Below are positions 1 to 64,000 of a stretch of 64,000 bases of DNA, piece after piece. A model generated the notes under the pieces. The model worked only from the letters and a program-made list of their open reading frames with translations. It ran no database searches and was not told where the DNA came from. The DNA comes from Plantactinospora soyae (GTDB taxonomy: Bacteria; Actinomycetota; Actinomycetes; Mycobacteriales; Micromonosporaceae): assembly GCF_014874095.1 (NCBI RefSeq), contig NZ_JADBEB010000001.1, forward strand, positions 5,208,001 to 5,272,000, written 5' to 3'. Position 1 is the stretch's first letter. Every line of letters begins with the position of its first letter. The translations under genes and the position numbers were made by a program.

Positions 1-1
1 G

Positions 2-271
2 GTGGTCGACGTCGCGTTCCGTGAACAGCCGACTCCGGCCGCCCTGAGCCGACTCGCCGATCTCCTGGGCCAGGAGTCTGGCGCCGACCCGGCCTTCGCG
101 GAGGAGTTCCGCAGTCGCTGGGTCCGGGCACATGCGGCCGTCACCGTAGAACAGGGCGGCGTGGTCAACTCGGTCTCGGGCGACGTCAGCGGAAACGTGG
201 TGCAGGCGCGGGACGTACACGGCGGAATCAACCTCGGCGGCCCTCCGACACCAGGGAGCCGTCGTACCTGA
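2..271 (+). CDS. C-terminal part of a conflict-system-type protein (5' end outside window)
   Basis: The frame is open to the left edge of the window, so this is probably the end of a longer protein and the GTG at 2 need not be the start. The visible 89 residues are a helical, acidic stretch followed by a glycine/valine-rich strand segment (about residues 52-80) with the pattern VNSVSGDVSGNVVQARDVHG. From family knowledge, this type of segment recurs in actinobacterial multidomain proteins linked to NTPase or effector-associated conflict systems, next to the effector part. The catalytic or NTPase part is not in view. The next gene is a small membrane protein about 50 bp downstream and a restriction-type nuclease follows, which fits an accessory defence neighbourhood (inference). 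Confidence 0.5.
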   Translation: MVDVAFREQPTPAALSRLADLLGQESGADPAFAEEFRSRWVRAHAAVTVEQGGVVNSVSGDVSGNVVQARDVHGGINLGGPPTPGSRRT

Positions 272-319
272 TTAACCGACGGGCGGCCGGTGACGCTCGA
301 CGTTGCTATCGTGCCTGCG

Positions 320-688
320 ATGAGCCCAGAGCAACCACGACGTAGCGTAGGGCGACGAGGTTCCAAGTCGGGACAGGACCCCCTCCAGAGGTATCAGCAG
401 GAGGTCGCGGCACTGCGGGAGAGTTCCCTTCGTCTGTTTCGCAACGCGCTCGCGAACGTCCCGATCTTCTTCGCGGTTGTCTCAGGGTTCCTGATTCTCT
501 CGGGCGACGTCACGCCTACGACGCTGGTCCCGATGTCGTTGAGTGTTGTCGGCGGGGCCTTCGGCATCGTCACCTATCTGGTGGGCGACCAACCCGCGCT
601 GGCCCGTCGCCTGCTCGTCGCCGCGGTGGTCTTCGCCGCGATGGGCCTGGCCGGCATGATCCTGGTGAGAGTGGTGATCGAAGCATGA
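320..688 (+). CDS. Small three-span membrane protein
   Basis: I do not recognise a named family. About 45 hydrophilic, basic residues are followed by three hydrophobic segments (around residues 46-63, 68-85 and 95-115), so it should sit in the cytoplasmic membrane with a cytosolic N-terminus. ATG at 320 is chosen; a GTG at 290 in the same frame would add ten residues. The layout (short charged helix, then tightly packed membrane spans, next to a protein with a conflict-system motif) recalls the associated membrane domains of actinobacterial defence systems, but no diagnostic motif is visible. It precedes the GmrSD-like gene by 217 bp of sequence with no gene. Confidence 0.5.
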   Translation: MSPEQPRRSVGRRGSKSGQDPLQRYQQEVAALRESSLRLFRNALANVPIFFAVVSGFLILSGDVTPTTLVPMSLSVVGGAFGIVTYLVGDQPALARRLLVAAVVFAAMGLAGMILVRVVIEA

Positions 689-905
689 CCTGTTTGGATC
701 ACGTACGCGGGCTCTGGCCACAACAGCAGACGGGACTGACGGCTGTGCTGCATCGCTGACCCGCCTCAGCACGGTGGCTACGCGACGCCTACACCTCGTC
801 CACCATTGGGTGGAGTTCCTGTCCTGACGTACGTTGCCACGCGGACCACCACCTGATTGTCTTGCCCCGGCTCGAAGGCATGTCCACACGAGACGGGAGA
901 TCAAT

Positions 906-3440
906 ATGGTGGCGGCACGGGAGACGACGCTGCAAGAGTTGTTGGAGGGCTCGAAGCAGTATCAGGTGCCGCTGTACCAGCGTACGTATTCGTGGACCAC
1001 GGAGCAGTTCGAGCGCCTGTGGGAGGACATCCTCAAGATGGTGGAGGACCGGGCTGCCGGAGCGAGCGGAACGCACTTCATCGGCTCCGTTGTACTGGCG
1101 CCCAGCCCCGCGAACGGTCCGGCGGGCGTTCAGGAGTTTCTGGTGGTGGACGGCCAGCAACGGCTCACCACCCTGTCCCTCCTGCTCTGCGCCATCCGCG
1201 ACCACCGCGCCGAACACGAGCACCCCGAGCACCGGGACCGGATCGACCAGCAGTACCTGATCAACAAATGGAAACCGGAGCAGCACCGCTCAAAGCTCGT
1301 ACCCACCCAGGCCGACCGGGCCGCCTACCTGGCCTGCCTGGACGCGACTCCACAGGCGGGCGGTAGCGACCAGGTCGGTGCGGCGTACCGGTTCTTTACC
1401 GCGCAGCTCGCCGCCGCCGACGACCCGGACGACCCCCTCGACATCGAACGCATCGAGGACGCCGTCATCTCGGGACTGGGACTGGTCTCGGTCACCGCGC
1501 AGCCGGGCGACAACGTTTATCGGATCTTCGAGTCTCTCAACAACACCGGGCGGAAACTCACCCAGGCTGATCTGCTGCGCAACTACCTCTTCATGCGGCT
1601 GCCCACCCGAGGCGAGGCCGTCTACCACTCCCTGTGGCTTCCACTCCAGAAGAAGCTGACCTCCAACGAGCTTGAGCTGCTCTTCTGGCTCGACCTGGTG
1701 CAGCGGGACGCCCGGGTCAAGCAGACGGACATCTACTCCGGGCAGCGGGACCGGCTCAACCGGATGCGATCCGAGGAGGAGATCGAGGCGGAGGTGCGGC
1801 GTTTCAGCCGCCTCGGAGCCCTCCTCGGGACCATCCTCCATCCGAGCGAAGAGCAGGACCCCGGCGTACGGCGGCGACTCGAGCGACTGAGCGCCTGGGG
1901 TACGACCACCGTCTACCCGCTCCTGCTGCACCTGCTCGACCGTCGGGAGCAGCAGACGGCGACCTCCGCACAGATCGCCTCGGCGATGCTGTACGTCGAG
2001 AGCTTCTTCGTCCGGCGTCTCGTCATCGGCCGGGCCACCGCCAACATCAACCGTATCCTTCTCTCGATCGTCACCGAGATGAGCGAGGAACTGCCGGTCG
2101 ACGAGGCGGTTCGGGCATACCTGTCGGCCGGCCGGAAGCACTACGCCACCGATTCCAGCGTCCGTACCGCAGTGCCGTCGATGCCCTACTACCTGAACGG
2201 CCGCCCGCATCAGCGCAATCTGGTGCTCCAGTGGCTGGAGGAGTCGTACGGCAGCAAGGAAGCGGTGGCGCTGGACTCGCTGACCGTCGAGCACGTGATG
2301 CCGCAAACAGCCACCACGGAGTGGCGGCAGATGTTGGGCAGCGACCTCGGGCCCGAGGAGAACTTCGCCGAGGCGCATGACGCCCTGGTCCACACGCTCG
2401 GAAACCTGACCCTCACCGGCTACAACTCCGAACTGAGCAACAGCTCGTTCGCGGTGAAGCGCGTCAAACTGGCAAAGAGCGGGATCGCCCTGAACCAGGA
2501 GATCGCCGCCCAGGTCCGCTGGGGACGCGGCGAGATCCACGCCCGCGCCGATTCCCTGGCCGACCGCATCATCTCGATCTGGCCGGGGCCCAGCACCGAG
2601 GAGGCGGACAACAGGTCGGCGGTGCTCTGGGACCTCATGCACAAGGCACTCGCCGAGCTTCCCGCCGGTTCCTGGACCACGTACGGCGACGTTGCCGCAC
2701 TGATCGGCAGCCACCCGGTGCCTGTCGGCGCCCGGCTCGCCACCTACCCGGCCCCGAACGCGCACCGGGTCCTCCAGGTCGAAGGCACCGTCTCACCCGG
2801 CTTCCGGTGGGCAGACCCGACCCGTACCGAGGATCCTCGGGATCTGCTGCGGGCCGAAGGCGTGGAGTTCGACAGGTATGAGCGGGCCAACCAGGCGCAG
2901 CGGATCGTCGCCGAGGAGCTGGCGCAGTTGGCCGGCATGACGCCGGGGGATCTGCCCGGTCCGCGCTCGAATCGGGACCTCCCGTACGCCGACCGGTTCG
3001 TCGAGCAGCTGACAGACCTACAGAGTCCGAAGGTGGCCAACGCGACCCTCGCCGTTCTCGAGGCCTGGACCGGGATGGGCGGGACCCTTGGCTACGGCAG
3101 CGGCGGGGAAACCTCGTGCTTCCTGCTGGCACGGGGCAAGGAGCACGAACTCGGCAACATCTGGCCCGCGGCGATCTACCCGAGCGGAAAGTTCGAGATC
3201 GTGTTCCAGCACCTGAGCGTCCGTACGCCGTTCGACGACGTCACCCTTCGGGAGGAGCTTCGGCAGCGGTTGAATCAGCTTCCGGGCGTGGATATCGCCG
3301 CCGCGAAGATCGCTCTTCGCCCTGGCTTTCCCTTGGAGGTCCTCGTTGATCCGACGGCCCGCGACGCGTTACTCGAACATCTCGGCTGGTTCTACGAACA
3401 GGCCCAGATGCCTACCCCGGACGCATCGGTCGCGGTCTAG
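906..3440 (+). CDS. GmrSD-like (DUF262/DUF1524) nuclease fused to an alkyltransferase-like domain
   Basis: 844 residues from ATG 906, preceded by GGGAGA; an upstream GTG at 834 in frame is less likely. The N-terminal DUF262 part has PLYQRTYSW (22-30) and VVDGQQRLTTL (80-90), the hallmark of the ParB-like NTP-dependent GmrS half. The DUF1524 HNH part has VEHVMPQT with H463, followed by HTLGNLTLTGYN, as in the GmrD nuclease half. Single-chain GmrSD enzymes cut modified (glucosylated or methylated) phage DNA. Unusually, residues about 575-680 resemble an alkyltransferase-like fold: WTTYGDVAALIG from W590 and PNAHRVLQVEG (618-628), where the reactive Cys of the MGMT motif PCHR is replaced by Ala. 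A further domain of about 160 residues, not recognised, completes the protein. The ATL part could recognise bulky modified bases (inference). Confidence 0.85.
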   Translation: MVAARETTLQELLEGSKQYQVPLYQRTYSWTTEQFERLWEDILKMVEDRAAGASGTHFIGSVVLAPSPANGPAGVQEFLVVDGQQRLTTLSLLLCAIRDHRAEHEHPEHRDRIDQQYLINKWKPEQHRSKLVPTQADRAAYLACLDATPQAGGSDQVGAAYRFFTAQLAAADDPDDPLDIERIEDAVISGLGLVSVTAQPGDNVYRIFESLNNTGRKLTQADLLRNYLFMRLPTRGEAVYHSLWLPLQKKLTSNELELLFWLDLVQRDARVKQTDIYSGQRDRLNRMRSEEEIEAEVRRFSRLGALLGTILHPSEEQDPGVRRRLERLSAWGTTTVYPLLLHLLDRREQQTATSAQIASAMLYVESFFVRRLVIGRATANINRILLSIVTEMSEELPVDEAVRAYLSAGRKHYATDSSVRTAVPSMPYYLNGRPHQRNLVLQWLEESYGSKEAVALDSLTVEHVMPQTATTEWRQMLGSDLGPEENFAEAHDALVHTLGNLTLTGYNSELSNSSFAVKRVKLAKSGIALNQEIAAQVRWGRGEIHARADSLADRIISIWPGPSTEEADNRSAVLWDLMHKALAELPAGSWTTYGDVAALIGSHPVPVGARLATYPAPNAHRVLQVEGTVSPGFRWADPTRTEDPRDLLRAEGVEFDRYERANQAQRIVAEELAQLAGMTPGDLPGPRSNRDLPYADRFVEQLTDLQSPKVANATLAVLEAWTGMGGTLGYGSGGETSCFLLARGKEHELGNIWPAAIYPSGKFEIVFQHLSVRTPFDDVTLREELRQRLNQLPGVDIAAAKIALRPGFPLEVLVDPTARDALLEHLGWFYEQAQMPTPDASVAV

Positions 3441-3555
3441 GCGGTACGTCCAGCCGCACCCCGTCGGCTGCCCCTTCGGTGACCGTCGGTAGAGGACAGT
3501 GACTCTGGACGCCGGCTGCTATCTTTGGCTCAACTCTGACGCAGGGAGCGCTTCA

Positions 3556-3831
3556 TTGTCGGACGAAAGTGAGTACATCCACGCGCTTCGAAGAAGGGCG
3601 GCGGATGTTTCAATAGCGTTCGGCCTCTTGATGCTCTACATCATGATCGCCCCGGGCGAGATCTCGCCTGCTCTGCCGGGGCAGATTGCGTGTGTCATTG
3701 GCGGGGGACTGGCAATTGGTGTCTACCGTGCACCCGAAACGTCCCAGTCGCGCCTGTTCAGCCTGTGGTCGGCGGTCATGACAGTTGTGGGACTAGTTGG
3801 GGTCGCGCTGGCTATATCGCTTGCCAAGTAG
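3556..3831 (+). CDS. Small membrane protein, unknown function
   Basis: Ninety-one residues if started at TTG 3556, which has GGGAG at 3544-3548 about 8 bp upstream; GTG 3499 in the same frame gives 110 residues but lacks such a site. A short charged N-terminus is followed by three hydrophobic segments. It lies 17 bp before the WXG100-like gene and may be cotranscribed with it. No family is recognised. In size and layout it resembles the membrane protein at 320-688, so the two could be related parts of one accessory region (inference). Confidence 0.45.
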   Translation: MSDESEYIHALRRRAADVSIAFGLLMLYIMIAPGEISPALPGQIACVIGGGLAIGVYRAPETSQSRLFSLWSAVMTVVGLVGVALAISLAK

Positions 3832-3848
3832 GGATACGGGGAGAGGGC

Positions 3849-4955
3849 ATGAGCCTTGCGGTGCAACCGGATTCATTGGACGGCTACGCGAGGCAGGTGA
3901 GCCGGGCCGCGGAGGACAGTGCCGCCGTCAAGGACTACCTCGGAGGCTTTCCGACCCCGACTGGTCTCGATGGCGGCGGTCTCATCTATGCGATCGGATC
4001 TTCTCACGGCGAAGCTATGACGGCTGCGATCGGTGCGACGACCAGGGTCTCGGAGGTACTGGGGGCTAGTGAGACCGGCTTGATGTCTGCGGCCAGATAC
4101 TATCGGACTGCGGATTCGGCTTCCGCAGCTCGGATGGACGGCTCGCTCACCGCGGGCCGACCTCCGGCCAGAGACTCCCGGCTCGACCAGCAGTGGGCGG
4201 CAGATCCCTGCCCACCGTCCTTCACAGACAGCCGCGACCCGAACGGTCGGCTTATTCCGGTCGCAGACGTCGAATACTCCCACCCGCTGGGGTTCATGGA
4301 CAACCTCAGTATTTCGAGCTGGGCGCTGAAGGGTTTCCAGGAGGTGCTCGGGTTCAACCCCCTGGAGCGGGTCCTGGAGCACTTCGCCGGTGACTGGCAG
4401 TCCATCGCCAGAGGTGGAGTGGCGCTCGGTCGTGCCGGCGAGGCCATGCAGGACCTGGGCTACAACGTCCAGGGCGGGGCGATAGCGCTTCGCGACGACT
4501 GGACTGGCCGGGCCGCCGACATGGCCTTCACACACTTCACCCGCCTGGCGCACGGGGCCGCCGACATGCACGATCCGTTGAAAGAAATGGCCAAGAGGTT
4601 CGGCGAGATCGCACATGGTGTCTGGAGCACGTGCGAGGCCGTAAGCGGCATTATCAAGTCGATGATCGACGCGGCGATCGTTGCCGGGATCGCGGCGGCG
4701 GCCGGAACGGTCACGGCGGTGTCGGGTGTGGGGGCGGTCGTCGGTTACGGGGTGGCCGCCGTCGAGGTGGCCAACATTTTGCATATGTGGGCGCAGGCCA
4801 CCAAGGCGATACAGGCCCTCTACGGACTTGTACAGGGTGCTGTCGGAATGATCGAGGCGCAGGTCACCCGTCTGCGGGATGTGACGATCCAGAACATGTC
4901 CGGATACACCTCCTACCGTCACCCGATGGTCCCCGACTCAGTGGGGGTGCACTGA
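3849..4955 (+). CDS. WXG100-like protein, probable type VII secretion substrate
   Basis: 368 residues from ATG 3849, behind GGGGAGAGGG. The protein is mostly alpha-helical. It has an early helical region (1-90), a proline-rich middle, and a second long helical region that contains a WTG turn (around residue 218) between two helices, typical of WXG100 and related ESX/type VII proteins. A hydrophobic Ala/Gly/Val-rich stretch near residues 275-315 could be a membrane-interacting hairpin. No C-terminal toxin domain is visible. The next ORF starts 2 bp after the stop, so the pair is an operon. No ESX core components (EccC ATPase and so on) are nearby, so export would depend on a system encoded elsewhere. 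Confidence 0.65.
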   Translation: MSLAVQPDSLDGYARQVSRAAEDSAAVKDYLGGFPTPTGLDGGGLIYAIGSSHGEAMTAAIGATTRVSEVLGASETGLMSAARYYRTADSASAARMDGSLTAGRPPARDSRLDQQWAADPCPPSFTDSRDPNGRLIPVADVEYSHPLGFMDNLSISSWALKGFQEVLGFNPLERVLEHFAGDWQSIARGGVALGRAGEAMQDLGYNVQGGAIALRDDWTGRAADMAFTHFTRLAHGAADMHDPLKEMAKRFGEIAHGVWSTCEAVSGIIKSMIDAAIVAGIAAAAGTVTAVSGVGAVVGYGVAAVEVANILHMWAQATKAIQALYGLVQGAVGMIEAQVTRLRDVTIQNMSGYTSYRHPMVPDSVGVH

Positions 4956-4957
4956 CC

Positions 4958-5281
4958 ATGCATGACAGCGTCTATGAGATCGCCGGTGACGATCCACGGA
5001 TCGCCAAGTTGCTTCGGGCCAGTCTCACCAAACTTGCCGACGGGCCATCGGGCCCGCTCCGGGAGATGGCGGAGAACGTGCTCAGCGGACAGCAGGATCT
5101 ACGCGTCGCCGCCACGTCCGACGCGTACGGCTCCGAGTTGGGTGATGCCTTCGGCCGGTTCTGGTCGCACTACGAAACGCTGGACGAGACGCAGCGGCAG
5201 GAACTGGTCGAGCAGACCGAGGGGCAGCTCGACGATCTGCTCGCGGAGCCCAGCGACAGATCCCACGGCACCGATCGCTGA
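4958..5281 (+). CDS. Small acidic protein paired with WXG100-like gene
   Basis: 107 residues, ATG 4958, starting 2 bp after the preceding stop, so translation is probably coupled. The composition is acidic, with helices and no membrane segment or signal peptide. No family is recognised. By position it could be a chaperone, partner or immunity-like protein for the preceding type VII-type protein, but nothing in the sequence shows this directly. The 239 bp after it, up to the convergent quinoprotein gene, hold no gene. Confidence 0.5.
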   Translation: MHDSVYEIAGDDPRIAKLLRASLTKLADGPSGPLREMAENVLSGQQDLRVAATSDAYGSELGDAFGRFWSHYETLDETQRQELVEQTEGQLDDLLAEPSDRSHGTDR

Positions 5282-5520
5282 TCGGTAACGAGGCCCACCT
5301 GCCATCTCACCGATTGTCCACAAATTTTTTCCGGGCCAAGGGTGAGCGAGAGCGGTGCCGGCAGTGCGAGGCCGATCGACGTACTCCGACGGGCGCAGCC
5401 GCCCCCCCGCCCGTACCCCCGGAACAGTCGCGATAGCTGGTGGTGACCTGGAATCGCATCACCGCACCCCAACTGACGACGGTCCGGGCGGGGCCGGCTG
5501 CTGGCCGGACGACCTCAGCC

Positions 5521-7476
5521 TCAGGGACTGGTACAGGTGGGCGAGGCCGGTGGCGTGTTGCTGCCGTTCCAATTGGCGAGGAAGCCGAACGTGGTGCTGC
5601 CGTTCGCGCTCAGGCGGCCGTTGTAGGCGGCGTTGCGAACCGTGACGTCGTCACCGTTGCCGGCGACTGAGCCGTTCCAGAGTTGGCTGATCCGTTGACC
5701 GCCGGGGAAGGTCCACCGTACCGTCCAGCCGTCGACCGCGGCGGCGCCGGCCCGCACCGCCACTTCCCCCTGGAAGCCGCCCGGCCACTGACTGACGATC
5801 CGGTACGCGACCGTGCAGGCCGAAGCCGGGGCAGTGGTCGGGGGAGTGGTGGGCGGCGTTGTCGGGGCTGCCGTGGGTGGCGTGGTCGGCGGCGTGCTGG
5901 GTGGCGTGGTCGGGCCGGCGGGGAGCGAGAATGCGTAGAACGTGGTGCTGGTGGCGCCGAGACGTTGGTAGCCGTTACCCCAGTAGAGCGTGCCGTCGAC
6001 GATCGCGGGGCCGGCATTCGAGGCGCCCGCGCCCTGGTACTCCCACAGCACCTCACCCGTGGCGGCGTCCAACGCGTACATGTAGCCGTTCAGGGAGCCG
6101 TAGTAGACCACCCCGTTCGCCGTGGTGGCGGGACCGACCGCCAGGCCGCCGTGTGGTTCGGGTACCTGCCAGAGGATCTCACCGGTCGCCACGTCCAGCG
6201 CCCCGAAGGAGCTGTAGTCGATGGTTTCGCCGTTGGGCAGCTCGTACGGCTCCCGGTCGTAGTCGGTCTCGGCGAAGAAGATCCGCTCGCCGTCGTTGGC
6301 GGTGCCCCACTCGATGCCGCCCAGCACCGAACCCGGCCCGACCGACGCGCTCCAGATGATCTCTCCGGTCACGGCGTCGAGCATCCAGAACTCGCCGCTC
6401 TTCTGACCGGCGCCGACGGCCCGGCGGGGCTGACCGTCCGGACCGGGAATGGTGAACAGGTGGGTGCCGTCACTGGTGTCGTGGTCCGGGCCGGGGTTCG
6501 GGCAGTTGTTCGGCGGAAAGCCGGGTATGCAGGCCAGGTTCCAGGCGTCGAAGCGGGACGGCCCGGTCGACCACTTGATCTCACCCGTGGTCAGGTCCAT
6601 CGCGAGAATCGAGTCCTTGGCGTTCCATGGCGGCAGGCACTCCTGCGGGGTACCGCCGTTGGTCTGGCACTCCTGGGCGCTCTGCGGGATCGAGTAGTTC
6701 TGGCCGGTACCGACGAAGACCGTGTTGCTTCCCGGGTCGATGGTGGGGGTACTGCCCCAGACCGACGCGCCGCTGAAGATGTCGCCGCCCGGGCCCTCCT
6801 GTTCCGGGAGGGTGTGGCTCTTCCACAGCACCTCCCCGCTGGCGGCGTCGATCGCCACCAGGCTGCCCCGGAACGTGCAGCAGTCGTACGCCGGGTCGCC
6901 GGCCTGGAGGAACTCCAGTGAGGAGACGCCCTGGTAGATGACACCCGCGTAGATGGCCGGCGACGAGGTGAGTATCGCGTCCGGGTGCGGGTCCATCGCG
7001 GTGTTCCAGCGCAGGTCGCCGGTCTCGGTGTCGATCGCCAGCAGGCGGCCACCGGCCTGGGTGCCGATGTAGGCGGTGTCGCCCGCCACGAGCGGGCTGG
7101 TCCGGGCGAAGGTGTCCGGGATGCCGGCGTACTCGGGAACCGAGCGGGACCAGATCACCTCGCCGGACTCCGCGTCGACCTTCCAGAACGTCCCACCCCA
7201 GTCGGGGAAGTAGACGGCGCCGTCGACGACGGCCGGCGTCGCGGATACGTCGCCGCTGGTGGTGGCGGTCCAGTCGACCTCCAGGTCGCCCACGCTCGAC
7301 GGGTCGAGAAGTTGTTCGGCCGGATTCGACCGGGTGTTGCTGATGTCGTGTCCGCCCATCGCCCATTGTGCGCCATCCTGGGCGCTTGCTGGTGGTGCGT
7401 GGACCACCGGTACGAGCGCCACCACGCATGCCATGGTCAGCGCGGACGCGCCCACGGCGCGTCGAATTGTGCTCAT
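5521..7476 (-). CDS. Secreted PQQ-type quinoprotein with C-terminal CBM2
   Basis: 651 residues from ATG 7476 (AAGGGGG just upstream); an in-frame ATG at 7521 would run through the operator-like repeat. Residues 1-32 are a Sec signal peptide ending ASA. The body is a beta-propeller with repeated blade motifs of the type AxxGEVxW (for example 102-109, 211-218). It resembles quinoprotein dehydrogenases of the polyvinyl-alcohol-dehydrogenase type, including WGSTPTIDPGS and VFVGTGQNYS. Adjacent cysteines C199-C200 match the vicinal disulfide that stacks on PQQ in methanol dehydrogenase-like enzymes. A Pro/Thr linker (around 530-560) leads to a family 2 cellulose-binding module with terminal Cys residues and surface Trp. 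Likely role: extracellular PQQ-dependent oxidation of a carbohydrate at a polysaccharide surface (inference). Substrate is unknown, and a haem c motif is absent. Confidence 0.8.
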   Translation of the reverse strand: MSTIRRAVGASALTMACVVALVPVVHAPPASAQDGAQWAMGGHDISNTRSNPAEQLLDPSSVGDLEVDWTATTSGDVSATPAVVDGAVYFPDWGGTFWKVDAESGEVIWSRSVPEYAGIPDTFARTSPLVAGDTAYIGTQAGGRLLAIDTETGDLRWNTAMDPHPDAILTSSPAIYAGVIYQGVSSLEFLQAGDPAYDCCTFRGSLVAIDAASGEVLWKSHTLPEQEGPGGDIFSGASVWGSTPTIDPGSNTVFVGTGQNYSIPQSAQECQTNGGTPQECLPPWNAKDSILAMDLTTGEIKWSTGPSRFDAWNLACIPGFPPNNCPNPGPDHDTSDGTHLFTIPGPDGQPRRAVGAGQKSGEFWMLDAVTGEIIWSASVGPGSVLGGIEWGTANDGERIFFAETDYDREPYELPNGETIDYSSFGALDVATGEILWQVPEPHGGLAVGPATTANGVVYYGSLNGYMYALDAATGEVLWEYQGAGASNAGPAIVDGTLYWGNGYQRLGATSTTFYAFSLPAGPTTPPSTPPTTPPTAAPTTPPTTPPTTAPASACTVAYRIVSQWPGGFQGEVAVRAGAAAVDGWTVRWTFPGGQRISQLWNGSVAGNGDDVTVRNAAYNGRLSANGSTTFGFLANWNGSNTPPASPTCTSP

Positions 7477-7496
7477 CGTAGACCCCCTTACGAGTG

Positions 7497-7517
7497 AGAC
7501 ATATCCATAGACATATC
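7497..7517. promoter_or_regulatory. 9-bp direct repeat upstream of quinoprotein gene
   Basis: AGACATATC occurs twice (7497-7505 and 7509-7517), 12 bp start to start, in an AT-rich patch 21-41 bp upstream of the quinoprotein start. The position suits a regulator-binding site or promoter element. The cognate regulator is unknown. Confidence 0.4.
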
Positions 7518-7629
7518 TCAATGTAGAGGTCGATTCAAGAACGTTGGCGCCGATTTACGCGATATTCACGCACGCAGGGCCGGGCAATGCGCTCTGCCCG
7601 GGTTGACGCGTCGACGGGACCCGGCCGGG

Positions 7630-8376
7630 TCAGGTCCCGTCCGGCAGCCACCCCGAAAGGACGCCAGGATCGGCGACGGCGTGTTCCACCTGCTGCCGCT
7701 CCTGCGCGCTCAGCGGGATCTCCCGGAGCTGGGAACCCCATCCGGGTACCCGGTCGGGCTCGTTCAACGCGATCGACAACTCGATCAGCGCGGCCAGCGC
7801 CGTGGCCCGTTCGACGGCGGAGGCCGTTCCCGCGTGCCGGCGCAGCCCGGAATTGAGTGCCCGGAACGCGGCCAGGTCGTCGGTCTTGAACTCACGCAGG
7901 ATCCGCGCGTTGTCCAGGACCTTGGCCAGTCCCGTCAGCCGCTTCGAGCCGCCGTACTCCAGTTCCTGCGGTTCGTCGCGCCGGATGAAGATGATCGAGT
8001 TCCCGGAGGGATCGACGATGCTGAATCGGGACGCGCCGGGCCGGTAGCGGGTGATCCGGGGCAACCCCTTGCCAAGAACCTTCCCGTACGTCTTCCGCAT
8101 CGCCGCCACGAACGCCGCGTGGTACGGGGCGACCGCCCCGACCATCACCATGCAACCACCGGTGTTCTCCAACGACGGATCGAGGCCGGCGGACGCGGAC
8201 CCGTAGTGCAGCTCGAACCCGCTCCACCGGAACGCCAGATACACGTAGGGCTTCCGCTGCTCCCAGATCACCTCGAACCCGAGCGCACGCCAGAACGCGA
8301 GAGTGTCCTCGGCTGACACGCAGGGCAGCAGCGGCACGGTTCTCTCGTCCGGCACCACCAGTTCGTCGGTCGTCAT
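7630..8376 (-). CDS. Glyoxalase/bleomycin-resistance (VOC) superfamily protein
   Basis: 248 residues from ATG 8376; GTG 8385 is an alternative start. The first 120 residues have the VOC pattern: TVPLLPCVSAEDTLAFWRAL, a beta-strand with FELHYG, and FSIVDPSGNSIIFIRR near residues 115-130. VOC proteins are metal-binding enzymes or drug-binding resistance proteins. The substrate here cannot be told. The C-terminal 110 residues are helical and not part of the usual single VOC domain, so the protein is longer than most family members (about 120-150). It stands alone between the quinoprotein gene and the effector operon, transcribed in the same direction as both. Confidence 0.75.
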   Translation of the reverse strand: MTTDELVVPDERTVPLLPCVSAEDTLAFWRALGFEVIWEQRKPYVYLAFRWSGFELHYGSASAGLDPSLENTGGCMVMVGAVAPYHAAFVAAMRKTYGKVLGKGLPRITRYRPGASRFSIVDPSGNSIIFIRRDEPQELEYGGSKRLTGLAKVLDNARILREFKTDDLAAFRALNSGLRRHAGTASAVERATALAALIELSIALNEPDRVPGWGSQLREIPLSAQERQQVEHAVADPGVLSGWLPDGT

Positions 8377-8466
8377 CCTTGGCACCCCATCCGGCTGCAG
8401 TGGCGAGACCGGCCATTGTGCCAGCGGCCGGGCCCACCGCGCCTATGGCCGAACCGGTGGCGGGGC

Positions 8467-8727
8467 TCAGGCGGTGTAGAGGACGGAACCGGCCGGGACC
8501 TCGCCGGCACCGGACTCGACGCCCACCGTCGTCATACCCGGTCGCCCGTGCAGCTCGACCGTCCTGATGGTGGTCCGGATGCTCTCCCCGGCCGGTGTCC
8601 GGATCGTCACCGCGTCGCCGACCGCGAGATGTCCACCGGCGCGTCGCCCGGACAGCATCAGAAGGTTGCGGCTGGCGAGGCGGTGGACGAACTCCACCCG
8701 CAGTTCCGCCCGTTCCTGGTCGCTCAC
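8467..8727 (-). CDS. Small beta-barrel protein, candidate immunity partner of the HExxH effector
   Basis: 86 residues. GTG 8727 is chosen because GGAGG lies 8 bp upstream and the GTGA overlaps the stop of the preceding gene by 4 bp; ATG 8745 would overlap more. Residues about 35-86 (GGHLAVGDAVTIRTP, then paired strands and AGEVPAGSVLY) resemble the beta-barrel fold of domain 2 of translational GTPases, by pattern only. Being the last gene of an effector operon and translationally coupled to the toxin-like gene, it is a natural candidate for an immunity or modulating protein (inference). No named family is recognised. Confidence 0.5.
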   Translation of the reverse strand: MSDQERAELRVEFVHRLASRNLLMLSGRRAGGHLAVGDAVTIRTPAGESIRTTIRTVELHGRPGMTTVGVESGAGEVPAGSVLYTA

Positions 8728-9920
8728 TGGGTGTTCCTCCGCCATTCCTCCACGAACCGGTCCTCGGACGCGTACGCCTCGTCCTCGAGTGGGCCGGTGT
8801 TGCTGGTAACCCGCCCCTCGCGGTACTGCTCGACGTGGATGCTCTCATGGCCGAGCGTCCGGACCAGGGTTTCCTCGTCGATGAAGGCGGCGGGGCCGAG
8901 TTGCACCCCGTCCGCGTCGGTACGCGCGATCGCGCCCATGAAGTCCAGGTAGGCGATGTCGTCCGGGGTCTCGATGACGTCGATGTTCACCCCGCGCAGG
9001 TCGACGCCGGCCAACTCGGCGTACCGCTCGATCGTCTCCCGGTCGCGCGGCAGTCCGAGCCCCTCGTCCATCACCTGCCGATTGGACACCGCCCCGGATC
9101 GTGAGTGCAGTACGGGAGGCGTCGCCGAGTCCGTACCGCCGCGATTGCCGAGCCGACGGACCAGGTCGGAGAGTTCGTCGATCAGGTCGCCGAGCCGGGA
9201 GAGCATCGGTGCCAGCCGACGCAGGCTGGTGATCAGTGCGGTGACGACCTTGCCGATCCGGGCCACCCACTTCGCCACCAGGCTGCCCACCTGAGCCACC
9301 ACCAGCGGGGTGGCCAGACCCAGCGTCAGGCCGGCCTCGGCGAGCCACATCGGCAGGCGTACCGCCAGCACCGAGACGAAGTCTGCGATCAGATCCCGGA
9401 CCATCTCCCGGACCAGCGCCACCAGCAGCCCGGCCGCCTCGACCAGGGTGCCGACCCCGCCGGCTCCGCGCCCGATGCCGTCCATCGCCTGGAGCTGCGT
9501 GGCCGCGTACGACCGGTACGCCTCCGCCGAGGCCCCACCCCACTCGCTGATCTCGGTCGCGAGCGCCGCCTGAAACTCGGCGGCGACGTCGGCGGAGTTG
9601 GCCGCCACGTTCCGCCAGGTCTGCGCGAACGCGGTGATCTGGTCCGGGTCACCGGCGAGCCAGTCCAGCGCGTCCGACAACGGCTTGACGTGGTCCAGTA
9701 GCCATGCCACGCCCCAGCTCACCAGCGAACCCAGTGGATCGAGCACCGCGCCGAGGGCGTCCAGCCCGGCGGAGACGCCGCCGATGGTGGCGTCGATCCA
9801 GCTACCGGACTCGATCCCGGCGACCGTGTCGGCGACGCTCTCGACAAGGCCCAGCCCGGTGTACCACTCGGTCGAGTCCTGGCGGGCCGCGATCAGCGGG
9901 TTGGCTGCCACGTCCGTCAC
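8724..9920 (-). CDS. Type VII secretion-type effector with C-terminal HExxH metallopeptidase-like domain
   Basis: 398 residues. The N-terminal 170 residues are long helices with an EWGG turn at 126-129 inside a helical hairpin, as in WXG100/LXG-type type VII substrates. A hydrophobic segment spans about 185-215 and a linker runs 255-280. The C-terminal domain (about 285-398) carries H358-E-S-I-H362, preceded by LVRTLG and followed by acidic residues E379/E381 that could be a third zinc ligand; this is the zincin signature. Likely role: a secreted polymorphic toxin or peptidase acting on neighbouring cells or the cell surface (inference). Its start overlaps the EspC-like stop by 4 bp, and a small coupled gene follows. 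Confidence 0.7.
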   Translation of the reverse strand: MTDVAANPLIAARQDSTEWYTGLGLVESVADTVAGIESGSWIDATIGGVSAGLDALGAVLDPLGSLVSWGVAWLLDHVKPLSDALDWLAGDPDQITAFAQTWRNVAANSADVAAEFQAALATEISEWGGASAEAYRSYAATQLQAMDGIGRGAGGVGTLVEAAGLLVALVREMVRDLIADFVSVLAVRLPMWLAEAGLTLGLATPLVVAQVGSLVAKWVARIGKVVTALITSLRRLAPMLSRLGDLIDELSDLVRRLGNRGGTDSATPPVLHSRSGAVSNRQVMDEGLGLPRDRETIERYAELAGVDLRGVNIDVIETPDDIAYLDFMGAIARTDADGVQLGPAAFIDEETLVRTLGHESIHVEQYREGRVTSNTGPLEDEAYASEDRFVEEWRRNTQ

Positions 9921-10249
9921 AGCGGCAGCTCGATCCGCCGACCGCTCGCCGTCACCCGCTGGGCGCTCGCGGTGTCGGTCGATTCTGCCGTACTGGCCAC
10001 GGTGCGCAGCCGGGTCGCGGTCTCGCGCAGGCCCGAGGTCAGTTCGCCGAGGGCCGCCACCGTCCGATCGGCCAACGGGTTGATCAGGCCGGGCAGGAAC
10101 GCACAGATCTGCCCGTACGCCTCCGCGCCCATCTGCACATGTGCCGCGGCGGCGCGGCCGTTCTCGATCCCGTCCGCGGCGGTGTCCGCAGATCCTGCGT
10201 GCCGTTGCACCGCCGGAACCGGCACCCGCATCTCGCCGTCACCGGTCAC
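9917..10249 (-). CDS. EspC-like type VII secretion target
   Basis: 110 residues from ATG 10249. The protein is helical, starts with a short strand-like segment (VPVPAVQRHAGSADTAADGI), and has two long amphipathic helices. This agrees with the ESX-1 secretion-associated EspC-type family, which are small proteins exported by type VII systems, often as partners of larger substrates. It overlaps the YbaB-like gene upstream by 11 bp and the effector gene downstream by 4 bp, which implies one transcript and coupled translation. Confidence 0.65.
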   Translation of the reverse strand: MTGDGEMRVPVPAVQRHAGSADTAADGIENGRAAAAHVQMGAEAYGQICAFLPGLINPLADRTVAALGELTSGLRETATRLRTVASTAESTDTASAQRVTASGRRIELPL

Positions 10250-10670
10250 GGCGCACGTCCCGACGGTAGTCGTCGTTCCCGGCTTCGTCCGACGGGTCCT
10301 GCGGCTCCGGAAAGCGCCGGACGTACGACTCCAGCACCGCCTGCCCGGTCTCGGACTCCACGCCCACCGTCTCCCGTACCACCGAGGTCAGCTCGCCGGC
10401 CAGTCTGGACTGGGCCTTGGCGATCGTCGCCATGATGACCCTGGCCAGCGCCGAGGACGTCAACCGCTGTACCCGGTCGTCGAGTTCCAGGCCGGTCAGC
10501 ACGCCGGACGAGGCCACGGTCACCCGTACGGCTCCGTCCGCGCCGGTCGCCGAGGCGGTGACGGTGGCGACCCGGTCCGACATTTCGGTGGCCGCCGCAG
10601 CGCGTGCGGACACCTGGGCCGTCCAGGAGCGGACCCACTCCTGCGCTCCGTCAAGGTCTCGTCCCAGCAT
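10239..10670 (-). CDS. YbaB/EbfC-family nucleoid-associated-like protein
   Basis: 143 residues from ATG 10670, with GGGAG 6 bp upstream. A helix, a central beta-sheet segment (VTASATGADGAVRVTVASSGVLTGLEL, here split in two strands) and a final long helix are the alpha-beta-alpha plan of the YbaB/EbfC family of small DNA-binding proteins. In actinomycetes, divergent YbaB-like proteins are often first genes of WXG100/EspC operons, as here, and may not bind DNA. The charged tail (PQDPSDEAGNDDYRRDVRRDR region) is extra. First gene of the four-gene effector operon. Confidence 0.65.
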   Translation of the reverse strand: MLGRDLDGAQEWVRSWTAQVSARAAAATEMSDRVATVTASATGADGAVRVTVASSGVLTGLELDDRVQRLTSSALARVIMATIAKAQSRLAGELTSVVRETVGVESETGQAVLESYVRRFPEPQDPSDEAGNDDYRRDVRRDR

Positions 10671-10856
10671 CAGCGGCTCCCTGCCGGCCACCGGGCGCCC
10701 GCCTGGCGCCACGTGATCATTCCACTCTGCACCATAGCGGCTACCCCGATTCCGATGATCTTCGCCATGGGAATCCTGGGCCGCGATGCGTGGGTGGTAC
10801 CCGGCACGGCGCTGATCGGCACTCGTCACCGTCGTCGTCACCGGTCGATGACGAGG

Positions 10857-10901
10857 GACGGGGCTGACGACGACGGGGCTGACGACGACGGGGCTGACGA
10901 C
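10857..10901. repeat. Three tandem 15-bp repeats
   Basis: GACGGGGCTGACGAC occurs three times in a row (10857-10871, 10872-10886, 10887-10901), identical. It lies between the stop of the CE4 deacetylase (10961) and the effector operon start (10670), outside any supported gene. It is a possible site of slippage or a binding array. The surrounding 290 bp hold no gene. Confidence 0.7.
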
Positions 10902-10960
10902 GGACGGCCGGTGCTGCGGACGGAACCGCCCGCCGCACCGGCCGTTGCCGGGCAGTGGGA

Positions 10961-12037
10961 TCAGGTGGCTCGGCAGGACGGTGTCATGCCCGATCCGCTG
11001 CCGGTGCCCTGGAAGCCGAACTCGGTCGACTGACCAGCGGCGATCCGGCCGTTGAAGCTCACGTTGGTGAACGTCACGGCGCCACTGGTGCCGCTGCGTT
11101 GGGTGTTCCAGGAGCTCGTGATCGCGGCTCCGGACGGCAGGGTCATGCTCACGGTCCAGCCGTTGGTGCCGGACGAGCCGGCCGTCACCCGTACGGTGGC
11201 GACGAAGCCGCCGTTCCAGGAGTTGAGTGTCACCCCGGCGGAGCAACCGCCCTGGGTGGGCGGGTTCGTGGGCGGGTTGGTCGGCGGGTTCGTGGGTGGG
11301 TTGGTCGGGGGATTGGTGGGTGGGTTGGTCGGCTGGGTGCCGTCGGGCGCGACGGCACGGCCGGTGCTCGGGGAAATCATCCCGGGGCAGAGGCCGCGGC
11401 TGCTGAGGTTGGCGACGATCTGCGCTATCGCGTTGATGGTGGTCTGGTAGCCGTCGTGCATCAGGATCACGCCGCCGTTCTGGAGCGTGGACGCGGCCTG
11501 GACGATCTGGCTGGTACTCGCGCCGTTCCAGTCCTGGGAATCCACGCTCCACAGCACCTCGGTGAGGCCGAGCTGGGCTTCGACCGACTTGAGCGTCGCG
11601 TTGGTCTCGCCGTACGGAGGACGGAACAGCCGGGGTGCGCTACCGGTGGCCTGCTGGATGGCCTGCTGGGTCTGGCTGAGCTCCGAGGTCATCTGGGCGG
11701 CGCTCATCTGGGTCAGGTGCGGGTGGGTCCAACTGTGGTTCCCGATCCACATGCCGGCCGACTGCTGCGCCCGGACCAGCGCCTGGTTCTGCTGTGCCTT
11801 CTGCCCGATGTTGAAGAAGGTGGCCCGTGCGCCGGCCGAGGTGAGCGCGTTGAGCAGCGCGTTGGTGGTGCCGGCGTTGGGGCCGTCGTCGTAGGTCAGT
11901 CCCACGTAACCGTTGCACGGCGCGGCGGCGACCGGTGGTGCCGCGACGGTGATAGCCACGGCGCCGGCGGCGATGGCCAGGGCGAAGGTGGCGAGCGTGA
12001 CGCACAGGCGTCTCGGTACTCGACGTGGACGGGGCAT
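10961..12037 (-). CDS. Secreted polysaccharide deacetylase (CE4) with C-terminal CBM2
   Basis: 358 residues. Residues 1-39 are a twin-Arg-rich Sec-type signal peptide ending AAA. The NodB/CE4 domain (about 43-225) has motif 1 TYDDGPN (48-54, catalytic base and metal Asp), motif 2 HSWTHPHL (H101 and H105 metal ligands), motif 3 RPPYGE and motif 5 LMHDG. A PTNP-repeat linker joins it to a family 2 cellulose-binding module (Cys near each end, conserved Trp). Members with this build are acetylxylan esterases or chitin/peptidoglycan deacetylases. The cellulose-binding module favours a plant cell-wall role (inference). Transcribed toward the effector operon and separately promoted. Confidence 0.9.
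   Translation of the reverse strand: MPRPRRVPRRLCVTLATFALAIAAGAVAITVAAPPVAAAPCNGYVGLTYDDGPNAGTTNALLNALTSAGARATFFNIGQKAQQNQALVRAQQSAGMWIGNHSWTHPHLTQMSAAQMTSELSQTQQAIQQATGSAPRLFRPPYGETNATLKSVEAQLGLTEVLWSVDSQDWNGASTSQIVQAASTLQNGGVILMHDGYQTTINAIAQIVANLSSRGLCPGMISPSTGRAVAPDGTQPTNPPTNPPTNPPTNPPTNPPTNPPTQGGCSAGVTLNSWNGGFVATVRVTAGSSGTNGWTVSMTLPSGAAITSSWNTQRSGTSGAVTFTNVSFNGRIAAGQSTEFGFQGTGSGSGMTPSCRAT
11257..11330. repeat. 12-bp repeats encoding the PTNP linker of the deacetylase
   Basis: About six near-identical 12-bp units encode the P-T-N-P linker between the CE4 domain and the CBM2. Third-base differences show the units are diverging. Such low-complexity linkers change length by slippage. Confidence 0.7.
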
Positions 12038-12085
12038 GGGGGACTCCTCGGTGCGTGGCGGGGTGGGCCGCCGGTGGTGGGTGTT

Positions 12086-12114
12086 GAAATGTTTCGTTGA
12101 TTCGATCGAAACAT
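12086..12114. promoter_or_regulatory. Inverted repeat operator candidate of the CE4 gene
   Basis: ATGTTTCG (12089-12096) and CGAAACAT (12107-12114) are perfect inverted arms with a 10-bp spacer; the perfect palindrome TTCGATCGAA (12101-12110) and GAAATGTTTC (12086-12095) overlap them. The site lies 49-77 bp upstream of the deacetylase start. GAAAnnTTTC-type sites are known for xylan-gene regulators in actinomycetes, so a LacI-type xylan regulator is a candidate (inference). Confidence 0.5.
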
Positions 12115-12240
12115 ATCAAGCGACGATAGTCGATATCCGGGACGTGGTCTTCCCGATCGGATCGGCCATCGACCGATCACCGGGCGGCCCGAGTACGAGG
12201 CATTCCGATTGCCAGGCGGCCCGATTGGCAGGTGGCCCGG

Positions 12241-15200
12241 TTACCAGGCGGCCCGGACCGTCATCCGTCGAGCGTCGGCCGGAGTTCCGTTCCGGAGGAT
12301 GGCCTCGGCGTCCGTTCCCGGGACCGGGCCGGAGAAGAGGTACCCCTGCCCGTGGTGGCAGCCGTAGAACCGCAACTGGTCCCGCTGTGAGGTGGTCTCG
12401 ATGCCCTCCGCCACCAGCTCGAGCCCGAGGTTGATGCCCATCGACACGATCGAGCGCACCAACTCCCGGCTCTTCTCGTCCGTCGCCAACGGCGCCACGA
12501 ACGAGCGGTCAATCTTGAAGGCGTCGATGGTCAGATGGTGCAGGGCCTGCAACGAGGAGTAGCCGGTGCCGAAGTCGTCGATGTGGAGCTGTACGCCCAT
12601 CTCGTGCAGCGCCGCCAACTTCGTCCGGGCCGCCTCCACGTCGTGCACGATCACGCCCTCGGTTATCTCGATGATGAGAGCCGCCGGATCCAGGTTCGCC
12701 GCCCGCAGGCTTTCCTCGACGTCCTCGATGAGCCGGGTGTGCCAGAACTGCCGATTGGAGACGTTGACGCTCATCCGCAGTCCGTCCGGGCCGAGCCCGC
12801 ACGCCCGCCAGGCACTGATCTGCCGGCACGCCTCGGCGAGGACCCAGCGCCCGATCGGCGGCATGAGCCCGCTCTCCTCCGCGATCGGCAGGAAGTCGTT
12901 GGGCATCACCAGCCCTCGTACGGGATGGCGCCAGCGCACCAGTGCCTCGAACGCACAGGTGAGGCCGTCGCTCAGTCGTACGATCGGCTGGTAGTGCAAC
13001 TCGAAGGCCCGGGTCTCCAGGGCCCGGCGCAGCTCCGCCTCGGTACGCAGCCGACCGACCACCCGCTCGTGCATCGCGATGTCGAACACGGCGTGCGAAC
13101 CCTTGCGCCGCCACTTCGCCGAGTACATCGCGGTGTCGGCGTCCCGGATCACGTCCTCGGCATGCTGGTAGCCGGTCGTGCTGCGCGAGATGCCGATGCT
13201 GGCGGAGACGACGAACTCCTCCTCACCGAGCCGGAACGGAAGGTCCAGCGCGGCACGGATCCGCTCCGCGACCGCGACCGGGCCCTCGCCGTCGGCCAGG
13301 TGACTGAGCAGGATCGCGAACTCGTCCCCGCCGAAGCGTGCCGTGACGTCGGCCGCCCAGGTGTTCGCCCGGATCCGCTCGGCGACCTGGACGAGCAGCC
13401 GGTCCCCGGCCAGGTGCCCCAGGCTGTCGTTGACCAGTTTGAAGCCGTCGAGATCCAACAGCAGCACCGAGTAGTGGCGGTCCGGATGCCGCGCATGGGA
13501 GCCGACGGCCTCCTCCAGTTTCTTCAGGAACAGCGTCCGGTTGGCCAGCCCGGTGAGCGGATCGTAGAGCGCCGCGTGCCGGAGAAGATCCTCCTGCGCG
13601 CGCAGGGATTTCAGCACCGCCGCGTGGTCGAGGGCGATCGTCAGCAGCGCCGCCCACTGGTTCATCATCTCCCGACCGATCTCCAGGTCGGCCTCGATCG
13701 GGCCGACGAGGGCGAGCATCCCCCAGTCACTCGTACCGATCTTCAGCGGCGCCACGTACACCATCTGGTCGGCGTCCAGGTCGGCGAGTTCGACCAGCTC
13801 GGCGGGCGGAAACGACCGCAGCGACACCGGCCCGACCGGGGTCGGCACCAGCCCACGGTCGCGCTCGAACATCGCGACGACGTCGAGCTTCCGTTCGGTG
13901 CCGTGGTCGGTGTCCGTGGAGTGTGACCACAGGCCGAGGCAGCCGCCACGGGCGTCGGTGTCCTGGATCCAGGCCAGTCCCCGGGGATCCTTCTCGTGGC
14001 TGCGCAGCAGGTTCTTGCTGACGGTGTACAGCATCTTGAGGGTGGTCAGGAACTCGTTCTCCTCGACCGTCCGGGTCCGCGAGCGGCTCTGCGCCAGGGC
14101 CACGACGATGTCCTCGGTGCCGGCCCGGACCCGCTCGGCTCCGGCCTGGTTGTCGCCGCCGATCCGCTGCGCCAGGCGCAGCCCGAACTGCCGGATGTGC
14201 TGCATCATCTGGACGGCGCCCTCCGGATGCCGCTGGTTCAGCATCTGGAGTCCCACCAGGGCCTGTCGGAGTTCGAGGGGATTCGGTGCCGGCGTACCGT
14301 CGGCCGCCGCCGCGAGTGCGTCCGCGACCAGGGCACCGGCACCCGCGATCGTGGCCCGGCCCGCCGGATCGGCGGGCCCTGGTGTCAGGACCGCTGTGAG
14401 CTGGGCGACCAGCTGCTCGGTGGTCGACCCGTCGGGCGGCGAGGCTGTCGAGGGCGGCCCCGGCATCAGGGTGTCGGGGCAGCCGCACGACTCGCGGGGC
14501 CGGAAAGTCGTGGGGACGTACCAGGTGCGGGCCTCGGGTTCGTCGCCGGCGACGGCCTGCAACGCCAGCCGTGCGGCGATCTGGCCCAGGTTCTTGAAAC
14601 TCTGCCGGACGGTGGAGAGGCTCGGGGTGAGGTACACGACCCCGTCCATGTCGTCGAAGCCGACTATCGCCTGCTCGCGCGGTACGTCAACCCCGGACGC
14701 CAGCAGGGTTCGCATCAACCCGATCGCGTTGAGATCATTTCCGGCCAGCACCGCCGTCGAGGGCATTCCGGCGGCCAGCATCGCCCGCGCGGCGCGCTCG
14801 CCGCCGCTCTCCCGGTTGTCGCCGGTGTCGAAATGCAGATCGGCGCGCGGCGTTATGCCGCACTCTATGAGGGCGTCGCGATAGGCCTCGTACCGCTCGC
14901 GGAGATCCCGCAATTCCAGGTACCCGGCGAAGGCGATCTCCCGATGGCCGTGTTCGACCAGGTGAAGGACTGCCTCACGGACGCCGCTCCGGTTGTCGGG
15001 CAGGACGACGGGACATGACAGGCCGGGCATCTCGTCGCTGATCATGATGACCGGCTTGCCGGCGCGTCGGATCGCCTCCAGGTACACCAGCGACGCGGAG
15101 TTGAGGATGACGACGAACGCGGAGACGTGGTCCCACGCGACGGGATGCCGGAAATCGGGAGGTTCGGGCGGGTCGAAGTCGAAGGTCCCCGCGCCCAGGG

Positions 15201-15324
15201 TCTGAATCGCGATCATCCGGCCGCCCGCAGCCGCCGTCGTCCGCGCGATTCCGCCGAGAATGCTGCCGAAATAGTCACATCCGACAGACATGGTGAGCAC
15301 GCCGATGGTGGGGCCATCGACCAC
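12241..15324 (-). CDS. LacI-type sensor fused to GGDEF and EAL domains (c-di-GMP turnover)
   Basis: 1027 residues from GTG 15324, chosen for AGGAGGTGA 8 bp upstream; an ATG at 15345 lacks a ribosome site. Residues about 3-290 are a periplasmic-binding-like (LacI/GalR) ligand domain: GPTIGVLTMSVGCDYFGSI, then AVLAGNDLNAIGLM and VGFDDMDGVVYLTPSLSTVRQ. There is no HTH and no signal peptide, so sugar sensing is cytoplasmic. A linker with a GAF-like region (around 450-600) precedes GGDEF (DPLTGLANRTLF; ARFGGDEFAILL near 664) and EAL (FEALVRWRHP near 792; DDFGTGYSSL; ELVAEGIET). Both catalytic signatures are intact. The inhibitory RxxD site before GGDEF reads WAAD, so product feedback is probably absent. 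Likely role: linking a sugar-like ligand to c-di-GMP level, hence development (inference). Confidence 0.85.
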   Translation of the reverse strand: MVDGPTIGVLTMSVGCDYFGSILGGIARTTAAAGGRMIAIQTLGAGTFDFDPPEPPDFRHPVAWDHVSAFVVILNSASLVYLEAIRRAGKPVIMISDEMPGLSCPVVLPDNRSGVREAVLHLVEHGHREIAFAGYLELRDLRERYEAYRDALIECGITPRADLHFDTGDNRESGGERAARAMLAAGMPSTAVLAGNDLNAIGLMRTLLASGVDVPREQAIVGFDDMDGVVYLTPSLSTVRQSFKNLGQIAARLALQAVAGDEPEARTWYVPTTFRPRESCGCPDTLMPGPPSTASPPDGSTTEQLVAQLTAVLTPGPADPAGRATIAGAGALVADALAAAADGTPAPNPLELRQALVGLQMLNQRHPEGAVQMMQHIRQFGLRLAQRIGGDNQAGAERVRAGTEDIVVALAQSRSRTRTVEENEFLTTLKMLYTVSKNLLRSHEKDPRGLAWIQDTDARGGCLGLWSHSTDTDHGTERKLDVVAMFERDRGLVPTPVGPVSLRSFPPAELVELADLDADQMVYVAPLKIGTSDWGMLALVGPIEADLEIGREMMNQWAALLTIALDHAAVLKSLRAQEDLLRHAALYDPLTGLANRTLFLKKLEEAVGSHARHPDRHYSVLLLDLDGFKLVNDSLGHLAGDRLLVQVAERIRANTWAADVTARFGGDEFAILLSHLADGEGPVAVAERIRAALDLPFRLGEEEFVVSASIGISRSTTGYQHAEDVIRDADTAMYSAKWRRKGSHAVFDIAMHERVVGRLRTEAELRRALETRAFELHYQPIVRLSDGLTCAFEALVRWRHPVRGLVMPNDFLPIAEESGLMPPIGRWVLAEACRQISAWRACGLGPDGLRMSVNVSNRQFWHTRLIEDVEESLRAANLDPAALIIEITEGVIVHDVEAARTKLAALHEMGVQLHIDDFGTGYSSLQALHHLTIDAFKIDRSFVAPLATDEKSRELVRSIVSMGINLGLELVAEGIETTSQRDQLRFYGCHHGQGYLFSGPVPGTDAEAILRNGTPADARRMTVRAAW

Positions 15325-15610
15325 GGCTATCACCTCCTGCACCATTTGCGCCGTGCGTCGAAGGCCGGGCCGGTTCGGCGGGAAAAGTGGCTTCCAGCAG
15401 CAGCCCGAAGACCTTCCGGAATTTTTCAGATAACTGAGCGAGCGTACCGAATCATGTTCTGGTGCGTCGATACATGCCCGACCCGAGTCGCGCGACTCAG
15501 TCCGGACCCGGCGGCAATTCATCCGGCGGGACCGGTCCCGCGCCCGCCGCCTACCGCGTCGAGAACCCGGTCGAGGGGGTACGGCGATCGGGAGTCGTCG
15601 CCTGCTGGGG

Positions 15611-16093
15611 TTATGAGCCGACGCAGCCCGACAGCTTGGGAATGACGTCTGCGGGTACCAGTTTTGTGCAGATGCCGTCCGTCCCGGCGACCATCGCTGT
15701 CCAGGTGGCGGTGCCCTGGTCGTACTTGAAGGCGATGAAGGCCGGGTCGGCGAGTTCCGGCGGGACGACGGTGACCGCCGTCGCGTACCCCCGGTGGCAG
15801 GCCACGTTCCGTACGCCGCTGACTCGCGCGTCGACGGCAGCGCTCAACTCCTTGTTGGCTTCGAGTGCCGCGAAGAGGGTCATCGGGTCGACCGGACAGC
15901 CGTCCGCCGAGGCGGGCGTGGCGGCCGGCGTGGTCGCGGCAGGTGCGCTGGTAGCCGTCGGCGCGGGCGGTGGGGTTGCGGTGCCGGACGGCTCCGGGTC
16001 GTCGCTGCACGCGGGTACGGCGACCGCCAGTCCGACGAGCCCGAGGGTGAGGCCGAGGATCCTGCGCTGTGCTCGGAGCCTGACGACGCCCAT
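15611..16093 (-). CDS. Secreted lipoprotein, unknown function
   Basis: 160 residues. A basic N-terminus and hydrophobic stretch are followed by the lipobox-like VPAC with Cys near residue 29, then a Pro/Thr/Ala-rich spacer and a compact domain with three further cysteines. It should be a lipid-anchored extracellular protein. No family is recognised; such short lipoproteins are common in Micromonosporaceae. The 286 bp upstream, to the GGDEF/EAL gene, hold no gene. Confidence 0.6.
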   Translation of the reverse strand: MGVVRLRAQRRILGLTLGLVGLAVAVPACSDDPEPSGTATPPPAPTATSAPAATTPAATPASADGCPVDPMTLFAALEANKELSAAVDARVSGVRNVACHRGYATAVTVVPPELADPAFIAFKYDQGTATWTAMVAGTDGICTKLVPADVIPKLSGCVGS

Positions 16094-16188
16094 GGGCCAG
16101 CACGGTACAGAATCCCGGGTACCGGAACCAGGGCAAGGAACCTGAGGCGCTCGCGTCGCCCGGGAGACCGCTCGTCAGCCCTGCTCCG

Positions 16189-16407
16189 TCAGCCCGGCTC
16201 GTCCTCGTCCGCTGGCGGTCGTGGCTTCCGGTGTTCTGCGATCCACGCTTCGACCTCCGATTTGAGCCAGATGGTCGTACCCCGAAGCTCCTGGTAAGGA
16301 GCGGGAAATGTCGGGTGCCGAATGAGCTGTCGCATGCGCGACCGGCCCACGCCGAGCATCTCTTGCAACTCGTAGGGCCCCACCATCTCGCCTGGCCGCT
16401 TAGGCAT
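16189..16407 (-). CDS. Excisionase/AlpA-like winged helix DNA-binding protein
   Basis: 72 residues from ATG 16407; ATG 16425 is equally possible and neither has a clear ribosome site, so it may be leaderless. GPYELQEMLGVGRSRMRQLI followed by FPAPYQELRGTTIWLKSEVEAWI is the MerR-like HTH plus wing seen in AlpA-type and excisionase-type regulators of mobile elements and in small actinobacterial regulators. No integrase or attachment site is visible nearby, so a phage or element origin is not shown. It may act as a stand-alone regulator. Confidence 0.6.
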   Translation of the reverse strand: MPKRPGEMVGPYELQEMLGVGRSRMRQLIRHPTFPAPYQELRGTTIWLKSEVEAWIAEHRKPRPPADEDEPG

Positions 16408-16634
16408 ACATGGCAAGCTAGGCATGGTCGGGTCTACCCAATTCGGTGCTCCTGATACGGTGCTCCCTATTGCGCAGGGGGCTAGATCTGGGGGAGGATC
16501 CGAGGCGGGCCTCCCGCCTGGCAGGACAGGTAGCCGACGGGCGGGGGTGCTACCCGGGGGCTGCCGCCGGTTCTCTGCAGGTCCTCCGGCGCCCGGTGGC
16601 AGTCCCGCCCCCCCCGTCTGCCGAGGAGGTTTCC

Positions 16635-16916
16635 GTGCTCTACCACGCGTTTCATCCGCCCGATCAGCCATCGCTGACCCATGAGCAGCGAACCGAACGT
16701 CTCAGAGCCGAGCTGGCAGCCACCCAGCAGGCCCTGTGCGTACTCCAAGGCGCGCTGACCGACGCGAAGACCCGGCTCGGGATGATCAGCCGGATAGCGC
16801 GCGACGTCGAGCGGACCCGCCGGGCCCCAGGGGCGTCGTGGGCAGCGGTCCGGGCCGCCCTCTACTCACGGCCGGAGGGACTCAAGGACGTCGGGCCGGA
16901 TCTTCCGATCCTCTGA
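16635..16916 (+). CDS. Small coiled-coil hypothetical protein
   Basis: 93 residues from GTG 16635 with AGGAGG 6 bp upstream (16623-16628). The centre (about residues 15-55) is a charged Gln/Glu/Arg-rich helix likely to form a coiled coil. No membrane segment and no recognised family. It is divergent from the excisionase-like gene, and the 227 bp between them may hold both promoters. It converges with the DUF4037 gene. Confidence 0.5.
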   Translation: MLYHAFHPPDQPSLTHEQRTERLRAELAATQQALCVLQGALTDAKTRLGMISRIARDVERTRRAPGASWAAVRAALYSRPEGLKDVGPDLPIL

Positions 16917-16945
16917 GTCGGGTAGGTCCCGGCGACCACGCCGGA

Positions 16946-18097
16946 TCACCCGACGGGCGATGCGGGTCCCGGTCGTCTGTCCCGGCTCGCCTCGGCGGAG
17001 CCGTGGCAGGCCCATATCCGGGTCCACTCCCGGCGGAGTCGAACCGAGTCGGCGACACCGGACAGCACCGGGGTGCTGTCCACGTACTGGTCGATGCCGC
17101 CGACCGGAGGCAGCCCGGCGATCTCGGGATCACCGATCCGGGCGAGCAGGGCGGCGGCGAACCGTCCGGCGTCGATGACCGGGTACGGCCGGTCGTGGAA
17201 CGGGCGACGCGTGGTCTCGACCGGCTCGGCCAGGCCGAGCCGGTTCTGCCATCCGCCAACCGCCTCGTAGGCGGTGCAGAGTGCCGCCTGCCGACCGGCG
17301 CCGTCCCCGGTCAACGCCTCGCCCAACGCCGCCCCGATGCCGGCCGCCTCGGGCAGCTCACCGAACGCGCTGCCCAACCACTTGCTGTACGGCGGATACC
17401 GCCGTCCCAGCAGCAGGCAGAGTCGCATCACGTCCCGGGCCAGCCGTGCCGTCAGCACCCGGCTACCCAGCTCGTCGCCGGCCTCGGCGGTACGGCCCAC
17501 GAACGGCTCCTCCTCGGCGATCCGCATCCACTGGCAGGCGAGCAGGTAGCGCCAGACATCGTCCGGGTACCACCGGAGACGGCCACGCAGAGCGGTCAGC
17601 TCACCGATGCCGTCGTGGAACACGGCACCGCCGGTGACCTCGGCCAGCCGTTGCGAGGGTGTCGCGAGCCAGTCGAGCGTGCCGACGTCGTGGCGGGGAT
17701 CGAAGCCCAGGTATCCGTCGCACCAGGCGCCCAACTCCGTGACCCGGACCCGGTGTGCGATCGGTCCGTCCGTGTGCGCCAGCACCCGGGTACGGCCGTC
17801 CGCCGGGGCGAAGTGGGTCGGCCAGCCCGCGACCTGCGTCGGCAGCCGGGCCGTCAGCATCGCCGGGATCTCCTCGCCGTGCCGGGCGAGGTCGTCGGGG
17901 GTCAGGAACAGTTCGAGGCGGGGACCCCAGTCATGGTCGACGGAACGCTCGGTGTCGAAGCCGAGCACCTCCGAGCCTTCGCCGAGCCGCCCGGCCGCGT
18001 ACCGGAGTTTCGGGTATGCCTCGTGCAGCAGCGGGCGTACCGCCTCGGTGTAGAACAACCGGCAGAGCCGCAACCCTGGCACGAACGGCGCCCACAT
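16946..18097 (-). CDS. DUF4037 nucleotidyltransferase-fold protein
   Basis: 383 residues from ATG 18097. Near the N-terminus, AGRLGEGSEVLGFDTERSVDHDWGPR gives a GS motif followed by paired acidic residues (D and DHDWG), the nucleotidyltransferase signature seen in DUF4037 proteins. The rest is helical, with a WRYLLACQWMRIAEEEPFVGR stretch typical of that family. Length is usual. The biochemical substrate is not known; such proteins resemble antibiotic or small-molecule nucleotidyltransferases. Followed at 78 bp by the YchJ-type gene on the same strand. Confidence 0.75.
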   Translation of the reverse strand: MWAPFVPGLRLCRLFYTEAVRPLLHEAYPKLRYAAGRLGEGSEVLGFDTERSVDHDWGPRLELFLTPDDLARHGEEIPAMLTARLPTQVAGWPTHFAPADGRTRVLAHTDGPIAHRVRVTELGAWCDGYLGFDPRHDVGTLDWLATPSQRLAEVTGGAVFHDGIGELTALRGRLRWYPDDVWRYLLACQWMRIAEEEPFVGRTAEAGDELGSRVLTARLARDVMRLCLLLGRRYPPYSKWLGSAFGELPEAAGIGAALGEALTGDGAGRQAALCTAYEAVGGWQNRLGLAEPVETTRRPFHDRPYPVIDAGRFAAALLARIGDPEIAGLPPVGGIDQYVDSTPVLSGVADSVRLRREWTRIWACHGSAEASRDRRPGPASPVG

Positions 18098-18174
18098 CCC
18101 GGCACCCTACGACTGCGGGCGCGAGGTCGGCATCCGGTTTCCCACCGCGCCGCGCTCGGGCGAACTCACGGCGG

Positions 18175-18588
18175 TCAGGCCGCGTCGAGGTAGACCCACT
18201 GCCCGTCCTGCCGGGCGAAGCGGCTGCGTTCGCGTACGTCCCCGGGGCGCCCCGCCTGCCGGTAGTGGGCCCGGAACTCGACCACGCCGACGGTGTCGAA
18301 CATCCCGCCCCGTTCGGTGTCGAGGATCTCGAGCCGGGTCCACCGCTGCCCCGGGTCGAGCGTCAGCCGAGGCGGCAGGGTGCTGGTGTGCCAGGTGCGC
18401 AGCAGATAGGCGGTGTCGCTGACGGCGTACGCGCTGAATCGCGAGCGCATCAGCGCCTCGGCGGTCGCCGCGACACTCCGCCCCTGGTGCAGCGCGCCGC
18501 AGCAGTCCTCGTACGCCTCTGCGGAGCCGCACGGGCACGGCCCGACGGGCCCCGGCGCCGCCGACCGGCGGACGTTGCGTTTTGCCAC
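18175..18588 (-). CDS. YchJ-family metal-binding protein (UPF0225)
   Basis: 137 residues from GTG 18588. The N-terminal SEC-C-like zinc motif CPCGSAEAYEDCCG (about residues 18-31) and the following domain with ALMRSRFSAYAV and LEILDTERGG are characteristic of the YchJ/UPF0225 family, an NTF2-like fold with a zinc-binding N-terminus. The function in bacteria is not established. Size is normal. It is transcribed upstream of, and probably together with, the DUF4037 gene. Confidence 0.85.
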   Translation of the reverse strand: MAKRNVRRSAAPGPVGPCPCGSAEAYEDCCGALHQGRSVAATAEALMRSRFSAYAVSDTAYLLRTWHTSTLPPRLTLDPGQRWTRLEILDTERGGMFDTVGVVEFRAHYRQAGRPGDVRERSRFARQDGQWVYLDAA

Positions 18589-18656
18589 CGGACCATTGTC
18601 ACCGCCCGACCGGCCTGGGCGCGGCCGGGTTGGCGACCGGGTAGTGCAATGGGGGA

Positions 18657-19604
18657 GTGAGTGACGATATCGAGCAACGGCTGACGGCGGCGTCCGAGGC
18701 GGTACGCGAGCGGGAGGTGGCCACCGCCCGGGGGGAGGAACTCCTGCGTCGGATCGAAGCGGCCACCGGGGCGATCGACGGGTTGGCCGCCCTGCTCGCC
18801 CGGGAACAGCAGGACGTCGACCGGTTGGAGGGTCTCTCCCTGACCAGGGTGCTGGCCTCCCTGCGTGGCGACCGTAACGACGCGCTGGCCCGGGAGCGGG
18901 CCGAGACCGACGCCGCGCGCTACCGGGTCGCCGAGGCCGAGGCGCGGTTGGCGTCGATGCGACGGGAGTACGCCGTGCTGCGGGCGCGGCTGGCGGAGCT
19001 GGACCGCGCACCGAACGAGCTCGCCGCCGTACTCGACGAGCGGGAGCGGCGCCTGCGGGAGTCCGGCGACCCGCGCCAGGCGCCGCTGTTGGAGCTGGCC
19101 GGCGAGCGGGGCCGGCTCACCGCCGAGGTACGCGAGACGGACGAGGCACTGCGCGCGGCGGGCCGCGCCGCACAGGCTCTGCACCTGGCACGGGACAAGC
19201 TCGGCAGCGCGTCGAGCTGGTCGACGTACGACACCTTCTTTGGCGGCGGTGTGGTCGGTAGCGTGATCAAACACTCCCGGCTCGACGAGGCGGCCCAAGC
19301 GGCGGCACGTGCCGACCAGTGCCTCGCCGTGCTGCGTACCGAGCTGGCGGACGTCTCGGACGTGCCGTTGGGCGGACCGCAATTGGCGATCGACGGAACG
19401 ACCCGGTTCGTTGACGTCTGGTTCGACAACATCTTCACCGATCTGTCGGTACGGGACCGGATCATGACCGCCCAGCGCAACATCGAACAGTCGATCCAGC
19501 GGGTGGCGGAGGTGCGGGACCGGTTGACGCAGCGGGCGGCGGAGGCGCGTACCCGGCTCGCCGCGATCGACGCCGAGCGCCGGAACCTGCTCACCCCACG
19601 CTGA
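18657..19604 (+). CDS. Coiled-coil hypothetical protein
   Basis: 315 residues starting at GTG 18657. Residues about 5-190 are almost all heptad-like helix rich in Glu, Arg, Ala and Leu, followed by a short loop with DTFFGGGVVGSVIKHSRLDEA and more helix to residue 315. No signal peptide or long membrane segment. The GGG-rich loop could contact a membrane or nucleotide, but no motif is diagnostic. No ribosome site is well placed, so the start is uncertain. It is divergent from the YchJ-type gene with about 70 bp between. Confidence 0.55.
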   Translation: MSDDIEQRLTAASEAVREREVATARGEELLRRIEAATGAIDGLAALLAREQQDVDRLEGLSLTRVLASLRGDRNDALARERAETDAARYRVAEAEARLASMRREYAVLRARLAELDRAPNELAAVLDERERRLRESGDPRQAPLLELAGERGRLTAEVRETDEALRAAGRAAQALHLARDKLGSASSWSTYDTFFGGGVVGSVIKHSRLDEAAQAAARADQCLAVLRTELADVSDVPLGGPQLAIDGTTRFVDVWFDNIFTDLSVRDRIMTAQRNIEQSIQRVAEVRDRLTQRAAEARTRLAAIDAERRNLLTPR

Positions 19605-19732
19605 CCGGTGCCCCGCCGACCCCGCCCGTCGCCTCGACGATGGGCGTCGCGTCGATCGGGCCTCTTGACGGCCTGTCGTTAGCTTGACTTTGTTCTGGTG
19701 ACCGCAGTGGTAACAGGGAGGGAGCCGGCGCG

Positions 19733-20365
19733 GTGGCGATGGACGAGCGGGTCGGCACGGCTCAACGCAACACGGTGCTCGAGTTGCTCTCGCGGGCGCT
19801 CGAAGAGGGTTACCTCGACCTCTCCGAGTACGAGGAACGGATGACGTCGGTGCACACGGCCAGAACCGTCGGAGACCTCGTACGGCCGTTGGTCGACCTG
19901 CCCAGCCAGTTCCGGTGGGATCCTCGGCCGTACCCCGCCCCGGCAGCACCGGCTCCGGCGCCGGTACGGCCCACCCAGCCGGTGGGCTGGCTGGACGAGG
20001 CGCCGACGTGGCCGACCCAGCCCGGTTGGACCGGCCAGCGTGGGTGGACGACCGACCCCGGCTGGTCGCCGCAACCCGGTTGGTCGGCCCGGCCGCCCTG
20101 GGCCGGCCCGCCCGCCTCACCGGGCCCGCCGACGGAGGACGGCCGCAGCAGGGCGATCGCGGCTCTCACGCTCGGCCTCGTCTCGCTTCCGATGTCCATC
20201 TGTCTCGGGGCGGGACTGCTGCTCGGCGTCCCGGCGATCATCCTGGGGTGGCCGCGACGGGGTCGGCCGCAGTCGGCGAATGCCACCGCCGGCCTGGCCC
20301 TCGGTCTCGTCGGTACGGCGGTGTCGGTCGTGATGATCGCGATGCTCTTCACGGACGGCTCCTGA
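19733..20365 (+). CDS. DUF1707 and DUF4190 membrane protein
   Basis: 210 residues from GTG 19733 (GGGAGG upstream); ATG 19739 is an alternative. The first 55 residues, with LLSRALEEGYLDLSEYEER and TVGDLVRPLVDLP, are the DUF1707 (SHOCT-like) domain common in actinobacterial membrane proteins. A Pro/Trp-rich low-complexity linker (about 65-140) leads to two membrane segments with the DUF4190 pattern. The combination is typical of actinomycetes; the function is unknown. The preceding 128 bp include a TTGAC-like element. Confidence 0.75.
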   Translation: MAMDERVGTAQRNTVLELLSRALEEGYLDLSEYEERMTSVHTARTVGDLVRPLVDLPSQFRWDPRPYPAPAAPAPAPVRPTQPVGWLDEAPTWPTQPGWTGQRGWTTDPGWSPQPGWSARPPWAGPPASPGPPTEDGRSRAIAALTLGLVSLPMSICLGAGLLLGVPAIILGWPRRGRPQSANATAGLALGLVGTAVSVVMIAMLFTDGS

Positions 20366-20476
20366 CCGCCCGACGGCCCGGCCCGGTGGCGCACCGCCGC
20401 CCCGGCCGTCCACGCCGCTGCCGTCGGCCAGTGGTGACCCGGTTCCAGTGGTGATCCGGTTCGATACCCTCGCGCC

Positions 20477-20755
20477 GTGACTCAGCCGCCCCTGCTGCCG
20501 CGTCCACCGCGACGGTTCCACACCGACGACATCCTCTCCGGGCGGGTCAACCTGGACGGGTACCCGTTCCGCTACATCTACGTGCAGCCCTCGCCCGGCG
20601 GAGTCGTCGGCGCCGCCTTCTCGTTCGGCTCGCAGATCCCGGAGGAGGTCGACAAGGTGCTGACGGCGGTGGAGTTCCTGGAGAGCCGGGGCTGGGAAGT
20701 GGTCAACTTCGAACAGGGCGGGCTGATCGCCCACCTTCGCCGCCGCCACCGATAG
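20477..20755 (+). CDS. Small conserved-type hypothetical protein
   Basis: 92 residues from GTG 20477. It is soluble, with alternating strands and helices, and no signal peptide or motif that I recognise. The aromatic-rich stretch (YPFRYIYVQP) and C-terminal basic cluster (HLRRRHR) are its main features. No operon partner is evident. Confidence 0.5.
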   Translation: MTQPPLLPRPPRRFHTDDILSGRVNLDGYPFRYIYVQPSPGGVVGAAFSFGSQIPEEVDKVLTAVEFLESRGWEVVNFEQGGLIAHLRRRHR

Positions 20756-20795
20756 CTGAGCCTCCGCGGAGAGGGGTGTGTCCGCGCGGAGAGGT

Positions 20796-20850
20796 GTTAG
20801 TAGGGGGCCCTTCCTCTACAAAAAGCGATAAGAAGGGGCCCTTCCTTGCA
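20796..20850. repeat. Micromonospora-type palindromic intergenic repeat
   Basis: Two similar half-elements, TAGTAGGGGGCCCTTCCT and AAGAAGGGGCCCTTCCTT, each centred on a GGGGCCC(C) palindrome, are separated by an AT-richer spacer (CTACAAAAAGCGAT). I recall this GTTAG...AAGGGGCCCTTCCTT pattern as a recurrent intergenic repeat of Micromonospora-like genomes. It is preceded by a second imperfect direct repeat of CCGCGGAGAGGGGTGT. It could be a REP-like element or an RNA hairpin. Confidence 0.6.
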
Positions 20851-20982
20851 CCCAGGAGCGGGAGCGATCCTGGTCACGATCACGGACAGGCGCGCTCGTT
20901 GGCTGTGAAGCTGAACCGGCGCCGCGTGGAGCCGGGTCGAACGGCGGCCCCCCCGGGCGGCGCGTTCGGACGGGGTGTCACT

Positions 20983-21933
20983 GTGGGAAGGGTGCCGGGT
21001 GTCCCGGTGAAGGTGCTGCCGGGATGGGCCGCGATCGGGCTGACCGTGGTCGGTGGCGTCGGATCGGCGGCGCAGAGTCTGGCCAACGCCGAGATGGGCG
21101 AGCGGACCGGTCATCCGATCATCGGAGCACTGGTCAACAACACCGGTGGCATGGCGCTGGTGCTGCTCGGCCTGCTCGCGCTGCCGTCGATGCGTACCGG
21201 GCTCGGGGTGGTGTTCCGGACCAGGCTGCCGTGGTGGACGTACCTCGGCGGGCTCTGCGGCGCGTTCTTCATCGTCGCCGCGACGTACATCGTGCCGGTG
21301 CTCGGGGTCGCGGTCTACACCATCGCCCAGGTGGCCGGCAGCAGCGCGGGTGGACTCGTGGTCGACCGGACCCGGCTCGCCCCGGCCGGCCGGATGGGGT
21401 TGACCGGGCCACGAATGGCCGGCGCGGCGCTCGGGGTCGGCGCGGTGGCGCTGGCCCAGTTCGGTCGGCCGGTCGGTGACCTGGCGGTGGGGCTGGTGCT
21501 GCTCGGTGTCGCCTGCGGGGTGGTCATCGCCGTCCAGGGCGCGCTGAACGGCCGGGTCTCCGCGGTCGGCAATCCGGCCGCCGCCACGGCGGTCAACTTC
21601 GCGGTCAGCAGCGTGGGGATGGTCGCGGTGGCCGCCGTCGTGGGTGTCCTCGCCCGGCTCGGTTCCACGGACTGGCCGGCGCAGTGGTACCTCTACATCG
21701 GTGGTCCGCTCGGGGTGGCGATCACGGTCGCGGTCCTGCTCGGCATCCGATCGGTGGGCCTGCTCCGGACCGGCCTGGCGCTGGTCGCCGGGCAGCTCGG
21801 TGGGGCGTTGCTCCTGGACCTGCGCCCGGGCGGGCCGGGGGCGAGCGTGGCGGTGCTGGTCGGCGCGGTGATGACCCTGCTGGCGGTGATCGTGTCCGGC
21901 CGGGCGACTCGGATCGCCCCTGCCGCTCCCTGA
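20983..21933 (+). CDS. YdcZ/DUF606-type DMT superfamily transporter
   Basis: About 316 residues if GTG 20983 is used (GGACGGGG upstream); GTG at 20992, 21007 and 21013 are alternatives. Ten hydrophobic segments. Two halves each begin with a related pattern, AAQSLANAEMGERTGHPIIGALVNN and AVQGALNGRVSAVGNPAAATAVNF, which is the internal duplication of the DUF606/YdcZ family of drug/metabolite-type transporters. The substrate is unknown. The 227 bp upstream carry the palindromic repeat. Confidence 0.8.
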   Translation: MGRVPGVPVKVLPGWAAIGLTVVGGVGSAAQSLANAEMGERTGHPIIGALVNNTGGMALVLLGLLALPSMRTGLGVVFRTRLPWWTYLGGLCGAFFIVAATYIVPVLGVAVYTIAQVAGSSAGGLVVDRTRLAPAGRMGLTGPRMAGAALGVGAVALAQFGRPVGDLAVGLVLLGVACGVVIAVQGALNGRVSAVGNPAAATAVNFAVSSVGMVAVAAVVGVLARLGSTDWPAQWYLYIGGPLGVAITVAVLLGIRSVGLLRTGLALVAGQLGGALLLDLRPGGPGASVAVLVGAVMTLLAVIVSGRATRIAPAAP

Positions 21934-22044
21934 GCCGTCGACGGCGCTCCGAGCGGGCGATCCCGTCGACGCGGATTGGTCCTTGAGGGCTTACCGGAGC
22001 AGGTCGCCGTGCCCGAGTGGGTCGGCGGATGGCAGACTGGCGGC

Positions 22045-22575
22045 GTGACCGACTCCGCCGTGGTCCTCGCCCCCACCGCCGTACGGGTGCGTCCGCGACG
22101 CATCCGGGTGGTCTGCTGGATCCTGTCGCCCGCGCTGTTCCTGATGTTCACCCTGTTGAGCATCGGCCTGCACGGCTCGACCGGTTCGGGTCAGGCCACC
22201 TTCCAGCGCGGCGACCAGCTCGCAATGGTCGGGCTGGGCGTGCTCGGCGGTCTGCTGGTGCTCCTCTTCACCCGTCCCCGGGTGGAGGCGGATGACCGGG
22301 GGATCCGGGTCCGTAACGTGATCGGCTCCTACGACCTGCCCTGGGCGGTGGTCCGCGCGGTGCGCTTCGACCGGGCTTCCGCCTGGGCGAACCTGGAACT
22401 GCACGACGACGAGCTGGTGCCGATTCTCGCCCTCCAGGCGGTGGACCGGGAACTGGCGGTGGACGGGGTACGCGCGCTGCGCGCCCTGCACGCCGCCGCC
22501 CACGGGGAGCCGCCGCAGTACGCCGCCCAGGAGCAGCAGTTGCAGGTTGCCCAGGAGCAGCAGCCCGGCAGTTGA
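22045..22575 (+). CDS. PH-domain membrane protein
   Basis: 176 residues from GTG 22045. Two membrane spans (about 23-44 and 56-74) are followed by a bacterial PH-like domain: RVEADDRGIRVRNVIGSYDLPWAVVRAVRFD, the usual strand pattern with a Trp. The Gln-rich tail (YAAQEQQLQVAQEQQPGS) is low complexity. This layout is widespread next to infC in actinomycetes. The function is unknown. Confidence 0.7.
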   Translation: MTDSAVVLAPTAVRVRPRRIRVVCWILSPALFLMFTLLSIGLHGSTGSGQATFQRGDQLAMVGLGVLGGLLVLLFTRPRVEADDRGIRVRNVIGSYDLPWAVVRAVRFDRASAWANLELHDDELVPILALQAVDRELAVDGVRALRALHAAAHGEPPQYAAQEQQLQVAQEQQPGS

Positions 22576-22614
22576 CCGTACGGCCCAACTCGCCCCGCGA
22601 CCGGCGTGCCCGTT

Positions 22615-22644
22615 TTGGCATCCTGCGGGCTGACCTGCTAGTCT
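22615..22644 (+). promoter_or_regulatory. infC operon promoter (-35 TTGGCA, -10 TAGTCT)
   Basis: TTGGCA (22615-22620) and TAGTCT (22639-22644) are 18 bp apart and lie about 275 bp upstream of infC, the right place for a sigma-70-type promoter with a long leader RNA. Confidence 0.55.
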
Positions 22645-22822
22645 TTACCAGTCGACCACTGTCACACACGCACCGTTGGATGGGTGTGGGTGAGACGGTC
22701 AAGAAGCGGAGCGCCTGCTCCCACCCGAGTCGCCGTCGTCTGGTGGCCGGGTCCGGTCACCGATCCGGCTCCGCCGGGTCGGGCGCGCGATGCGTAATCG
22801 CGCCATCTGACCGGTCGAGTAG

Positions 22823-22852
22823 GCCCCGGCATGCGCCGGGGCTTTCTGCTTT
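22823..22852 (+). terminator. Attenuator-like hairpin in the infC leader
   Basis: GCCCCGGC-ATGC-GCCGGGGC forms a perfect 8-bp stem with a 4-nt loop (22823-22842), followed by TTTCTGCTTT. It lies in the 343-bp gene-free leader between the PH-domain gene and infC, 67 bp before the infC start. In Bacillus the infC-rpmI-rplT leader ends in a terminator controlled by L20, and this hairpin could serve the same purpose (inference). Confidence 0.7.
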
Positions 22853-22918
22853 GGGTCGAAGACGTAGGACCGGCCACTGCTGACGCGGGGTCGGTGAGGA
22901 TCACCACGAGGAGGCCCC

Positions 22919-23566
22919 ATCAGCGTCGAGCCACGCGTGAACGAGCAGATCCGGGCACGTGAGGTCCGACTGGTCGGCCCTGAGGGTGAGCAGGTGGGCA
23001 TCGTCCCACTGGAGCGCGCCCTTCAGCTGGCCGCGGACGTCGACCTGGACCTGGTCGAGGTTGCGCCCATGGCGCGCCCGCCGGTGTGCAAGCTCATGGA
23101 CTTCGGTAAGTTCAAGTACGAGAGTGCACTCAAGGCGCGCGAAGCCAGGCGTAACCAGCAACAGACCGTCATCAAGGAAATGAAGCTCCGACCGAAGATC
23201 GACCCGCACGACTACGAGACCAAGAAGGGTCACGTGGTGCGGTTCCTCAAGGCGGGCGACAAGGTCAAGGTGACGATCATGTTCCGTGGTCGTGAGCAGA
23301 GCCGACCGGAGCTGGGTTACCGGCTCCTGCGCCGACTCGAATCGGAGATCTCGGAACTGGGATACGTCGAGGCCGCTCCGAAGCAGGACGGCCGTAACAT
23401 GATCATGGTTCTGGCTCCGCACCGAGCCGTCAAGGCGTCCGCCACGGCCGCCACGGCGGCCAGGACGGGCTCCGCGCGCGAGCGGGAGGCCATTGCCGCC
23501 GAGGCGCAGTCGGCCGACGGGGCGACGCCCGCCGCGGCCGAACCCGCCGGGACGACCGGCGAGTAA
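22919..23566 (+). CDS. infC: Translation initiation factor IF-3
   Basis: 215 residues if read from ATC 22919, which has AGGAGG 4 bp upstream (22909-22914). Reading from there gives [17 protein letters not shown], with the conserved IF-3 start; GTG 22937 would remove it. No ATG/GTG/TTG lies further upstream in frame. Rare AUU/AUC start codons are a known IF-3 autoregulation device, because IF-3 rejects such codons. The rest is normal: N-domain, helix, C-domain with KPKID-like [17 protein letters not shown], and an Ala/Thr-rich acidic tail. IF-3 binds the 30S subunit and proofreads initiation. First gene of the infC-rpmI-rplT operon. Confidence 0.97.
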
Positions 23567-23586
23567 CAGGGGAGAGACGCACCAAG

Positions 23587-23781
23587 ATGCCGAAGATGAA
23601 GAGCCACACCGGGATGGGCAAGCGGGTCAAGGTGACCGGCAAGGGCAAGATCGTTGCCCAGCAGGCCGGGCTTCGCCACAACCTGGAGAAGAAGTCCTCC
23701 ACCCGGACCCGCCGGCTCAGCGGCACCGTCGAGGTGGCCAAGGCCGATTTCAAGCGAATCAAGAAGTTGCTGGGCCGCTGA
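23587..23781 (+). CDS. rpmI: Ribosomal protein bL35
   Basis: 64 residues, very basic: MPKMKSHTGMGKRVKVTGKGKI and ending RIKKLLGR, the full-length bL35 pattern. It is part of the large ribosomal subunit. It follows infC by 20 bp with GGGGAGAG upstream. Confidence 0.98.
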   Translation: MPKMKSHTGMGKRVKVTGKGKIVAQQAGLRHNLEKKSSTRTRRLSGTVEVAKADFKRIKKLLGR

Positions 23782-23814
23782 CGCGCGCTCTCTTGACCCG
23801 AAGGAGTAGTTGAG

Positions 23815-24207
23815 ATGGCACGCGTCAAGCGGGCTGTGAACGCCCAGAAGAAGCGTCGTACGGTGCTGGAGACCGCCAGCGGCTACCGTGGCCAGCGGTC
23901 CCGGCTCTACCGCAAGGCCAAGGAGCAGGTACTGCACTCGATGCAGTACGCCTACCGGGACCGGCGGGACCGCAAGGGCGACTTCCGGCAGCTGTGGATC
24001 ACCCGGATCAACGCGGGTGCCCGCGCCAACGGGATGACCTACAACCGGCTCATCCAGGGCTTGAAGCTGGCCGGGGTCGAGGTCGACCGCAAGATCCTGG
24101 CCGACCTCGCGGTGCACGACGCGACGGCCTTCGCGGCCATCGTCGAGGTCGCCCGCGCCGCCGTGGCGGCCGAGGGCACCGGTGGCGCGTCGGCCCAGGC
24201 CGCCTGA
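23815..24207 (+). CDS. rplT: Ribosomal protein bL20
   Basis: 130 residues. [38 protein letters not shown] is the typical bL20 start, split here only for description, and RNR/INAGAR follows as usual; the Ala-rich tail is slightly long. It is needed for 23S rRNA assembly, and in Bacillus it represses its own operon. It is 33 bp after rpmI with AAGGAG upstream. Confidence 0.98.
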
Positions 24208-24236
24208 CCCCGCGACACCCGATCGAGGCGTCCCGC

Positions 24237-25121
24237 ATGCCGGTCAACCCGCAGGTGGGACGCCTCGACCATGTCCGCACCCCGGAGCAGACACTGTTCA
24301 CCCCACGTACCCCCAGGGTCGTCGCGGCCCGCCGGCTGCACCGGCGCCGCGACCGGGAGACCACCGGCCGGTTCCTGGCCGAGGGACCGCAGGCCGTCCG
24401 GGAAGCGCTGGCCCGGCCCGGCGTGGTCGCCGAACTCTTCGGCACCCCGACCGCCCTCGATCGGTACGCCGAGCTGGTGGCCGCGGCCACCGACGGCGCG
24501 GTGCCGGTGTCCCCGCTCAGCGACGACGCCCTCGACGCGTTGACCGAGACGGTCGCCCCACAGGGGATCGTCGCCGTCTGCCACCGGATCGACGTGCCGA
24601 TCGACACCGCGCTGGACCGGGCTCCCCGGCTGGTCGCCGTGCTGGCCGAGATCCGAGACCCGGGCAACGCCGGAACGGTGCTCCGGACCGCCGACGCCGC
24701 CGGGGCCGGTGCGGTGGTCTTCGCCGGGAACGCCGTCGACCCCTACAACGGCAAGTGTGTGCGCTCCTCCGCCGGCAGCCTGTTCCACCTGGACCTGGTC
24801 CGGGCCACCGAACCGGTCGGTGCGGTCGAGCGGCTGCGGGCCGCCGGGCTCACCGTGCTGGCCGCCTCCGGGTACGGCGAAACCGACCTGGACGAGCTGA
24901 CCGACGCGGGTGGCCTGGCCCGGCCGACCGCCTGGCTGTTCGGCTCGGAGGCGCACGGGCTGCCGCCGGAGCTGGCCGAGGCGGCCGACGCCCGGGTACG
25001 GGTGCCACTGCACGGCCGGGCCGAGAGCCTAAACCTGGCTGCCGCCGCAGCGGTCTGCCTGTACGCTTCGGCCAGAGCCCTGCGAGCCGGCCCCGGCGTT
25101 TCCACTGCGGAGCGCGCATAA
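24237..25121 (+). CDS. TrmH/SpoU-family rRNA/tRNA 2'-O-methyltransferase
   Basis: 294 residues from ATG 24237. An N-terminal substrate-binding domain (SpoU_sub_bind-like, RFLAEGPQAVREAL) is followed by the knotted SPOUT domain with its three motifs: AEIRDPGNAGTVLRTADAAG (about 140-159), WLFGSEAHGLPPEL, and VPLHGRAESLNLAAAAAVCLYA. The enzyme should methylate a ribose 2'-OH using S-adenosylmethionine. The same position beside infC-rpmI-rplT is held by tsnR in mycobacteria. It lies 29 bp after rplT and is likely cotranscribed. Confidence 0.9.
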   Translation: MPVNPQVGRLDHVRTPEQTLFTPRTPRVVAARRLHRRRDRETTGRFLAEGPQAVREALARPGVVAELFGTPTALDRYAELVAAATDGAVPVSPLSDDALDALTETVAPQGIVAVCHRIDVPIDTALDRAPRLVAVLAEIRDPGNAGTVLRTADAAGAGAVVFAGNAVDPYNGKCVRSSAGSLFHLDLVRATEPVGAVERLRAAGLTVLAASGYGETDLDELTDAGGLARPTAWLFGSEAHGLPPELAEAADARVRVPLHGRAESLNLAAAAAVCLYASARALRAGPGVSTAERA

Positions 25122-26591
<1,470 letters not shown>

Positions 26592-26632
26592 GCGGGATGT
26601 CAAACGACGCGACGGATGCGGTGGTCTGAGTC

Positions 26633-29242
26633 ATGCGAATTCCTGTTTCCTGGCTGCGTGAGCACGTCGAACTGCCCGCCGACCTCCGCCCGGAGGACCT
26701 GGACCGGGCCCTGGTCGGGCTCGGCATCGAGGTCGAGTCCGTGGTGGACCTGCGGAACACCGTCACCGGATCGCTGGTGGTCGGCGAGGTCCTCGAGGTC
26801 GAGGAGCTGACCGGGTTCAAGAAGCCGATCCGGTTCTGCCGGGTCGACGTCGGGGCCGCGAACGGCACCGGTGAGCCGCAGGAGATCGTCTGCGGGGCCA
26901 CCAACTTCGCCCCCGGCGACCGGGTGGTGGTGATCCTGCCCGGCGGCGTACTGCCTGGCGGCTTCGCCATCGGCGCCCGCAAGACGTACGGGCGCAACTC
27001 CAACGGCATGATCTGCTCGGTCCGCGAACTGGGCCTCGGCGACGACCACGAGGGCATCCTGGTGCTGCCCGAGGACGTACCGGCGAAGCCCGGTGACGAC
27101 GCGCGGCCGGTGGTCGGGCTCGACGACGTGGTCGTCGAGGTCGAGATCACCCCGGACCGTGGGTACGCGATGAGCGTACGCGGGCTGGCCCGGGAACTGT
27201 CGCACGCCTTCGAGGTGCCGTACGTCGACCCGGCGCTGGCACCCGCACCCGGGGCGACGGCCGAGCCGGCGTACCCGGTGCGGGTCCTCGACACCGTCGG
27301 CTGCGACCGGTTCGCGGCCCGGGTGGTGCGCGGCGTCGACCCGAACGCCGAGTCACCACAGTGGATGCGGCAGCGGCTGACCGTCGCCGGCATCCGGAGC
27401 ATCTCGCTCGCCGTCGACATCACCAACTACGTGATGCTGGAACTCGGCCAGCCGATGCACGCCTTCGACCTCGACGCGCTCCGGGGCGAGCTGGTGGTCC
27501 GCCGTGCGGTGCCGGGGGAGCGGCTGACCACCCTCGACGGGGTCAACCGGGCGCTCGACCCCGAGGACATGGTGATCTGCGACGCCGGACTGCCCGCCCC
27601 GACGACCGGTGCCGATGCCGGACCGGCGCCGGCGGCTGGTGCCGACGGGGTGCCGATCTCGCTGGCGGCGGTGATGGGCGGCGAGACCAGCGAGGTCGTC
27701 GCCAGTACCACCAACGTGCTCTTCGAGGCGGCGCACTGGGACCCGGTCGTGGTCGGGCGGACGGCTCGTCGGCACCGGCTGTTCAGCGAGGCGGCCAAGC
27801 GCTGGGAGCGGGGCGTCGACCCGGCGCTGCCGCTGGTCGCCCTCGAACGGGCGGTGGCGCTGCTGACCACGTACGGCGGTGGCGCCGTCGGTGCCGAGGT
27901 GCTGGACATCGACCACGTCGCGCCGTCGACCCGGATCGTCATCGACGCGGACCTGCCCGCCCGGCGGGCCGGCGTGCCGTACGAGCCGGGCCGGACGATC
28001 GCCCTGCTGGAACGGGTCGGCTGCGCGGTGGCGGTCGGCGACGGACGTACCGCCGCCAGCCCCACCCAGGTCGGCGGCCGGCACGCGAGCGGGCCGGGCA
28101 CCCTGGTGGTCACCCCGCCGAGTTGGCGGCCGGACCTCACCGACCCGGCGGACCTGGTCGAGGAGGTCGTCCGGCTGGACGGCTACGACCGGGTTCCGTC
28201 GGTGCTGCCGGTAGCGCCCGCCGGCCGGGGGCTGACCCCGGATCAGCGGCGGCGCCGGTCGGTGAGCCGGGCGCTGGCCGAGAACGGCTACGTGGAGGTG
28301 CTGTCCCAGCCCTTCGTGTCGCCGGACCTCTTCGACCGGCTCGGCCTGCCGGCCGACGACCCGCGTCGGAACGCCGTACGGCTGACCAACCCGCTGTCGG
28401 ACACCGAACCGCTGATGCGGACCACGCTGCTCGGCACCCTGCTCGGTACGCTCCGCCGCAACATCGGCCGGGGCCACCGCGACCTCTCGCTCTACGAGAT
28501 CGGCATGGTGTTCGAGCCGCGCCCCCGGACCGGACCGCCGCCCGCGATGGGCGTCGAGCACCGGCCGAGCGACGAGGAGTTCCAGGCCGCCGACGCGGTA
28601 CTGCCGCACCAGCCGTGGCGGGTCGCCGTGATGCTCGCCGGTGAGGTGGAACCGGCCGGCTGGTGGGGCGCGGGTCGACCGGCAGGTTGGGCGGACGCGG
28701 TGGAGGCGGGCCGGATCGTGCTGGCCGCCGCCGGGATACCGGACGACCGGACCGTGGTCCGGCAGGCCCAGCGGGCGCCCTGGCACCCGGGCCGGTGCGC
28801 CGAGTTCCTCGTCGACGGCGTGTCGATCGGGTACGCCGGTGAGCTGCACCCGGCGGCGCTGACCGCCCTGGAACTGCCGCCCCGGACCAGCGCCCTGGAA
28901 CTGGAACTGGACGCGCTGCCGACCGCCGTGGTGGCGCCGGCACCCCGGATCCCGGGCTACCCGCCCGCGCTGATCGACGTGGCGCTGGTGGTGGACGCCG
29001 GGGTGCCTGCCGACGAGGTGCGCCGGGCCCTGACCGAGGGCGCCGGTGACCTGCTGGAGTCGATCCGGCTGTTCGACGTCTACGCGTCGGCGCAGGTGGG
29101 CGAGGGGCGCAAGTCGCTGGCGTACAAGCTGGTCTTCCGGGCTCCGGACCGGACGCTGACCGGTGACGAGGCGGTGGCCGCCCGGGACGCGGCGGTGGCC
29201 GAGGCGGCCCGCCGGTTCGGGGCGGTGCTGCGCGGCGCCTGA
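26633..29242 (+). CDS. pheT: Phenylalanine-tRNA ligase beta subunit
   Basis: 869 residues, start ATG 26633 (MRIPVSWLREHVELP). Domains in order: a tRNA-binding EMAP/OB-like domain (about 40-155, with GATNFAPGDRVVV), the B3/B4 editing region, B5 (about 440-520), the catalytic-like core (EVLSQPFVSPDLFDRLGL and LSDTEPLMRTTLL) and a C-terminal anticodon-binding ferredoxin-like domain (about 775-868, with PALIDVALVVDAGVPADEVRRAL). A small insertion of Pro/Ala-rich residues (around 322-340) is not conserved. It is followed at 41 bp by a hairpin. Confidence 0.98.
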   Translation: MRIPVSWLREHVELPADLRPEDLDRALVGLGIEVESVVDLRNTVTGSLVVGEVLEVEELTGFKKPIRFCRVDVGAANGTGEPQEIVCGATNFAPGDRVVVILPGGVLPGGFAIGARKTYGRNSNGMICSVRELGLGDDHEGILVLPEDVPAKPGDDARPVVGLDDVVVEVEITPDRGYAMSVRGLARELSHAFEVPYVDPALAPAPGATAEPAYPVRVLDTVGCDRFAARVVRGVDPNAESPQWMRQRLTVAGIRSISLAVDITNYVMLELGQPMHAFDLDALRGELVVRRAVPGERLTTLDGVNRALDPEDMVICDAGLPAPTTGADAGPAPAAGADGVPISLAAVMGGETSEVVASTTNVLFEAAHWDPVVVGRTARRHRLFSEAAKRWERGVDPALPLVALERAVALLTTYGGGAVGAEVLDIDHVAPSTRIVIDADLPARRAGVPYEPGRTIALLERVGCAVAVGDGRTAASPTQVGGRHASGPGTLVVTPPSWRPDLTDPADLVEEVVRLDGYDRVPSVLPVAPAGRGLTPDQRRRRSVSRALAENGYVEVLSQPFVSPDLFDRLGLPADDPRRNAVRLTNPLSDTEPLMRTTLLGTLLGTLRRNIGRGHRDLSLYEIGMVFEPRPRTGPPPAMGVEHRPSDEEFQAADAVLPHQPWRVAVMLAGEVEPAGWWGAGRPAGWADAVEAGRIVLAAAGIPDDRTVVRQAQRAPWHPGRCAEFLVDGVSIGYAGELHPAALTALELPPRTSALELELDALPTAVVAPAPRIPGYPPALIDVALVVDAGVPADEVRRALTEGAGDLLESIRLFDVYASAQVGEGRKSLAYKLVFRAPDRTLTGDEAVAARDAAVAEAARRFGAVLRGA

Positions 29243-29282
29243 TCTGCGGTGGTTCTCCGGCGGTAGGCCGCCCGAGAAGTCT

Positions 29283-29317
29283 GTCGTGGCCGTCACGGTG
29301 TTCGTGGCGGCCACGAC
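29283..29317 (+). terminator. Hairpin after pheT
   Basis: GTCGTGGCCG (29283-29292) and CGGCCACGAC (29308-29317) form a perfect 10-bp stem with a 15-nt loop, 41 bp after the pheT stop. There is no T-run, which is usual for actinomycete terminators. Confidence 0.6.
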
Positions 29318-29429
29318 GGTCGATCCGCCCCGGCGGTACCCGGGCTTCCCGGTCGGTCGTGAACGGGCGTGGACATGTCGGCATCGATGCCGGAGGATCT
29401 GTCTCGCAAACGGCCGTCGGAGGTGCGGG

Positions 29430-29810
29430 GTGCGGGGTCGCTGGAAGCGCGAGTTCGGGTACGGCATGGTGCTGGTCCTGTTGCTCGCCGGGGGTTGCGG
29501 AAGCCGGGGCGGCGGCAGCTCGCAACAGGGGTGCGACGACACCCGCGCCGTGCTGGGTCAGTTCCACGGCCTGCGGGGCTCGGCGGAGGAGGTCCGGACC
29601 CTGCAGATCGAAGGCATGCGGCCGAAGCTGGCGGAGTTGGCCGGCTCGGCGAGCGGGAACGTGAAGACCGCGATCCAGCGGCTGGCCGACACCATCGAGG
29701 AGGCCGACCTGGACTCCGGTGAGCCGGTCACGACCCTTCGACCGAAGCTCGACCGGTTCGACACCGCATTCGACGAGGCCCGGCAGGAGTTCGACGAGGC
29801 CTGCGACTGA
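29430..29810 (+). CDS. Putative lipoprotein
   Basis: 126 residues from GTG 29430 (GGAGG about 6 bp upstream). MRGRWKREFGYGMVLVLLLAGGC is described here only as a basic, then hydrophobic leader ending in LAGGC, with Cys near residue 23 as the probable lipidation site. A glycine/serine spacer and an all-helical acidic domain follow. No family is recognised. It lies between pheT and the propeller-protein gene. Confidence 0.55.
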   Translation: MRGRWKREFGYGMVLVLLLAGGCGSRGGGSSQQGCDDTRAVLGQFHGLRGSAEEVRTLQIEGMRPKLAELAGSASGNVKTAIQRLADTIEEADLDSGEPVTTLRPKLDRFDTAFDEARQEFDEACD

Positions 29811-29903
29811 TCTCCGTCCGCCGGTGGCTCGTGACCTCGCCGCCGGACGGGCTACGCTCGGCTGGCCCGGGCCCGGAACAGGGCCGGCAGATCGGGAGAC
29901 CAG

Positions 29904-31091
29904 GTGGAGAGCCGAGTTCCGGTGCTCATCGACCTCGGCACCGAGCGCGGCCTCCCGGACGGCGAAACGCCACCCCCGCCCCAGTTCCGCAGGGTTTCGG
30001 TGCGCTGGCCGGCCGGACTGCTGGTGATCCTGCTGGTGCTGTTCGGGGTCACCGCCGCGGGCCCGCCGCACGGGCGCCTGCGACCGGGCGGCAACCTCGA
30101 CGTACCGGCCGGCAGCACGTTCTTCGTCGCGGGCGACGTACTGCTGGTCTCGGCCGGCCCGGCCGGTGCGCCGAACAGCCTGACGGCGTACGACCTGCCG
30201 GGCGGGACCCGACGCTGGACCGTGTCGGCCTCCACCGCCGGCCGGCACTACGCGGAGCTGGTCGGTGACGCGGTCCTGATCGGTGAGGTCGACTCGGTTG
30301 GCCGGCGTACGGTGACCACCGCCCGCTCCGCCCGGACCGGTGAAGTGCGGTGGAGCCGGCCGGGCCGGGTGCTGCGGGTGCCGGGAAGCTCCCTCGGGCT
30401 GGGGGTTTCGGAGGTCCGCAGCGTCTCCGGCGCGGGTCGCCGGTTGGAGGGTGACGTCGAGGCGGTGGACCTGGTCACCGGCATCGTCCGGTGGCGGTTG
30501 CCACTGTCGTCGACCGCGGTCGTGCAACCGGTGCCCGGTGATCCGGCCCGGGTGCTGATCGTGCACGACAACGTCACCGCCGAACTGCGGGACCTGGCAA
30601 CGGGCGATCTCGTCGGCACCGGCCAACTGCCGCCGGCGGACTACGCGCAGAGCAATCCACGGGTGATCGCCGACCGCCTGGTGCTCCGGCATCCGGCCGG
30701 GCGGGGTTTCTCGGTCACCGGGTACGACCTTCCGGCCCTGACCCCACGGTGGACCCGTCCGGGTGGCGAGTCCGGCGAGGCGGTCCGGGACTGTCAGGGC
30801 CTGGCCTGCCTGGATGGCGAGACCCGGGTGGTGGCCCTGGATCCGGAAAGTGGGGCCGAGCGCTGGACTCGGGCGCGTCCGGCGGGCTGGCACTCCATCG
30901 TCTGGTCCCCGGACATCCTGCTCAGGCCGGACGCCTACCAGGGGCAGTCGCTGCTGGCCGTGGCCGAGGGCGGAGCGCTGCGGATTCTCGGTGCCCTGCC
31001 GGCCGGGGTGGTGGACTGTCGGGCCGGTCCGACCGACCTGGTGTGCCGGACCGCCCCGGACCGGCTCGGCGTGTGGCGACTTCTGACTTGA
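29904..31091 (+). CDS. Membrane-anchored PQQ-like beta-propeller protein
   Basis: 395 residues from GTG 29904. A cytosolic N-terminus, a single membrane span (about 35-53) and an extracellular propeller. Repeats of the form AYDLPGGTRRWTV, ARTGEVRWSRPGR, DLVTGIVRWRLPL and DPESGAERWTRARP mark PQQ_2-type blades. It carries no vicinal Cys pair and no cofactor residues, so a protein-binding role is more likely than a dehydrogenase. The location just before argC is shared in many actinomycetes (recalled). Substrate or partner unknown. Confidence 0.7.
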   Translation: MESRVPVLIDLGTERGLPDGETPPPPQFRRVSVRWPAGLLVILLVLFGVTAAGPPHGRLRPGGNLDVPAGSTFFVAGDVLLVSAGPAGAPNSLTAYDLPGGTRRWTVSASTAGRHYAELVGDAVLIGEVDSVGRRTVTTARSARTGEVRWSRPGRVLRVPGSSLGLGVSEVRSVSGAGRRLEGDVEAVDLVTGIVRWRLPLSSTAVVQPVPGDPARVLIVHDNVTAELRDLATGDLVGTGQLPPADYAQSNPRVIADRLVLRHPAGRGFSVTGYDLPALTPRWTRPGGESGEAVRDCQGLACLDGETRVVALDPESGAERWTRARPAGWHSIVWSPDILLRPDAYQGQSLLAVAEGGALRILGALPAGVVDCRAGPTDLVCRTAPDRLGVWRLLT

Positions 31092-31182
31092 GCGGGCGCT
31101 CCCGGCGGCCCGGTTCGCCGTGCCCGGCCGGTGGGAGCGGTGTCGACAGGCCGAGCCACGATCCGATTGATCATTCAGTCGG

Positions 31183-31239
31183 CCGCATAGACTTGCAGTG
31201 TTCGGAAGTGGCTGTTAGCGTCTCTGCATAGAAATGCGG
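31183..31239 (+). promoter_or_regulatory. Two ArgR-type ARG boxes upstream of argC
   Basis: CCGCATAGACTTGCAG (31183-31198) and CTGCATAGAAATGCGG (31224-31239) match the actinobacterial ARG box pattern TGCATAnnnnTGCA, 41 bp apart. The second overlaps the argC ribosome-binding site (CGGAGG), and the first covers a possible -10 region. ArgR (gene at 36557) with arginine is expected to repress here. Confidence 0.75.
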
Positions 31240-31247
31240 AGGTTGGC

Positions 31248-32255
31248 ATGGGAATTCGAGTGGCGGTCGCTGGAGCCAGCGGCTACGCGGGCGGTGAACT
31301 GCTCCGGCTGATCGTCGGGCACCCCGAGTTCGACCTCGTCGCGGCGACGGCACACAGCCAGGCGGGTCTGCCGGTTGCCGCCGTACATCCGCAGCTCGTC
31401 GGCCTTGACCTGGTGCTCGGCCGGACCGACCCGGCGGTGCTGGCCGACGCGGACCTGGTTTTCCTGGCCCTGCCGCACGGCGAGTCGGCGGCCCTGGCCG
31501 CGACCCTGCCGGACGGGGTCCGAGTGGTGGACCTCGGTGCGGACCACCGGTTGACCGACGCCGCCGCCTGGGGCCGCTACTACGGCGGGGAGCACGCCGG
31601 CGCCTGGACCTACGGCCTGCCGGAACTGCCCGGCCAGCGGGCGCTGCTGGCCGGTGCGACCCGGGTGGCCGCGACCGGCTGCTACGCGGTGGCCACCACG
31701 CTCGCCCTGGCCCCGCTGCTCGCGGCCGGAGCCGCCGAGCCCGACGATGTCGTGGTGGTCGCCGCCTCCGGCACCTCCGGAGCCGGCCGGTCGGCCAAGC
31801 CGCACCTGCTCGGCAGCGAGGTGATGGGCGACCTGTCGCCGTACAAGGTCGGCGCCCACCAGCACGTGCCGGAGATCAAGCAGGCGACCGGCGCCACCGG
31901 GCTGTCGTTCACCCCGGTGCTGGCCCCGATGCCCCGGGGCATCCTGGCCACCGTCACCGCGCTGCCCGTCGACGGCGTACCGGCCGACCCGCGAGCGGTG
32001 CTCGCCCAGGCGTACGCGGACGCGCCGTTCGTGCACGTCCTGCCGGAGGGCGTCTGGCCGCACACCGCCGCCACGCTCGGCGGCAACTCCTGCCACCTGC
32101 AGGCGACGGTCGACGTCGACTCGGGCCGGCTGATCGTGGTCAGCGCCATCGACAACCTGGGCAAGGGCGCCGCCGGCCAGGCGGTGCAGTGCGCGAACCT
32201 GATGCTCGGCCTGCCGGAGACGACCGGACTGTCCGTGCACGGGATCGCACCGTGA
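31248..32255 (+). CDS. argC: N-acetyl-gamma-glutamyl-phosphate reductase
   Basis: 335 residues from ATG 31248. An N-terminal Rossmann fold with VAVAGASGYAGGELLRL (NADPH binding) is followed by the catalytic cysteine C145 in VAATGCYAVAT and the substrate-binding SGTSGAGR region and HQHVPEI motif. It reduces N-acetylglutamyl phosphate to the semialdehyde, the third step of arginine synthesis. First gene of the arg operon. argJ starts 16 bp after it. Confidence 0.98.
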   Translation: MGIRVAVAGASGYAGGELLRLIVGHPEFDLVAATAHSQAGLPVAAVHPQLVGLDLVLGRTDPAVLADADLVFLALPHGESAALAATLPDGVRVVDLGADHRLTDAAAWGRYYGGEHAGAWTYGLPELPGQRALLAGATRVAATGCYAVATTLALAPLLAAGAAEPDDVVVVAASGTSGAGRSAKPHLLGSEVMGDLSPYKVGAHQHVPEIKQATGATGLSFTPVLAPMPRGILATVTALPVDGVPADPRAVLAQAYADAPFVHVLPEGVWPHTAATLGGNSCHLQATVDVDSGRLIVVSAIDNLGKGAAGQAVQCANLMLGLPETTGLSVHGIAP

Positions 32256-32271
32256 ACAAGGGAGCGTCCAG

Positions 32272-33480
32272 ATGAGTGTCACCGCGCCCAGGGGCTTCCG
32301 GGCTTCCGGGGTCGCCGCCGGGCTCAAGTCCAGCGGCGCCCGGGACGTCGCGCTGGTGGTCAACGACGGACCGGACGCCTCGGCGGCCGGGGTCTTCACC
32401 GCGAACCGGGTCAAGGCCGCGCCCGTGCTCTGGAGCCAGCAGGTGCTCCGGGCTGGTCTGGTCCGCGCCGTGGTGCTCAACTCCGGCGGCGCGAACGCCT
32501 GCACCGGCGCCCCCGGCTTCCAGGACACCCACGCCACCGCCGAGCACGCCGCGTCCGCGCTGGCCGGCTCCGCCGACGACGGACCGGCTGCCGGGACCGC
32601 TGCCGGAGCCGGTCTGTCGACGATCGGCGCCGGTGAGGTGGCGATCTGCTCCACCGGCCTGATCGGCGAGCGGCTGCCGATGGACCGGCTGCTCCCCGGG
32701 GTGACCGCGGCGGTGGCCGGGCTGACCGCCGACGGCGGCCCGGCGGCGGCCGAGGCGATCATGACCACCGACACCAGGCCGAAGACGACCGTGGTCGCCG
32801 GCACCGGCTGGACGGTCGGTGGAATGGCCAAGGGTTCCGGCATGCTCGCGCCCGCGCTCGCCACCATGCTCAGCGTGGTCACCACCGACGCGATCGCCGG
32901 ACCGGCCGTACTCGACGAGGCGCTCCGAGCGGCCTGCCGGGTCAGCTTCGAGCGGGTCGACTCGGACGGCTGCCTCTCCACCAACGACACGGTGCTGCTG
33001 CTGGCCAGCGGCGCGTCCGGGATCGCGCCGACCCAGGCCGAGCTGACCGCCGCCGTCACCGAGGCCTGCCGGGACCTGGCCCGGCAACTGATCGCCGACG
33101 CGGAGGGGGCCAGCAAGGAGGTCGCCATCGAGGTGGTCGGGGCCGCCGACTCCGACGACGCGGTCCTGGTGGGCCGCGCGGTGGCCCGCAACAACCTGGT
33201 CAAGACCGCACTGTTCGGCAACGACCCGAACTGGGGCCGGATCCTCGCCGCGGTCGGCACCACGACCGCGGCCTTCGAACCGGACCGGATCGACGTGGCC
33301 GTCAACGGCGTCTGGGTCTGCCGGTCCGGGGCGGCGGCCGAGGACCGGTCCAAGGTGGACCTCACCGGCCGCCAGGTGACCATCCGGATCGACCTGCACG
33401 CCGGCCCGGACGAGGCCACCATCTGGACCAACGACCTGTCGCACGCCTACGTGCACGAGAATTCGGCGTACTCCACATGA
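32272..33480 (+). CDS. argJ: Bifunctional ornithine acetyltransferase / N-acetylglutamate synthase
   Basis: 402 residues. The self-cleaving Ala-Thr site sits in [12 protein letters not shown] (about residues 190-201), where the Thr becomes the N-terminal nucleophile of the beta subunit. [15 protein letters not shown] is another ArgJ hallmark near residue 305. It moves the acetyl group from acetylornithine to glutamate, giving a cyclic pathway. Its stop overlaps argB by 4 bp (ATGA). Confidence 0.98.
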
Positions 33481-34378
33481 TGCTGACCCGCGACCTGACC
33501 GAGGCGCAGCGGAAGGCGGCCACCCTCATCGAGGCGCTGCCGTGGCTGGCCCGTTTCTCCGGCTCCACCGTGGTGGTGAAGTACGGCGGCAACGCGATGA
33601 CCGATCCGGACCTGCAACGCGCCTTCGCCGCCGACATGGTGTTCCTGCGTTACGCCGGGCTGAGGCCGGTCGTCGTGCACGGCGGCGGTCCACAGATCTC
33701 GGCGATGCTGCGCCGGCTCGGCATCGCCAGCGAGTTCAAGGGCGGGCTGCGGGTGACCACGCCCGAGGCGATGGACGTGGTCCGGATGGTGCTGGTCGGC
33801 CAGGTCGGCCGGGAACTCGTCGGCCTGATCAACGAACACGGTCCGTACGCGGTGGGGCTCTCCGGCGAGGACGCCCGGCTGTTCACGGCGGTGCGCCGGC
33901 CCGCGTACGTCAATGGTGAACCGGTCGACATCGGGCAGGTCGGTGACGTGGACGAGGTGAACGTCTCCGCGGTCGCCGACCTGATCTCGGCCGGCCGGAT
34001 TCCGGTGATCTCCACCGTGGCGCCGGACGTCGACGGGGTGCTGCACAACCTCAACGCCGACACCGCCGCCGCCGCGCTGGCCATCGCACTGCGGGCCCGC
34101 AAGCTGGTGGTGCTCACCGACGTACCCGGCCTCTACGCCGACTGGCCGGACACCGGGAGCCTGGTCTCGCAGGTCAGCACCGAGCAACTCGCCGAGCTGC
34201 TGCCCAGGCTCGAGTCCGGGATGGTGCCGAAGATGGAGGCCTGCCTGCGCGCGGTACGCGGCGGCGTGCCGGCGGCGCACGTGGTCGACGGACGGGTCGC
34301 GCACTCGACCCTGCTGGAAGTTTTCACGTCGGAAGGATTCGGCACGATGGTGGTTCCCGAGCTCGGGGCGGTGACGGC

Positions 34379-34382
<4 letters not shown>
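33477..34382 (+). CDS. argB: N-acetylglutamate kinase
   Basis: 301 residues, starting at ATG 33477 in the argJ stop; the second ATG (33480) is possible. [22 protein letters not shown], the [12 protein letters not shown] segment and [11 protein letters not shown] are the amino-acid kinase motifs. The N-terminal helix ([20 protein letters not shown]) is the type needed for hexamer formation and arginine feedback inhibition. It phosphorylates N-acetylglutamate. Its end overlaps argD by 4 bp. Confidence 0.98.
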
Positions 34383-36556
<2,174 letters not shown>

Positions 36557-36560
<4 letters not shown>

Positions 36561-37072
36561 CCGGGCCGCTGACCCGTGCGGTGCGGCACGGCCGGATCGT
36601 CGACCTGATCCGGGACCGGGAGATCCGTTCGCAGACCGAACTGGCCGACCTGCTCGCCGAGGGCGGCCTACAGGTCACCCAGGCCACGCTCTCCCGCGAC
36701 CTGGACGAACTGGGTGCGGTCAAGGTACGCGGCGGGGACGGACCGGCCGTGTATCTCATTCCGGAGGACGGCAAGCGACCGTTGCGGGACGCTGAACAGG
36801 CGCCCGCCCGGCTGCTCCGGTTGCTTCGTGAACTGCTCAACGGGGTCGACTCCAGCGGCAACATCGCCGTGCTGCGTACCCCACCCGGTGCCGCCCAGTA
36901 CCTGGCCAGCGCGCTGGACCGGGCGGGGCTGCCGGAGGTCGTCGGCACCATCGCCGGCGACGACACCATTCTCGTCGTGGCCCGCGAGGCCACCGGCGGT
37001 GCGGCGCTGGGGGAGAAGCTCTCCTCCTGGGCCGCCCGGGAAGAACATGCTGAAGGGAGCACCACACCATGA
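36557..37072 (+). CDS. argR: Arginine repressor
   Basis: 171 residues from GTG 36557. The winged-helix DNA-binding N-terminus has [44 protein letters not shown]. The C-terminal oligomerisation and arginine-binding domain ends with [22 protein letters not shown], including the paired Asp residues that contact arginine. As a hexamer with arginine it represses arg genes, and the boxes at 31183-31239 are the likely targets. Its end overlaps argG by 4 bp. Confidence 0.96.
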
Positions 37073-38280
37073 CTGAGCGGGTCGTACTGGCGTACTCCGG
37101 GGGACTGGACACCTCGGTCGCCATTCCATATCTGGCCGAGCAGACCGGTGCCGAGGTGATCGCGGTGGCGATCGACGTCGGGCAGGGCGGCGAGGACCTG
37201 GCCGCGATCCGCCAGCGGGCGCTGGACTGCGGTGCCGCCGAATCCGAGGTGATCGACGCGCGCGAGGAGTTCGCCGCCGACTACTGCGTACCGGCGATGC
37301 GGGCCAACGCGCTCTACATGGACCGCTATCCGCTGGTCTCGGCGCTGTCCCGGCCCTTGATCGTCAAGCACCTGGTCGCGGCGGCGAAGAGGTACAACGG
37401 CACGATCGTTTCGCACGGCTGCACCGGCAAGGGCAACGACCAGGTGCGGTTCGAGGCCGGCCTCGGCGCCCTCGCCCCGCAGCTGAAGGTGATCGCGCCG
37501 GCCCGGGACTTCGCCTGGACCCGGGACAAGGCGATCGCGTACGCCGAGGAGAAGGGGCTGCCGATCGACGTCACGCACAAGTCGCCGTACTCGATCGACC
37601 AGAACCTGTGGGGCCGGGCCGTGGAGACCGGCTTCCTGGAGGACATCTGGAACGCCCCGATCGAGGACGTCTACGCGTACACGGCGAACCCGGCGGAGCA
37701 GCGCGACCCGGACCACGTGGTGATCACCTTCGACGCCGGGGTACCGGTGGCGATCGACGGCGAGACCGTCACCCCGTACCAGGCGATCGTGGAACTCAAC
37801 CGGCGGGCCGGCGCCCAGGGCGTGGGCCGGCTCGACATGGTCGAGGACCGGCTGGTCGGCATCAAGAGCCGCGAGGTGTACGAGGCACCGGGCGCGATCG
37901 CCCTGATCACCGCCCACCAGGAGCTGGAGAACGTCACCGTGGAGCGGGACGTGGCCCGGTTCAAGAAGGGCGTCGACCAGCGCTGGGGCGAGCTGGTCTA
38001 CGACGGGCTCTGGTTCTCGCCGCTGCGGAACGCGCTGGACGCGTTCATCGACGACACCCAACGGCACGTCTCCGGCGAGGTCCGGCTGGCCCTGCACGGC
38101 GGCCGCGCGACGGTCACCGGTCGGCGCTCCGAGGCCAGCCTCTACGACTTCGGCCTGGCCACCTACGACACCGGGGACACCTTCGACCAGTCCCTGGCCA
38201 AGGGCTTCGTGCAGTTGTGGGGCCTGCCGAGCAAGCTCGCGTCGGCCCGGGACGCCCGGCTGGGCGGCTCCGAGCAGTGA
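37069..38280 (+). CDS. argG: Argininosuccinate synthase
   Basis: 403 residues. The ATP-pyrophosphatase loop is [15 protein letters not shown], followed by the citrulline/aspartate-binding [13 protein letters not shown] and the C-terminal LGGSEQ tail. It ligates citrulline with aspartate. The length is standard. argH follows after 73 bp, the only gap of some size in the operon after argF. Confidence 0.98.
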
Positions 38281-38353
38281 CCGGTGCGACGGCGGGACGT
38301 GGACGGGCGCGGCGGATGAGCCCCGCGATCGGGAGCGAGGAGAAGGCTCAGCG

Positions 38354-39820
38354 ATGATGGTCGGCGTGGACGACAAGAGCTTGACCGAGAACAGCGCCGG
38401 AACCAACCGTACGAGTCTGTGGGGCGGCCGGTTCGCCGGTGGTCCGGCGGAGGCGTTGGCACGGTTGTCGGTCAGCGTCCAGTTCGACTGGCGGCTCGCC
38501 CCGTACGACCTGGCCGGCTCCCGGGCGCACGCCCGGGTGCTGGCCTCGGCCGGCCTGCTCGACCCGGACGAGCTGGGCCGGATGCTGGCCGCCCTGGACG
38601 ATCTGGAGGCGGCGGTGCTGACCGGCACCTTCCGGCCCACCGTCGAGGACGAGGACGTGCACACCGCGCTGGAGCGTGGCCTGCTGGAACGCCTCGGTAC
38701 GCTCGGCGGCAAGCTGCGCGCCGGCCGGTCCCGCAACGACCAGGTCGCCACCGACCTGCGGCTCTACCTGCGTGATCACGCGCGGGGGCTTTCCGCCCGG
38801 ATCGTCGGGCTGGCCGACGCGCTGGTCGAGCAGGCGGCCCGGAACATCGACACGCCGGCTCCGGGGATGACCCACGTGCAGCACGCCCAGCCGGTCAGCT
38901 TCGGGCACTGGCTGCTGGCGCACGTACAGCCGCTGCTGCGGGACCTGGAGCGACTGCGCGACTGGGACCACCGGGCCGCGGTGAGCCCGCTCGGCGCGGG
39001 GGCGCTGGCCGGTTCGGGCCTGCCGCTGGATCCGGTGGCGGTCTCCAAGGAGCTGGGCTTCCGGACGTCGTTCGCGAACTCGATGGACGCGGTCGGCGAC
39101 CGTGACTTCGTGGCCGAGTTCCTCTTCGTCACCGCGCTGCTCGGGGTGCACCTGTCCCGGCTCGGCGAGGAGGTGGTGATGTGGACCTCGCAGGAGTTCG
39201 GTTGGGTGGAGCTGGACGACTCGTTCGCCACCGGATCGTCGATCATGCCGCAGAAGAAGAACGCGGACATCGCCGAGCTGGCCCGGGGCAAGTCGGGTCG
39301 GCTGATCGGCGGGCTGGTCACCGTGCTGACCATGCTCAAGGGCCTGCCGCTGGCGTACGACCGGGACATGCAGGAGGACAAGGAACCCGTCTTCGACGCG
39401 ATGGACACCCTGGACCTGGTGCTGCCGGCGCTGGCCGGGATGATTTCCACGATGACGGTCCGGGTCGACCGGCTCGCCGCGGCGGCGCCGGTGGGCTTCT
39501 CGCTGGCCACCGAGGTCGCCGACTGGCTGGTCCGGCGGGGTGTGCCGTTCCGGGAGGCGCACGAGGTGACCGGTCGGCTGGTGGCGCTCTGCGTCGCCCG
39601 GGAGTGCGAACTCCACGAGGTCTCCGACGAGGACCTGGGGCTGGTCAGTGAGCACCTCGACCCGAGCGTCCGGAACGTGCTCTCGGTCCGTTCCGCGCTG
39701 GCCGCCCGGACCACTCCCGGCTCGACCGGGCCCGGCCCGGTCGCCGACCAGCTCGCGTCCGCCACGGATCAACTCGACGGCTGGCGGGAGTGGGCCACCG
39801 AGCAGGTGGTGCCGCGTTGA
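38354..39820 (+). CDS. argH: Argininosuccinate lyase
   Basis: 488 residues, ATG 38354 (ATG 38357 also possible), behind GCGAGGAGAAGG. Fumarase/aspartase superfamily with LWGGRFAGGP, DEDVHTALE, RSRNDQVATDLRL, THVQHAQPVSFGHW and the signature GSSIMPQKKNADIAELARGK near residue 295. It splits argininosuccinate into arginine and fumarate. The N-terminus is about 15 residues longer than in typical members. The stop overlaps the acetyltransferase start. Confidence 0.98.
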   Translation: MMVGVDDKSLTENSAGTNRTSLWGGRFAGGPAEALARLSVSVQFDWRLAPYDLAGSRAHARVLASAGLLDPDELGRMLAALDDLEAAVLTGTFRPTVEDEDVHTALERGLLERLGTLGGKLRAGRSRNDQVATDLRLYLRDHARGLSARIVGLADALVEQAARNIDTPAPGMTHVQHAQPVSFGHWLLAHVQPLLRDLERLRDWDHRAAVSPLGAGALAGSGLPLDPVAVSKELGFRTSFANSMDAVGDRDFVAEFLFVTALLGVHLSRLGEEVVMWTSQEFGWVELDDSFATGSSIMPQKKNADIAELARGKSGRLIGGLVTVLTMLKGLPLAYDRDMQEDKEPVFDAMDTLDLVLPALAGMISTMTVRVDRLAAAAPVGFSLATEVADWLVRRGVPFREAHEVTGRLVALCVARECELHEVSDEDLGLVSEHLDPSVRNVLSVRSALAARTTPGSTGPGPVADQLASATDQLDGWREWATEQVVPR

Positions 39821-40257
39821 GTCGCCGTCTTGAGCTGGTCCTGCGGCCGGTGACGGTCGCGGAGGTACCGGCCGTGTTGGAGTTGTGGCTGCGGGCCGCC
39901 GAGAACGCCGATCGCCCGGACGACTCCGCCCGGGCGGTCGAGGCGCTGCTCGACCGCGATCCGGACGCGCTGATCTCCGCCTGGTCCGGTCCGGACCTGG
40001 TCGGCACGGTCGTCGCGGGTTGGGACGGCTGGCGCTGTCACCTCTACCGGCTGGCCGTGGCGCCGGAGCATCGTCGCCAGGGCATCGCCGGATCCCTGGT
40101 CGCGGCCGCCGAGGACCGGTGCCGGCGCCTCGGCGGCATCCGGGTCGACGCGATGGTCCTCGACGACAACGAGACCGCCCACCGGGCCTGGCGCTCCGCG
40201 GGTTACCGGCGGCAGGCCGAGTGGTCCCGCTGGATCAAGCCGATGCCGGTGGACTGA
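39817..40257 (+). CDS. GNAT-family N-acetyltransferase
   Basis: 146 residues from TTG 39817, which overlaps the argH stop (TTGA). The GNAT acetyl-CoA-binding motif A is LAVAPEHRRQGIAGSLVAAAEDRCRRLG (about 78-105), followed by LDDNETAHRAWRSAGYRR, the usual last motif. Coupling to argH suggests expression with the arginine operon. The acceptor is unknown. It is one of many stand-alone GNAT proteins and is not the ArgA-type synthase in length. Confidence 0.85.
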   Translation: MSRRLELVLRPVTVAEVPAVLELWLRAAENADRPDDSARAVEALLDRDPDALISAWSGPDLVGTVVAGWDGWRCHLYRLAVAPEHRRQGIAGSLVAAAEDRCRRLGGIRVDAMVLDDNETAHRAWRSAGYRRQAEWSRWIKPMPVD

Positions 40258-40338
40258 GCGCGCGAGAGCGGCGAGTTGCACCGGCGGCCGTGGTCGTGGC
40301 AGGGTACGTCCCGTCAGCGCCGAGAGGAGGTGAGCCCG

Positions 40339-40392
40339 ATGAACACCCAACGTTTCGTCCGGGCGTTCTCCTCGGCCACCCGTACCCGCTGA
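40339..40392 (+). CDS. 17-residue leader peptide before the epoxide hydrolase gene
   Basis: ATG 40339 follows a near-perfect ribosome site (AGGAGGTGA) and reads MNTQRFVRAFSSATRTR then TGA. It begins 60 bp before the epoxide hydrolase ATG stops being non-coding. Upstream, TTGCAC (40276-40281) and CAGGGT (40300-40305) are 18 bp apart and could be the promoter. The small size, strong ribosome site and position indicate a real upstream ORF. Its role, for example in attenuation or coupling, is unknown. Confidence 0.6.
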   Translation: MNTQRFVRAFSSATRTR

Positions 40393-40451
40393 CCTCGGCA
40401 CGTTCTGCCGACTCCGGCTCGGGGACGAGCGCCCTCCACTTCGGAGGAATA

Positions 40452-41630
40452 ATGACGTTTTCCCCGTTCCGCATCGAGATTTCCGACGCGGTCCTCGACG
40501 ATCTGCTTCTTCGGCTGCGTCGTACCCGGTTCACTAGCCGCAGCGGCGACCAGCCGTGGCGGACCGGCGCCGACCCCGACTACCTGCGCGACCTGGTGGC
40601 CTACTGGGCCGACGGGTTCGACTGGCGGTCGCGGGAGGCCGAACTCAACGCCTATCCGCAGTACCTCACCGAGATCGACGGTCGACGGCTGCACTTCCTG
40701 CGGATCCCCGGAAAGCGGCCGGCCGGTACGCCGGCGCCACCGCCGCTGCTGCTCAGCCACGGCTGGCCGAGCAGCTTCGTCGAGATGCTGCCGCTGGCCG
40801 ACCGGCTGACCGATCCCGGCCGGTACGGCGGCGACCCCGCCGACGCCTTCGACGTGGTGGTGCCGTCCCTGCCGGGCTTCCTCTACTCGGACGCGCCGGA
40901 CGGGCCGGTCACCCGGGAGGCCATGGCCCGGACGCTGCACCTGCTGATGACCGAGGTGCTGGGTCACCAGCGGTACGGCGCGTTCGGTGGCGACATCGGC
41001 GGTGTCGTCACCGGCTGGCTCGGGGCGCGGTATCCCGGTCACGTCACCGGGATCCATCTGATCCATCCGCCCTTTCCGGCCAGCTTCGACGCGCGCCCGC
41101 TGGCCCCGGCCGAGCAGGCGTTCCTCGACGCCGAGCAGCGCTACGACGAGACCGACGCCGGGTACAGCGCGATCATGGGTACCCGCCCGGACACCATCGC
41201 CGCCGCCCTGGTCGACTCGCCGGCCGGCCTCGCCGGATGGATGCTGGACAAGTACCGGGACTGGAGCGACTGTTCCGGTGACCTGGAGAGCCGGTTCGAC
41301 CGGGACACGCTGCTCACGATCGTCACGCTGTACTGGGCGACCGGGGCGATCGGCTCGTCGTTCCGGCAGTACGTCGATTTCGCGCACAACCGGCCCCGGC
41401 CCGACATCACCGTGCCGGCGGCGTTCACGCTCAGCGCCGAGCCCGCGATGGTCGGTTTCCCGCGTGAGCTGGCCGAGCGGGCCTGCACCGACATCCGGGA
41501 GTGGAACCTGCCCGGCGTCGGCGGGCACTTCATGCCGCTGGAGGAGCCGGACCTGTTGAGCGGGGAACTGCGCCGCTTCTTCGGTTCGGTCGGGACGCAT
41601 GACCGACGCGGTGGAGTCGGGACGCACTGA
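40452..41630 (+). CDS. Epoxide hydrolase (alpha/beta hydrolase with N-terminal EHN domain)
   Basis: 392 residues from ATG 40452 (GGAGGAATA just upstream). The EHN domain (about 3-110) carries FRIEISDAVLDDLLLRLRRTRF. The alpha/beta hydrolase core has HGWPSSF (oxyanion site), the nucleophile D181 in GGDIGG, and H359 in GVGGHFMPLEEP as catalytic base. Such enzymes open epoxide rings by way of an aspartyl ester; actinomycete members act on xenobiotic or polyketide-type epoxides. The last residues contain a short duplicated motif, GTHDRRGGVGTH. Stand-alone gene; no biosynthetic neighbours seen. Confidence 0.85.
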   Translation: MTFSPFRIEISDAVLDDLLLRLRRTRFTSRSGDQPWRTGADPDYLRDLVAYWADGFDWRSREAELNAYPQYLTEIDGRRLHFLRIPGKRPAGTPAPPPLLLSHGWPSSFVEMLPLADRLTDPGRYGGDPADAFDVVVPSLPGFLYSDAPDGPVTREAMARTLHLLMTEVLGHQRYGAFGGDIGGVVTGWLGARYPGHVTGIHLIHPPFPASFDARPLAPAEQAFLDAEQRYDETDAGYSAIMGTRPDTIAAALVDSPAGLAGWMLDKYRDWSDCSGDLESRFDRDTLLTIVTLYWATGAIGSSFRQYVDFAHNRPRPDITVPAAFTLSAEPAMVGFPRELAERACTDIREWNLPGVGGHFMPLEEPDLLSGELRRFFGSVGTHDRRGGVGTH

Positions 41631-41698
41631 CCGACGCGGTGGAGTCGGGTCGGCCGGCCCGACTTCACCGGGTACGTCGCGTGCGGGCGACGGCTGGT

Positions 41699-41746
41699 GT
41701 AAACCCGAGGTTTACAGTGCTAGGCTGAGCCTGTAAACCTCGGGTT
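41699..41746. promoter_or_regulatory. 16-bp perfect inverted repeat over a promoter
   Basis: AACCCGAGGTTTACAG (41702-41717) and CTGTAAACCTCGGGTT (41731-41746) are perfect inverted arms with a 13-bp spacer. The left arm also contains GTAAAC-CCGAG-GTTTAC (41699-41715). TTTACA (41711-41716) and TAAACC (41734-41739) are 17 bp apart, so a promoter lies inside the repeat, an arrangement expected for a repressor site. Gene 41764 starts 18 bp after it. Confidence 0.75.
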
Positions 41747-41763
41747 GTCAAGGAGTGTGCGGC

Positions 41764-42519
41764 ATGGTGCGTGGACCACGGGTGGAACCTTCCTTCGCCG
41801 ACCTGTCCGAGCCGGAGTACGCCCACCTCGTCGGCCTCGCCGCCGATGCGGTGCGACGGATCACGGAGACGCTGGCCGAGCATCCGGCGTTCGGCGTACC
41901 GGACGGTGGGCCGAAGCCGGGGGACGTCGACGACGAGGGGTCCCGCCGGGCCGACGCGCTGCGCCGGGTCCGGGCGGGCCGGGCCGCGCAGGCGTTGCTG
42001 GCCGACGTGGTCGCGCAGGGCGCGACCGGGAACGCCGCCGACGCGGTCTGGCTGGGCGCGAGCCTGGCCGACCTCGGGGAGTCCACCGGCAGCACCCGGC
42101 AGGCGGCCCGGAAGCGTTGGCCGGACCTCGGTCGGATCTACCGGATCCGCCGGTGGGTGTCGGGGCACGCCGCCGACCTGATCACCGTGCTGCGGATGGT
42201 GGACGACCAGAGCACCGGATACCGTGCGCCTGCCGGATCCGCCGACGCCCTCGACGCGGCCCTGCGGGCGCTGGCCGGGGCGCTGCTCGACGTGCTGCGC
42301 GATCACGACTCCGGGACGGTGCTCGACCCGCAGACCGGCCGCCCCGCCCGATGGCGCCGCCTGGCCGACGCGGTGGACGTGCGGCTGCGTACCGTCGCCG
42401 AGCTCGCCACCGCGACGACGCCCGAGGCCGACACCGCGCTCGCGGCCGCCCGGGGAGTGCTCGCGCACTACGACGCGGCGACCGCCGAACCCGCGGCCGA
42501 GCGGGCCGAGCCGGCCTGA
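41764..42519 (+). CDS. Hypothetical HTH-like protein behind an operator
   Basis: 251 residues from ATG 41764 (AAGGAG 8 bp upstream; GTG 41755 is too close). It is mainly helical. A short region, ASLADLGESTGSTRQAARKRWPDLG (about 99-123), resembles a helix-turn-helix, so the protein could bind DNA, perhaps the inverted repeat just upstream. No named family is recognised; the rest is Ala/Arg/Asp-rich helices without membrane segments. It stands alone. Confidence 0.55.
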   Translation: MVRGPRVEPSFADLSEPEYAHLVGLAADAVRRITETLAEHPAFGVPDGGPKPGDVDDEGSRRADALRRVRAGRAAQALLADVVAQGATGNAADAVWLGASLADLGESTGSTRQAARKRWPDLGRIYRIRRWVSGHAADLITVLRMVDDQSTGYRAPAGSADALDAALRALAGALLDVLRDHDSGTVLDPQTGRPARWRRLADAVDVRLRTVAELATATTPEADTALAAARGVLAHYDAATAEPAAERAEPA

Positions 42520-42604
42520 CCCGACCGCTGACGCGTCGCCGGTGCCCCGGACGGCCGCGCGTCTGTCCCGATGGTGGACGGGTGGCCGGCGCGGTCAGTA
42601 GCGG

Positions 42605-42778
42605 GTGACCCGTGGCGCGCTACTGGGCGGTCTGGTGCTCGGGTCGATCACCTCCGGCGTGCTCCTGCGGCAACTCCACTCGGCGGTTCGCTTCATGATC
42701 ACTGCGGCGGTGCTGCTGGCGGCCGTCATTCTGGACCCGCTGTCGCGGCGCCGGCGTCGGGCGGCCGGCCGGCAGTGA
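42605..42778 (+). pseudogene. Remnant of a sugar ABC transporter permease C-terminus
   Basis: 57 codons from GTG 42605 to TGA 42778 read GLVLGSITSGVLLRQL then AVLLAAVILDPLSRRRRR. This pattern matches the last two spans and basic tail of the ribose/xylose-type permease family (RbsC/XylH-like). The preceding in-frame codon is a stop (42599-42601) and no permease sequence precedes it, so only the 3' end is left. It could also be a small membrane protein of independent origin. Confidence 0.45.
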
Positions 42779-43096
42779 ACCGGCGTCGGGGCGGGCGGTC
42801 GGCAGTGAACCGGCGTCGGCGCGGGCGGCCGGCGGTGCGCCGGGGGCTGGATCGGCGGACGGCAGGGCGGAGACCCGGACGAGCGCGTCGAGGTGGCCCA
42901 TCGGGGTACCGTCCCGGGCGAGCTGCTGACCGGTGATCCAGACCCACTGGTTGTCGTAGTACACGGAGAGGTCGAGGCGGACGAACTCGACCAGCAGGAA
43001 GAGCGTGTGGCCGCCGTACCGCCAGTCCTCCTTGGCGAGTTCGAGGACCGTACCCGGCAGTGGCACGTTCGATAGCGTCGGCGGATTCGCGGTCAT
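42620..43096 (-). CDS. Hypothetical protein with a repeat-expanded tail
   Basis: 158 residues from ATG 43096, overlapping the stop of the preceding small gene by 4 bp (ATGA). The first 85 residues form a compact soluble domain (LSNVPLPGTVLELAKEDWRYGGH, then VYYDNQWVWITGQQL). The tail is Pro/Ala/Arg-rich, includes two copies of a decapeptide DAGSLPxxRP encoded by the tandem repeat, and runs over the permease remnant on the other strand. The real domain is probably the first 85 residues. No family recognised. Confidence 0.5.
   Translation of the reverse strand: MTANPPTLSNVPLPGTVLELAKEDWRYGGHTLFLLVEFVRLDLSVYYDNQWVWITGQQLARDGTPMGHLDALVRVSALPSADPAPGAPPAARADAGSLPTARPDAGSLPAGRPTPAPRQRVQNDGRQQHRRSDHEANRRVELPQEHAGGDRPEHQTAQ
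42770..42829. repeat. Two 30-bp tandem repeats
   Basis: A 30-bp unit beginning CGGCAGTGAACCGGCGTCGG occurs at 42770-42799 and 42800-42829 with two differences, and a partial third copy follows. The length is a multiple of three, so the opposite-strand frame stays open across it. Confidence 0.75.
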
Positions 43097-43263
43097 CGGA
43101 ACCGCCGGGCCGCGGTGTTACGTCGTACGCCCACGTCGGCACAGGCGGGACAGCTCAGGCAGCCGCCACAGATCGCGCACCAGCGGCGGGATGTTCGATA
43201 CGCGCACAGTCCGGCGATGAAACCCAGCATCATCCCGGCGATCGCGGCCGCGGTGACATACAT
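43093..43263 (-). CDS. Small Cys-rich membrane protein
   Basis: 56 residues from ATG 43263 with GGAGG 7 bp upstream. One membrane span (about 2-21) precedes a cytosolic or external Cys cluster, CAICGGCLSCPAC (residues 29-41), with two CxxC pairs that could bind zinc or another metal. A basic tail follows. The next gene starts in its stop codon. This is a small protein easily missed in annotation. Function unknown. Confidence 0.6.
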   Translation of the reverse strand: MYVTAAAIAGMMLGFIAGLCAYRTSRRWCAICGGCLSCPACADVGVRRNTAARRFR

Positions 43264-43453
43264 GATGGGTCCTCCAATTGGGCGACTGAAAGTTACCTTT
43301 GCGTCGCCTATGGCAACCTGCAAGGCCGCGAGCCGAGATCGCGAGCGAGTGAGCAATTGAGCATCATGAATCATCAGTCCGGCAGGTCCCGGCTCGGGTA
43401 GAGGGGGGTTGACCTCGGAGATCATCCCGGTCGTCGCCGGTATCCGGGCCGTG

Positions 43454-43476
43454 GCATAATGGTGAGCCTGACTCAC
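43454..43476. promoter_or_regulatory. Promoter and inverted repeat of the marR-type gene
   Basis: A -10-like CATAAT (43454-43459) is followed directly by GTGAG-CCTGA-CTCAC (43462-43476), a 5-bp-arm inverted repeat 14 bp before the MarR start, a typical position for MarR autoregulation. Confidence 0.55.
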
Positions 43477-43490
43477 TATGAGGAAGGCAC

Positions 43491-43955
43491 ATGGTTACCG
43501 ACAAACACTATGCGGCGCTCGACCAGGTACTCGAACTCGCCGTGCTGATCAACGACGACATGACCCGGAGCCTGGCCCAGGACGGCCTGACCGTCTCGCG
43601 TACCCACCTGCTCTGGGAACTGCGCCGTCGCGGACCGGTCACCCAGCGGGATCTCGCCGACGCGTTGAAGGTCAGCGCCCGCACCGTCACCGGACTCGTC
43701 GACGGGCTGGAGGCGACCGGATTCGTGAGCCGCCAGCCGCATCCGACCGACCGGAGGGCGACGCTCGTCACGTTCACCGAGCGGGGTGTGCGGACGGTCG
43801 AGGAGATGGAACGCGGCCAGCAGGAGTTCGCCCGGCTCCTCTTCGGCGAGATGACGCAGGAGCGGCTCGACTGCTTCAGCGGGGCGCTCGACGAGATCCT
43901 GACCCGGCTGCGTGCGGCCAGCCAGACGTACGACCCTCGGGGAGGCGACCAGTGA
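43491..43955 (+). CDS. MarR-family transcriptional regulator
   Basis: 154 residues, ATG 43491 behind AGGAAGG. The winged-helix core is LLWELRRRGPVTQRDLADALKVSARTVTGLVDGLEATGFVSRQPHPTDRRATLVTFTERG (about residues 40-99, given here only as the span of the motif DRRATLV). Such dimers sense small ligands and repress nearby genes. The coupled membrane protein that follows is the likely target, and the site at 43462-43476 the likely operator. Confidence 0.9.
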   Translation: MVTDKHYAALDQVLELAVLINDDMTRSLAQDGLTVSRTHLLWELRRRGPVTQRDLADALKVSARTVTGLVDGLEATGFVSRQPHPTDRRATLVTFTERGVRTVEEMERGQQEFARLLFGEMTQERLDCFSGALDEILTRLRAASQTYDPRGGDQ

Positions 43956-44614
43956 CGACCATCGGCCCAGCGAAGGCCCGTACCCGGGTGTTGCCACTGC
44001 TGCGCAAGGCCACCGCGTACGAGTTGACCATGTGGCGCAGCCTGTACCGCTGGATTTTGCGCCGGCCGGTGGCGCCGGACGGCGGGACGGCGTTCAGCTA
44101 CGCGGGCGTGGTGACGCCACTGCTGATCGTCTTCATCGTCGTCTCGGCGATCGAGATCCCGATCCTCGACCTGATCCTGCCCTGGAAGACGGCCAGGATC
44201 ATCGCCGCCGCGGTGGGCGTCTACGGGCTGTTCTGGATGATCGGTCTGCTGGCGAGCCTGCGGGTGCACCCGCACGTCCTCGGTCCGGCCGGCATCCGGA
44301 TCCGCAACGGCGCCTCGCTCGACGTGACCCTGCCGTGGGACGCCGTGGAGACGGTCCGGAAGCGGTACCGCTCGCTGGAGTCGAGCCGGGCGGTCCAGGT
44401 GGACCGGACCGGCGCCACGATCGTGCTGAACATCGGCGCCGCCAGCCAGACCAGCGTGGACATCGTGCTGCGCCGGCCGATGGTGGTGCCGGTGCCCAAG
44501 GGTGCCGACGAACCCGTGCACGAGGTGCGCTGCTACGCCGACGACCCCGAGGGTTTCGTCGCCCGGGCCCGCCAGCACCTCGCCGCCGACCTGCCGGACC
44601 GGGTCGCCGGATAG
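43952..44614 (+). CDS. Two-span membrane protein coupled to MarR regulator
   Basis: 220 residues from GTG 43952 (GTGA overlap with the marR-type stop). Two spans (about 51-71 and 79-103) are followed by a soluble domain whose strands (GIRIRNGASLDVTLPWDAVETVRKRYRSLES) resemble a bacterial PH-like domain. It has no transporter or enzyme motif. The coupling suggests the regulator controls it. A strong bidirectional hairpin follows. Confidence 0.7.
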   Translation: MTTIGPAKARTRVLPLLRKATAYELTMWRSLYRWILRRPVAPDGGTAFSYAGVVTPLLIVFIVVSAIEIPILDLILPWKTARIIAAAVGVYGLFWMIGLLASLRVHPHVLGPAGIRIRNGASLDVTLPWDAVETVRKRYRSLESSRAVQVDRTGATIVLNIGAASQTSVDIVLRRPMVVPVPKGADEPVHEVRCYADDPEGFVARARQHLAADLPDRVAG

Positions 44615-44620
44615 CGCCGA

Positions 44621-44658
44621 CGGCCCGGTCCGTCGGGTAACGCCGACGGACCGGGCCG
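44621..44658. terminator. Bidirectional terminator hairpin
   Basis: CGGCCCGGTCCGTCGG (44621-44636) and CCGACGGACCGGGCCG (44643-44658) form a perfect 16-bp stem with a 6-nt loop, between the MarR/membrane protein operon and the convergent SDR remnant. Confidence 0.8.
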
Positions 44659-44665
44659 CGCGTGG

Positions 44666-45088
44666 TCAGGCCGGGGTCAGGAAGTGCCCGTCCGCCCGGA
44701 TCAGTTCGCCGGTGATGTGTCCGTTCGCCGTCGAGCAGAGAAAGACGACGAGGTTGGCGACCTCGACCGCCTCGGTGGTCCGCCCGGTGGCGGCGGCCGC
44801 CGAGACCTGCTGGAGCATCGCCTCCGGAAGCTGTCGGTCGCCGACCACGACTCCGGCCATCACCAGATTGGTCAGGATGCCGGCGGGGGCCAGTTCCCGC
44901 GACATCGTCCTTGTCAGCCCGTGCAGTCCGGCCTTCGGCGTCACATAGGCGGAGGCGCCGGGCGGGCCGTCCTCGACCAGCCCGCTCGACAGGTGCGCGA
45001 TCCGGCCCCACCCGTTCGCCCGCATCGAGGCCACCACGGCCTGGGAGAGCCGGTAGTGGCCGAGCAGGTTGGCGGCCAGCGAGTTCCG
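44666..45088 (-). pseudogene. Short-chain dehydrogenase/reductase, 5' half deleted
   Basis: The frame reads NSLAANLLGHYRLSQAVVASM, then HLSSG, the active-site YVTPK (YxxxK) and the C-terminal GHFLTPA tail, so this is the last two thirds of an SDR. The N-terminal Rossmann TGxxxGIG segment and NAG motif are missing. Upstream the frame runs into TGA at 45098-45100. The homology stops at about 45083-45090, exactly where a truncated MarR gene starts on the other strand. The ATG inside (45037) is not a natural start. Confidence 0.75.
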
Positions 45089-45360
45089 TGCCGACCATCA
45101 CCCGGACAACCCAGCGGATGGAGGCCGCCGGCCTGCTCGCCCGTACCCCTGACGAGAGTGACCGCCGGGTCGTCCGGATCGGGCTGACCGATCGGGGTCG
45201 GGCGCTGCGTGACGAGCTTCCCGACCTCCTCGACCAGGCCGCCGGGCGGGCGTTGGACGGGCTGACCGAGGCGGAGCGGGCCCAGTTGGTCACCCTGCTG
45301 CGCCGGGTGGCGGAGAACCTGCACGCAGCGGCGCCGGAGGACTGCCCCGGCCGGCCCTGA
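45085..45360 (+). pseudogene. MarR-family regulator, 5' half deleted
   Basis: SVPTITRTTQRMEAAGLL, then RRVVRIGLTDRGRAL and a helical end, is the second half of a MarR-type regulator (recognition helix, wing and dimer helix). The first helices of the winged domain are absent. The upstream frame is open, but only as antisense of the SDR remnant. GTG 45088 could start a 90-residue peptide, without a ribosome site. Confidence 0.75.
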
Positions 45361-45460
45361 CCGGCCGAGGACGCCGCTGCCGCGCCCGGACGCCGAGCGG
45401 TCGGCGGTGGCCGGCCACCCCGCGCGACGCCGCGTCGACCGTCCGTGGTGTTCTTGGCAG

Positions 45461-46099
45461 ATGACCCCGGCCGCAGACCTCGCCACGCTGCTCTCCGGGC
45501 CGGTGCTGCCGGCGGCCCGCGGCTTGCTCGGCGGCACCCTCTCCGCCGGCGGCGTCACCGTCCGGATCACCGAGGTGGAGGCGTACGCCGGCAGCGGCGG
45601 GGACCCGGCGTCGCACGCGCACCGGGGGCGTACCCCGCGTAACTCGGTGATGTTCGGTCCGGCCGGGTACGCCTACGCGTACTTCACCTACGGCATGCAC
45701 TGGTGCATGAACGTGGTCACCGGGCTGGAGGGCGAGGCGTCGGCGGTACTGCTCCGGGCCGGCGAGGTGGTGGACGGGCTCGACGTCGCGCGGAGCCGGC
45801 GAACCGCCGTACGCCGGGATGTGGATCTGGCGCGTGGGCCCGCGCGGCTCTGCGCGGCGCTCGGCCTGGACGGCGCCGTCTACGGCCGCTACCTCCTCGG
45901 TGACGGGCCGGTACGGCTGCGCCCGCCGGCCACGCCGGTTACCCCGGAGGTGGTCGCCGCCGGTCCCCGGGTCGGGGTGACCGGCGCGCACGACCTGCCC
46001 TGGCGGTTCTGGCTCGACGGCGATCCGTCGGTCAGTGCCTACCGGCGGCACGTCGCCCGGACCCGGACCTCCGCCCGGGGTGGTACCGCGCGGCGGTGA
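45461..46099 (+). CDS. 3-methyladenine DNA glycosylase (AAG/Mpg family)
   Basis: 212 residues from ATG 45461. ITEVEAYAG holds the catalytic Glu (E40), SHAHRGRTPRNSVMFGPAGYAYAYFTYGMHWCMNVVTG (about 51-88, quoted only for the motif RTPRNSVMFGP) is the AAG core, and LARGPARLCAALG follows. It removes alkylated purines in base excision repair. Length is normal. A monocistronic gene between the deletion scar and the sulfotransferase gene. Confidence 0.93.
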   Translation: MTPAADLATLLSGPVLPAARGLLGGTLSAGGVTVRITEVEAYAGSGGDPASHAHRGRTPRNSVMFGPAGYAYAYFTYGMHWCMNVVTGLEGEASAVLLRAGEVVDGLDVARSRRTAVRRDVDLARGPARLCAALGLDGAVYGRYLLGDGPVRLRPPATPVTPEVVAAGPRVGVTGAHDLPWRFWLDGDPSVSAYRRHVARTRTSARGGTARR

Positions 46100-46320
46100 G
46101 GCGGCTGGATCGGAGGGGAGTCCGCCTCCCTGACGGCCGGCCGGTGTCGACTTCGGACGGTGCGACTGGCGGTACCGGGCCTCATGATCCGGGGCGGGCG
46201 CGCGGCGTAGCGAATCTCGACCGGAGTGGTCTAGATTCGTCACTGTCAATGACTGGTCGGGTGCGGCGCGCAGCGGTCGGGTGCGGCCGACGGACCGACG
46301 CCGAGCCTGGGGAGGGTGCC

Positions 46321-47271
46321 GTGCGGCAGCCGACGGCCGTGTACCAGAACATTCTCATGGACAGTCTCCGATGGCACGAGTTCCCGTTCCGGGACGGGGA
46401 CATCGTGATCTCGACGCCGCCGAAGTGCGGTACGACGTGGACGCAGATGATCTGCGCGCTGCTGATCTTCGGATCGACCGACTTTCCCCGGCCGCTGGAC
46501 GAGATGTCACGCTGGCCCGACCTGCTGACCAGCCGGTACGAGGACCTCGTCGCCGAACTGGCGGCACAGCCGCACCGCCGGTTCCTGAAGACCCACGTAC
46601 CCCTCGACGGCCTGCCCCTGCTCGACGGGGTCACCTACGTCTGCGTGGGACGCGATCCCCGCGACGCGGCCATCTCCTGGGACAACCACATCGAGAACAC
46701 CAATTTCGAGGTCCTGATCGGCAAGCGCGTCGCGGCGGTCGGCACGGACGGACTCGCCGGCCCGAGCCCGGACGGTGAGCCCGAGCGGCCGGCCGGCCTG
46801 CCGGACCGGCTCGACTCGGCGTACGACCGGTTCTGGGCGTGGGTCGACAACTACGACGTACTGGTCGGCCTGCCCGCGATGCTGCACCACCTCGCCACCT
46901 TCTGGGAGGTGCGGCACCTGCCGAACGTGCTGCTCTGGCACTACGACGAGATGAAGGCCGACCTCGACGGGACGATGCGGCAGCTCGCCGCCCGGATCGG
47001 CGTCGAGGTGCCCGAGGAGAGCTGGCCGGAACTGGTCCGGGCGGCCCGGTTCGACCAGATGCGGAGCCGGTCGGACGAACTGACCCCGGACAGCGCGATC
47101 TTCCTCGACCCGGCCCGGTTCTTCAACCGGGGCGAGAGCGGCCAGTGGCGCGAGCTGCTGGACGCCGACGATCTGCGCCGCTACCAGGGCCGGGTCCGGG
47201 AACTCTGCGACCCGGCACTCGCGACCTGGGTGCACCGGGGGTCGATCGTCGACGGCGCGACGCCGGCCTGA
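46321..47271 (+). CDS. Sulfotransferase domain protein
   Basis: 316 residues from GTG 46321 (GGGGAGGG upstream). The PAPS-binding loop TPPKCGTTWTQ (32-42), KTHVPLD with the presumed catalytic His, and VCVGRDPRDAAISWDNH (the 3'-phosphate motif) are all present, as in cytosolic-type (SULT-like) sulfotransferases. It should move sulfate from PAPS to an alcohol or amine, possibly a natural product or glycolipid. No PAPS synthesis or partner gene is nearby. Confidence 0.9.
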   Translation: MRQPTAVYQNILMDSLRWHEFPFRDGDIVISTPPKCGTTWTQMICALLIFGSTDFPRPLDEMSRWPDLLTSRYEDLVAELAAQPHRRFLKTHVPLDGLPLLDGVTYVCVGRDPRDAAISWDNHIENTNFEVLIGKRVAAVGTDGLAGPSPDGEPERPAGLPDRLDSAYDRFWAWVDNYDVLVGLPAMLHHLATFWEVRHLPNVLLWHYDEMKADLDGTMRQLAARIGVEVPEESWPELVRAARFDQMRSRSDELTPDSAIFLDPARFFNRGESGQWRELLDADDLRRYQGRVRELCDPALATWVHRGSIVDGATPA

Positions 47272-47312
47272 CCCCCGGCGACGCCCCTGGGCGTTCGGCC
47301 CCCGGACCGAGG

Positions 47313-47343
47313 CCCGCGCCGTGGCGGGGAGCCACGGCGCGGG
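47313..47343. terminator. Convergent terminator hairpin
   Basis: CCCGCGCCGTGGC (47313-47325) and GCCACGGCGCGGG (47331-47343) form a perfect 13-bp stem with a 5-nt loop between two convergent genes. Confidence 0.8.
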
Positions 47344-47407
47344 CGACGGAGATCGGGTACGGCCCGTCCGGTCGGGAACCTGCGGTCCCCCGGCGGTCAG
47401 GCGTCGA

Positions 47408-49645
47408 TCACGGGAAGTTGGTCAGGTACTGCACCTGGTTGGCGGTGTTGGCCGTACCGCCGGTGTTGTTGATGATCCGGTTGATCGTGCCGACCCCGCC
47501 GAGCGAGACCGTCACCATGTTGTGGAACCGCACTCCCGAGGTGACCGGCACCTCGAAGGACCGTTCGTTCACCACGGCCGGATTCACGTTGAAGTAGCAG
47601 TAGCTGCCCAGCCCCCACGCCTCGTGGCTGGTCACCGAGTCCGACACCTTGTACGCCGGATAGCCCCGGGTGGACCCGTTCATGAAGGCCGCCTGGTTCG
47701 GCGGATCGTACGGCTTCTCGTTCTGGAAGAAGTACGTCCGCCCGCCGTTGCCGTTCCAGATCACCTCGGTCTTCTGGTAGTGCTCGACGAAGAGGCCGTA
47801 CATGGTGACGTTGTTTCCGTTGACCACGAGACCGGTGTCGGCGGTGTTGATGTTCCACCCGTAGGTCCCGGGATCACCGTGGTCGGCCCGCCACAGCCAC
47901 ATGTGGTCACCGATCACGTTGTGGCTGTTGATTCGCAGGCTGGTGGTGGCCTTGCCGGCGACCGCACCACCGATCCGGAAGAAGACGTCGTGCAGCGAGG
48001 TCGGGTTGCCGGCGTGGCTCGCCGACGAGCCGGCCGGGCCGACCTCCATCAGCACCGACGAGTTGGTCGCGCCGGCCTCGAACATGATGCCGGCGACCTT
48101 GACGCCGTCGACGTCGGCCACGGTCATCGCGGTGATGCCGTTCTGCGGCTCGATCGTGGCCAGGCCGAGGCCGAGGACGACGGTGTCCGGCCGGGTCACC
48201 CGGATCGTCTCGGTGGTCCGGTAGAGACCGGGCGTGAAGAGCAGGTTCTTGCCCTGGGCCAGCGCCGCGTTGATGGTCGCCGCCGTGGCGCCGGGGCGTA
48301 CCACGTAGAACTGGCTGAGCGAGATCGACGATCCGGCCGGGGTCTTGCCGTACCAGCTCGTGCCCTGGCTGTTGTTGCGGACCGCCGGTACGAAGACCCG
48401 GTACTCGCCGCTGCCGTCGACGTACAGGAACGGCTTCTCCCGGACCACCGGAGTCTGGCCGACGACGGTGTGCGAGGGGTTCGGGAAGTTCGGCGCGGGT
48501 GCTCCGGTCACGCCGGTGAAGACCATGTTCCAGACCGAGCCGGTCCAGCTGCCGAACTCGCTGTTCCGGGAGAACCACTGCTGCTGGGAACCGGAGACCA
48601 CCATGCCGTCGATCTTGGTGTCGGCCATCAGGCCGCCGCTGGACCAGCCGTCGCCGCCGTTCCAGAGCTGGATCTGGTTCTGCGCGCCACGCAGGTGCAT
48701 CCGCCGGTACGGCGCCGCCTGCGACACCGCCCAGCGTTCCACGGTCACTCCGGCGGGCAGGGTCACCGAGAGATTCTCGGCGGCGCGCCAGAAGTTCTGG
48801 GTGGCGTTGCCGCCCATCCAGAACGCCTCGGCCCGGACGTGCCCGTTCAGGTTCACGTCGTCCGGGGACATGCCGAGGCCGGCGACCTGGGTGAAGAAGC
48901 CGAGGTTGACGTCGGCGGTGTAGTTGCCGGGCTTGAACAGCACGGCGTACCGGTTCGGCGCGAACTGCGCCGTCTCCTGCTGGGTGAAGATCGTGTTCAG
49001 CCGGCTCTGGATCGTGGAGGTCGGCGTCGACGGGTCGAAGACGAAGGTGTTCGGGCCGAGGTTGGGGTTGCGCGGGTCGGTCGGCTCGACCGGATCGCCG
49101 GGCCCCGGGCCGCCGCCACCGAACTCGCCGATGACCTGGAACTCCCAGAGCGAGTAGCCGTAGCCGGTGGCGCGGGCGGTGCCGTACATCCGGACGTACC
49201 GTCCGGTGCCGGTGACGTTCAGGGTCTGGTTGCCGCCGGTGGCGGTGGTGGTGGAGTAGACGTTGGTCCAGGTGCTGGCGTTCTCCGACACCTGGATCTG
49301 GAACGCCCGACCGTGGGCGGCCTCCCAGCGCAGCACCACCTGGCTGATCGCGGCGCTCGCGCCGAGGTCGACCTGAAGCCACTGTGGATCAGTGAACGCA
49401 CTGGACCAGCGGGTGCCGTTGTCGCCGTCGACCGCCGCCGAGGCCGGGGTTCCGCCGTTCTCCGTGGACGACGCCGTGGCCGGTCTGCCCTGCGAGATCA
49501 ACGCCGGTGCGGCGTTCGCGGCCGGCACGGGGCCGGCGAACGGGGTCAGGGCGAGCAGCAGCGACGCCGCGAGTATCCCGGCCAGCTGCCGGGTCCTGGC
49601 GCGTCGGCCGGGGCGAGCCCGGGATGGAAAACGCTGAAAAATCAT
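47408..49645 (-). CDS. Secreted discoidin (CBM32-like) and beta-helix protein, putative beta-glucanase-like
   Basis: 745 residues from ATG 49645; the frame is open farther upstream but this Met precedes the signal peptide (about 1-44, ending AANA). An F5/8-type C (discoidin/CBM32) domain follows (about 47-180, with WQ-like WLQVDLGASAAISQVVLRWE). A Gly/Pro linker (around 182-200) leads to a large parallel beta-helix domain (about 205-745, with NTFVFDPS and ANTANQVQYL at the end). Similar actinomycete proteins are called coagulation factor 5/8 type or GH55-like. Catalytic residues cannot be assigned. The neighbouring ROK gene, importer and beta-glucosidase suggest action on a beta-glucan (inference). 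Confidence 0.7.
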   Translation of the reverse strand: MIFQRFPSRARPGRRARTRQLAGILAASLLLALTPFAGPVPAANAAPALISQGRPATASSTENGGTPASAAVDGDNGTRWSSAFTDPQWLQVDLGASAAISQVVLRWEAAHGRAFQIQVSENASTWTNVYSTTTATGGNQTLNVTGTGRYVRMYGTARATGYGYSLWEFQVIGEFGGGGPGPGDPVEPTDPRNPNLGPNTFVFDPSTPTSTIQSRLNTIFTQQETAQFAPNRYAVLFKPGNYTADVNLGFFTQVAGLGMSPDDVNLNGHVRAEAFWMGGNATQNFWRAAENLSVTLPAGVTVERWAVSQAAPYRRMHLRGAQNQIQLWNGGDGWSSGGLMADTKIDGMVVSGSQQQWFSRNSEFGSWTGSVWNMVFTGVTGAPAPNFPNPSHTVVGQTPVVREKPFLYVDGSGEYRVFVPAVRNNSQGTSWYGKTPAGSSISLSQFYVVRPGATAATINAALAQGKNLLFTPGLYRTTETIRVTRPDTVVLGLGLATIEPQNGITAMTVADVDGVKVAGIMFEAGATNSSVLMEVGPAGSSASHAGNPTSLHDVFFRIGGAVAGKATTSLRINSHNVIGDHMWLWRADHGDPGTYGWNINTADTGLVVNGNNVTMYGLFVEHYQKTEVIWNGNGGRTYFFQNEKPYDPPNQAAFMNGSTRGYPAYKVSDSVTSHEAWGLGSYCYFNVNPAVVNERSFEVPVTSGVRFHNMVTVSLGGVGTINRIINNTGGTANTANQVQYLTNFP

Positions 49646-49806
49646 GATCCTGCCTGTCCGTGCGGAGGTGTCGGCGCCGCCTCGCGGATGCATCGGAAGC
49701 GGACGTCGGGGGTGGGGTGCCGTCAGTGCGGTGCGGTCTGTCCGGTGTCGACCTGCCGAAAATCGGCACCGGTGGGGCGCCATCGCCCGGTCGGGGGTGG
49801 ACGGTG

Positions 49807-49818
49807 GAGAGCGCTCTC
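49807..49818. promoter_or_regulatory. GAGAGCGCTCTC operator-like palindrome
   Basis: A perfect 12-bp palindrome with the GAGCGCTC core known from CebR/CelR (LacI family) operators, 162 bp upstream of the discoidin/beta-helix gene. The canonical operator is TGGGAGCGCTCCCA. No LacI regulator with an HTH lies in this window. Confidence 0.5.
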
Positions 49819-49867
49819 ACAGGACCACGAGTGTTGCGCCCACGTTCCATCGACGTCAAGACATCAA

Positions 49868-49886
49868 TTTATTACGACGTAATTTA
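49868..49886. promoter_or_regulatory. Candidate ROK-protein site A
   Basis: TTTATTACGACGTAATTTA, an AT-rich island in GC-rich DNA, contains the perfect palindrome ATTACG-A-CGTAAT (49871-49883). It agrees with site B (51271-51289) at 15 of 19 positions. It lies between the end of the ROK gene and the discoidin/beta-helix gene. Apart from this site and the palindrome at 49807, the 348 bp from 49646 to 49993 hold no gene. Confidence 0.6.
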
Positions 49887-49993
49887 TCCCGAATACCGGA
49901 AGACACGGCATCCGTCGATGGCCGGCGCCGAGCAGTTGACGTACTGCCAGCGCGAGACCGTCCGCCTCCGGGCGAGCGGCGGCCGGACAGTGC

Positions 49994-51232
49994 TCAGTTC
50001 CGGACGCCGCCGGCCGCCAGCAGTCGGGCCACCGGCAGGGTGGCCGCGCCCAGGGCCACCGCGTCGACGCCGAGCTGGCCCAACTCGATCGCGGCCTGCT
50101 CGTACGGCTGGTGCAGCGCCTGCCCGGCCGCCGCCGCCCGGATCGCCGGCAGCAGTCGGGCGCCGAGCGCCACCCCGGCCCACCCGCCCAGCACCACCCG
50201 TTCCGGGTTGAACAGGTTGATCAGGTTCGCCACTCCGGCGCCGAGGTAGCCGGCGGTCTCGTCCAGCACCCGCCGCGCGGTTGCGGACCGGGCGGCCGCC
50301 TCGATCAGCCCGTTGATCTGGGACTCCTCGTCGACACCGGGTACGGCGTGTCCCCGCCGGGCCTCCCGGTACCGGTCGATGATGCCCTCGGCGCCGACGT
50401 ACGCCTCCAGGCAGCCCCGGGCACCGCACCGGCAGGCGCGTCCGTCGTACACCAGGGTGGTGTGGCCCCACTCGCCGGCGCTGCTGGAGACCCCGCGGTA
50501 CATCACCCCGTTGGTCACCACTGCCGCGCCGACCCCGGAGCCGACCAGGGCAAAGACGGCGTGCCGGCTGCCCCGTCCGGCACCGAACCACATCTCGGCC
50601 TGGCCGAGGGTCTTGGCGCCGTTGTCGATGTGTACCGGCAGGTCGACCTCGGCCCGGATCAGCCGCTCCAGCGGTACGCCGTGCCAGCCGAGGGTCTGGG
50701 CGTGCACGATCGCCTCGCCGCCCTGCACCACCACCCCGGAGACGCCGATGCCGATGCCGAGGATGTCCGACCGGGACACCTCGGCCCGCTCGGTCACGGC
50801 GGCCAGCCCGGCCAGGATGTGCCGGACCACGGTCGCCGGCTCCGGGCCGGCCTCGTCGATCGGATAGTCGGCGCTGGCCAGCATGGTCATCGCGAGGTCG
50901 AACAGTTCGACCCGGACCCGGGTCTCGCCGACGTCGACCCCGGCCACCAGGGCGTACCGGGGTGCGACCCGGAGCATCATGCTCGGCCGCCCGCCGTCGG
51001 ACTCCACGGCACCGGCCTCGACCACCAGTCCCGAACCGATGAGGTCGCCGACCACGTTGCTGACCGCCGGCTGGCTCAGGCCGGTGCTGCGGGAGAGATC
51101 CTGCCGGGTCAGCGGACCCTCGAGGAACAGCTTCGACAGCAGGGCGGACCGGTTGCGCTGCCGCACGATCCGGTTCGTCGTCCGTTCCAGGTCCACCCAC
51201 CACCTCGATAAACCCGGCTTGCCGGGAGTCAC
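49994..51232 (-). CDS. ROK-family transcriptional regulator
   Basis: About 412 residues from GTG 51232; GTG 51265 and 51196 are alternatives in frame, and no choice has a convincing ribosome site. The N-terminal MarR-like HTH has GPLTRQDLSRSTGLSQPAVSNVVGDLI. The ROK domain has GVDVGETRVRVELFD, the zinc motif CRCGARGCLEAYVG and GEWGHT. The ROK-kinase DNDAN position reads DNGAK, which argues for a sugar-sensing repressor without kinase activity. It is divergent from the ABC sugar importer operon, its probable target. Confidence 0.88.
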   Translation of the reverse strand: MTPGKPGLSRWWVDLERTTNRIVRQRNRSALLSKLFLEGPLTRQDLSRSTGLSQPAVSNVVGDLIGSGLVVEAGAVESDGGRPSMMLRVAPRYALVAGVDVGETRVRVELFDLAMTMLASADYPIDEAGPEPATVVRHILAGLAAVTERAEVSRSDILGIGIGVSGVVVQGGEAIVHAQTLGWHGVPLERLIRAEVDLPVHIDNGAKTLGQAEMWFGAGRGSRHAVFALVGSGVGAAVVTNGVMYRGVSSSAGEWGHTTLVYDGRACRCGARGCLEAYVGAEGIIDRYREARRGHAVPGVDEESQINGLIEAAARSATARRVLDETAGYLGAGVANLINLFNPERVVLGGWAGVALGARLLPAIRAAAAGQALHQPYEQAAIELGQLGVDAVALGAATLPVARLLAAGGVRN

Positions 51233-51270
51233 TGTACGGCCCGTCCTTGACTGCCGAGCCACCACACACT

Positions 51271-51289
51271 TTAATAACGGCGTAAATTA
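51271..51289. promoter_or_regulatory. Candidate ROK-protein site B
   Basis: TTAATAACGGCGTAAATTA lies between the ROK regulator and the divergent ABC operon, close to the ROK start. It shares the ACGnCGTAA core with site A (49868-49886). Its place suits control of both divergent transcripts. Confidence 0.6.
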
Positions 51290-51446
51290 AGCCTTGATGG
51301 AACCCCTTCGGCGGCTCCCGCTCCATCCGCCGTCCGTGATCGTGCCGTACCGCTCCATCACCTCCCCGGTCCGCCCCGAGACCCCCGCTCCGGTGCTTCC
51401 CGCCGTCGGGTCTCCCGGCCGCCGGCCGACGCAGAAGGGCAAAGCC

Positions 51447-52748
51447 GTGTCGAAGAGACACCTCGCTTTGGTTGCCGCAGCCCTGCTCACGACCGCCTCC
51501 CTCACCGCCTGCGGTGACTCGGGTGGCTCGTCCGAGGGCGACGCGAAGACGCTCACCTACTGGGCCAGCAACCAGGGCGCCAGCATCGAGTTCGACAATC
51601 AGACCCTCAAGCCCGAACTGGACAAGTTCGAGCAGCAGACCGGCATCAAGGTCAACGTTGAGGTAGTGCCCTGGTCGGACCTGCTCAACCGGCTGCTCGC
51701 CGCCGCCACCTCGGGCAAGGGCCCGGACGTGGTGAACATCGGCAACACCTGGTCGGCTTCGCTCCAGGCGACCGGCGCACTGATCCCGTTCGACGACGAG
51801 ACCCTGGCGGCCGTCGGTGGCAAGGACCGGTTCGTGCCGGCCGCGCTGGCCGCCGCGGGAGCCCCCGGCAAGCCGCCGGCGGCGGTGCCGCTCTACAGCC
51901 TGGCGTACGCGCTCTATTACAACAAGAAGATGTTCAGCGACGCCGGCATCACCGCCCCGCCCGCCACCTGGGAAGAGGTGGTGACGGTCGGCAAGAAGCT
52001 GACCAAGGGCAACCAGTGGGGGCTGGCCCTGGAGGCCGCCAACCCGTCGGAGAACGCCCACCACGCCTTCACCTTCGGCCAGCAGTGGGGCGGCGAGTGG
52101 TTCGACTCGGCCGGCAAACCGACCTTCGACACCCCGCAGAACGTCGCCGCCGTCAAGCGGTACATCGACCTGATGGCGGTTGACAAGATCGTCAACCCGA
52201 GCAACGCCGAGTACGCGCAGAACCAGTCGGTCGCCGACTTCGCCAACCGCAAGGCGGGAATGCTGCTCTGGCAGGCCGCGGGCTCGAACTTCAAGGCCCA
52301 GGGCATGAACCCGGACGAGTGGGGCATCGCCCCGGTGCCGTTCCCGGCCACCCCGCCGGCCGGCGGCAAGCGGATCAACAGCATGGTCGCCGGCATCAAC
52401 ATGGCGATCTTCAAGCACACCGAGAACAAGGACGGTGCGCTGGAGTTCGTCAAGTTCATGACCAGCGACGCGGAGCAGGTCATCCTGAACCGCACCTACG
52501 GCTCGCTGCCCTCGGTCAAGCCGGCGGGCGCCGACGCGGCGTTCCAGGCACCCGAGCAGAAGGTGCTGGGTGAGGTGCTCGGCTCGACCGCGGCCCCGCT
52601 GCCGCAGGTGGCGGAGGAGAGCCAGTTCGAGACGCTGGTCGGTACCGCGATGAAGGAACTCTTCGCCGACGCCGCCGGTGGCAAGGCCGTCACCGAGGCG
52701 CAGGTCAAGGAGAAGCTCGGCGTGGCGCAACAGAAGATGGGCAGCTGA
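51447..52748 (+). CDS. Sugar ABC transporter solute-binding lipoprotein
   Basis: 433 residues from GTG 51447. The signal ends in the lipobox LTAC (Cys about residue 22). The mature part is a family 1 extracellular solute-binding protein (CUT1): TYWASNQG, PDVVNIGNTWSASL, YYNKKMFSDAGITAPPATWEE, and NSMVAGINMAIF. It captures an oligosaccharide outside the membrane for the two permeases downstream. The beta-glucosidase in the same operon suggests cellobiose or another beta-glucoside. The ATPase subunit is not encoded here; a shared MsiK-type ATPase is likely (inference). Confidence 0.92.
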   Translation: MSKRHLALVAAALLTTASLTACGDSGGSSEGDAKTLTYWASNQGASIEFDNQTLKPELDKFEQQTGIKVNVEVVPWSDLLNRLLAAATSGKGPDVVNIGNTWSASLQATGALIPFDDETLAAVGGKDRFVPAALAAAGAPGKPPAAVPLYSLAYALYYNKKMFSDAGITAPPATWEEVVTVGKKLTKGNQWGLALEAANPSENAHHAFTFGQQWGGEWFDSAGKPTFDTPQNVAAVKRYIDLMAVDKIVNPSNAEYAQNQSVADFANRKAGMLLWQAAGSNFKAQGMNPDEWGIAPVPFPATPPAGGKRINSMVAGINMAIFKHTENKDGALEFVKFMTSDAEQVILNRTYGSLPSVKPAGADAAFQAPEQKVLGEVLGSTAAPLPQVAEESQFETLVGTAMKELFADAAGGKAVTEAQVKEKLGVAQQKMGS

Positions 52749-52766
52749 GCCGCGACGCCGTTTGGT

Positions 52767-52801
52767 GACCGTGGAGGGGGAGCGCCGCCCCCTCCACGGT
52801 C
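52767..52801 (+). terminator. Intercistronic hairpin after the binding-protein gene
   Basis: GACCGTGGAGGGGG (52767-52780) and CCCCCTCCACGGTC (52788-52801) form a perfect 14-bp stem with a 7-nt loop, 19 bp after the stop and 18 bp before the first permease. It probably limits read-through or stabilises the upstream message, so that binding protein exceeds permease. Confidence 0.75.
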
Positions 52802-52818
52802 CACCTTGAGAGGAACCG

Positions 52819-53805
52819 ATGGCCACCACCACCGCACCCGGCCCCGTACGGCCCGCCGGGCGACCGGCCGAGAACGGGGCGCCGAAGCAACCGAAGCGCC
52901 GCGGCCCGCGACGGTCGTACCTGCCGTACCTGCTGCTCGTTCCGGCGATCGTGCTCGAACTCGGCATCCACGTGATCCCGATGCTGGTCGGGGTCTGGAT
53001 GAGCCTGCTCGAACTCACCCAGTTCCACATCCGGGACTGGTCCACCGCGCCCTTCGCCGGCCTGGAGAACTACCGCGTCACCTTCGACTTCAGCTCGGCG
53101 ACCGGCAAGGACCTGCTGCACTCCTTCTGGGTGACCGTGCTCTACACGGTGGCCTCGGTCGGGCTCTCCTGGGTGTTCGGGATGGCCGCGGCGGTGTTCC
53201 TGCAACGGCCGTTCCGGGGCAGGGCACTGCTGCGGACCCTGTTCCTCACCCCGTACGCGTTGCCGGTCTACACGGCGGTGATCACCTGGACCTTCATGTT
53301 CCAGCGGGACACCGGGCTGGTGAACCAGGTGATCGAGCAGTTCGGGCTGGTCAGCGGCGACCGGCCGTTCTGGCTGATCGGGGACAACAGCTTCGTCGCC
53401 CTGCTCGTGGTCTCGCTCTGGCGGTCCTGGCCGTTCGCCTTCCTCTGCCTGATGGCCGGAATGCAGAACATCCCCGGCGAGCTGTACGAGGCCGCGGCGA
53501 TCGACGGGGCCGGCTTCTGGCGACGGCTGCGGGACGTCACCATGCCGATGCTCCGGCCGGTGAACCAGGTGCTGCTGCTGGTGCTCTTCCTCTGGACCTT
53601 CAACGACTTCAACACTCCGTACGTGCTGTTCGGCGGATCCGCCCCGAAGCAGGCCGACCTGATCTCGATCCACATCTACGAGAGCTCCTTCGTCACCTGG
53701 AACTTCGGCCTCGGCTCGGCGATGTCCGTGGCCCTGCTGCTCTTCCTGCTCGTCGTCACGACCGTGTACCTGCTCGTCACCAACCGCAGGAGAGAGCATG
53801 CGTGA
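52819..53805 (+). CDS. Sugar ABC transporter permease (MalF/CUT1 type)
   Basis: 328 residues, ATG 52819. Six spans after a charged 35-residue cytosolic N-terminus. The EAA loop, LYEAAAIDGAGFWRRLRDVTMPML, which contacts the ATPase, lies in the usual place (about residue 220). It forms the membrane channel with the next protein. It overlaps the second permease by 8 bp. Confidence 0.93.
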   Translation: MATTTAPGPVRPAGRPAENGAPKQPKRRGPRRSYLPYLLLVPAIVLELGIHVIPMLVGVWMSLLELTQFHIRDWSTAPFAGLENYRVTFDFSSATGKDLLHSFWVTVLYTVASVGLSWVFGMAAAVFLQRPFRGRALLRTLFLTPYALPVYTAVITWTFMFQRDTGLVNQVIEQFGLVSGDRPFWLIGDNSFVALLVVSLWRSWPFAFLCLMAGMQNIPGELYEAAAIDGAGFWRRLRDVTMPMLRPVNQVLLLVLFLWTFNDFNTPYVLFGGSAPKQADLISIHIYESSFVTWNFGLGSAMSVALLLFLLVVTTVYLLVTNRRREHA

Positions 53806-54637
53806 GACCTCCGGCGAACGCTGGGCCCGGCGGATCGTGCTCAGCCTGCTGACCCTGTTCACCATCACCCCGCTGTACGTGATGCTCAGCTCGGCGCTCA
53901 AGCCCCTGCGCGACGTGCAGGGACCCTTCACCTGGCTGCCGAGCCGGCCGACGATCCAGCCGTTCCTGGACATGTGGCGGACGGTTCCGCTCGGCCGGTA
54001 CCTGGTGAACAGCCTGATGGTGGCCAGCATCGCGGCGCTGATCTCGGTCTCGATCGCCATCTTCGCGGCGTTCGCGATCAGCCGGTACCGGTTCCGGGGC
54101 CGGCAGCTCTTCTCGGTCACCGTGCTGTCGACGCAGATGTTCCCCGGCATCCTCTTCCTGCTGCCGCTCTTCCTCATCTACGTCAACCTCGGCAACGCCA
54201 CCGGGATCGAGCTCTACGCCACCCGGCTCGGGCTGATCATCACCTATCTCACCTTCTCGCTGCCGTTCTCGATCTGGATGCTGGTCGGCTACTTCGACTC
54301 GATCCCACGCGGACTCGACGAGGCGGCCCAGGTCGACGGCGCCGGACCGATGCGGACCCTGTTCCAGGTCATCCTGCCGACGGCCGTCCCGGGCATCGTC
54401 GCGGTCACGGTGTACGCCTTCATGACCGCCTGGGGCGAGGTGCTGTTCGCCTCGGTGATGACGGACGAGAACAGCCGGACCCTGGCCGTCGGTCTCCAGG
54501 GCTACGCCACCCAGTACAACGTCTACTGGAACCAGGCCATGGCCGCGTCGGTGGTGGTGAGCATCCCGGTGGTGATCGGCTTCCTGGCCCTCCAGCGTTA
54601 CTTCGTCGCCGGCCTGACCGCCGGCGCGGTCAAGTAG
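53798..54637 (+). CDS. Sugar ABC transporter permease (MalG/CUT1 type)
   Basis: 279 residues, ATG 53798. Six spans, EAA loop [22 protein letters not shown] (about 170-191) and a MalG-like C-terminus ending TAGAVK. It pairs with the preceding permease. The beta-glucosidase gene follows after 149 bp. Confidence 0.93.
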
Positions 54638-54786
54638 GGCCCGCCCGGGCAGGCCGGGTGCCGCGCCGATTGTCGGATCGGGGAGCGCGGTCGTCGTCAA
54701 CAAAAGTGAGCGGTCACCCTCCGACGACCAGCGGTGGCCGCACAACGAGTCAGCGCCACAGCGCAATGTTTCAAAGGAGTCGACCA

Positions 54787-56163
<1,377 letters not shown>

Positions 56164-56319
56164 GGCCACCGATGTCCGGGCGGCGCGGTCACCGGCGCCG
56201 GGCAGCTCGCCGGACCGTGCGAAACCCGGCACAGCCGACGCGGGTACGGTGTGCGAAGCCCTCCGACGGGCCACTGCCGTCCCGCCTACTCCGTTTTCCA
56301 CCGAGGAGTGCAAGATCAG

Positions 56320-57105
56320 ATGAGTGATCGGGTCCAGAGCCCAGAGCAGCCGGGGTCGACGAGCCAACGGCGTCCGACCAAGCAGGAGCGACGGGCCGCC
56401 GCGGAGGCGGCCGCCGCCCAGGCCTCCGCGACCCGGGTCCGCCGGCAGCGACTGGCCGGTGGAATCGCCGGAGTCGTGCTGGTCGGGGTGGCGTTCGCCG
56501 CCCTCATCGTCCTTCCCGACGTCTTCGAGCGCCGGGCGGAGAGCAACGCCGCCCGGGCCGCGAGTGAGCAGAGCGCGTCGCCCGAGCAGCCCGCCGGTAC
56601 TCCGCCAGCCGAGCAGCCCGGCGGGACCCCGCCGCCGAGCGCGCCAGCCGGCGACGCACCGAACCCGGCGGCACCGTCGGGAGACCCGGAGGCACCGCCG
56701 GACCGGCCGACCGGCGACTTCGACCCCCGGCTCGCCGAGCGGCCCGCCGTCGAGAAGGGCAGCGGCGCGCTGACCAAGCTCGTCGTCACCCCGTTGATCC
56801 AGGGGACCGGTCCCGCCGTACAGCGGGGGCAGACCATCGCGGTGAACTACGTCGGGGTGTCGTTCGAGACCGGCAAGGAGTTCGACGCCTCGTGGAACCG
56901 GGGTGAGCCGTTCCAGACCCAGATCGGCGTCGGGGCCGTGCTGCCGGGCTGGGATCAGGGCCTGGTGGGGATCAAGGTCGGCAGTCGGGTCCGGCTCGAC
57001 ATCCCGACCGAACTCGCGTACGGCCCGGACCCCGGCAACAACCCGGCCGGTCCGCTCCGGTTCGTCGTGGACGTCCTGGGGATCAAGCCCGAAACGGGGC
57101 AGTAG
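56320..57105 (+). CDS. Membrane-anchored FKBP-type peptidyl-prolyl isomerase
   Basis: 261 residues from ATG 56320. A basic N-terminus, one membrane span (about 49-69), a Pro/Gly-rich stalk (90-150) and an FKBP domain (about 165-260): GQTIAVNYVGVSFETGKEFDASW, VLPGWDQGLVGIKVGSRVRLDIPTELAYG, with the usual active-site Asp, Trp and Tyr. It should help fold exported proteins at the outer face of the membrane. Monocistronic; a hairpin follows. Confidence 0.9.
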   Translation: MSDRVQSPEQPGSTSQRRPTKQERRAAAEAAAAQASATRVRRQRLAGGIAGVVLVGVAFAALIVLPDVFERRAESNAARAASEQSASPEQPAGTPPAEQPGGTPPPSAPAGDAPNPAAPSGDPEAPPDRPTGDFDPRLAERPAVEKGSGALTKLVVTPLIQGTGPAVQRGQTIAVNYVGVSFETGKEFDASWNRGEPFQTQIGVGAVLPGWDQGLVGIKVGSRVRLDIPTELAYGPDPGNNPAGPLRFVVDVLGIKPETGQ

Positions 57106-57118
57106 ACCGCGTACGTAG

Positions 57119-57153
57119 CCGGCGGCCGCGACCGAGGTGGTCGTGGCCGCCGG
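57119..57153. terminator. Bidirectional hairpin between convergent genes
   Basis: CCGGCGGCCGCGACC (57119-57133) and GGTCGTGGCCGCCGG (57139-57153) pair over 15 bp with one G-T type wobble and a 5-nt loop. Confidence 0.75.
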
Positions 57154-57171
57154 TTACCACCGCGACATCGG

Positions 57172-58119
57172 CTACACCGCAGTGGGTGCGGACGACCTCT
57201 CGCTCGACTCGTCCGCCGGCGCGCCGGTCTCGACCGCCGCCACGGTCTCGCTGTCCCGGTTCGCCCGGTACTGCCGGACCGAGTACGCCAGGGCGAGTGC
57301 CCAGACCAGGTAGATCACCGCGTAGACGGTGTAGCGCACGCCGTCGGAGGCGTCGATCCAGTCGCTCCGCAGCAGGGTCCGGACGTTGGTCACGATGATC
57401 ATGCCGCCCACGGCCGAACCGAGGATCCGGGGCGGGATGTGCCGGACCAGCCAGGCGGCGATCGGTGCGGCGATCACGCCGCCGAGGAGCAGCACCGCCA
57501 CCCAGGCGAAGTTGACGTTCTCGCTGCCGAGGCCGACCAGGAACCCGAGGCTCGCCGCCACCGCGACCAGGAACTCGCTGGTGTCGATCGAGCCGATGAC
57601 CTTGCGTGGTGCCATCCGGCCGCTGGCCAGGATCGCCGGGGTGCCGACCGGACCCCAGCCACCGCCGCCGGTCGAGTCGACGAATCCGGCCACCAGTCCG
57701 AGCGGGGCGAGGAAGCGCTTGCGCAGCGGCTGTCCGAGACGGTCGCGCGGAATGCCGGCGGCGGTGAACCGGACCAGGATGTAGATCCCGAGGGTGAGCA
57801 GCAGCAGCGACATGATCGGCGCGGCCACCTCGGTGGAGAGGCTCGACAGGAAGGTGGCGCCGGCGAAGGCGCCGACCGCCCCGGGTACGCCGATCTTGGC
57901 GACCACCTTCCAGTCCACGTTGCCGAACCGCCAGTGCGCGGCACCGGAGGCCAGCGTGGTGCCGATCTCAGCCAGGTGCACGGTCGCGGAGGCCGCTGCC
58001 GGATTGGTGCCGATCGCCAGCAGCAGGGTGGTGGAGGTCACGCCGTAGGCCATGCCGAGACTGCCGTCCACGAGTTGCGCGCCGAGCCCCACCAGGGCGA
58101 GGAGCAGAAGTTTTCGCAC
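57172..58119 (-). CDS. TSUP-family (TauE/SafE) exporter
   Basis: 315 residues from GTG 58119 (GGGAAGGAA upstream). Eight or so spans with the TSUP duplication: LVDGSLGMAYGVTSTTLLLAIG and GFVDSTGGGGWGPVGTPAILASG, each with the family's glycine-rich loop. Substrates of this family include sulfite and organosulfonates. An extended C-terminal tail (about 290-315) is cytosolic and charged. Alone on its strand. Confidence 0.88.
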   Translation of the reverse strand: MRKLLLLALVGLGAQLVDGSLGMAYGVTSTTLLLAIGTNPAAASATVHLAEIGTTLASGAAHWRFGNVDWKVVAKIGVPGAVGAFAGATFLSSLSTEVAAPIMSLLLLTLGIYILVRFTAAGIPRDRLGQPLRKRFLAPLGLVAGFVDSTGGGGWGPVGTPAILASGRMAPRKVIGSIDTSEFLVAVAASLGFLVGLGSENVNFAWVAVLLLGGVIAAPIAAWLVRHIPPRILGSAVGGMIIVTNVRTLLRSDWIDASDGVRYTVYAVIYLVWALALAYSVRQYRANRDSETVAAVETGAPADESSERSSAPTAV

Positions 58120-58240
58120 GGGCGTTCCTTCCCGGGATGGTGGGGAGGCGATCAATTCCCCATCTAACCAATAGGGATTGTCGACCCGGCCGGGCGTACG
58201 AGTCAACCCCGTAAGCCCGACCCGCCCGTCGATGCCGCAG

Positions 58241-60784
58241 TCACTCCGCCCGGTGTGCGATTCCGCCACCCGGCCCGGCCCGCAGCGCCATCCGGGCCGG
58301 CAGCACGCTGGCGACGAGGGCCAGGGCCAGGCAACCGCCCACCACCGCCGCGATCGTCGGCCAGGGGATCACCAGATCGACCGGTACGCCGACCTGCTCG
58401 CTGAGCGCGGAGCGGATGGCCAGCAGCGCGACCGTCGGCACCACCAGGCCGAGGGTCGTGCCGATCAGCACCACCAGCGCCGATTCGGCGGCGACCGAGG
58501 TGAGCACCTGACGGACGGTCGCACCCGAGCGGAGCAGCAGCAGAAGATCCCGGGTCCGATGCGCGGTCGCCATCAGCAGCGTGTTCGCCAGCGCGACCGC
58601 GGTGTAGCCCGCCGAGACCCCGATCAGGAGAAGCGTGGCGAGCCAGACGAGCCGGTCCTCCTGCGCGGCCCGACCCTGCGCGTAGTCCACCACGCTGACC
58701 AGCCGCGCGCCGAGTTCACTCGGAAGAGCGGAACTTCCCGGCCCGTCCACGCCGGTCGCCGGACCGCTGCCGTCGGTCGGGGCCGGTGAGCCGCTGTCGT
58801 CGGCACCGGTCGCCGGACCGACGGCGAAGACCGACTCGGTGAGCGCGGACGGATCCCGGGCCCGGACCGACTCCCGGGTGAACAGCATCTCGACCGGGAT
58901 CGAGCCGTCGGCGACCACCGCCACCAACCGGACCGTTCCGCTGCTGCCGTCCGGGTACCCGAGAACCGCCGATCCGCCGACCGTCCAGCCCCGCCGGCCG
59001 GCCAGGTCGGCGGAGACGACCGCGGTGTCCGGGCCACGCAACGCGTCGAAGGCACCGGAGAGCACGCTGAGCCGTCCGTTCACCCGGGCGAAGCCGGCCG
59101 GGTCGACCCCGGCGGCCCGGATCGGGACGCCCCCGGAGGCCCCGGCACCCTCGGCGTCGGCGTACACCGTGGTGGGCAGGAGCGCCGTTCCGGGAACGGC
59201 CGCCACCGCCGCGTCGGACAGGCCCGGCGTACCCGACGGAACGAGCACGGCACCGGCTCGGACCGCGGCGGCGTCCCGGCTCGCGTACGCGCCGGCCGAG
59301 GTGGCCACCGAGCCGGCGATCAGTACCGCGAAACCCACCGTGAGCAGCATCGGTGCCGACGTCGACGCGGTACGCCGGACGGCCGTCAACGCGTTGCGCC
59401 GGACCAGCATCCCGGTCGCCCCACGCAGCCGCTCCAACGGCCAGGTGAGGGCGTAGGTCAGCGGTGGGATGAACACCGGGGCGAGCAGGGTCAGCCCCAG
59501 GGTCAGCGCCATCGCGGCGTAGAGCGCGCGGTTGACGATGTCGTCGGCGCCGGCCCGGCTCAGCACCACGGTCAGCCACAGCCCGCCCGTGGTGGCGGCG
59601 ACACCGCCGATCCAACGCGCCCGGGTCATCGGCCGGCGATCCACGGCCGCCTCGCGCAGCGCCTCCAGCGGACGTACCCGGCCGGCGCGTCGGGAGGCCG
59701 ACCAGACGCCGAGCAGGGCGACGACCAGCCCCACCCCGAAAGCGGCGGCCGGCGGCCAGGGCGCCAACCGGACCCGGAATCCGGCCGGCTGGAAACCCGC
59801 CTCGATCAGCAGGTGGCCGAACAACGGGGCACAGGCCGTGCCGAGCAGCACCCCGACGACGGCCGCCACGGCGCCCACCGCCAGTGCCTCGGCGTACACC
59901 ATCGTCCGGACCTGGCGCGGTGTGGCGCCGACGGTACGCAGCAGGCCGAACTCCCGGCGCCGCTGGGCCACCGCGAAGGCGAACGTCGACGCCACGACGA
60001 AGATCGAGACGAATCCGGCCAGGGCCGTCATCGCGGTCAGCACCTGCATGCCGATCCACCGGGTGCGGGCGTCGCGTGGAGGTTCGAGTTCCGCCCGGGC
60101 GTCGCCGCTCAGCACGCTGCCGTCCCGGCCGACGATCGCGGTCGCCGCGGCCCGTACCGCCGCCGGGTCGGCGTCGGACCCGGTCACCAGACCGATCACC
60201 CGGATCCCACGGGCCAGCGGCACCGCAGCCGCGTCGGTGACGAAGAAGCCGGCGCCGTCGACGGTGCCGGAGACGGTGTACCGGGCCGGGCCGGTCGCGG
60301 TCAGCAGGGTGACCGTGGTCCCCGGGTCGAGCGCCAGGGCACGGTCCAGGACGACCTCGTCGGCCCGGGCGGGTGGACTCCCCGCCACCAGCCGGTACGG
60401 CGCCAGCGCGGCACTCGACCAGCCGTGTCCCTGCGGATCGGTGACGGCGGGCTCGCCGACCGGGCGGCCGTCGAGCACCGCCTGGGCGTAGAACGACCGG
60501 TCCGGTACCGCCGCGCGCACCCCGGGGATCGCGGCGAGCCGGTCGACCAGCTCGGCCGCGCGCCGCGGCGACCAGGGGCGGCGTTCGGGAAACGTCCCGG
60601 ACACCTCCGCCACGGTCGGACCGGCCACCAGCACCTCCGTGCCGGCGTACCGGTCCGGCACCTGCGGATTCGCCGAGACCAGGACCAGCGCCGTCATCGA
60701 CATCAGCGCCACGCCGAGGCAGAGGGCGACGAACGGGCCGAGCAGGCGGGACCAGCGCGCCCGCAACGCGGCGACGGTCAGCAT
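58241..60784 (-). CDS. FtsX/MacB-type ABC transporter permease
   Basis: 847 residues, ATG 60784. An N-terminal span (about 12-38), a large extracellular domain, three spans around residues 245-375, an additional pair of spans, a second extracellular domain, and three last spans: the duplicated FtsX arrangement. FVSIFVVASTFAFAVAQRRREFGLLRTVGATPRQVRTM is the classical FtsX loop (quoted for RRREFGLLRTVGAT). Its start overlaps the end of the ATPase gene by 7 bp. Probable role: lipid, peptide or antibiotic export. Confidence 0.92.
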   Translation of the reverse strand: MLTVAALRARWSRLLGPFVALCLGVALMSMTALVLVSANPQVPDRYAGTEVLVAGPTVAEVSGTFPERRPWSPRRAAELVDRLAAIPGVRAAVPDRSFYAQAVLDGRPVGEPAVTDPQGHGWSSAALAPYRLVAGSPPARADEVVLDRALALDPGTTVTLLTATGPARYTVSGTVDGAGFFVTDAAAVPLARGIRVIGLVTGSDADPAAVRAAATAIVGRDGSVLSGDARAELEPPRDARTRWIGMQVLTAMTALAGFVSIFVVASTFAFAVAQRRREFGLLRTVGATPRQVRTMVYAEALAVGAVAAVVGVLLGTACAPLFGHLLIEAGFQPAGFRVRLAPWPPAAAFGVGLVVALLGVWSASRRAGRVRPLEALREAAVDRRPMTRARWIGGVAATTGGLWLTVVLSRAGADDIVNRALYAAMALTLGLTLLAPVFIPPLTYALTWPLERLRGATGMLVRRNALTAVRRTASTSAPMLLTVGFAVLIAGSVATSAGAYASRDAAAVRAGAVLVPSGTPGLSDAAVAAVPGTALLPTTVYADAEGAGASGGVPIRAAGVDPAGFARVNGRLSVLSGAFDALRGPDTAVVSADLAGRRGWTVGGSAVLGYPDGSSGTVRLVAVVADGSIPVEMLFTRESVRARDPSALTESVFAVGPATGADDSGSPAPTDGSGPATGVDGPGSSALPSELGARLVSVVDYAQGRAAQEDRLVWLATLLLIGVSAGYTAVALANTLLMATAHRTRDLLLLLRSGATVRQVLTSVAAESALVVLIGTTLGLVVPTVALLAIRSALSEQVGVPVDLVIPWPTIAAVVGGCLALALVASVLPARMALRAGPGGGIAHRAE

Positions 60785-61539
60785 GCCAACTCCAGCCGGG
60801 TCATCCGGGCCGCGATCGACTCCGCGCTCAACTCGCCGTCGAGCTCGTCCACCACCCGGCCGTCGGCCAGCAGCACCACCCGGTCGGCGAAGGCTGCCGC
60901 GACCGGATCGTGGGTCACCATGATCACTGTTTGTCGGTGCTGGTCGACGAGGTTACGCAGCAGGCGGAGCACGTCGCGGGAGGTCCGGGTGTCCAACGCG
61001 CCGGTCGGCTCGTCGGCGAAGACCACGGCCGGCCGACTGATCAGGGCCCGGGCTATCGCCACCCGTTGCTGCTCGCCGCCGGAGAGCTCGTCGGGCCGGT
61101 GACGTCCGCGCCCGGCCAGGCCGACCTCGGCCAGCGCCGCGTGCAGGTGGGCCGGATCGGGCCGGCGGCCGGCCAGCCGCAGCGGCAGTGCGACGTTCTG
61201 CTCCGCGGTCAGCGCCGGCACCAGGTTGTACGACTGGAAGACGAACCCGACCCGCTCCCGACGTAGCAGGGTGAGCGCGGTCTCGCCGAGCGTACCGAGT
61301 TCGGTTCCGTCGATCCTGATCGTGCCGCCGGTCGGCCGGTCCAGCCCGGCGGCGCAGTGCAGCAGGGTCGACTTGCCGGAGCCGGAGGGGCCCATCACCG
61401 CGCTGAAGGTTCCCCGGCCGAAGTCGACGGTCACGCCGTCCAGCGCGGTGACCCGCCGTGCCCCGGAGCCGTACGCCCGAGCGACCTCGTGGAGCGCGAC
61501 GGCCTGCCCGGATTCCGTACCGTTCTCTGGTTCTGCCAT
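60778..61539 (-). CDS. ABC transporter ATP-binding protein (MacB type)
   Basis: 253 residues from ATG 61539; ATG at 61557 and 61575 are alternatives in frame. Walker A GPSGSGKST, Q-loop FVFQSYNLVPALT, signature LSGGEQQRVAIARAL, Walker B AVVFADEPTGALD and the H-loop THD are complete. It drives the FtsX-type permease. It is divergent from a two-component system across 166 bp, which fits a stress-induced exporter of the bacitracin/antibiotic type (inference). Confidence 0.95.
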   Translation of the reverse strand: MAEPENGTESGQAVALHEVARAYGSGARRVTALDGVTVDFGRGTFSAVMGPSGSGKSTLLHCAAGLDRPTGGTIRIDGTELGTLGETALTLLRRERVGFVFQSYNLVPALTAEQNVALPLRLAGRRPDPAHLHAALAEVGLAGRGRHRPDELSGGEQQRVAIARALISRPAVVFADEPTGALDTRTSRDVLRLLRNLVDQHRQTVIMVTHDPVAAAFADRVVLLADGRVVDELDGELSAESIAARMTRLELAC

Positions 61540-61630
61540 GCGGTAAAGGTTGGTCATCTTCCCGGCCCGGCACATCGGAGCGGAACCGTCACTTCCGACC
61601 CCGCCCTGCGGGGTACGCCGAACCCCCGCC

Positions 61631-61681
61631 GGCCGGCGCGTCAGCCCGCAGGATGACGGACGCCGGGTTGACGCGCCGGCC
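61631..61681. promoter_or_regulatory. 13-bp inverted repeat between the ABC and two-component genes
   Basis: GGCCGGCGCGTCA (61631-61643) and TGACGCGCCGGCC (61669-61681) are perfect inverted arms with a 25-bp spacer, 92-142 bp upstream of the ATPase start and 25 bp before the kinase ATG. It is the best candidate site for the NarL-type regulator. Confidence 0.65.
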
Positions 61682-61705
61682 GCACCGGGCGGTTACCGTC
61701 GACGG

Positions 61706-63115
61706 ATGACCGCCGACGACGTGCGTCCCGTGCTAACCCGCCGGATGCGCGGCATCGACCTGATCGCGCTCGACCTGCTGCCCGCGCTCGGCCTGCTGCT
61801 GGTGGTCGGGTACGCCGCCGCGGAACCGCCGATTGCCAGCGAGGCGCCGGACCTGGTGATCCAGGAGCCGGCCTGGCTCACCGTGCTCTTCACCGTCGCC
61901 GCCTCGCTGCCGATCGCGGTACGTCGGTGGTGGCCGCTGCCCGTACTGGCGGTGGTCTCGGTCGGCGCGCTCTCGTCGGTGCTGGTCTCGGTGGTGCCGA
62001 TCTACGCGTCTCCGGCCGTCTTCCTCGCCATCGCCTTCGCGCTCTACCAGGTGGCGCTCGCCGAGCCGCTCCGCCGGTCGATCCCGGCCCTGCTGCTGGT
62101 GCTGGTCGGCGTGCTGCTGGTGGCGGTGCCCCGGTCCTCGGCCGGAGCCGACGACACTGCCGGACTGGGCTTCGCCGGTCTGGTGGTCGGCGGCGCCTGG
62201 ACCCTCGGCCGGGTGGTCCGGGAACGTCGGGCGTACGCCGAGCGGATGGCGGTGCAGTCGGCGACCCAGCTCGCCGAGCGGGCGACGACCGAGGAACGGC
62301 TGCGGCTGGCCCGGGAACTGCACGACATCGTGGCGCACAGCATGAGCGTGATCACGGTCAAGGCGGCGATCGCCAACCACGTCGCCGAGTCCCGGCCGCA
62401 GGAACTCCGGGAGGCGTTGCGCGACATCGAGGCGACCAGCCGGGGTGCGCTGGCCGAGCTGCGTCGTACCCTCGGCGTGCTCCGGGCCGGGGCGCCGGCC
62501 GGGCTGGTCGAGTTCGGACCCGCTCCCGGTCTGGCCGACCTGCCCGACCTGGTGGAGCGGGCCGCGCGGGCCGGTGCGGACGCGGAGCTGGAGTTGGACC
62601 TGGCCGGCACGCCGGAGCCGCCCGAGGACGTCGGCCGGTCGGTCTACCGGATCGTCCAGGAGGCGCTGACCAACGTGGTCAAGCACGCCGGCCCGAGCCG
62701 GTGCCGGGTCAGGGTGACCGCGACCGTGGCCGTGGTACGGGTCGAGGTGACCAACGGACCCGGCCGGCCGGTCCGGCCGGCCGACCCACGGGGGCAGGGG
62801 CTGATCGGCATGCGGGAGCGGGTCAACCTGTACGGCGGCACGTTCGCCGCGGGCCCGTTACCGGACGGCGGCTTCCGGATCTGCGCCGAACTGCCCGGCC
62901 GACCGACGGACGCCCCGGTCCCGAGGACCGTCGACCCGGCCGTCGGGTCGGCGCCGCTCGGCGACCTGACACCGGCCACCGGACCGTCGTCGAGGATCGA
63001 CCGTCCGGCACCGGCCGCCGATCCGCCAGCGGCTGCCGATTCGGCGTCGGCTGCCGATCCGGCGTCGGCCGTGGCTCGGTCGGCGGCGGGCGAGGCCCTC
63101 GGGGCGGACCGGTGA
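61706..63115 (+). CDS. Sensor histidine kinase (HisKA_3, NarL-partner type)
   Basis: 469 residues from ATG 61706. About five spans in the first 170 residues (7TMR/DUF-like sensor without a large loop), then the dimerisation helix with H206 in RELHDIVAHSMSVI and the HATPase domain (about 310-410, with EALTNVVKHAG and GQGLIGMRERV). The Ala/Pro/Asp-rich tail (430-469) is low complexity. Its stop overlaps the regulator start by 4 bp. Confidence 0.94.
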   Translation: MTADDVRPVLTRRMRGIDLIALDLLPALGLLLVVGYAAAEPPIASEAPDLVIQEPAWLTVLFTVAASLPIAVRRWWPLPVLAVVSVGALSSVLVSVVPIYASPAVFLAIAFALYQVALAEPLRRSIPALLLVLVGVLLVAVPRSSAGADDTAGLGFAGLVVGGAWTLGRVVRERRAYAERMAVQSATQLAERATTEERLRLARELHDIVAHSMSVITVKAAIANHVAESRPQELREALRDIEATSRGALAELRRTLGVLRAGAPAGLVEFGPAPGLADLPDLVERAARAGADAELELDLAGTPEPPEDVGRSVYRIVQEALTNVVKHAGPSRCRVRVTATVAVVRVEVTNGPGRPVRPADPRGQGLIGMRERVNLYGGTFAAGPLPDGGFRICAELPGRPTDAPVPRTVDPAVGSAPLGDLTPATGPSSRIDRPAPAADPPAAADSASAADPASAVARSAAGEALGADR

Positions 63116-63789
63116 CGGATTCGCCGGTCCGGGTGCTCATCGTCGACGACCAGGCGCTGCTGCGGGGCAGCTTCCGGGTACTGGTCGAGACCACCCCCGG
63201 GTTGACCGTGGTGGGCGAGGCCGGTACCGGCGCGGCCGCGGTGGAGCTGGCCGAGCGGGAGCGCCCCGACGTGGTGCTGATGGACGTCCGGATGCCGCAG
63301 ATGGACGGTATCGAGGCGACCCGGCGGATCGCCGCCTCGCCCGCCGCCGCGCAGGTCCGGGTGCTCATCCTCACCACCTTCGACCTCGACGAGTACGTCT
63401 ATGCGGCGCTGCGGGCCGGGGCCAGTGGCTTCCTGCTCAAGGACGCGCCGCCGGAGGACCTGCTGACGGCGATCCGGGTGGTGGCCGCCGGTGAGGGTCT
63501 GCTCGCACCGACCGTGACCCGTCGGCTGATCGCCGAGTTCGCCCGCCTGCCGGAACCGGACCGGCCGGTGGCCCGTGAACTGACCGGGGTGACCGAGCGG
63601 GAGCGGGAGGTGCTCGTCCTGATCGGCCGGGGCCTGTCCAACGCCGAGATCGCCGGTCACCTCGGACTCAGCCCCGCCACCGTGAAGACACACGTGGGCC
63701 GCCTGCTCGGCAAGTTGCAGGCCCGGGACCGGGCCCAGCTGGTGATCGTCGCCTACCGGACCGGACTGGTTTCGGCACCGAGAATCTGA
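63112..63789 (+). CDS. NarL/LuxR-type response regulator
   Basis: 225 residues from GTG 63112 (GTGA overlap). The receiver has acidic DD at 12-13, the phosphorylation site D58 in VVLMDVRMPQMDG, and FDLDEYVYAALRAGASGFLLKD. The LuxR HTH is LTEREREVLVLIGRGLSNAEIAGHLGLSPATVKTHVGRLLGKL (its GLSNAEIAGHLG and KTHVGRLL parts are diagnostic). It should be phosphorylated by the coupled kinase and control the divergent ABC exporter. Confidence 0.96.
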   Translation: MTDSPVRVLIVDDQALLRGSFRVLVETTPGLTVVGEAGTGAAAVELAERERPDVVLMDVRMPQMDGIEATRRIAASPAAAQVRVLILTTFDLDEYVYAALRAGASGFLLKDAPPEDLLTAIRVVAAGEGLLAPTVTRRLIAEFARLPEPDRPVARELTGVTEREREVLVLIGRGLSNAEIAGHLGLSPATVKTHVGRLLGKLQARDRAQLVIVAYRTGLVSAPRI

Positions 63790-63828
63790 CCGCCGCCCGG
63801 TCGACGGACCGGTCCTGGTCGGCCCGGC

Positions 63829-64000
63829 TCAGCGACCGTTCAGGTGGACCAGCAGGAGTTGCTCGGGATGCAGCGGCGGCGCCTGGAGTCCGGCGGCGCC
63901 GAGGGTACGCCCGGACAGCCGTACCCCCGGTCCGGTCACCCAGGCCGGCGGCGCGGGCAGGACCGTCGCGGCGGCGTCCGGTGCCAGCGCGCGGACCAGG
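63829..64000 (-). CDS. C-terminal end of an unidentified gene (5' part outside window)
   Basis: Fifty-six sense codons from the right edge to TGA 63829-63831: LVRALAPDAAATVLPAPP, then VTGPGVRLSGRTLGAAGL and PLHPEQLLLVHLNGR. Base composition and third-position GC fit a real coding frame. No family can be named from so little. It converges with the response regulator with 39 bp between. Confidence 0.5.
   Translation of the reverse strand, partial: LVRALAPDAAATVLPAPPAWVTGPGVRLSGRTLGAAGLQAPPLHPEQLLLVHLNGR

Follow-up and report, generated by a model that had tools for sequence, protein, structure and literature searches.

Introduction

GmrSD, BrxU and Eco94GmrSD are single-chain type IV enzymes that carry DUF262 and DUF1524 on one polypeptide and share DGQQR and HNH-type motifs. 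DUF262 is predicted to use NTP, and the HNH domain to perform cutting (PMC4619093). BrxU needs ATP and prefers glucosylated cytosine, followed by methylated and hydroxymethylated cytosine; the sections available from the 2025 paper leave open how recognition occurs, whether through flipped bases, a specific pocket, or in some other way (PMC12409352). The fusion of a GmrSD nuclease to Pfam DNA_binding_1 (PF01035) has been known since 2015, when Machnicka et al. reported PF01035 in several GmrSD homologues, mainly from Streptomyces (PMC4619093). The main-text parts of that article at hand do not mention cysteine loss, arginine-finger loss, a C-terminal domain (CTD), a helicase, McrB, or other architectures. 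Among the matches listed from the open-access PMC literature, as far as their text was available, it is the only source on alkyltransferase-like (ATL) domains in restriction proteins; PMC11037411 and PMC3874153 contain nothing on the subject, and the terms MGMT, alkyltransferase, methylguanine and DNA_binding_1 are absent from the main text of a McrBC census (PMC11090510). ATLs such as Schizosaccharomyces pombe Atl1 and Vibrio parahaemolyticus ATL combine the MGMT fold and its helix-turn-helix (HTH) with a conserved Tyr and lack the reactive Cys. They retain this Tyr and an arginine finger for base flipping, as AGTs do (PMC10779285, section 3.5).

Here we describe a protein of this architecture from Plantactinospora soyae, encoded in a 64,000-nucleotide stretch of DNA (the window) that lies in a 9.7-Mb single-contig genome. 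It shares the DUF262 and DUF1524 chain and its motifs with GmrSD, BrxU and Eco94GmrSD, but adds approximately 285 C-terminal residues comprising an ATL-like domain and a CTD. The nuclease and DNA_binding_1 parts together match the architecture of the homologues of Machnicka et al., insofar as the available text describes them. A GmrSD enzyme with a separable candidate reader makes the question of how modified DNA is recognized directly testable.

Results and Discussion

The gene occupies positions 906..3440 on the plus strand and is an open, intact reading frame whose translation gives 844 residues, in the order GmrSD_N, GmrSD_C (HNH), MGMT/ATL DNA-binding domain, and CTD. GmrSD_N (DUF262, ParB/Srx-like with an NTP site; 930..1592, plus strand) is matched by Pfam at residues 9–229 with an E value of 1.1e-36 and 127.3 bits against a curated cut-off of 33.2, and GmrSD_C (DUF1524, HNH nuclease; 2148..2564, plus strand) at residues 415–553 with an E value of 1.6e-22 and 80.3 bits against a cut-off of 23. 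As defined in PMC4619093, section 14, the family motifs are all present: the QR pair (residues 25–26), DGQQR (82–86), FxxxN as FESLN (208–212), and the HNH-type Asp/Glu-His...Asn set as E462-H463 and N500, with N507 and N512 as candidate metal ligands. Across 40 aligned rows of homologues, the residues of all four motifs show conservation of 95% or more. The preliminary description, which had recognized a GmrSD-like nuclease by clear DUF262 and DUF1524 motifs, was correct on this point. Among PADLOC models, Orf5 scores highest (482 bits), followed by HEC-06, with a type IV REase model lower down. DUF262 homology is shared with SspE-type proteins, which sense phosphorothioate (6jiv, E 4.1e-5; PADLOC SspE model, 79 bits), but the Orf5 score is far better, and no Ssp or Dnd gene is found among eight scanned window neighbors. 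An NCBIfam search with the whole 844-residue protein returned no family, and a full-length AlphaFold model (6 sequences in the alignment, pLDDT 41.5) was poor and was set aside.

The module that follows the nuclease, residues 569–680 (2610..2945, plus strand), is an MGMT C-domain. Its Pfam match to DNA_binding_1 (PF01035, residues 580–653) lies barely above the cut-off of 27 (27.7 bits, E 2.5e-6), and the assignment is made solid by sequence profile, hhalign, and AlphaFold/Foldseek. Searched against PDB sequences, a profile built from 29 of these domains returns Atl1 first (E 1.9e-9) and V. parahaemolyticus ATL (E 2.2e-8), ahead of any AGT. With hhalign, the match to ten standalone MGMT-family proteins of the PCHR type scores 98.6% (E 7.5e-16). 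An AlphaFold model of residues 565–844, built from 6 sequences, reaches a pLDDT of 70.9, with five models spanning 39.4–70.9. In Foldseek, PDB ranks 1–26 are all ATL or AGT structures with the HTH-bearing fold, the best two being V. parahaemolyticus ATL and Atl1, at a best E value of just 0.0036.

The domain contains WTTYGDV (residues 590–596) and PNAHRVL (617–623), and hhalign places A619 at the position of the reactive Cys. The PCHR motif with its reactive Cys that marks AGT/MGMT proteins is thus replaced by NAHR. An alkyltransferase-like domain without the reactive Cys had been proposed from the outset, and both a profile search and a structure prediction of the C-terminal part, the checks suggested with that proposal, recover the MGMT/ATL fold, with no match for the CTD. 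The window domain also keeps Y593, H620-R621, F633/W635 and E651. V605 occupies the arginine-finger position, an assignment on which the Atl1 alignment and hhalign agree, and Atl1 and the PCHR-type proteins have approximately 3 more residues in the stretch before HRV. Relative to Atl1 and V. parahaemolyticus ATL, the domain has Ala in place of the usual Trp, Asn in place of the preceding Pro, no arginine finger, and a fused nuclease. Because the arginine finger is absent, we classify the domain as ATL-like and have dropped its designation as a true ATL. The likeness to ATLs that bind bulky alkylated bases consequently holds for the fold and the loss of Cys; given V605 and the shorter hinge, it cannot be presumed to extend to the binding of bulky O6-alkylguanine.

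These features recur across the group. The profile found 105 distinct segments among the loci collected, and residues were tallied in the 62 that lie in GmrSD-fused frames. The Cys position in these copies is Ala in 58, Arg in 2, Gly in 1 and Ser in 1, and never Cys. The loop Arg is invariant (62/62), the Tyr is kept in 58/62, and the F633-W635 pair in 57/62. Residues at the arginine-finger position are Val (31), Gln (19), Arg (6), Met (3), Ala (2) and Leu (1), so that 56/62 copies lack the finger; none of the 44 copies with a CTD has Arg there. With the loop Arg and the aromatic pair retained and the Cys replaced, the pocket region is kept without an alkyl acceptor. Other frames of at least 400 residues (n = 20) also lack Cys; the position is Trp in 7 (six McrB-like proteins and L177) and Ala in 7, Trp being the usual residue in real ATLs. 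Five McrB-like copies lack even the Tyr, with Ala in its place. Short frames (n = 23) have Cys in 10 and the finger Arg in 16. A tree of 83 of the 105 domains, from which 4 fragmentary and 18 closely related Micromonosporaceae rows were excluded, did not resolve the deep forks (26 of the 80 inner branches stayed open in an alignment of 108 columns with some rows partly filled), and no claim is based on it.

The CTD (residues ~690–840; 2973..3425, plus strand) belongs to no known family. No Pfam family was matched by at least two of 15 members, PDB sequences gave nothing better than E 0.15, and a Foldseek search gave no assignable match. The last 160 residues had been described as unrecognized. 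The last 150 still match nothing in Pfam, NCBIfam or the PDB, but they are a separate module. The CTD recurs on NucS/PDC-S11-like nuclease frames (PDC-S11 scores of 47 bits in P0008 and 28 bits in P0009), among other frames. GmrSD-ATL proteins without a CTD are also common. Conversely, the ATL part is degenerate in L122, where CTD and nuclease remain, and in L081/L120, where the CTD remains. Judged from these sequence matches, the recurrence of the CTD on other nucleases appears to be new as far as we have searched.

Relatives of the ATL-like domain are found in several other restriction-type architectures. A profile search over 388 genomes of the class gives 30 matches at E ≤1e-16, of which 27 lie in open frames of at least 400 residues, and frames of 100–200 residues, presumably ordinary MGMT/ATL proteins, start at E 1.4e-13; some of these genomes contributed profile rows, which makes the ranking partly one of construction. 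By Pfam, the domain is partnered by GmrSD, by GmrSD with RAMA (P0010), and by RAMA (L183), a predicted modification reader. It also occurs in two proteins with a NucS_C match under the cut-off and PADLOC PDC-S11 scores of 169–171 bits (P0004, P0005) and in a fusion with N6_Mtase and Methylase_S (P0007).

In McrB-like proteins, a related domain precedes the AAA_5 motor (L133, L167–L171, L173). Mrr_N is above the cut-off in L133, L168 and L170, weaker in L167 and L169, and absent from the matches listed for L171 and L173. McrC (PF10117) adjoins the McrB-like gene in 3/3 loci tested (L133, L174, L176; E 1.5e-39 to 2.4e-54), as in McrBC type IV systems, whose motor and nuclease differ from, and are not present in, the window protein. 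DNA_binding_1 is above the Pfam cut-off in none of the McrB-like proteins, with E 0.029 in L133 and no listing in the six others. Aligned alone, nine McrB-like regions, with boundaries taken from the 29-row profile, have Atl1 as their top PDB match (E 9.6e-5); they align at 90.3% to PCHR-type proteins and at 99.6% to the 29-row profile, which itself includes one McrB row (L133). GmrSD-ATL and McrB-ATL genes lie ~6.5 kb apart in one genome (G874) and ~10 kb apart in another (G1032). As far as we have searched, this recurrence beyond GmrSD, in McrB-like, NucS-like and methylase-HsdS proteins and beside RAMA, is apparently new. It suggests an overlooked route for recognizing modified foreign DNA.

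With modest confidence, we favor the view that the window encodes a type IV-like restriction nuclease whose ATL-derived module reads DNA and directs the enzyme to modified foreign DNA. The preliminary description had suggested a modified-DNA reader added to a restriction enzyme, and the McrB-like and other restriction architectures strengthen that idea. As a single-chain GmrSD-family endonuclease, the protein would supply its own energy use and cutting through its ParB/Srx NTPase and HNH domains. The ATL-derived module would use its HTH to scan duplex DNA, and its active-site pocket, left empty by the Cys to Ala change, would accommodate a modified base, whereupon the nuclease would cut DNA bearing that modification. 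For the CTD, we propose the role of a further exchangeable module that binds DNA or a partner. We assign recognition to the ATL-like domain because the loop Arg, the aromatic pair and mostly the glutamate are kept, the acceptor Cys is gone, and the domain recurs in restriction architectures. Base flipping as in ATLs is doubtful given the absent arginine finger, and that the target is a guanine derivative is a guess prompted by the origin of the fold. Should the domain prove to read bases, a specificity module that arose from a DNA-repair sensor would be common to several restriction families and would so far have gone unnoticed.

The ATL-like domain could instead be a mere winged-helix anchor, general or sequence-specific, or a protein contact, with any recognition of modified bases residing in the GmrSD core. 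BrxU, a GmrSD enzyme, already selects modified cytosines, and therefore a separate reader is not required; no ATL-like part is mentioned for BrxU in the available sections of PMC12409352. The missing arginine finger, the shortened hinge, the Tyr to Ala change in the five McrB-like copies, and the persistence of the CTD beside degenerate ATL parts (with the nuclease in L122) all fit such an anchor. However, an invariant loop Arg and an aromatic pair kept in 57/62 copies are more than an anchor should need, and recurrence beside RAMA points to reading. We regard an anchor as rather unlikely.

A UvrD/GajB-like helicase gene lies 30–130 bp downstream of the GmrSD-ATL gene, on the same strand, in 17/29 Micromonosporaceae loci (L038–L066). 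Five of the 12 others have a 78–87% identical helicase 1.8–18 kb away on the same contig, and in L118, a distant relative, a helicase with 44% identity is encoded immediately upstream. The helicase is 716 residues long in L104, and its best PADLOC model is GajB, a defense helicase. It is mostly absent from 29 other 20-kb loci outside that set. This linkage in Micromonosporaceae is new as far as we have searched. In placing a GajB-like UvrD helicase beside a nuclease gene, the relatives resemble Gabija, but their nuclease is of the GmrSD type rather than GajA, the Gabija nuclease. The window has no helicase, and the best helicase match in its genome (E 1.6e-13) is not close. With a different nuclease and no helicase in the window, a Gabija variant was dropped as a candidate, and the two-gene arrangement is a feature of the relatives rather than of the window's genome. 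Where a helicase follows, as in many Micromonosporaceae orthologues, it may act on the DNA once cut; the gene in the window would have lost this partner or never had one.

Restriction-type genes are found near 11/20 related loci and near 1/40 controls in a leave-one-out tblastn search, a difference whose Fisher p value (4.9e-6) is a guide only: the 13 query proteins were drawn from the group's own loci (each time omitting the own locus), the 20 case loci (19 GmrSD-ATL and 1 McrB-ATL) were selected from 40 retrieved loci for lying on long contigs, and the 40 controls are fixed positions on the same contigs. Without the UvrD query, the count is 7/20, and the matches of the McrB-ATL locus include its own McrC. 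Nine of the 20 loci, including the window's own 20 kb, had no restriction-type match. Occurrence in defense islands was one of the checks proposed at the outset; by this search, part of the group has restriction-type neighbors and the window's own locus has none. Among the eight window neighbors scanned, an NB-ARC-TPR protein, a DUF6879 protein and a DUF5753 regulator were recognized, with no match above cut-off for the rest.

Actinophages carry 7-deazaguanines. We tentatively suggest, as a possibility short of a probable one, that the MGMT/ATL fold is a general restriction specificity module, used in GmrSD, McrB, NucS-like, methylase-HsdS and RAMA contexts, that may read a modified phage purine, perhaps a guanine derivative such as a 7-deazaguanine, with a pocket that has lost the cysteine and, in most copies, the arginine finger, and that in Micromonosporaceae it may drive a two-gene nuclease-helicase defense.

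The adjoining UvrD-family helicase could also be taken as a sign of a damage-directed nuclease, a self-contained relative of ATL and nucleotide excision systems that cuts at bulky alkyl adducts, in its own DNA or from a DNA-alkylating metabolite, while the helicase strips the strand. UvrD takes part in excision repair, and ATL-EndoV fusions are present in archaea. ATLs themselves act with excision repair (PMC10779285). Such a role is improbable, given that GajB is the helicase's best model, that related domains occur in McrB-like and methylase-HsdS proteins, that the arginine finger is lost, and that matches across the C-terminal third are patchy, occurring in 39/354 family genomes, with split or broken matches in five more (counted from the search table). 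Moreover, PF01035 matches the P. soyae genome at four other places. Two of these have the PCHR motif and one has PWYR, all three retain the arginine, and the motif of the fourth is left open; with these ordinary MGMT-family members, the repair role has other holders.

The nuclease part (residues 9–560), the ATL-like part (569–680) and the CTD (690–840) are each maintained under purifying selection, with dN/dS values against nine orthologues of 0.06–0.31, 0.06–0.32 and 0.08–0.48, respectively, and, for L003 as the nearest relative, of 0.06–0.08 in all three. A decayed or moonlighting copy that lost its helicase and no longer restricts anything would fit the lack of a close helicase in the genome, the in-frame TAG of the genome's second GmrSD-ATL copy (which has no CTD) and the split or broken relatives in G632, G654, G687, G702 and G703 (possibly assembly errors), yet it is most improbable for an intact frame with all motifs, low dN/dS against L003 throughout, and helicase-less relatives, such as L003 and L105, that are likewise intact. 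The closest named relative of the C-terminal part is in Plantactinospora alkalitolerans (94%). The protein start is conserved as well, MVAA-x-ET being common to 10/11 family orthologues with a visible start (V for M in L099).

No relative of the C-terminal third was found among viral contigs and phages, and the C-terminal part has no match in PHROGs. The plasmid search returned one relative, on a 134-kb Streptomyces plasmid. Type I-E cas genes and a Tn3 transposase are located inside the 20 kb shown around this plasmid copy.

Upstream of the GmrSD-ATL-CTD gene, by 217 bases, lies a gene for a small protein with two hydrophobic stretches and no Pfam match (290..688, plus strand). The small protein is a possible member of the cassette: in L101, from a second genome of the genus, a homologue sits ~80 bp ahead of the orthologous gene, and in L003 a partial match ends ~190 bp upstream.

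ATL-like domains in McrB-like and other proteins

The ATL-like domain lies N-terminal of an AAA_5 motor, identified by Pfam, in the McrB-like proteins of loci L133, L167-L171, and L173; those of L174-L176 are classed as McrB-like from a profile match and position only, rather than from a Pfam AAA_5 match. A McrC gene adjoins the McrB-like gene in all three loci tested, and Trp occupies the Cys position in six of these proteins. The domain is possibly an undescribed specificity domain of McrB.

In the NucS-like and RAMA-GmrSD group (L084, L086, L126, L012, L124, and L125), a CxxC pair immediately precedes the NAHRVL-type motif of the ATL-like domain, and this pair perhaps binds metal. The domain also occurs in short frames of 128-275 aa (L182-L185), found in several genomes of a single genus, and no nuclease was found in the same frame. 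RAMA is upstream of the domain in L183, the sole member of these four scanned with Pfam.

Two further large frames were found. The 711-aa frame at L177:3796-5928 bears an ATL domain of the canonical type, with Tyr, Arg, and PWHR, and the roughly 600 residues ahead of it gave zero Pfam matches. In the 659-aa frame at L123:7972-9948, an ATL-like domain occurs together with a part resembling Mrr_N and a stretch resembling HEPN, each under the cut-off; the frame may also contain a diverged CTD, in a stretch already included among the rows of the CTD profile.

Second copy and window neighbors

The same genome encodes a second GmrSD-ATL copy (G000:C1:6082670-6084703; loci L002 and L096) with 51% identity to the window copy. 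It lacks the CTD, contains one in-frame TAG, and has Arg at the finger position, whereas the window copy has Val. Small hydrophobic proteins flank the window nuclease gene (290-688 and 3499-3831), and both have homologues at the equivalent place in L003, the nearest relative.

Elsewhere in the window, visual inspection of the translation alone suggests a PQQ-type repeat protein (5521-7521, minus strand) and a polysaccharide deacetylase-like protein (10961-12037, minus strand) with similar carbohydrate-binding-like C-terminal regions behind Thr/Pro linkers.
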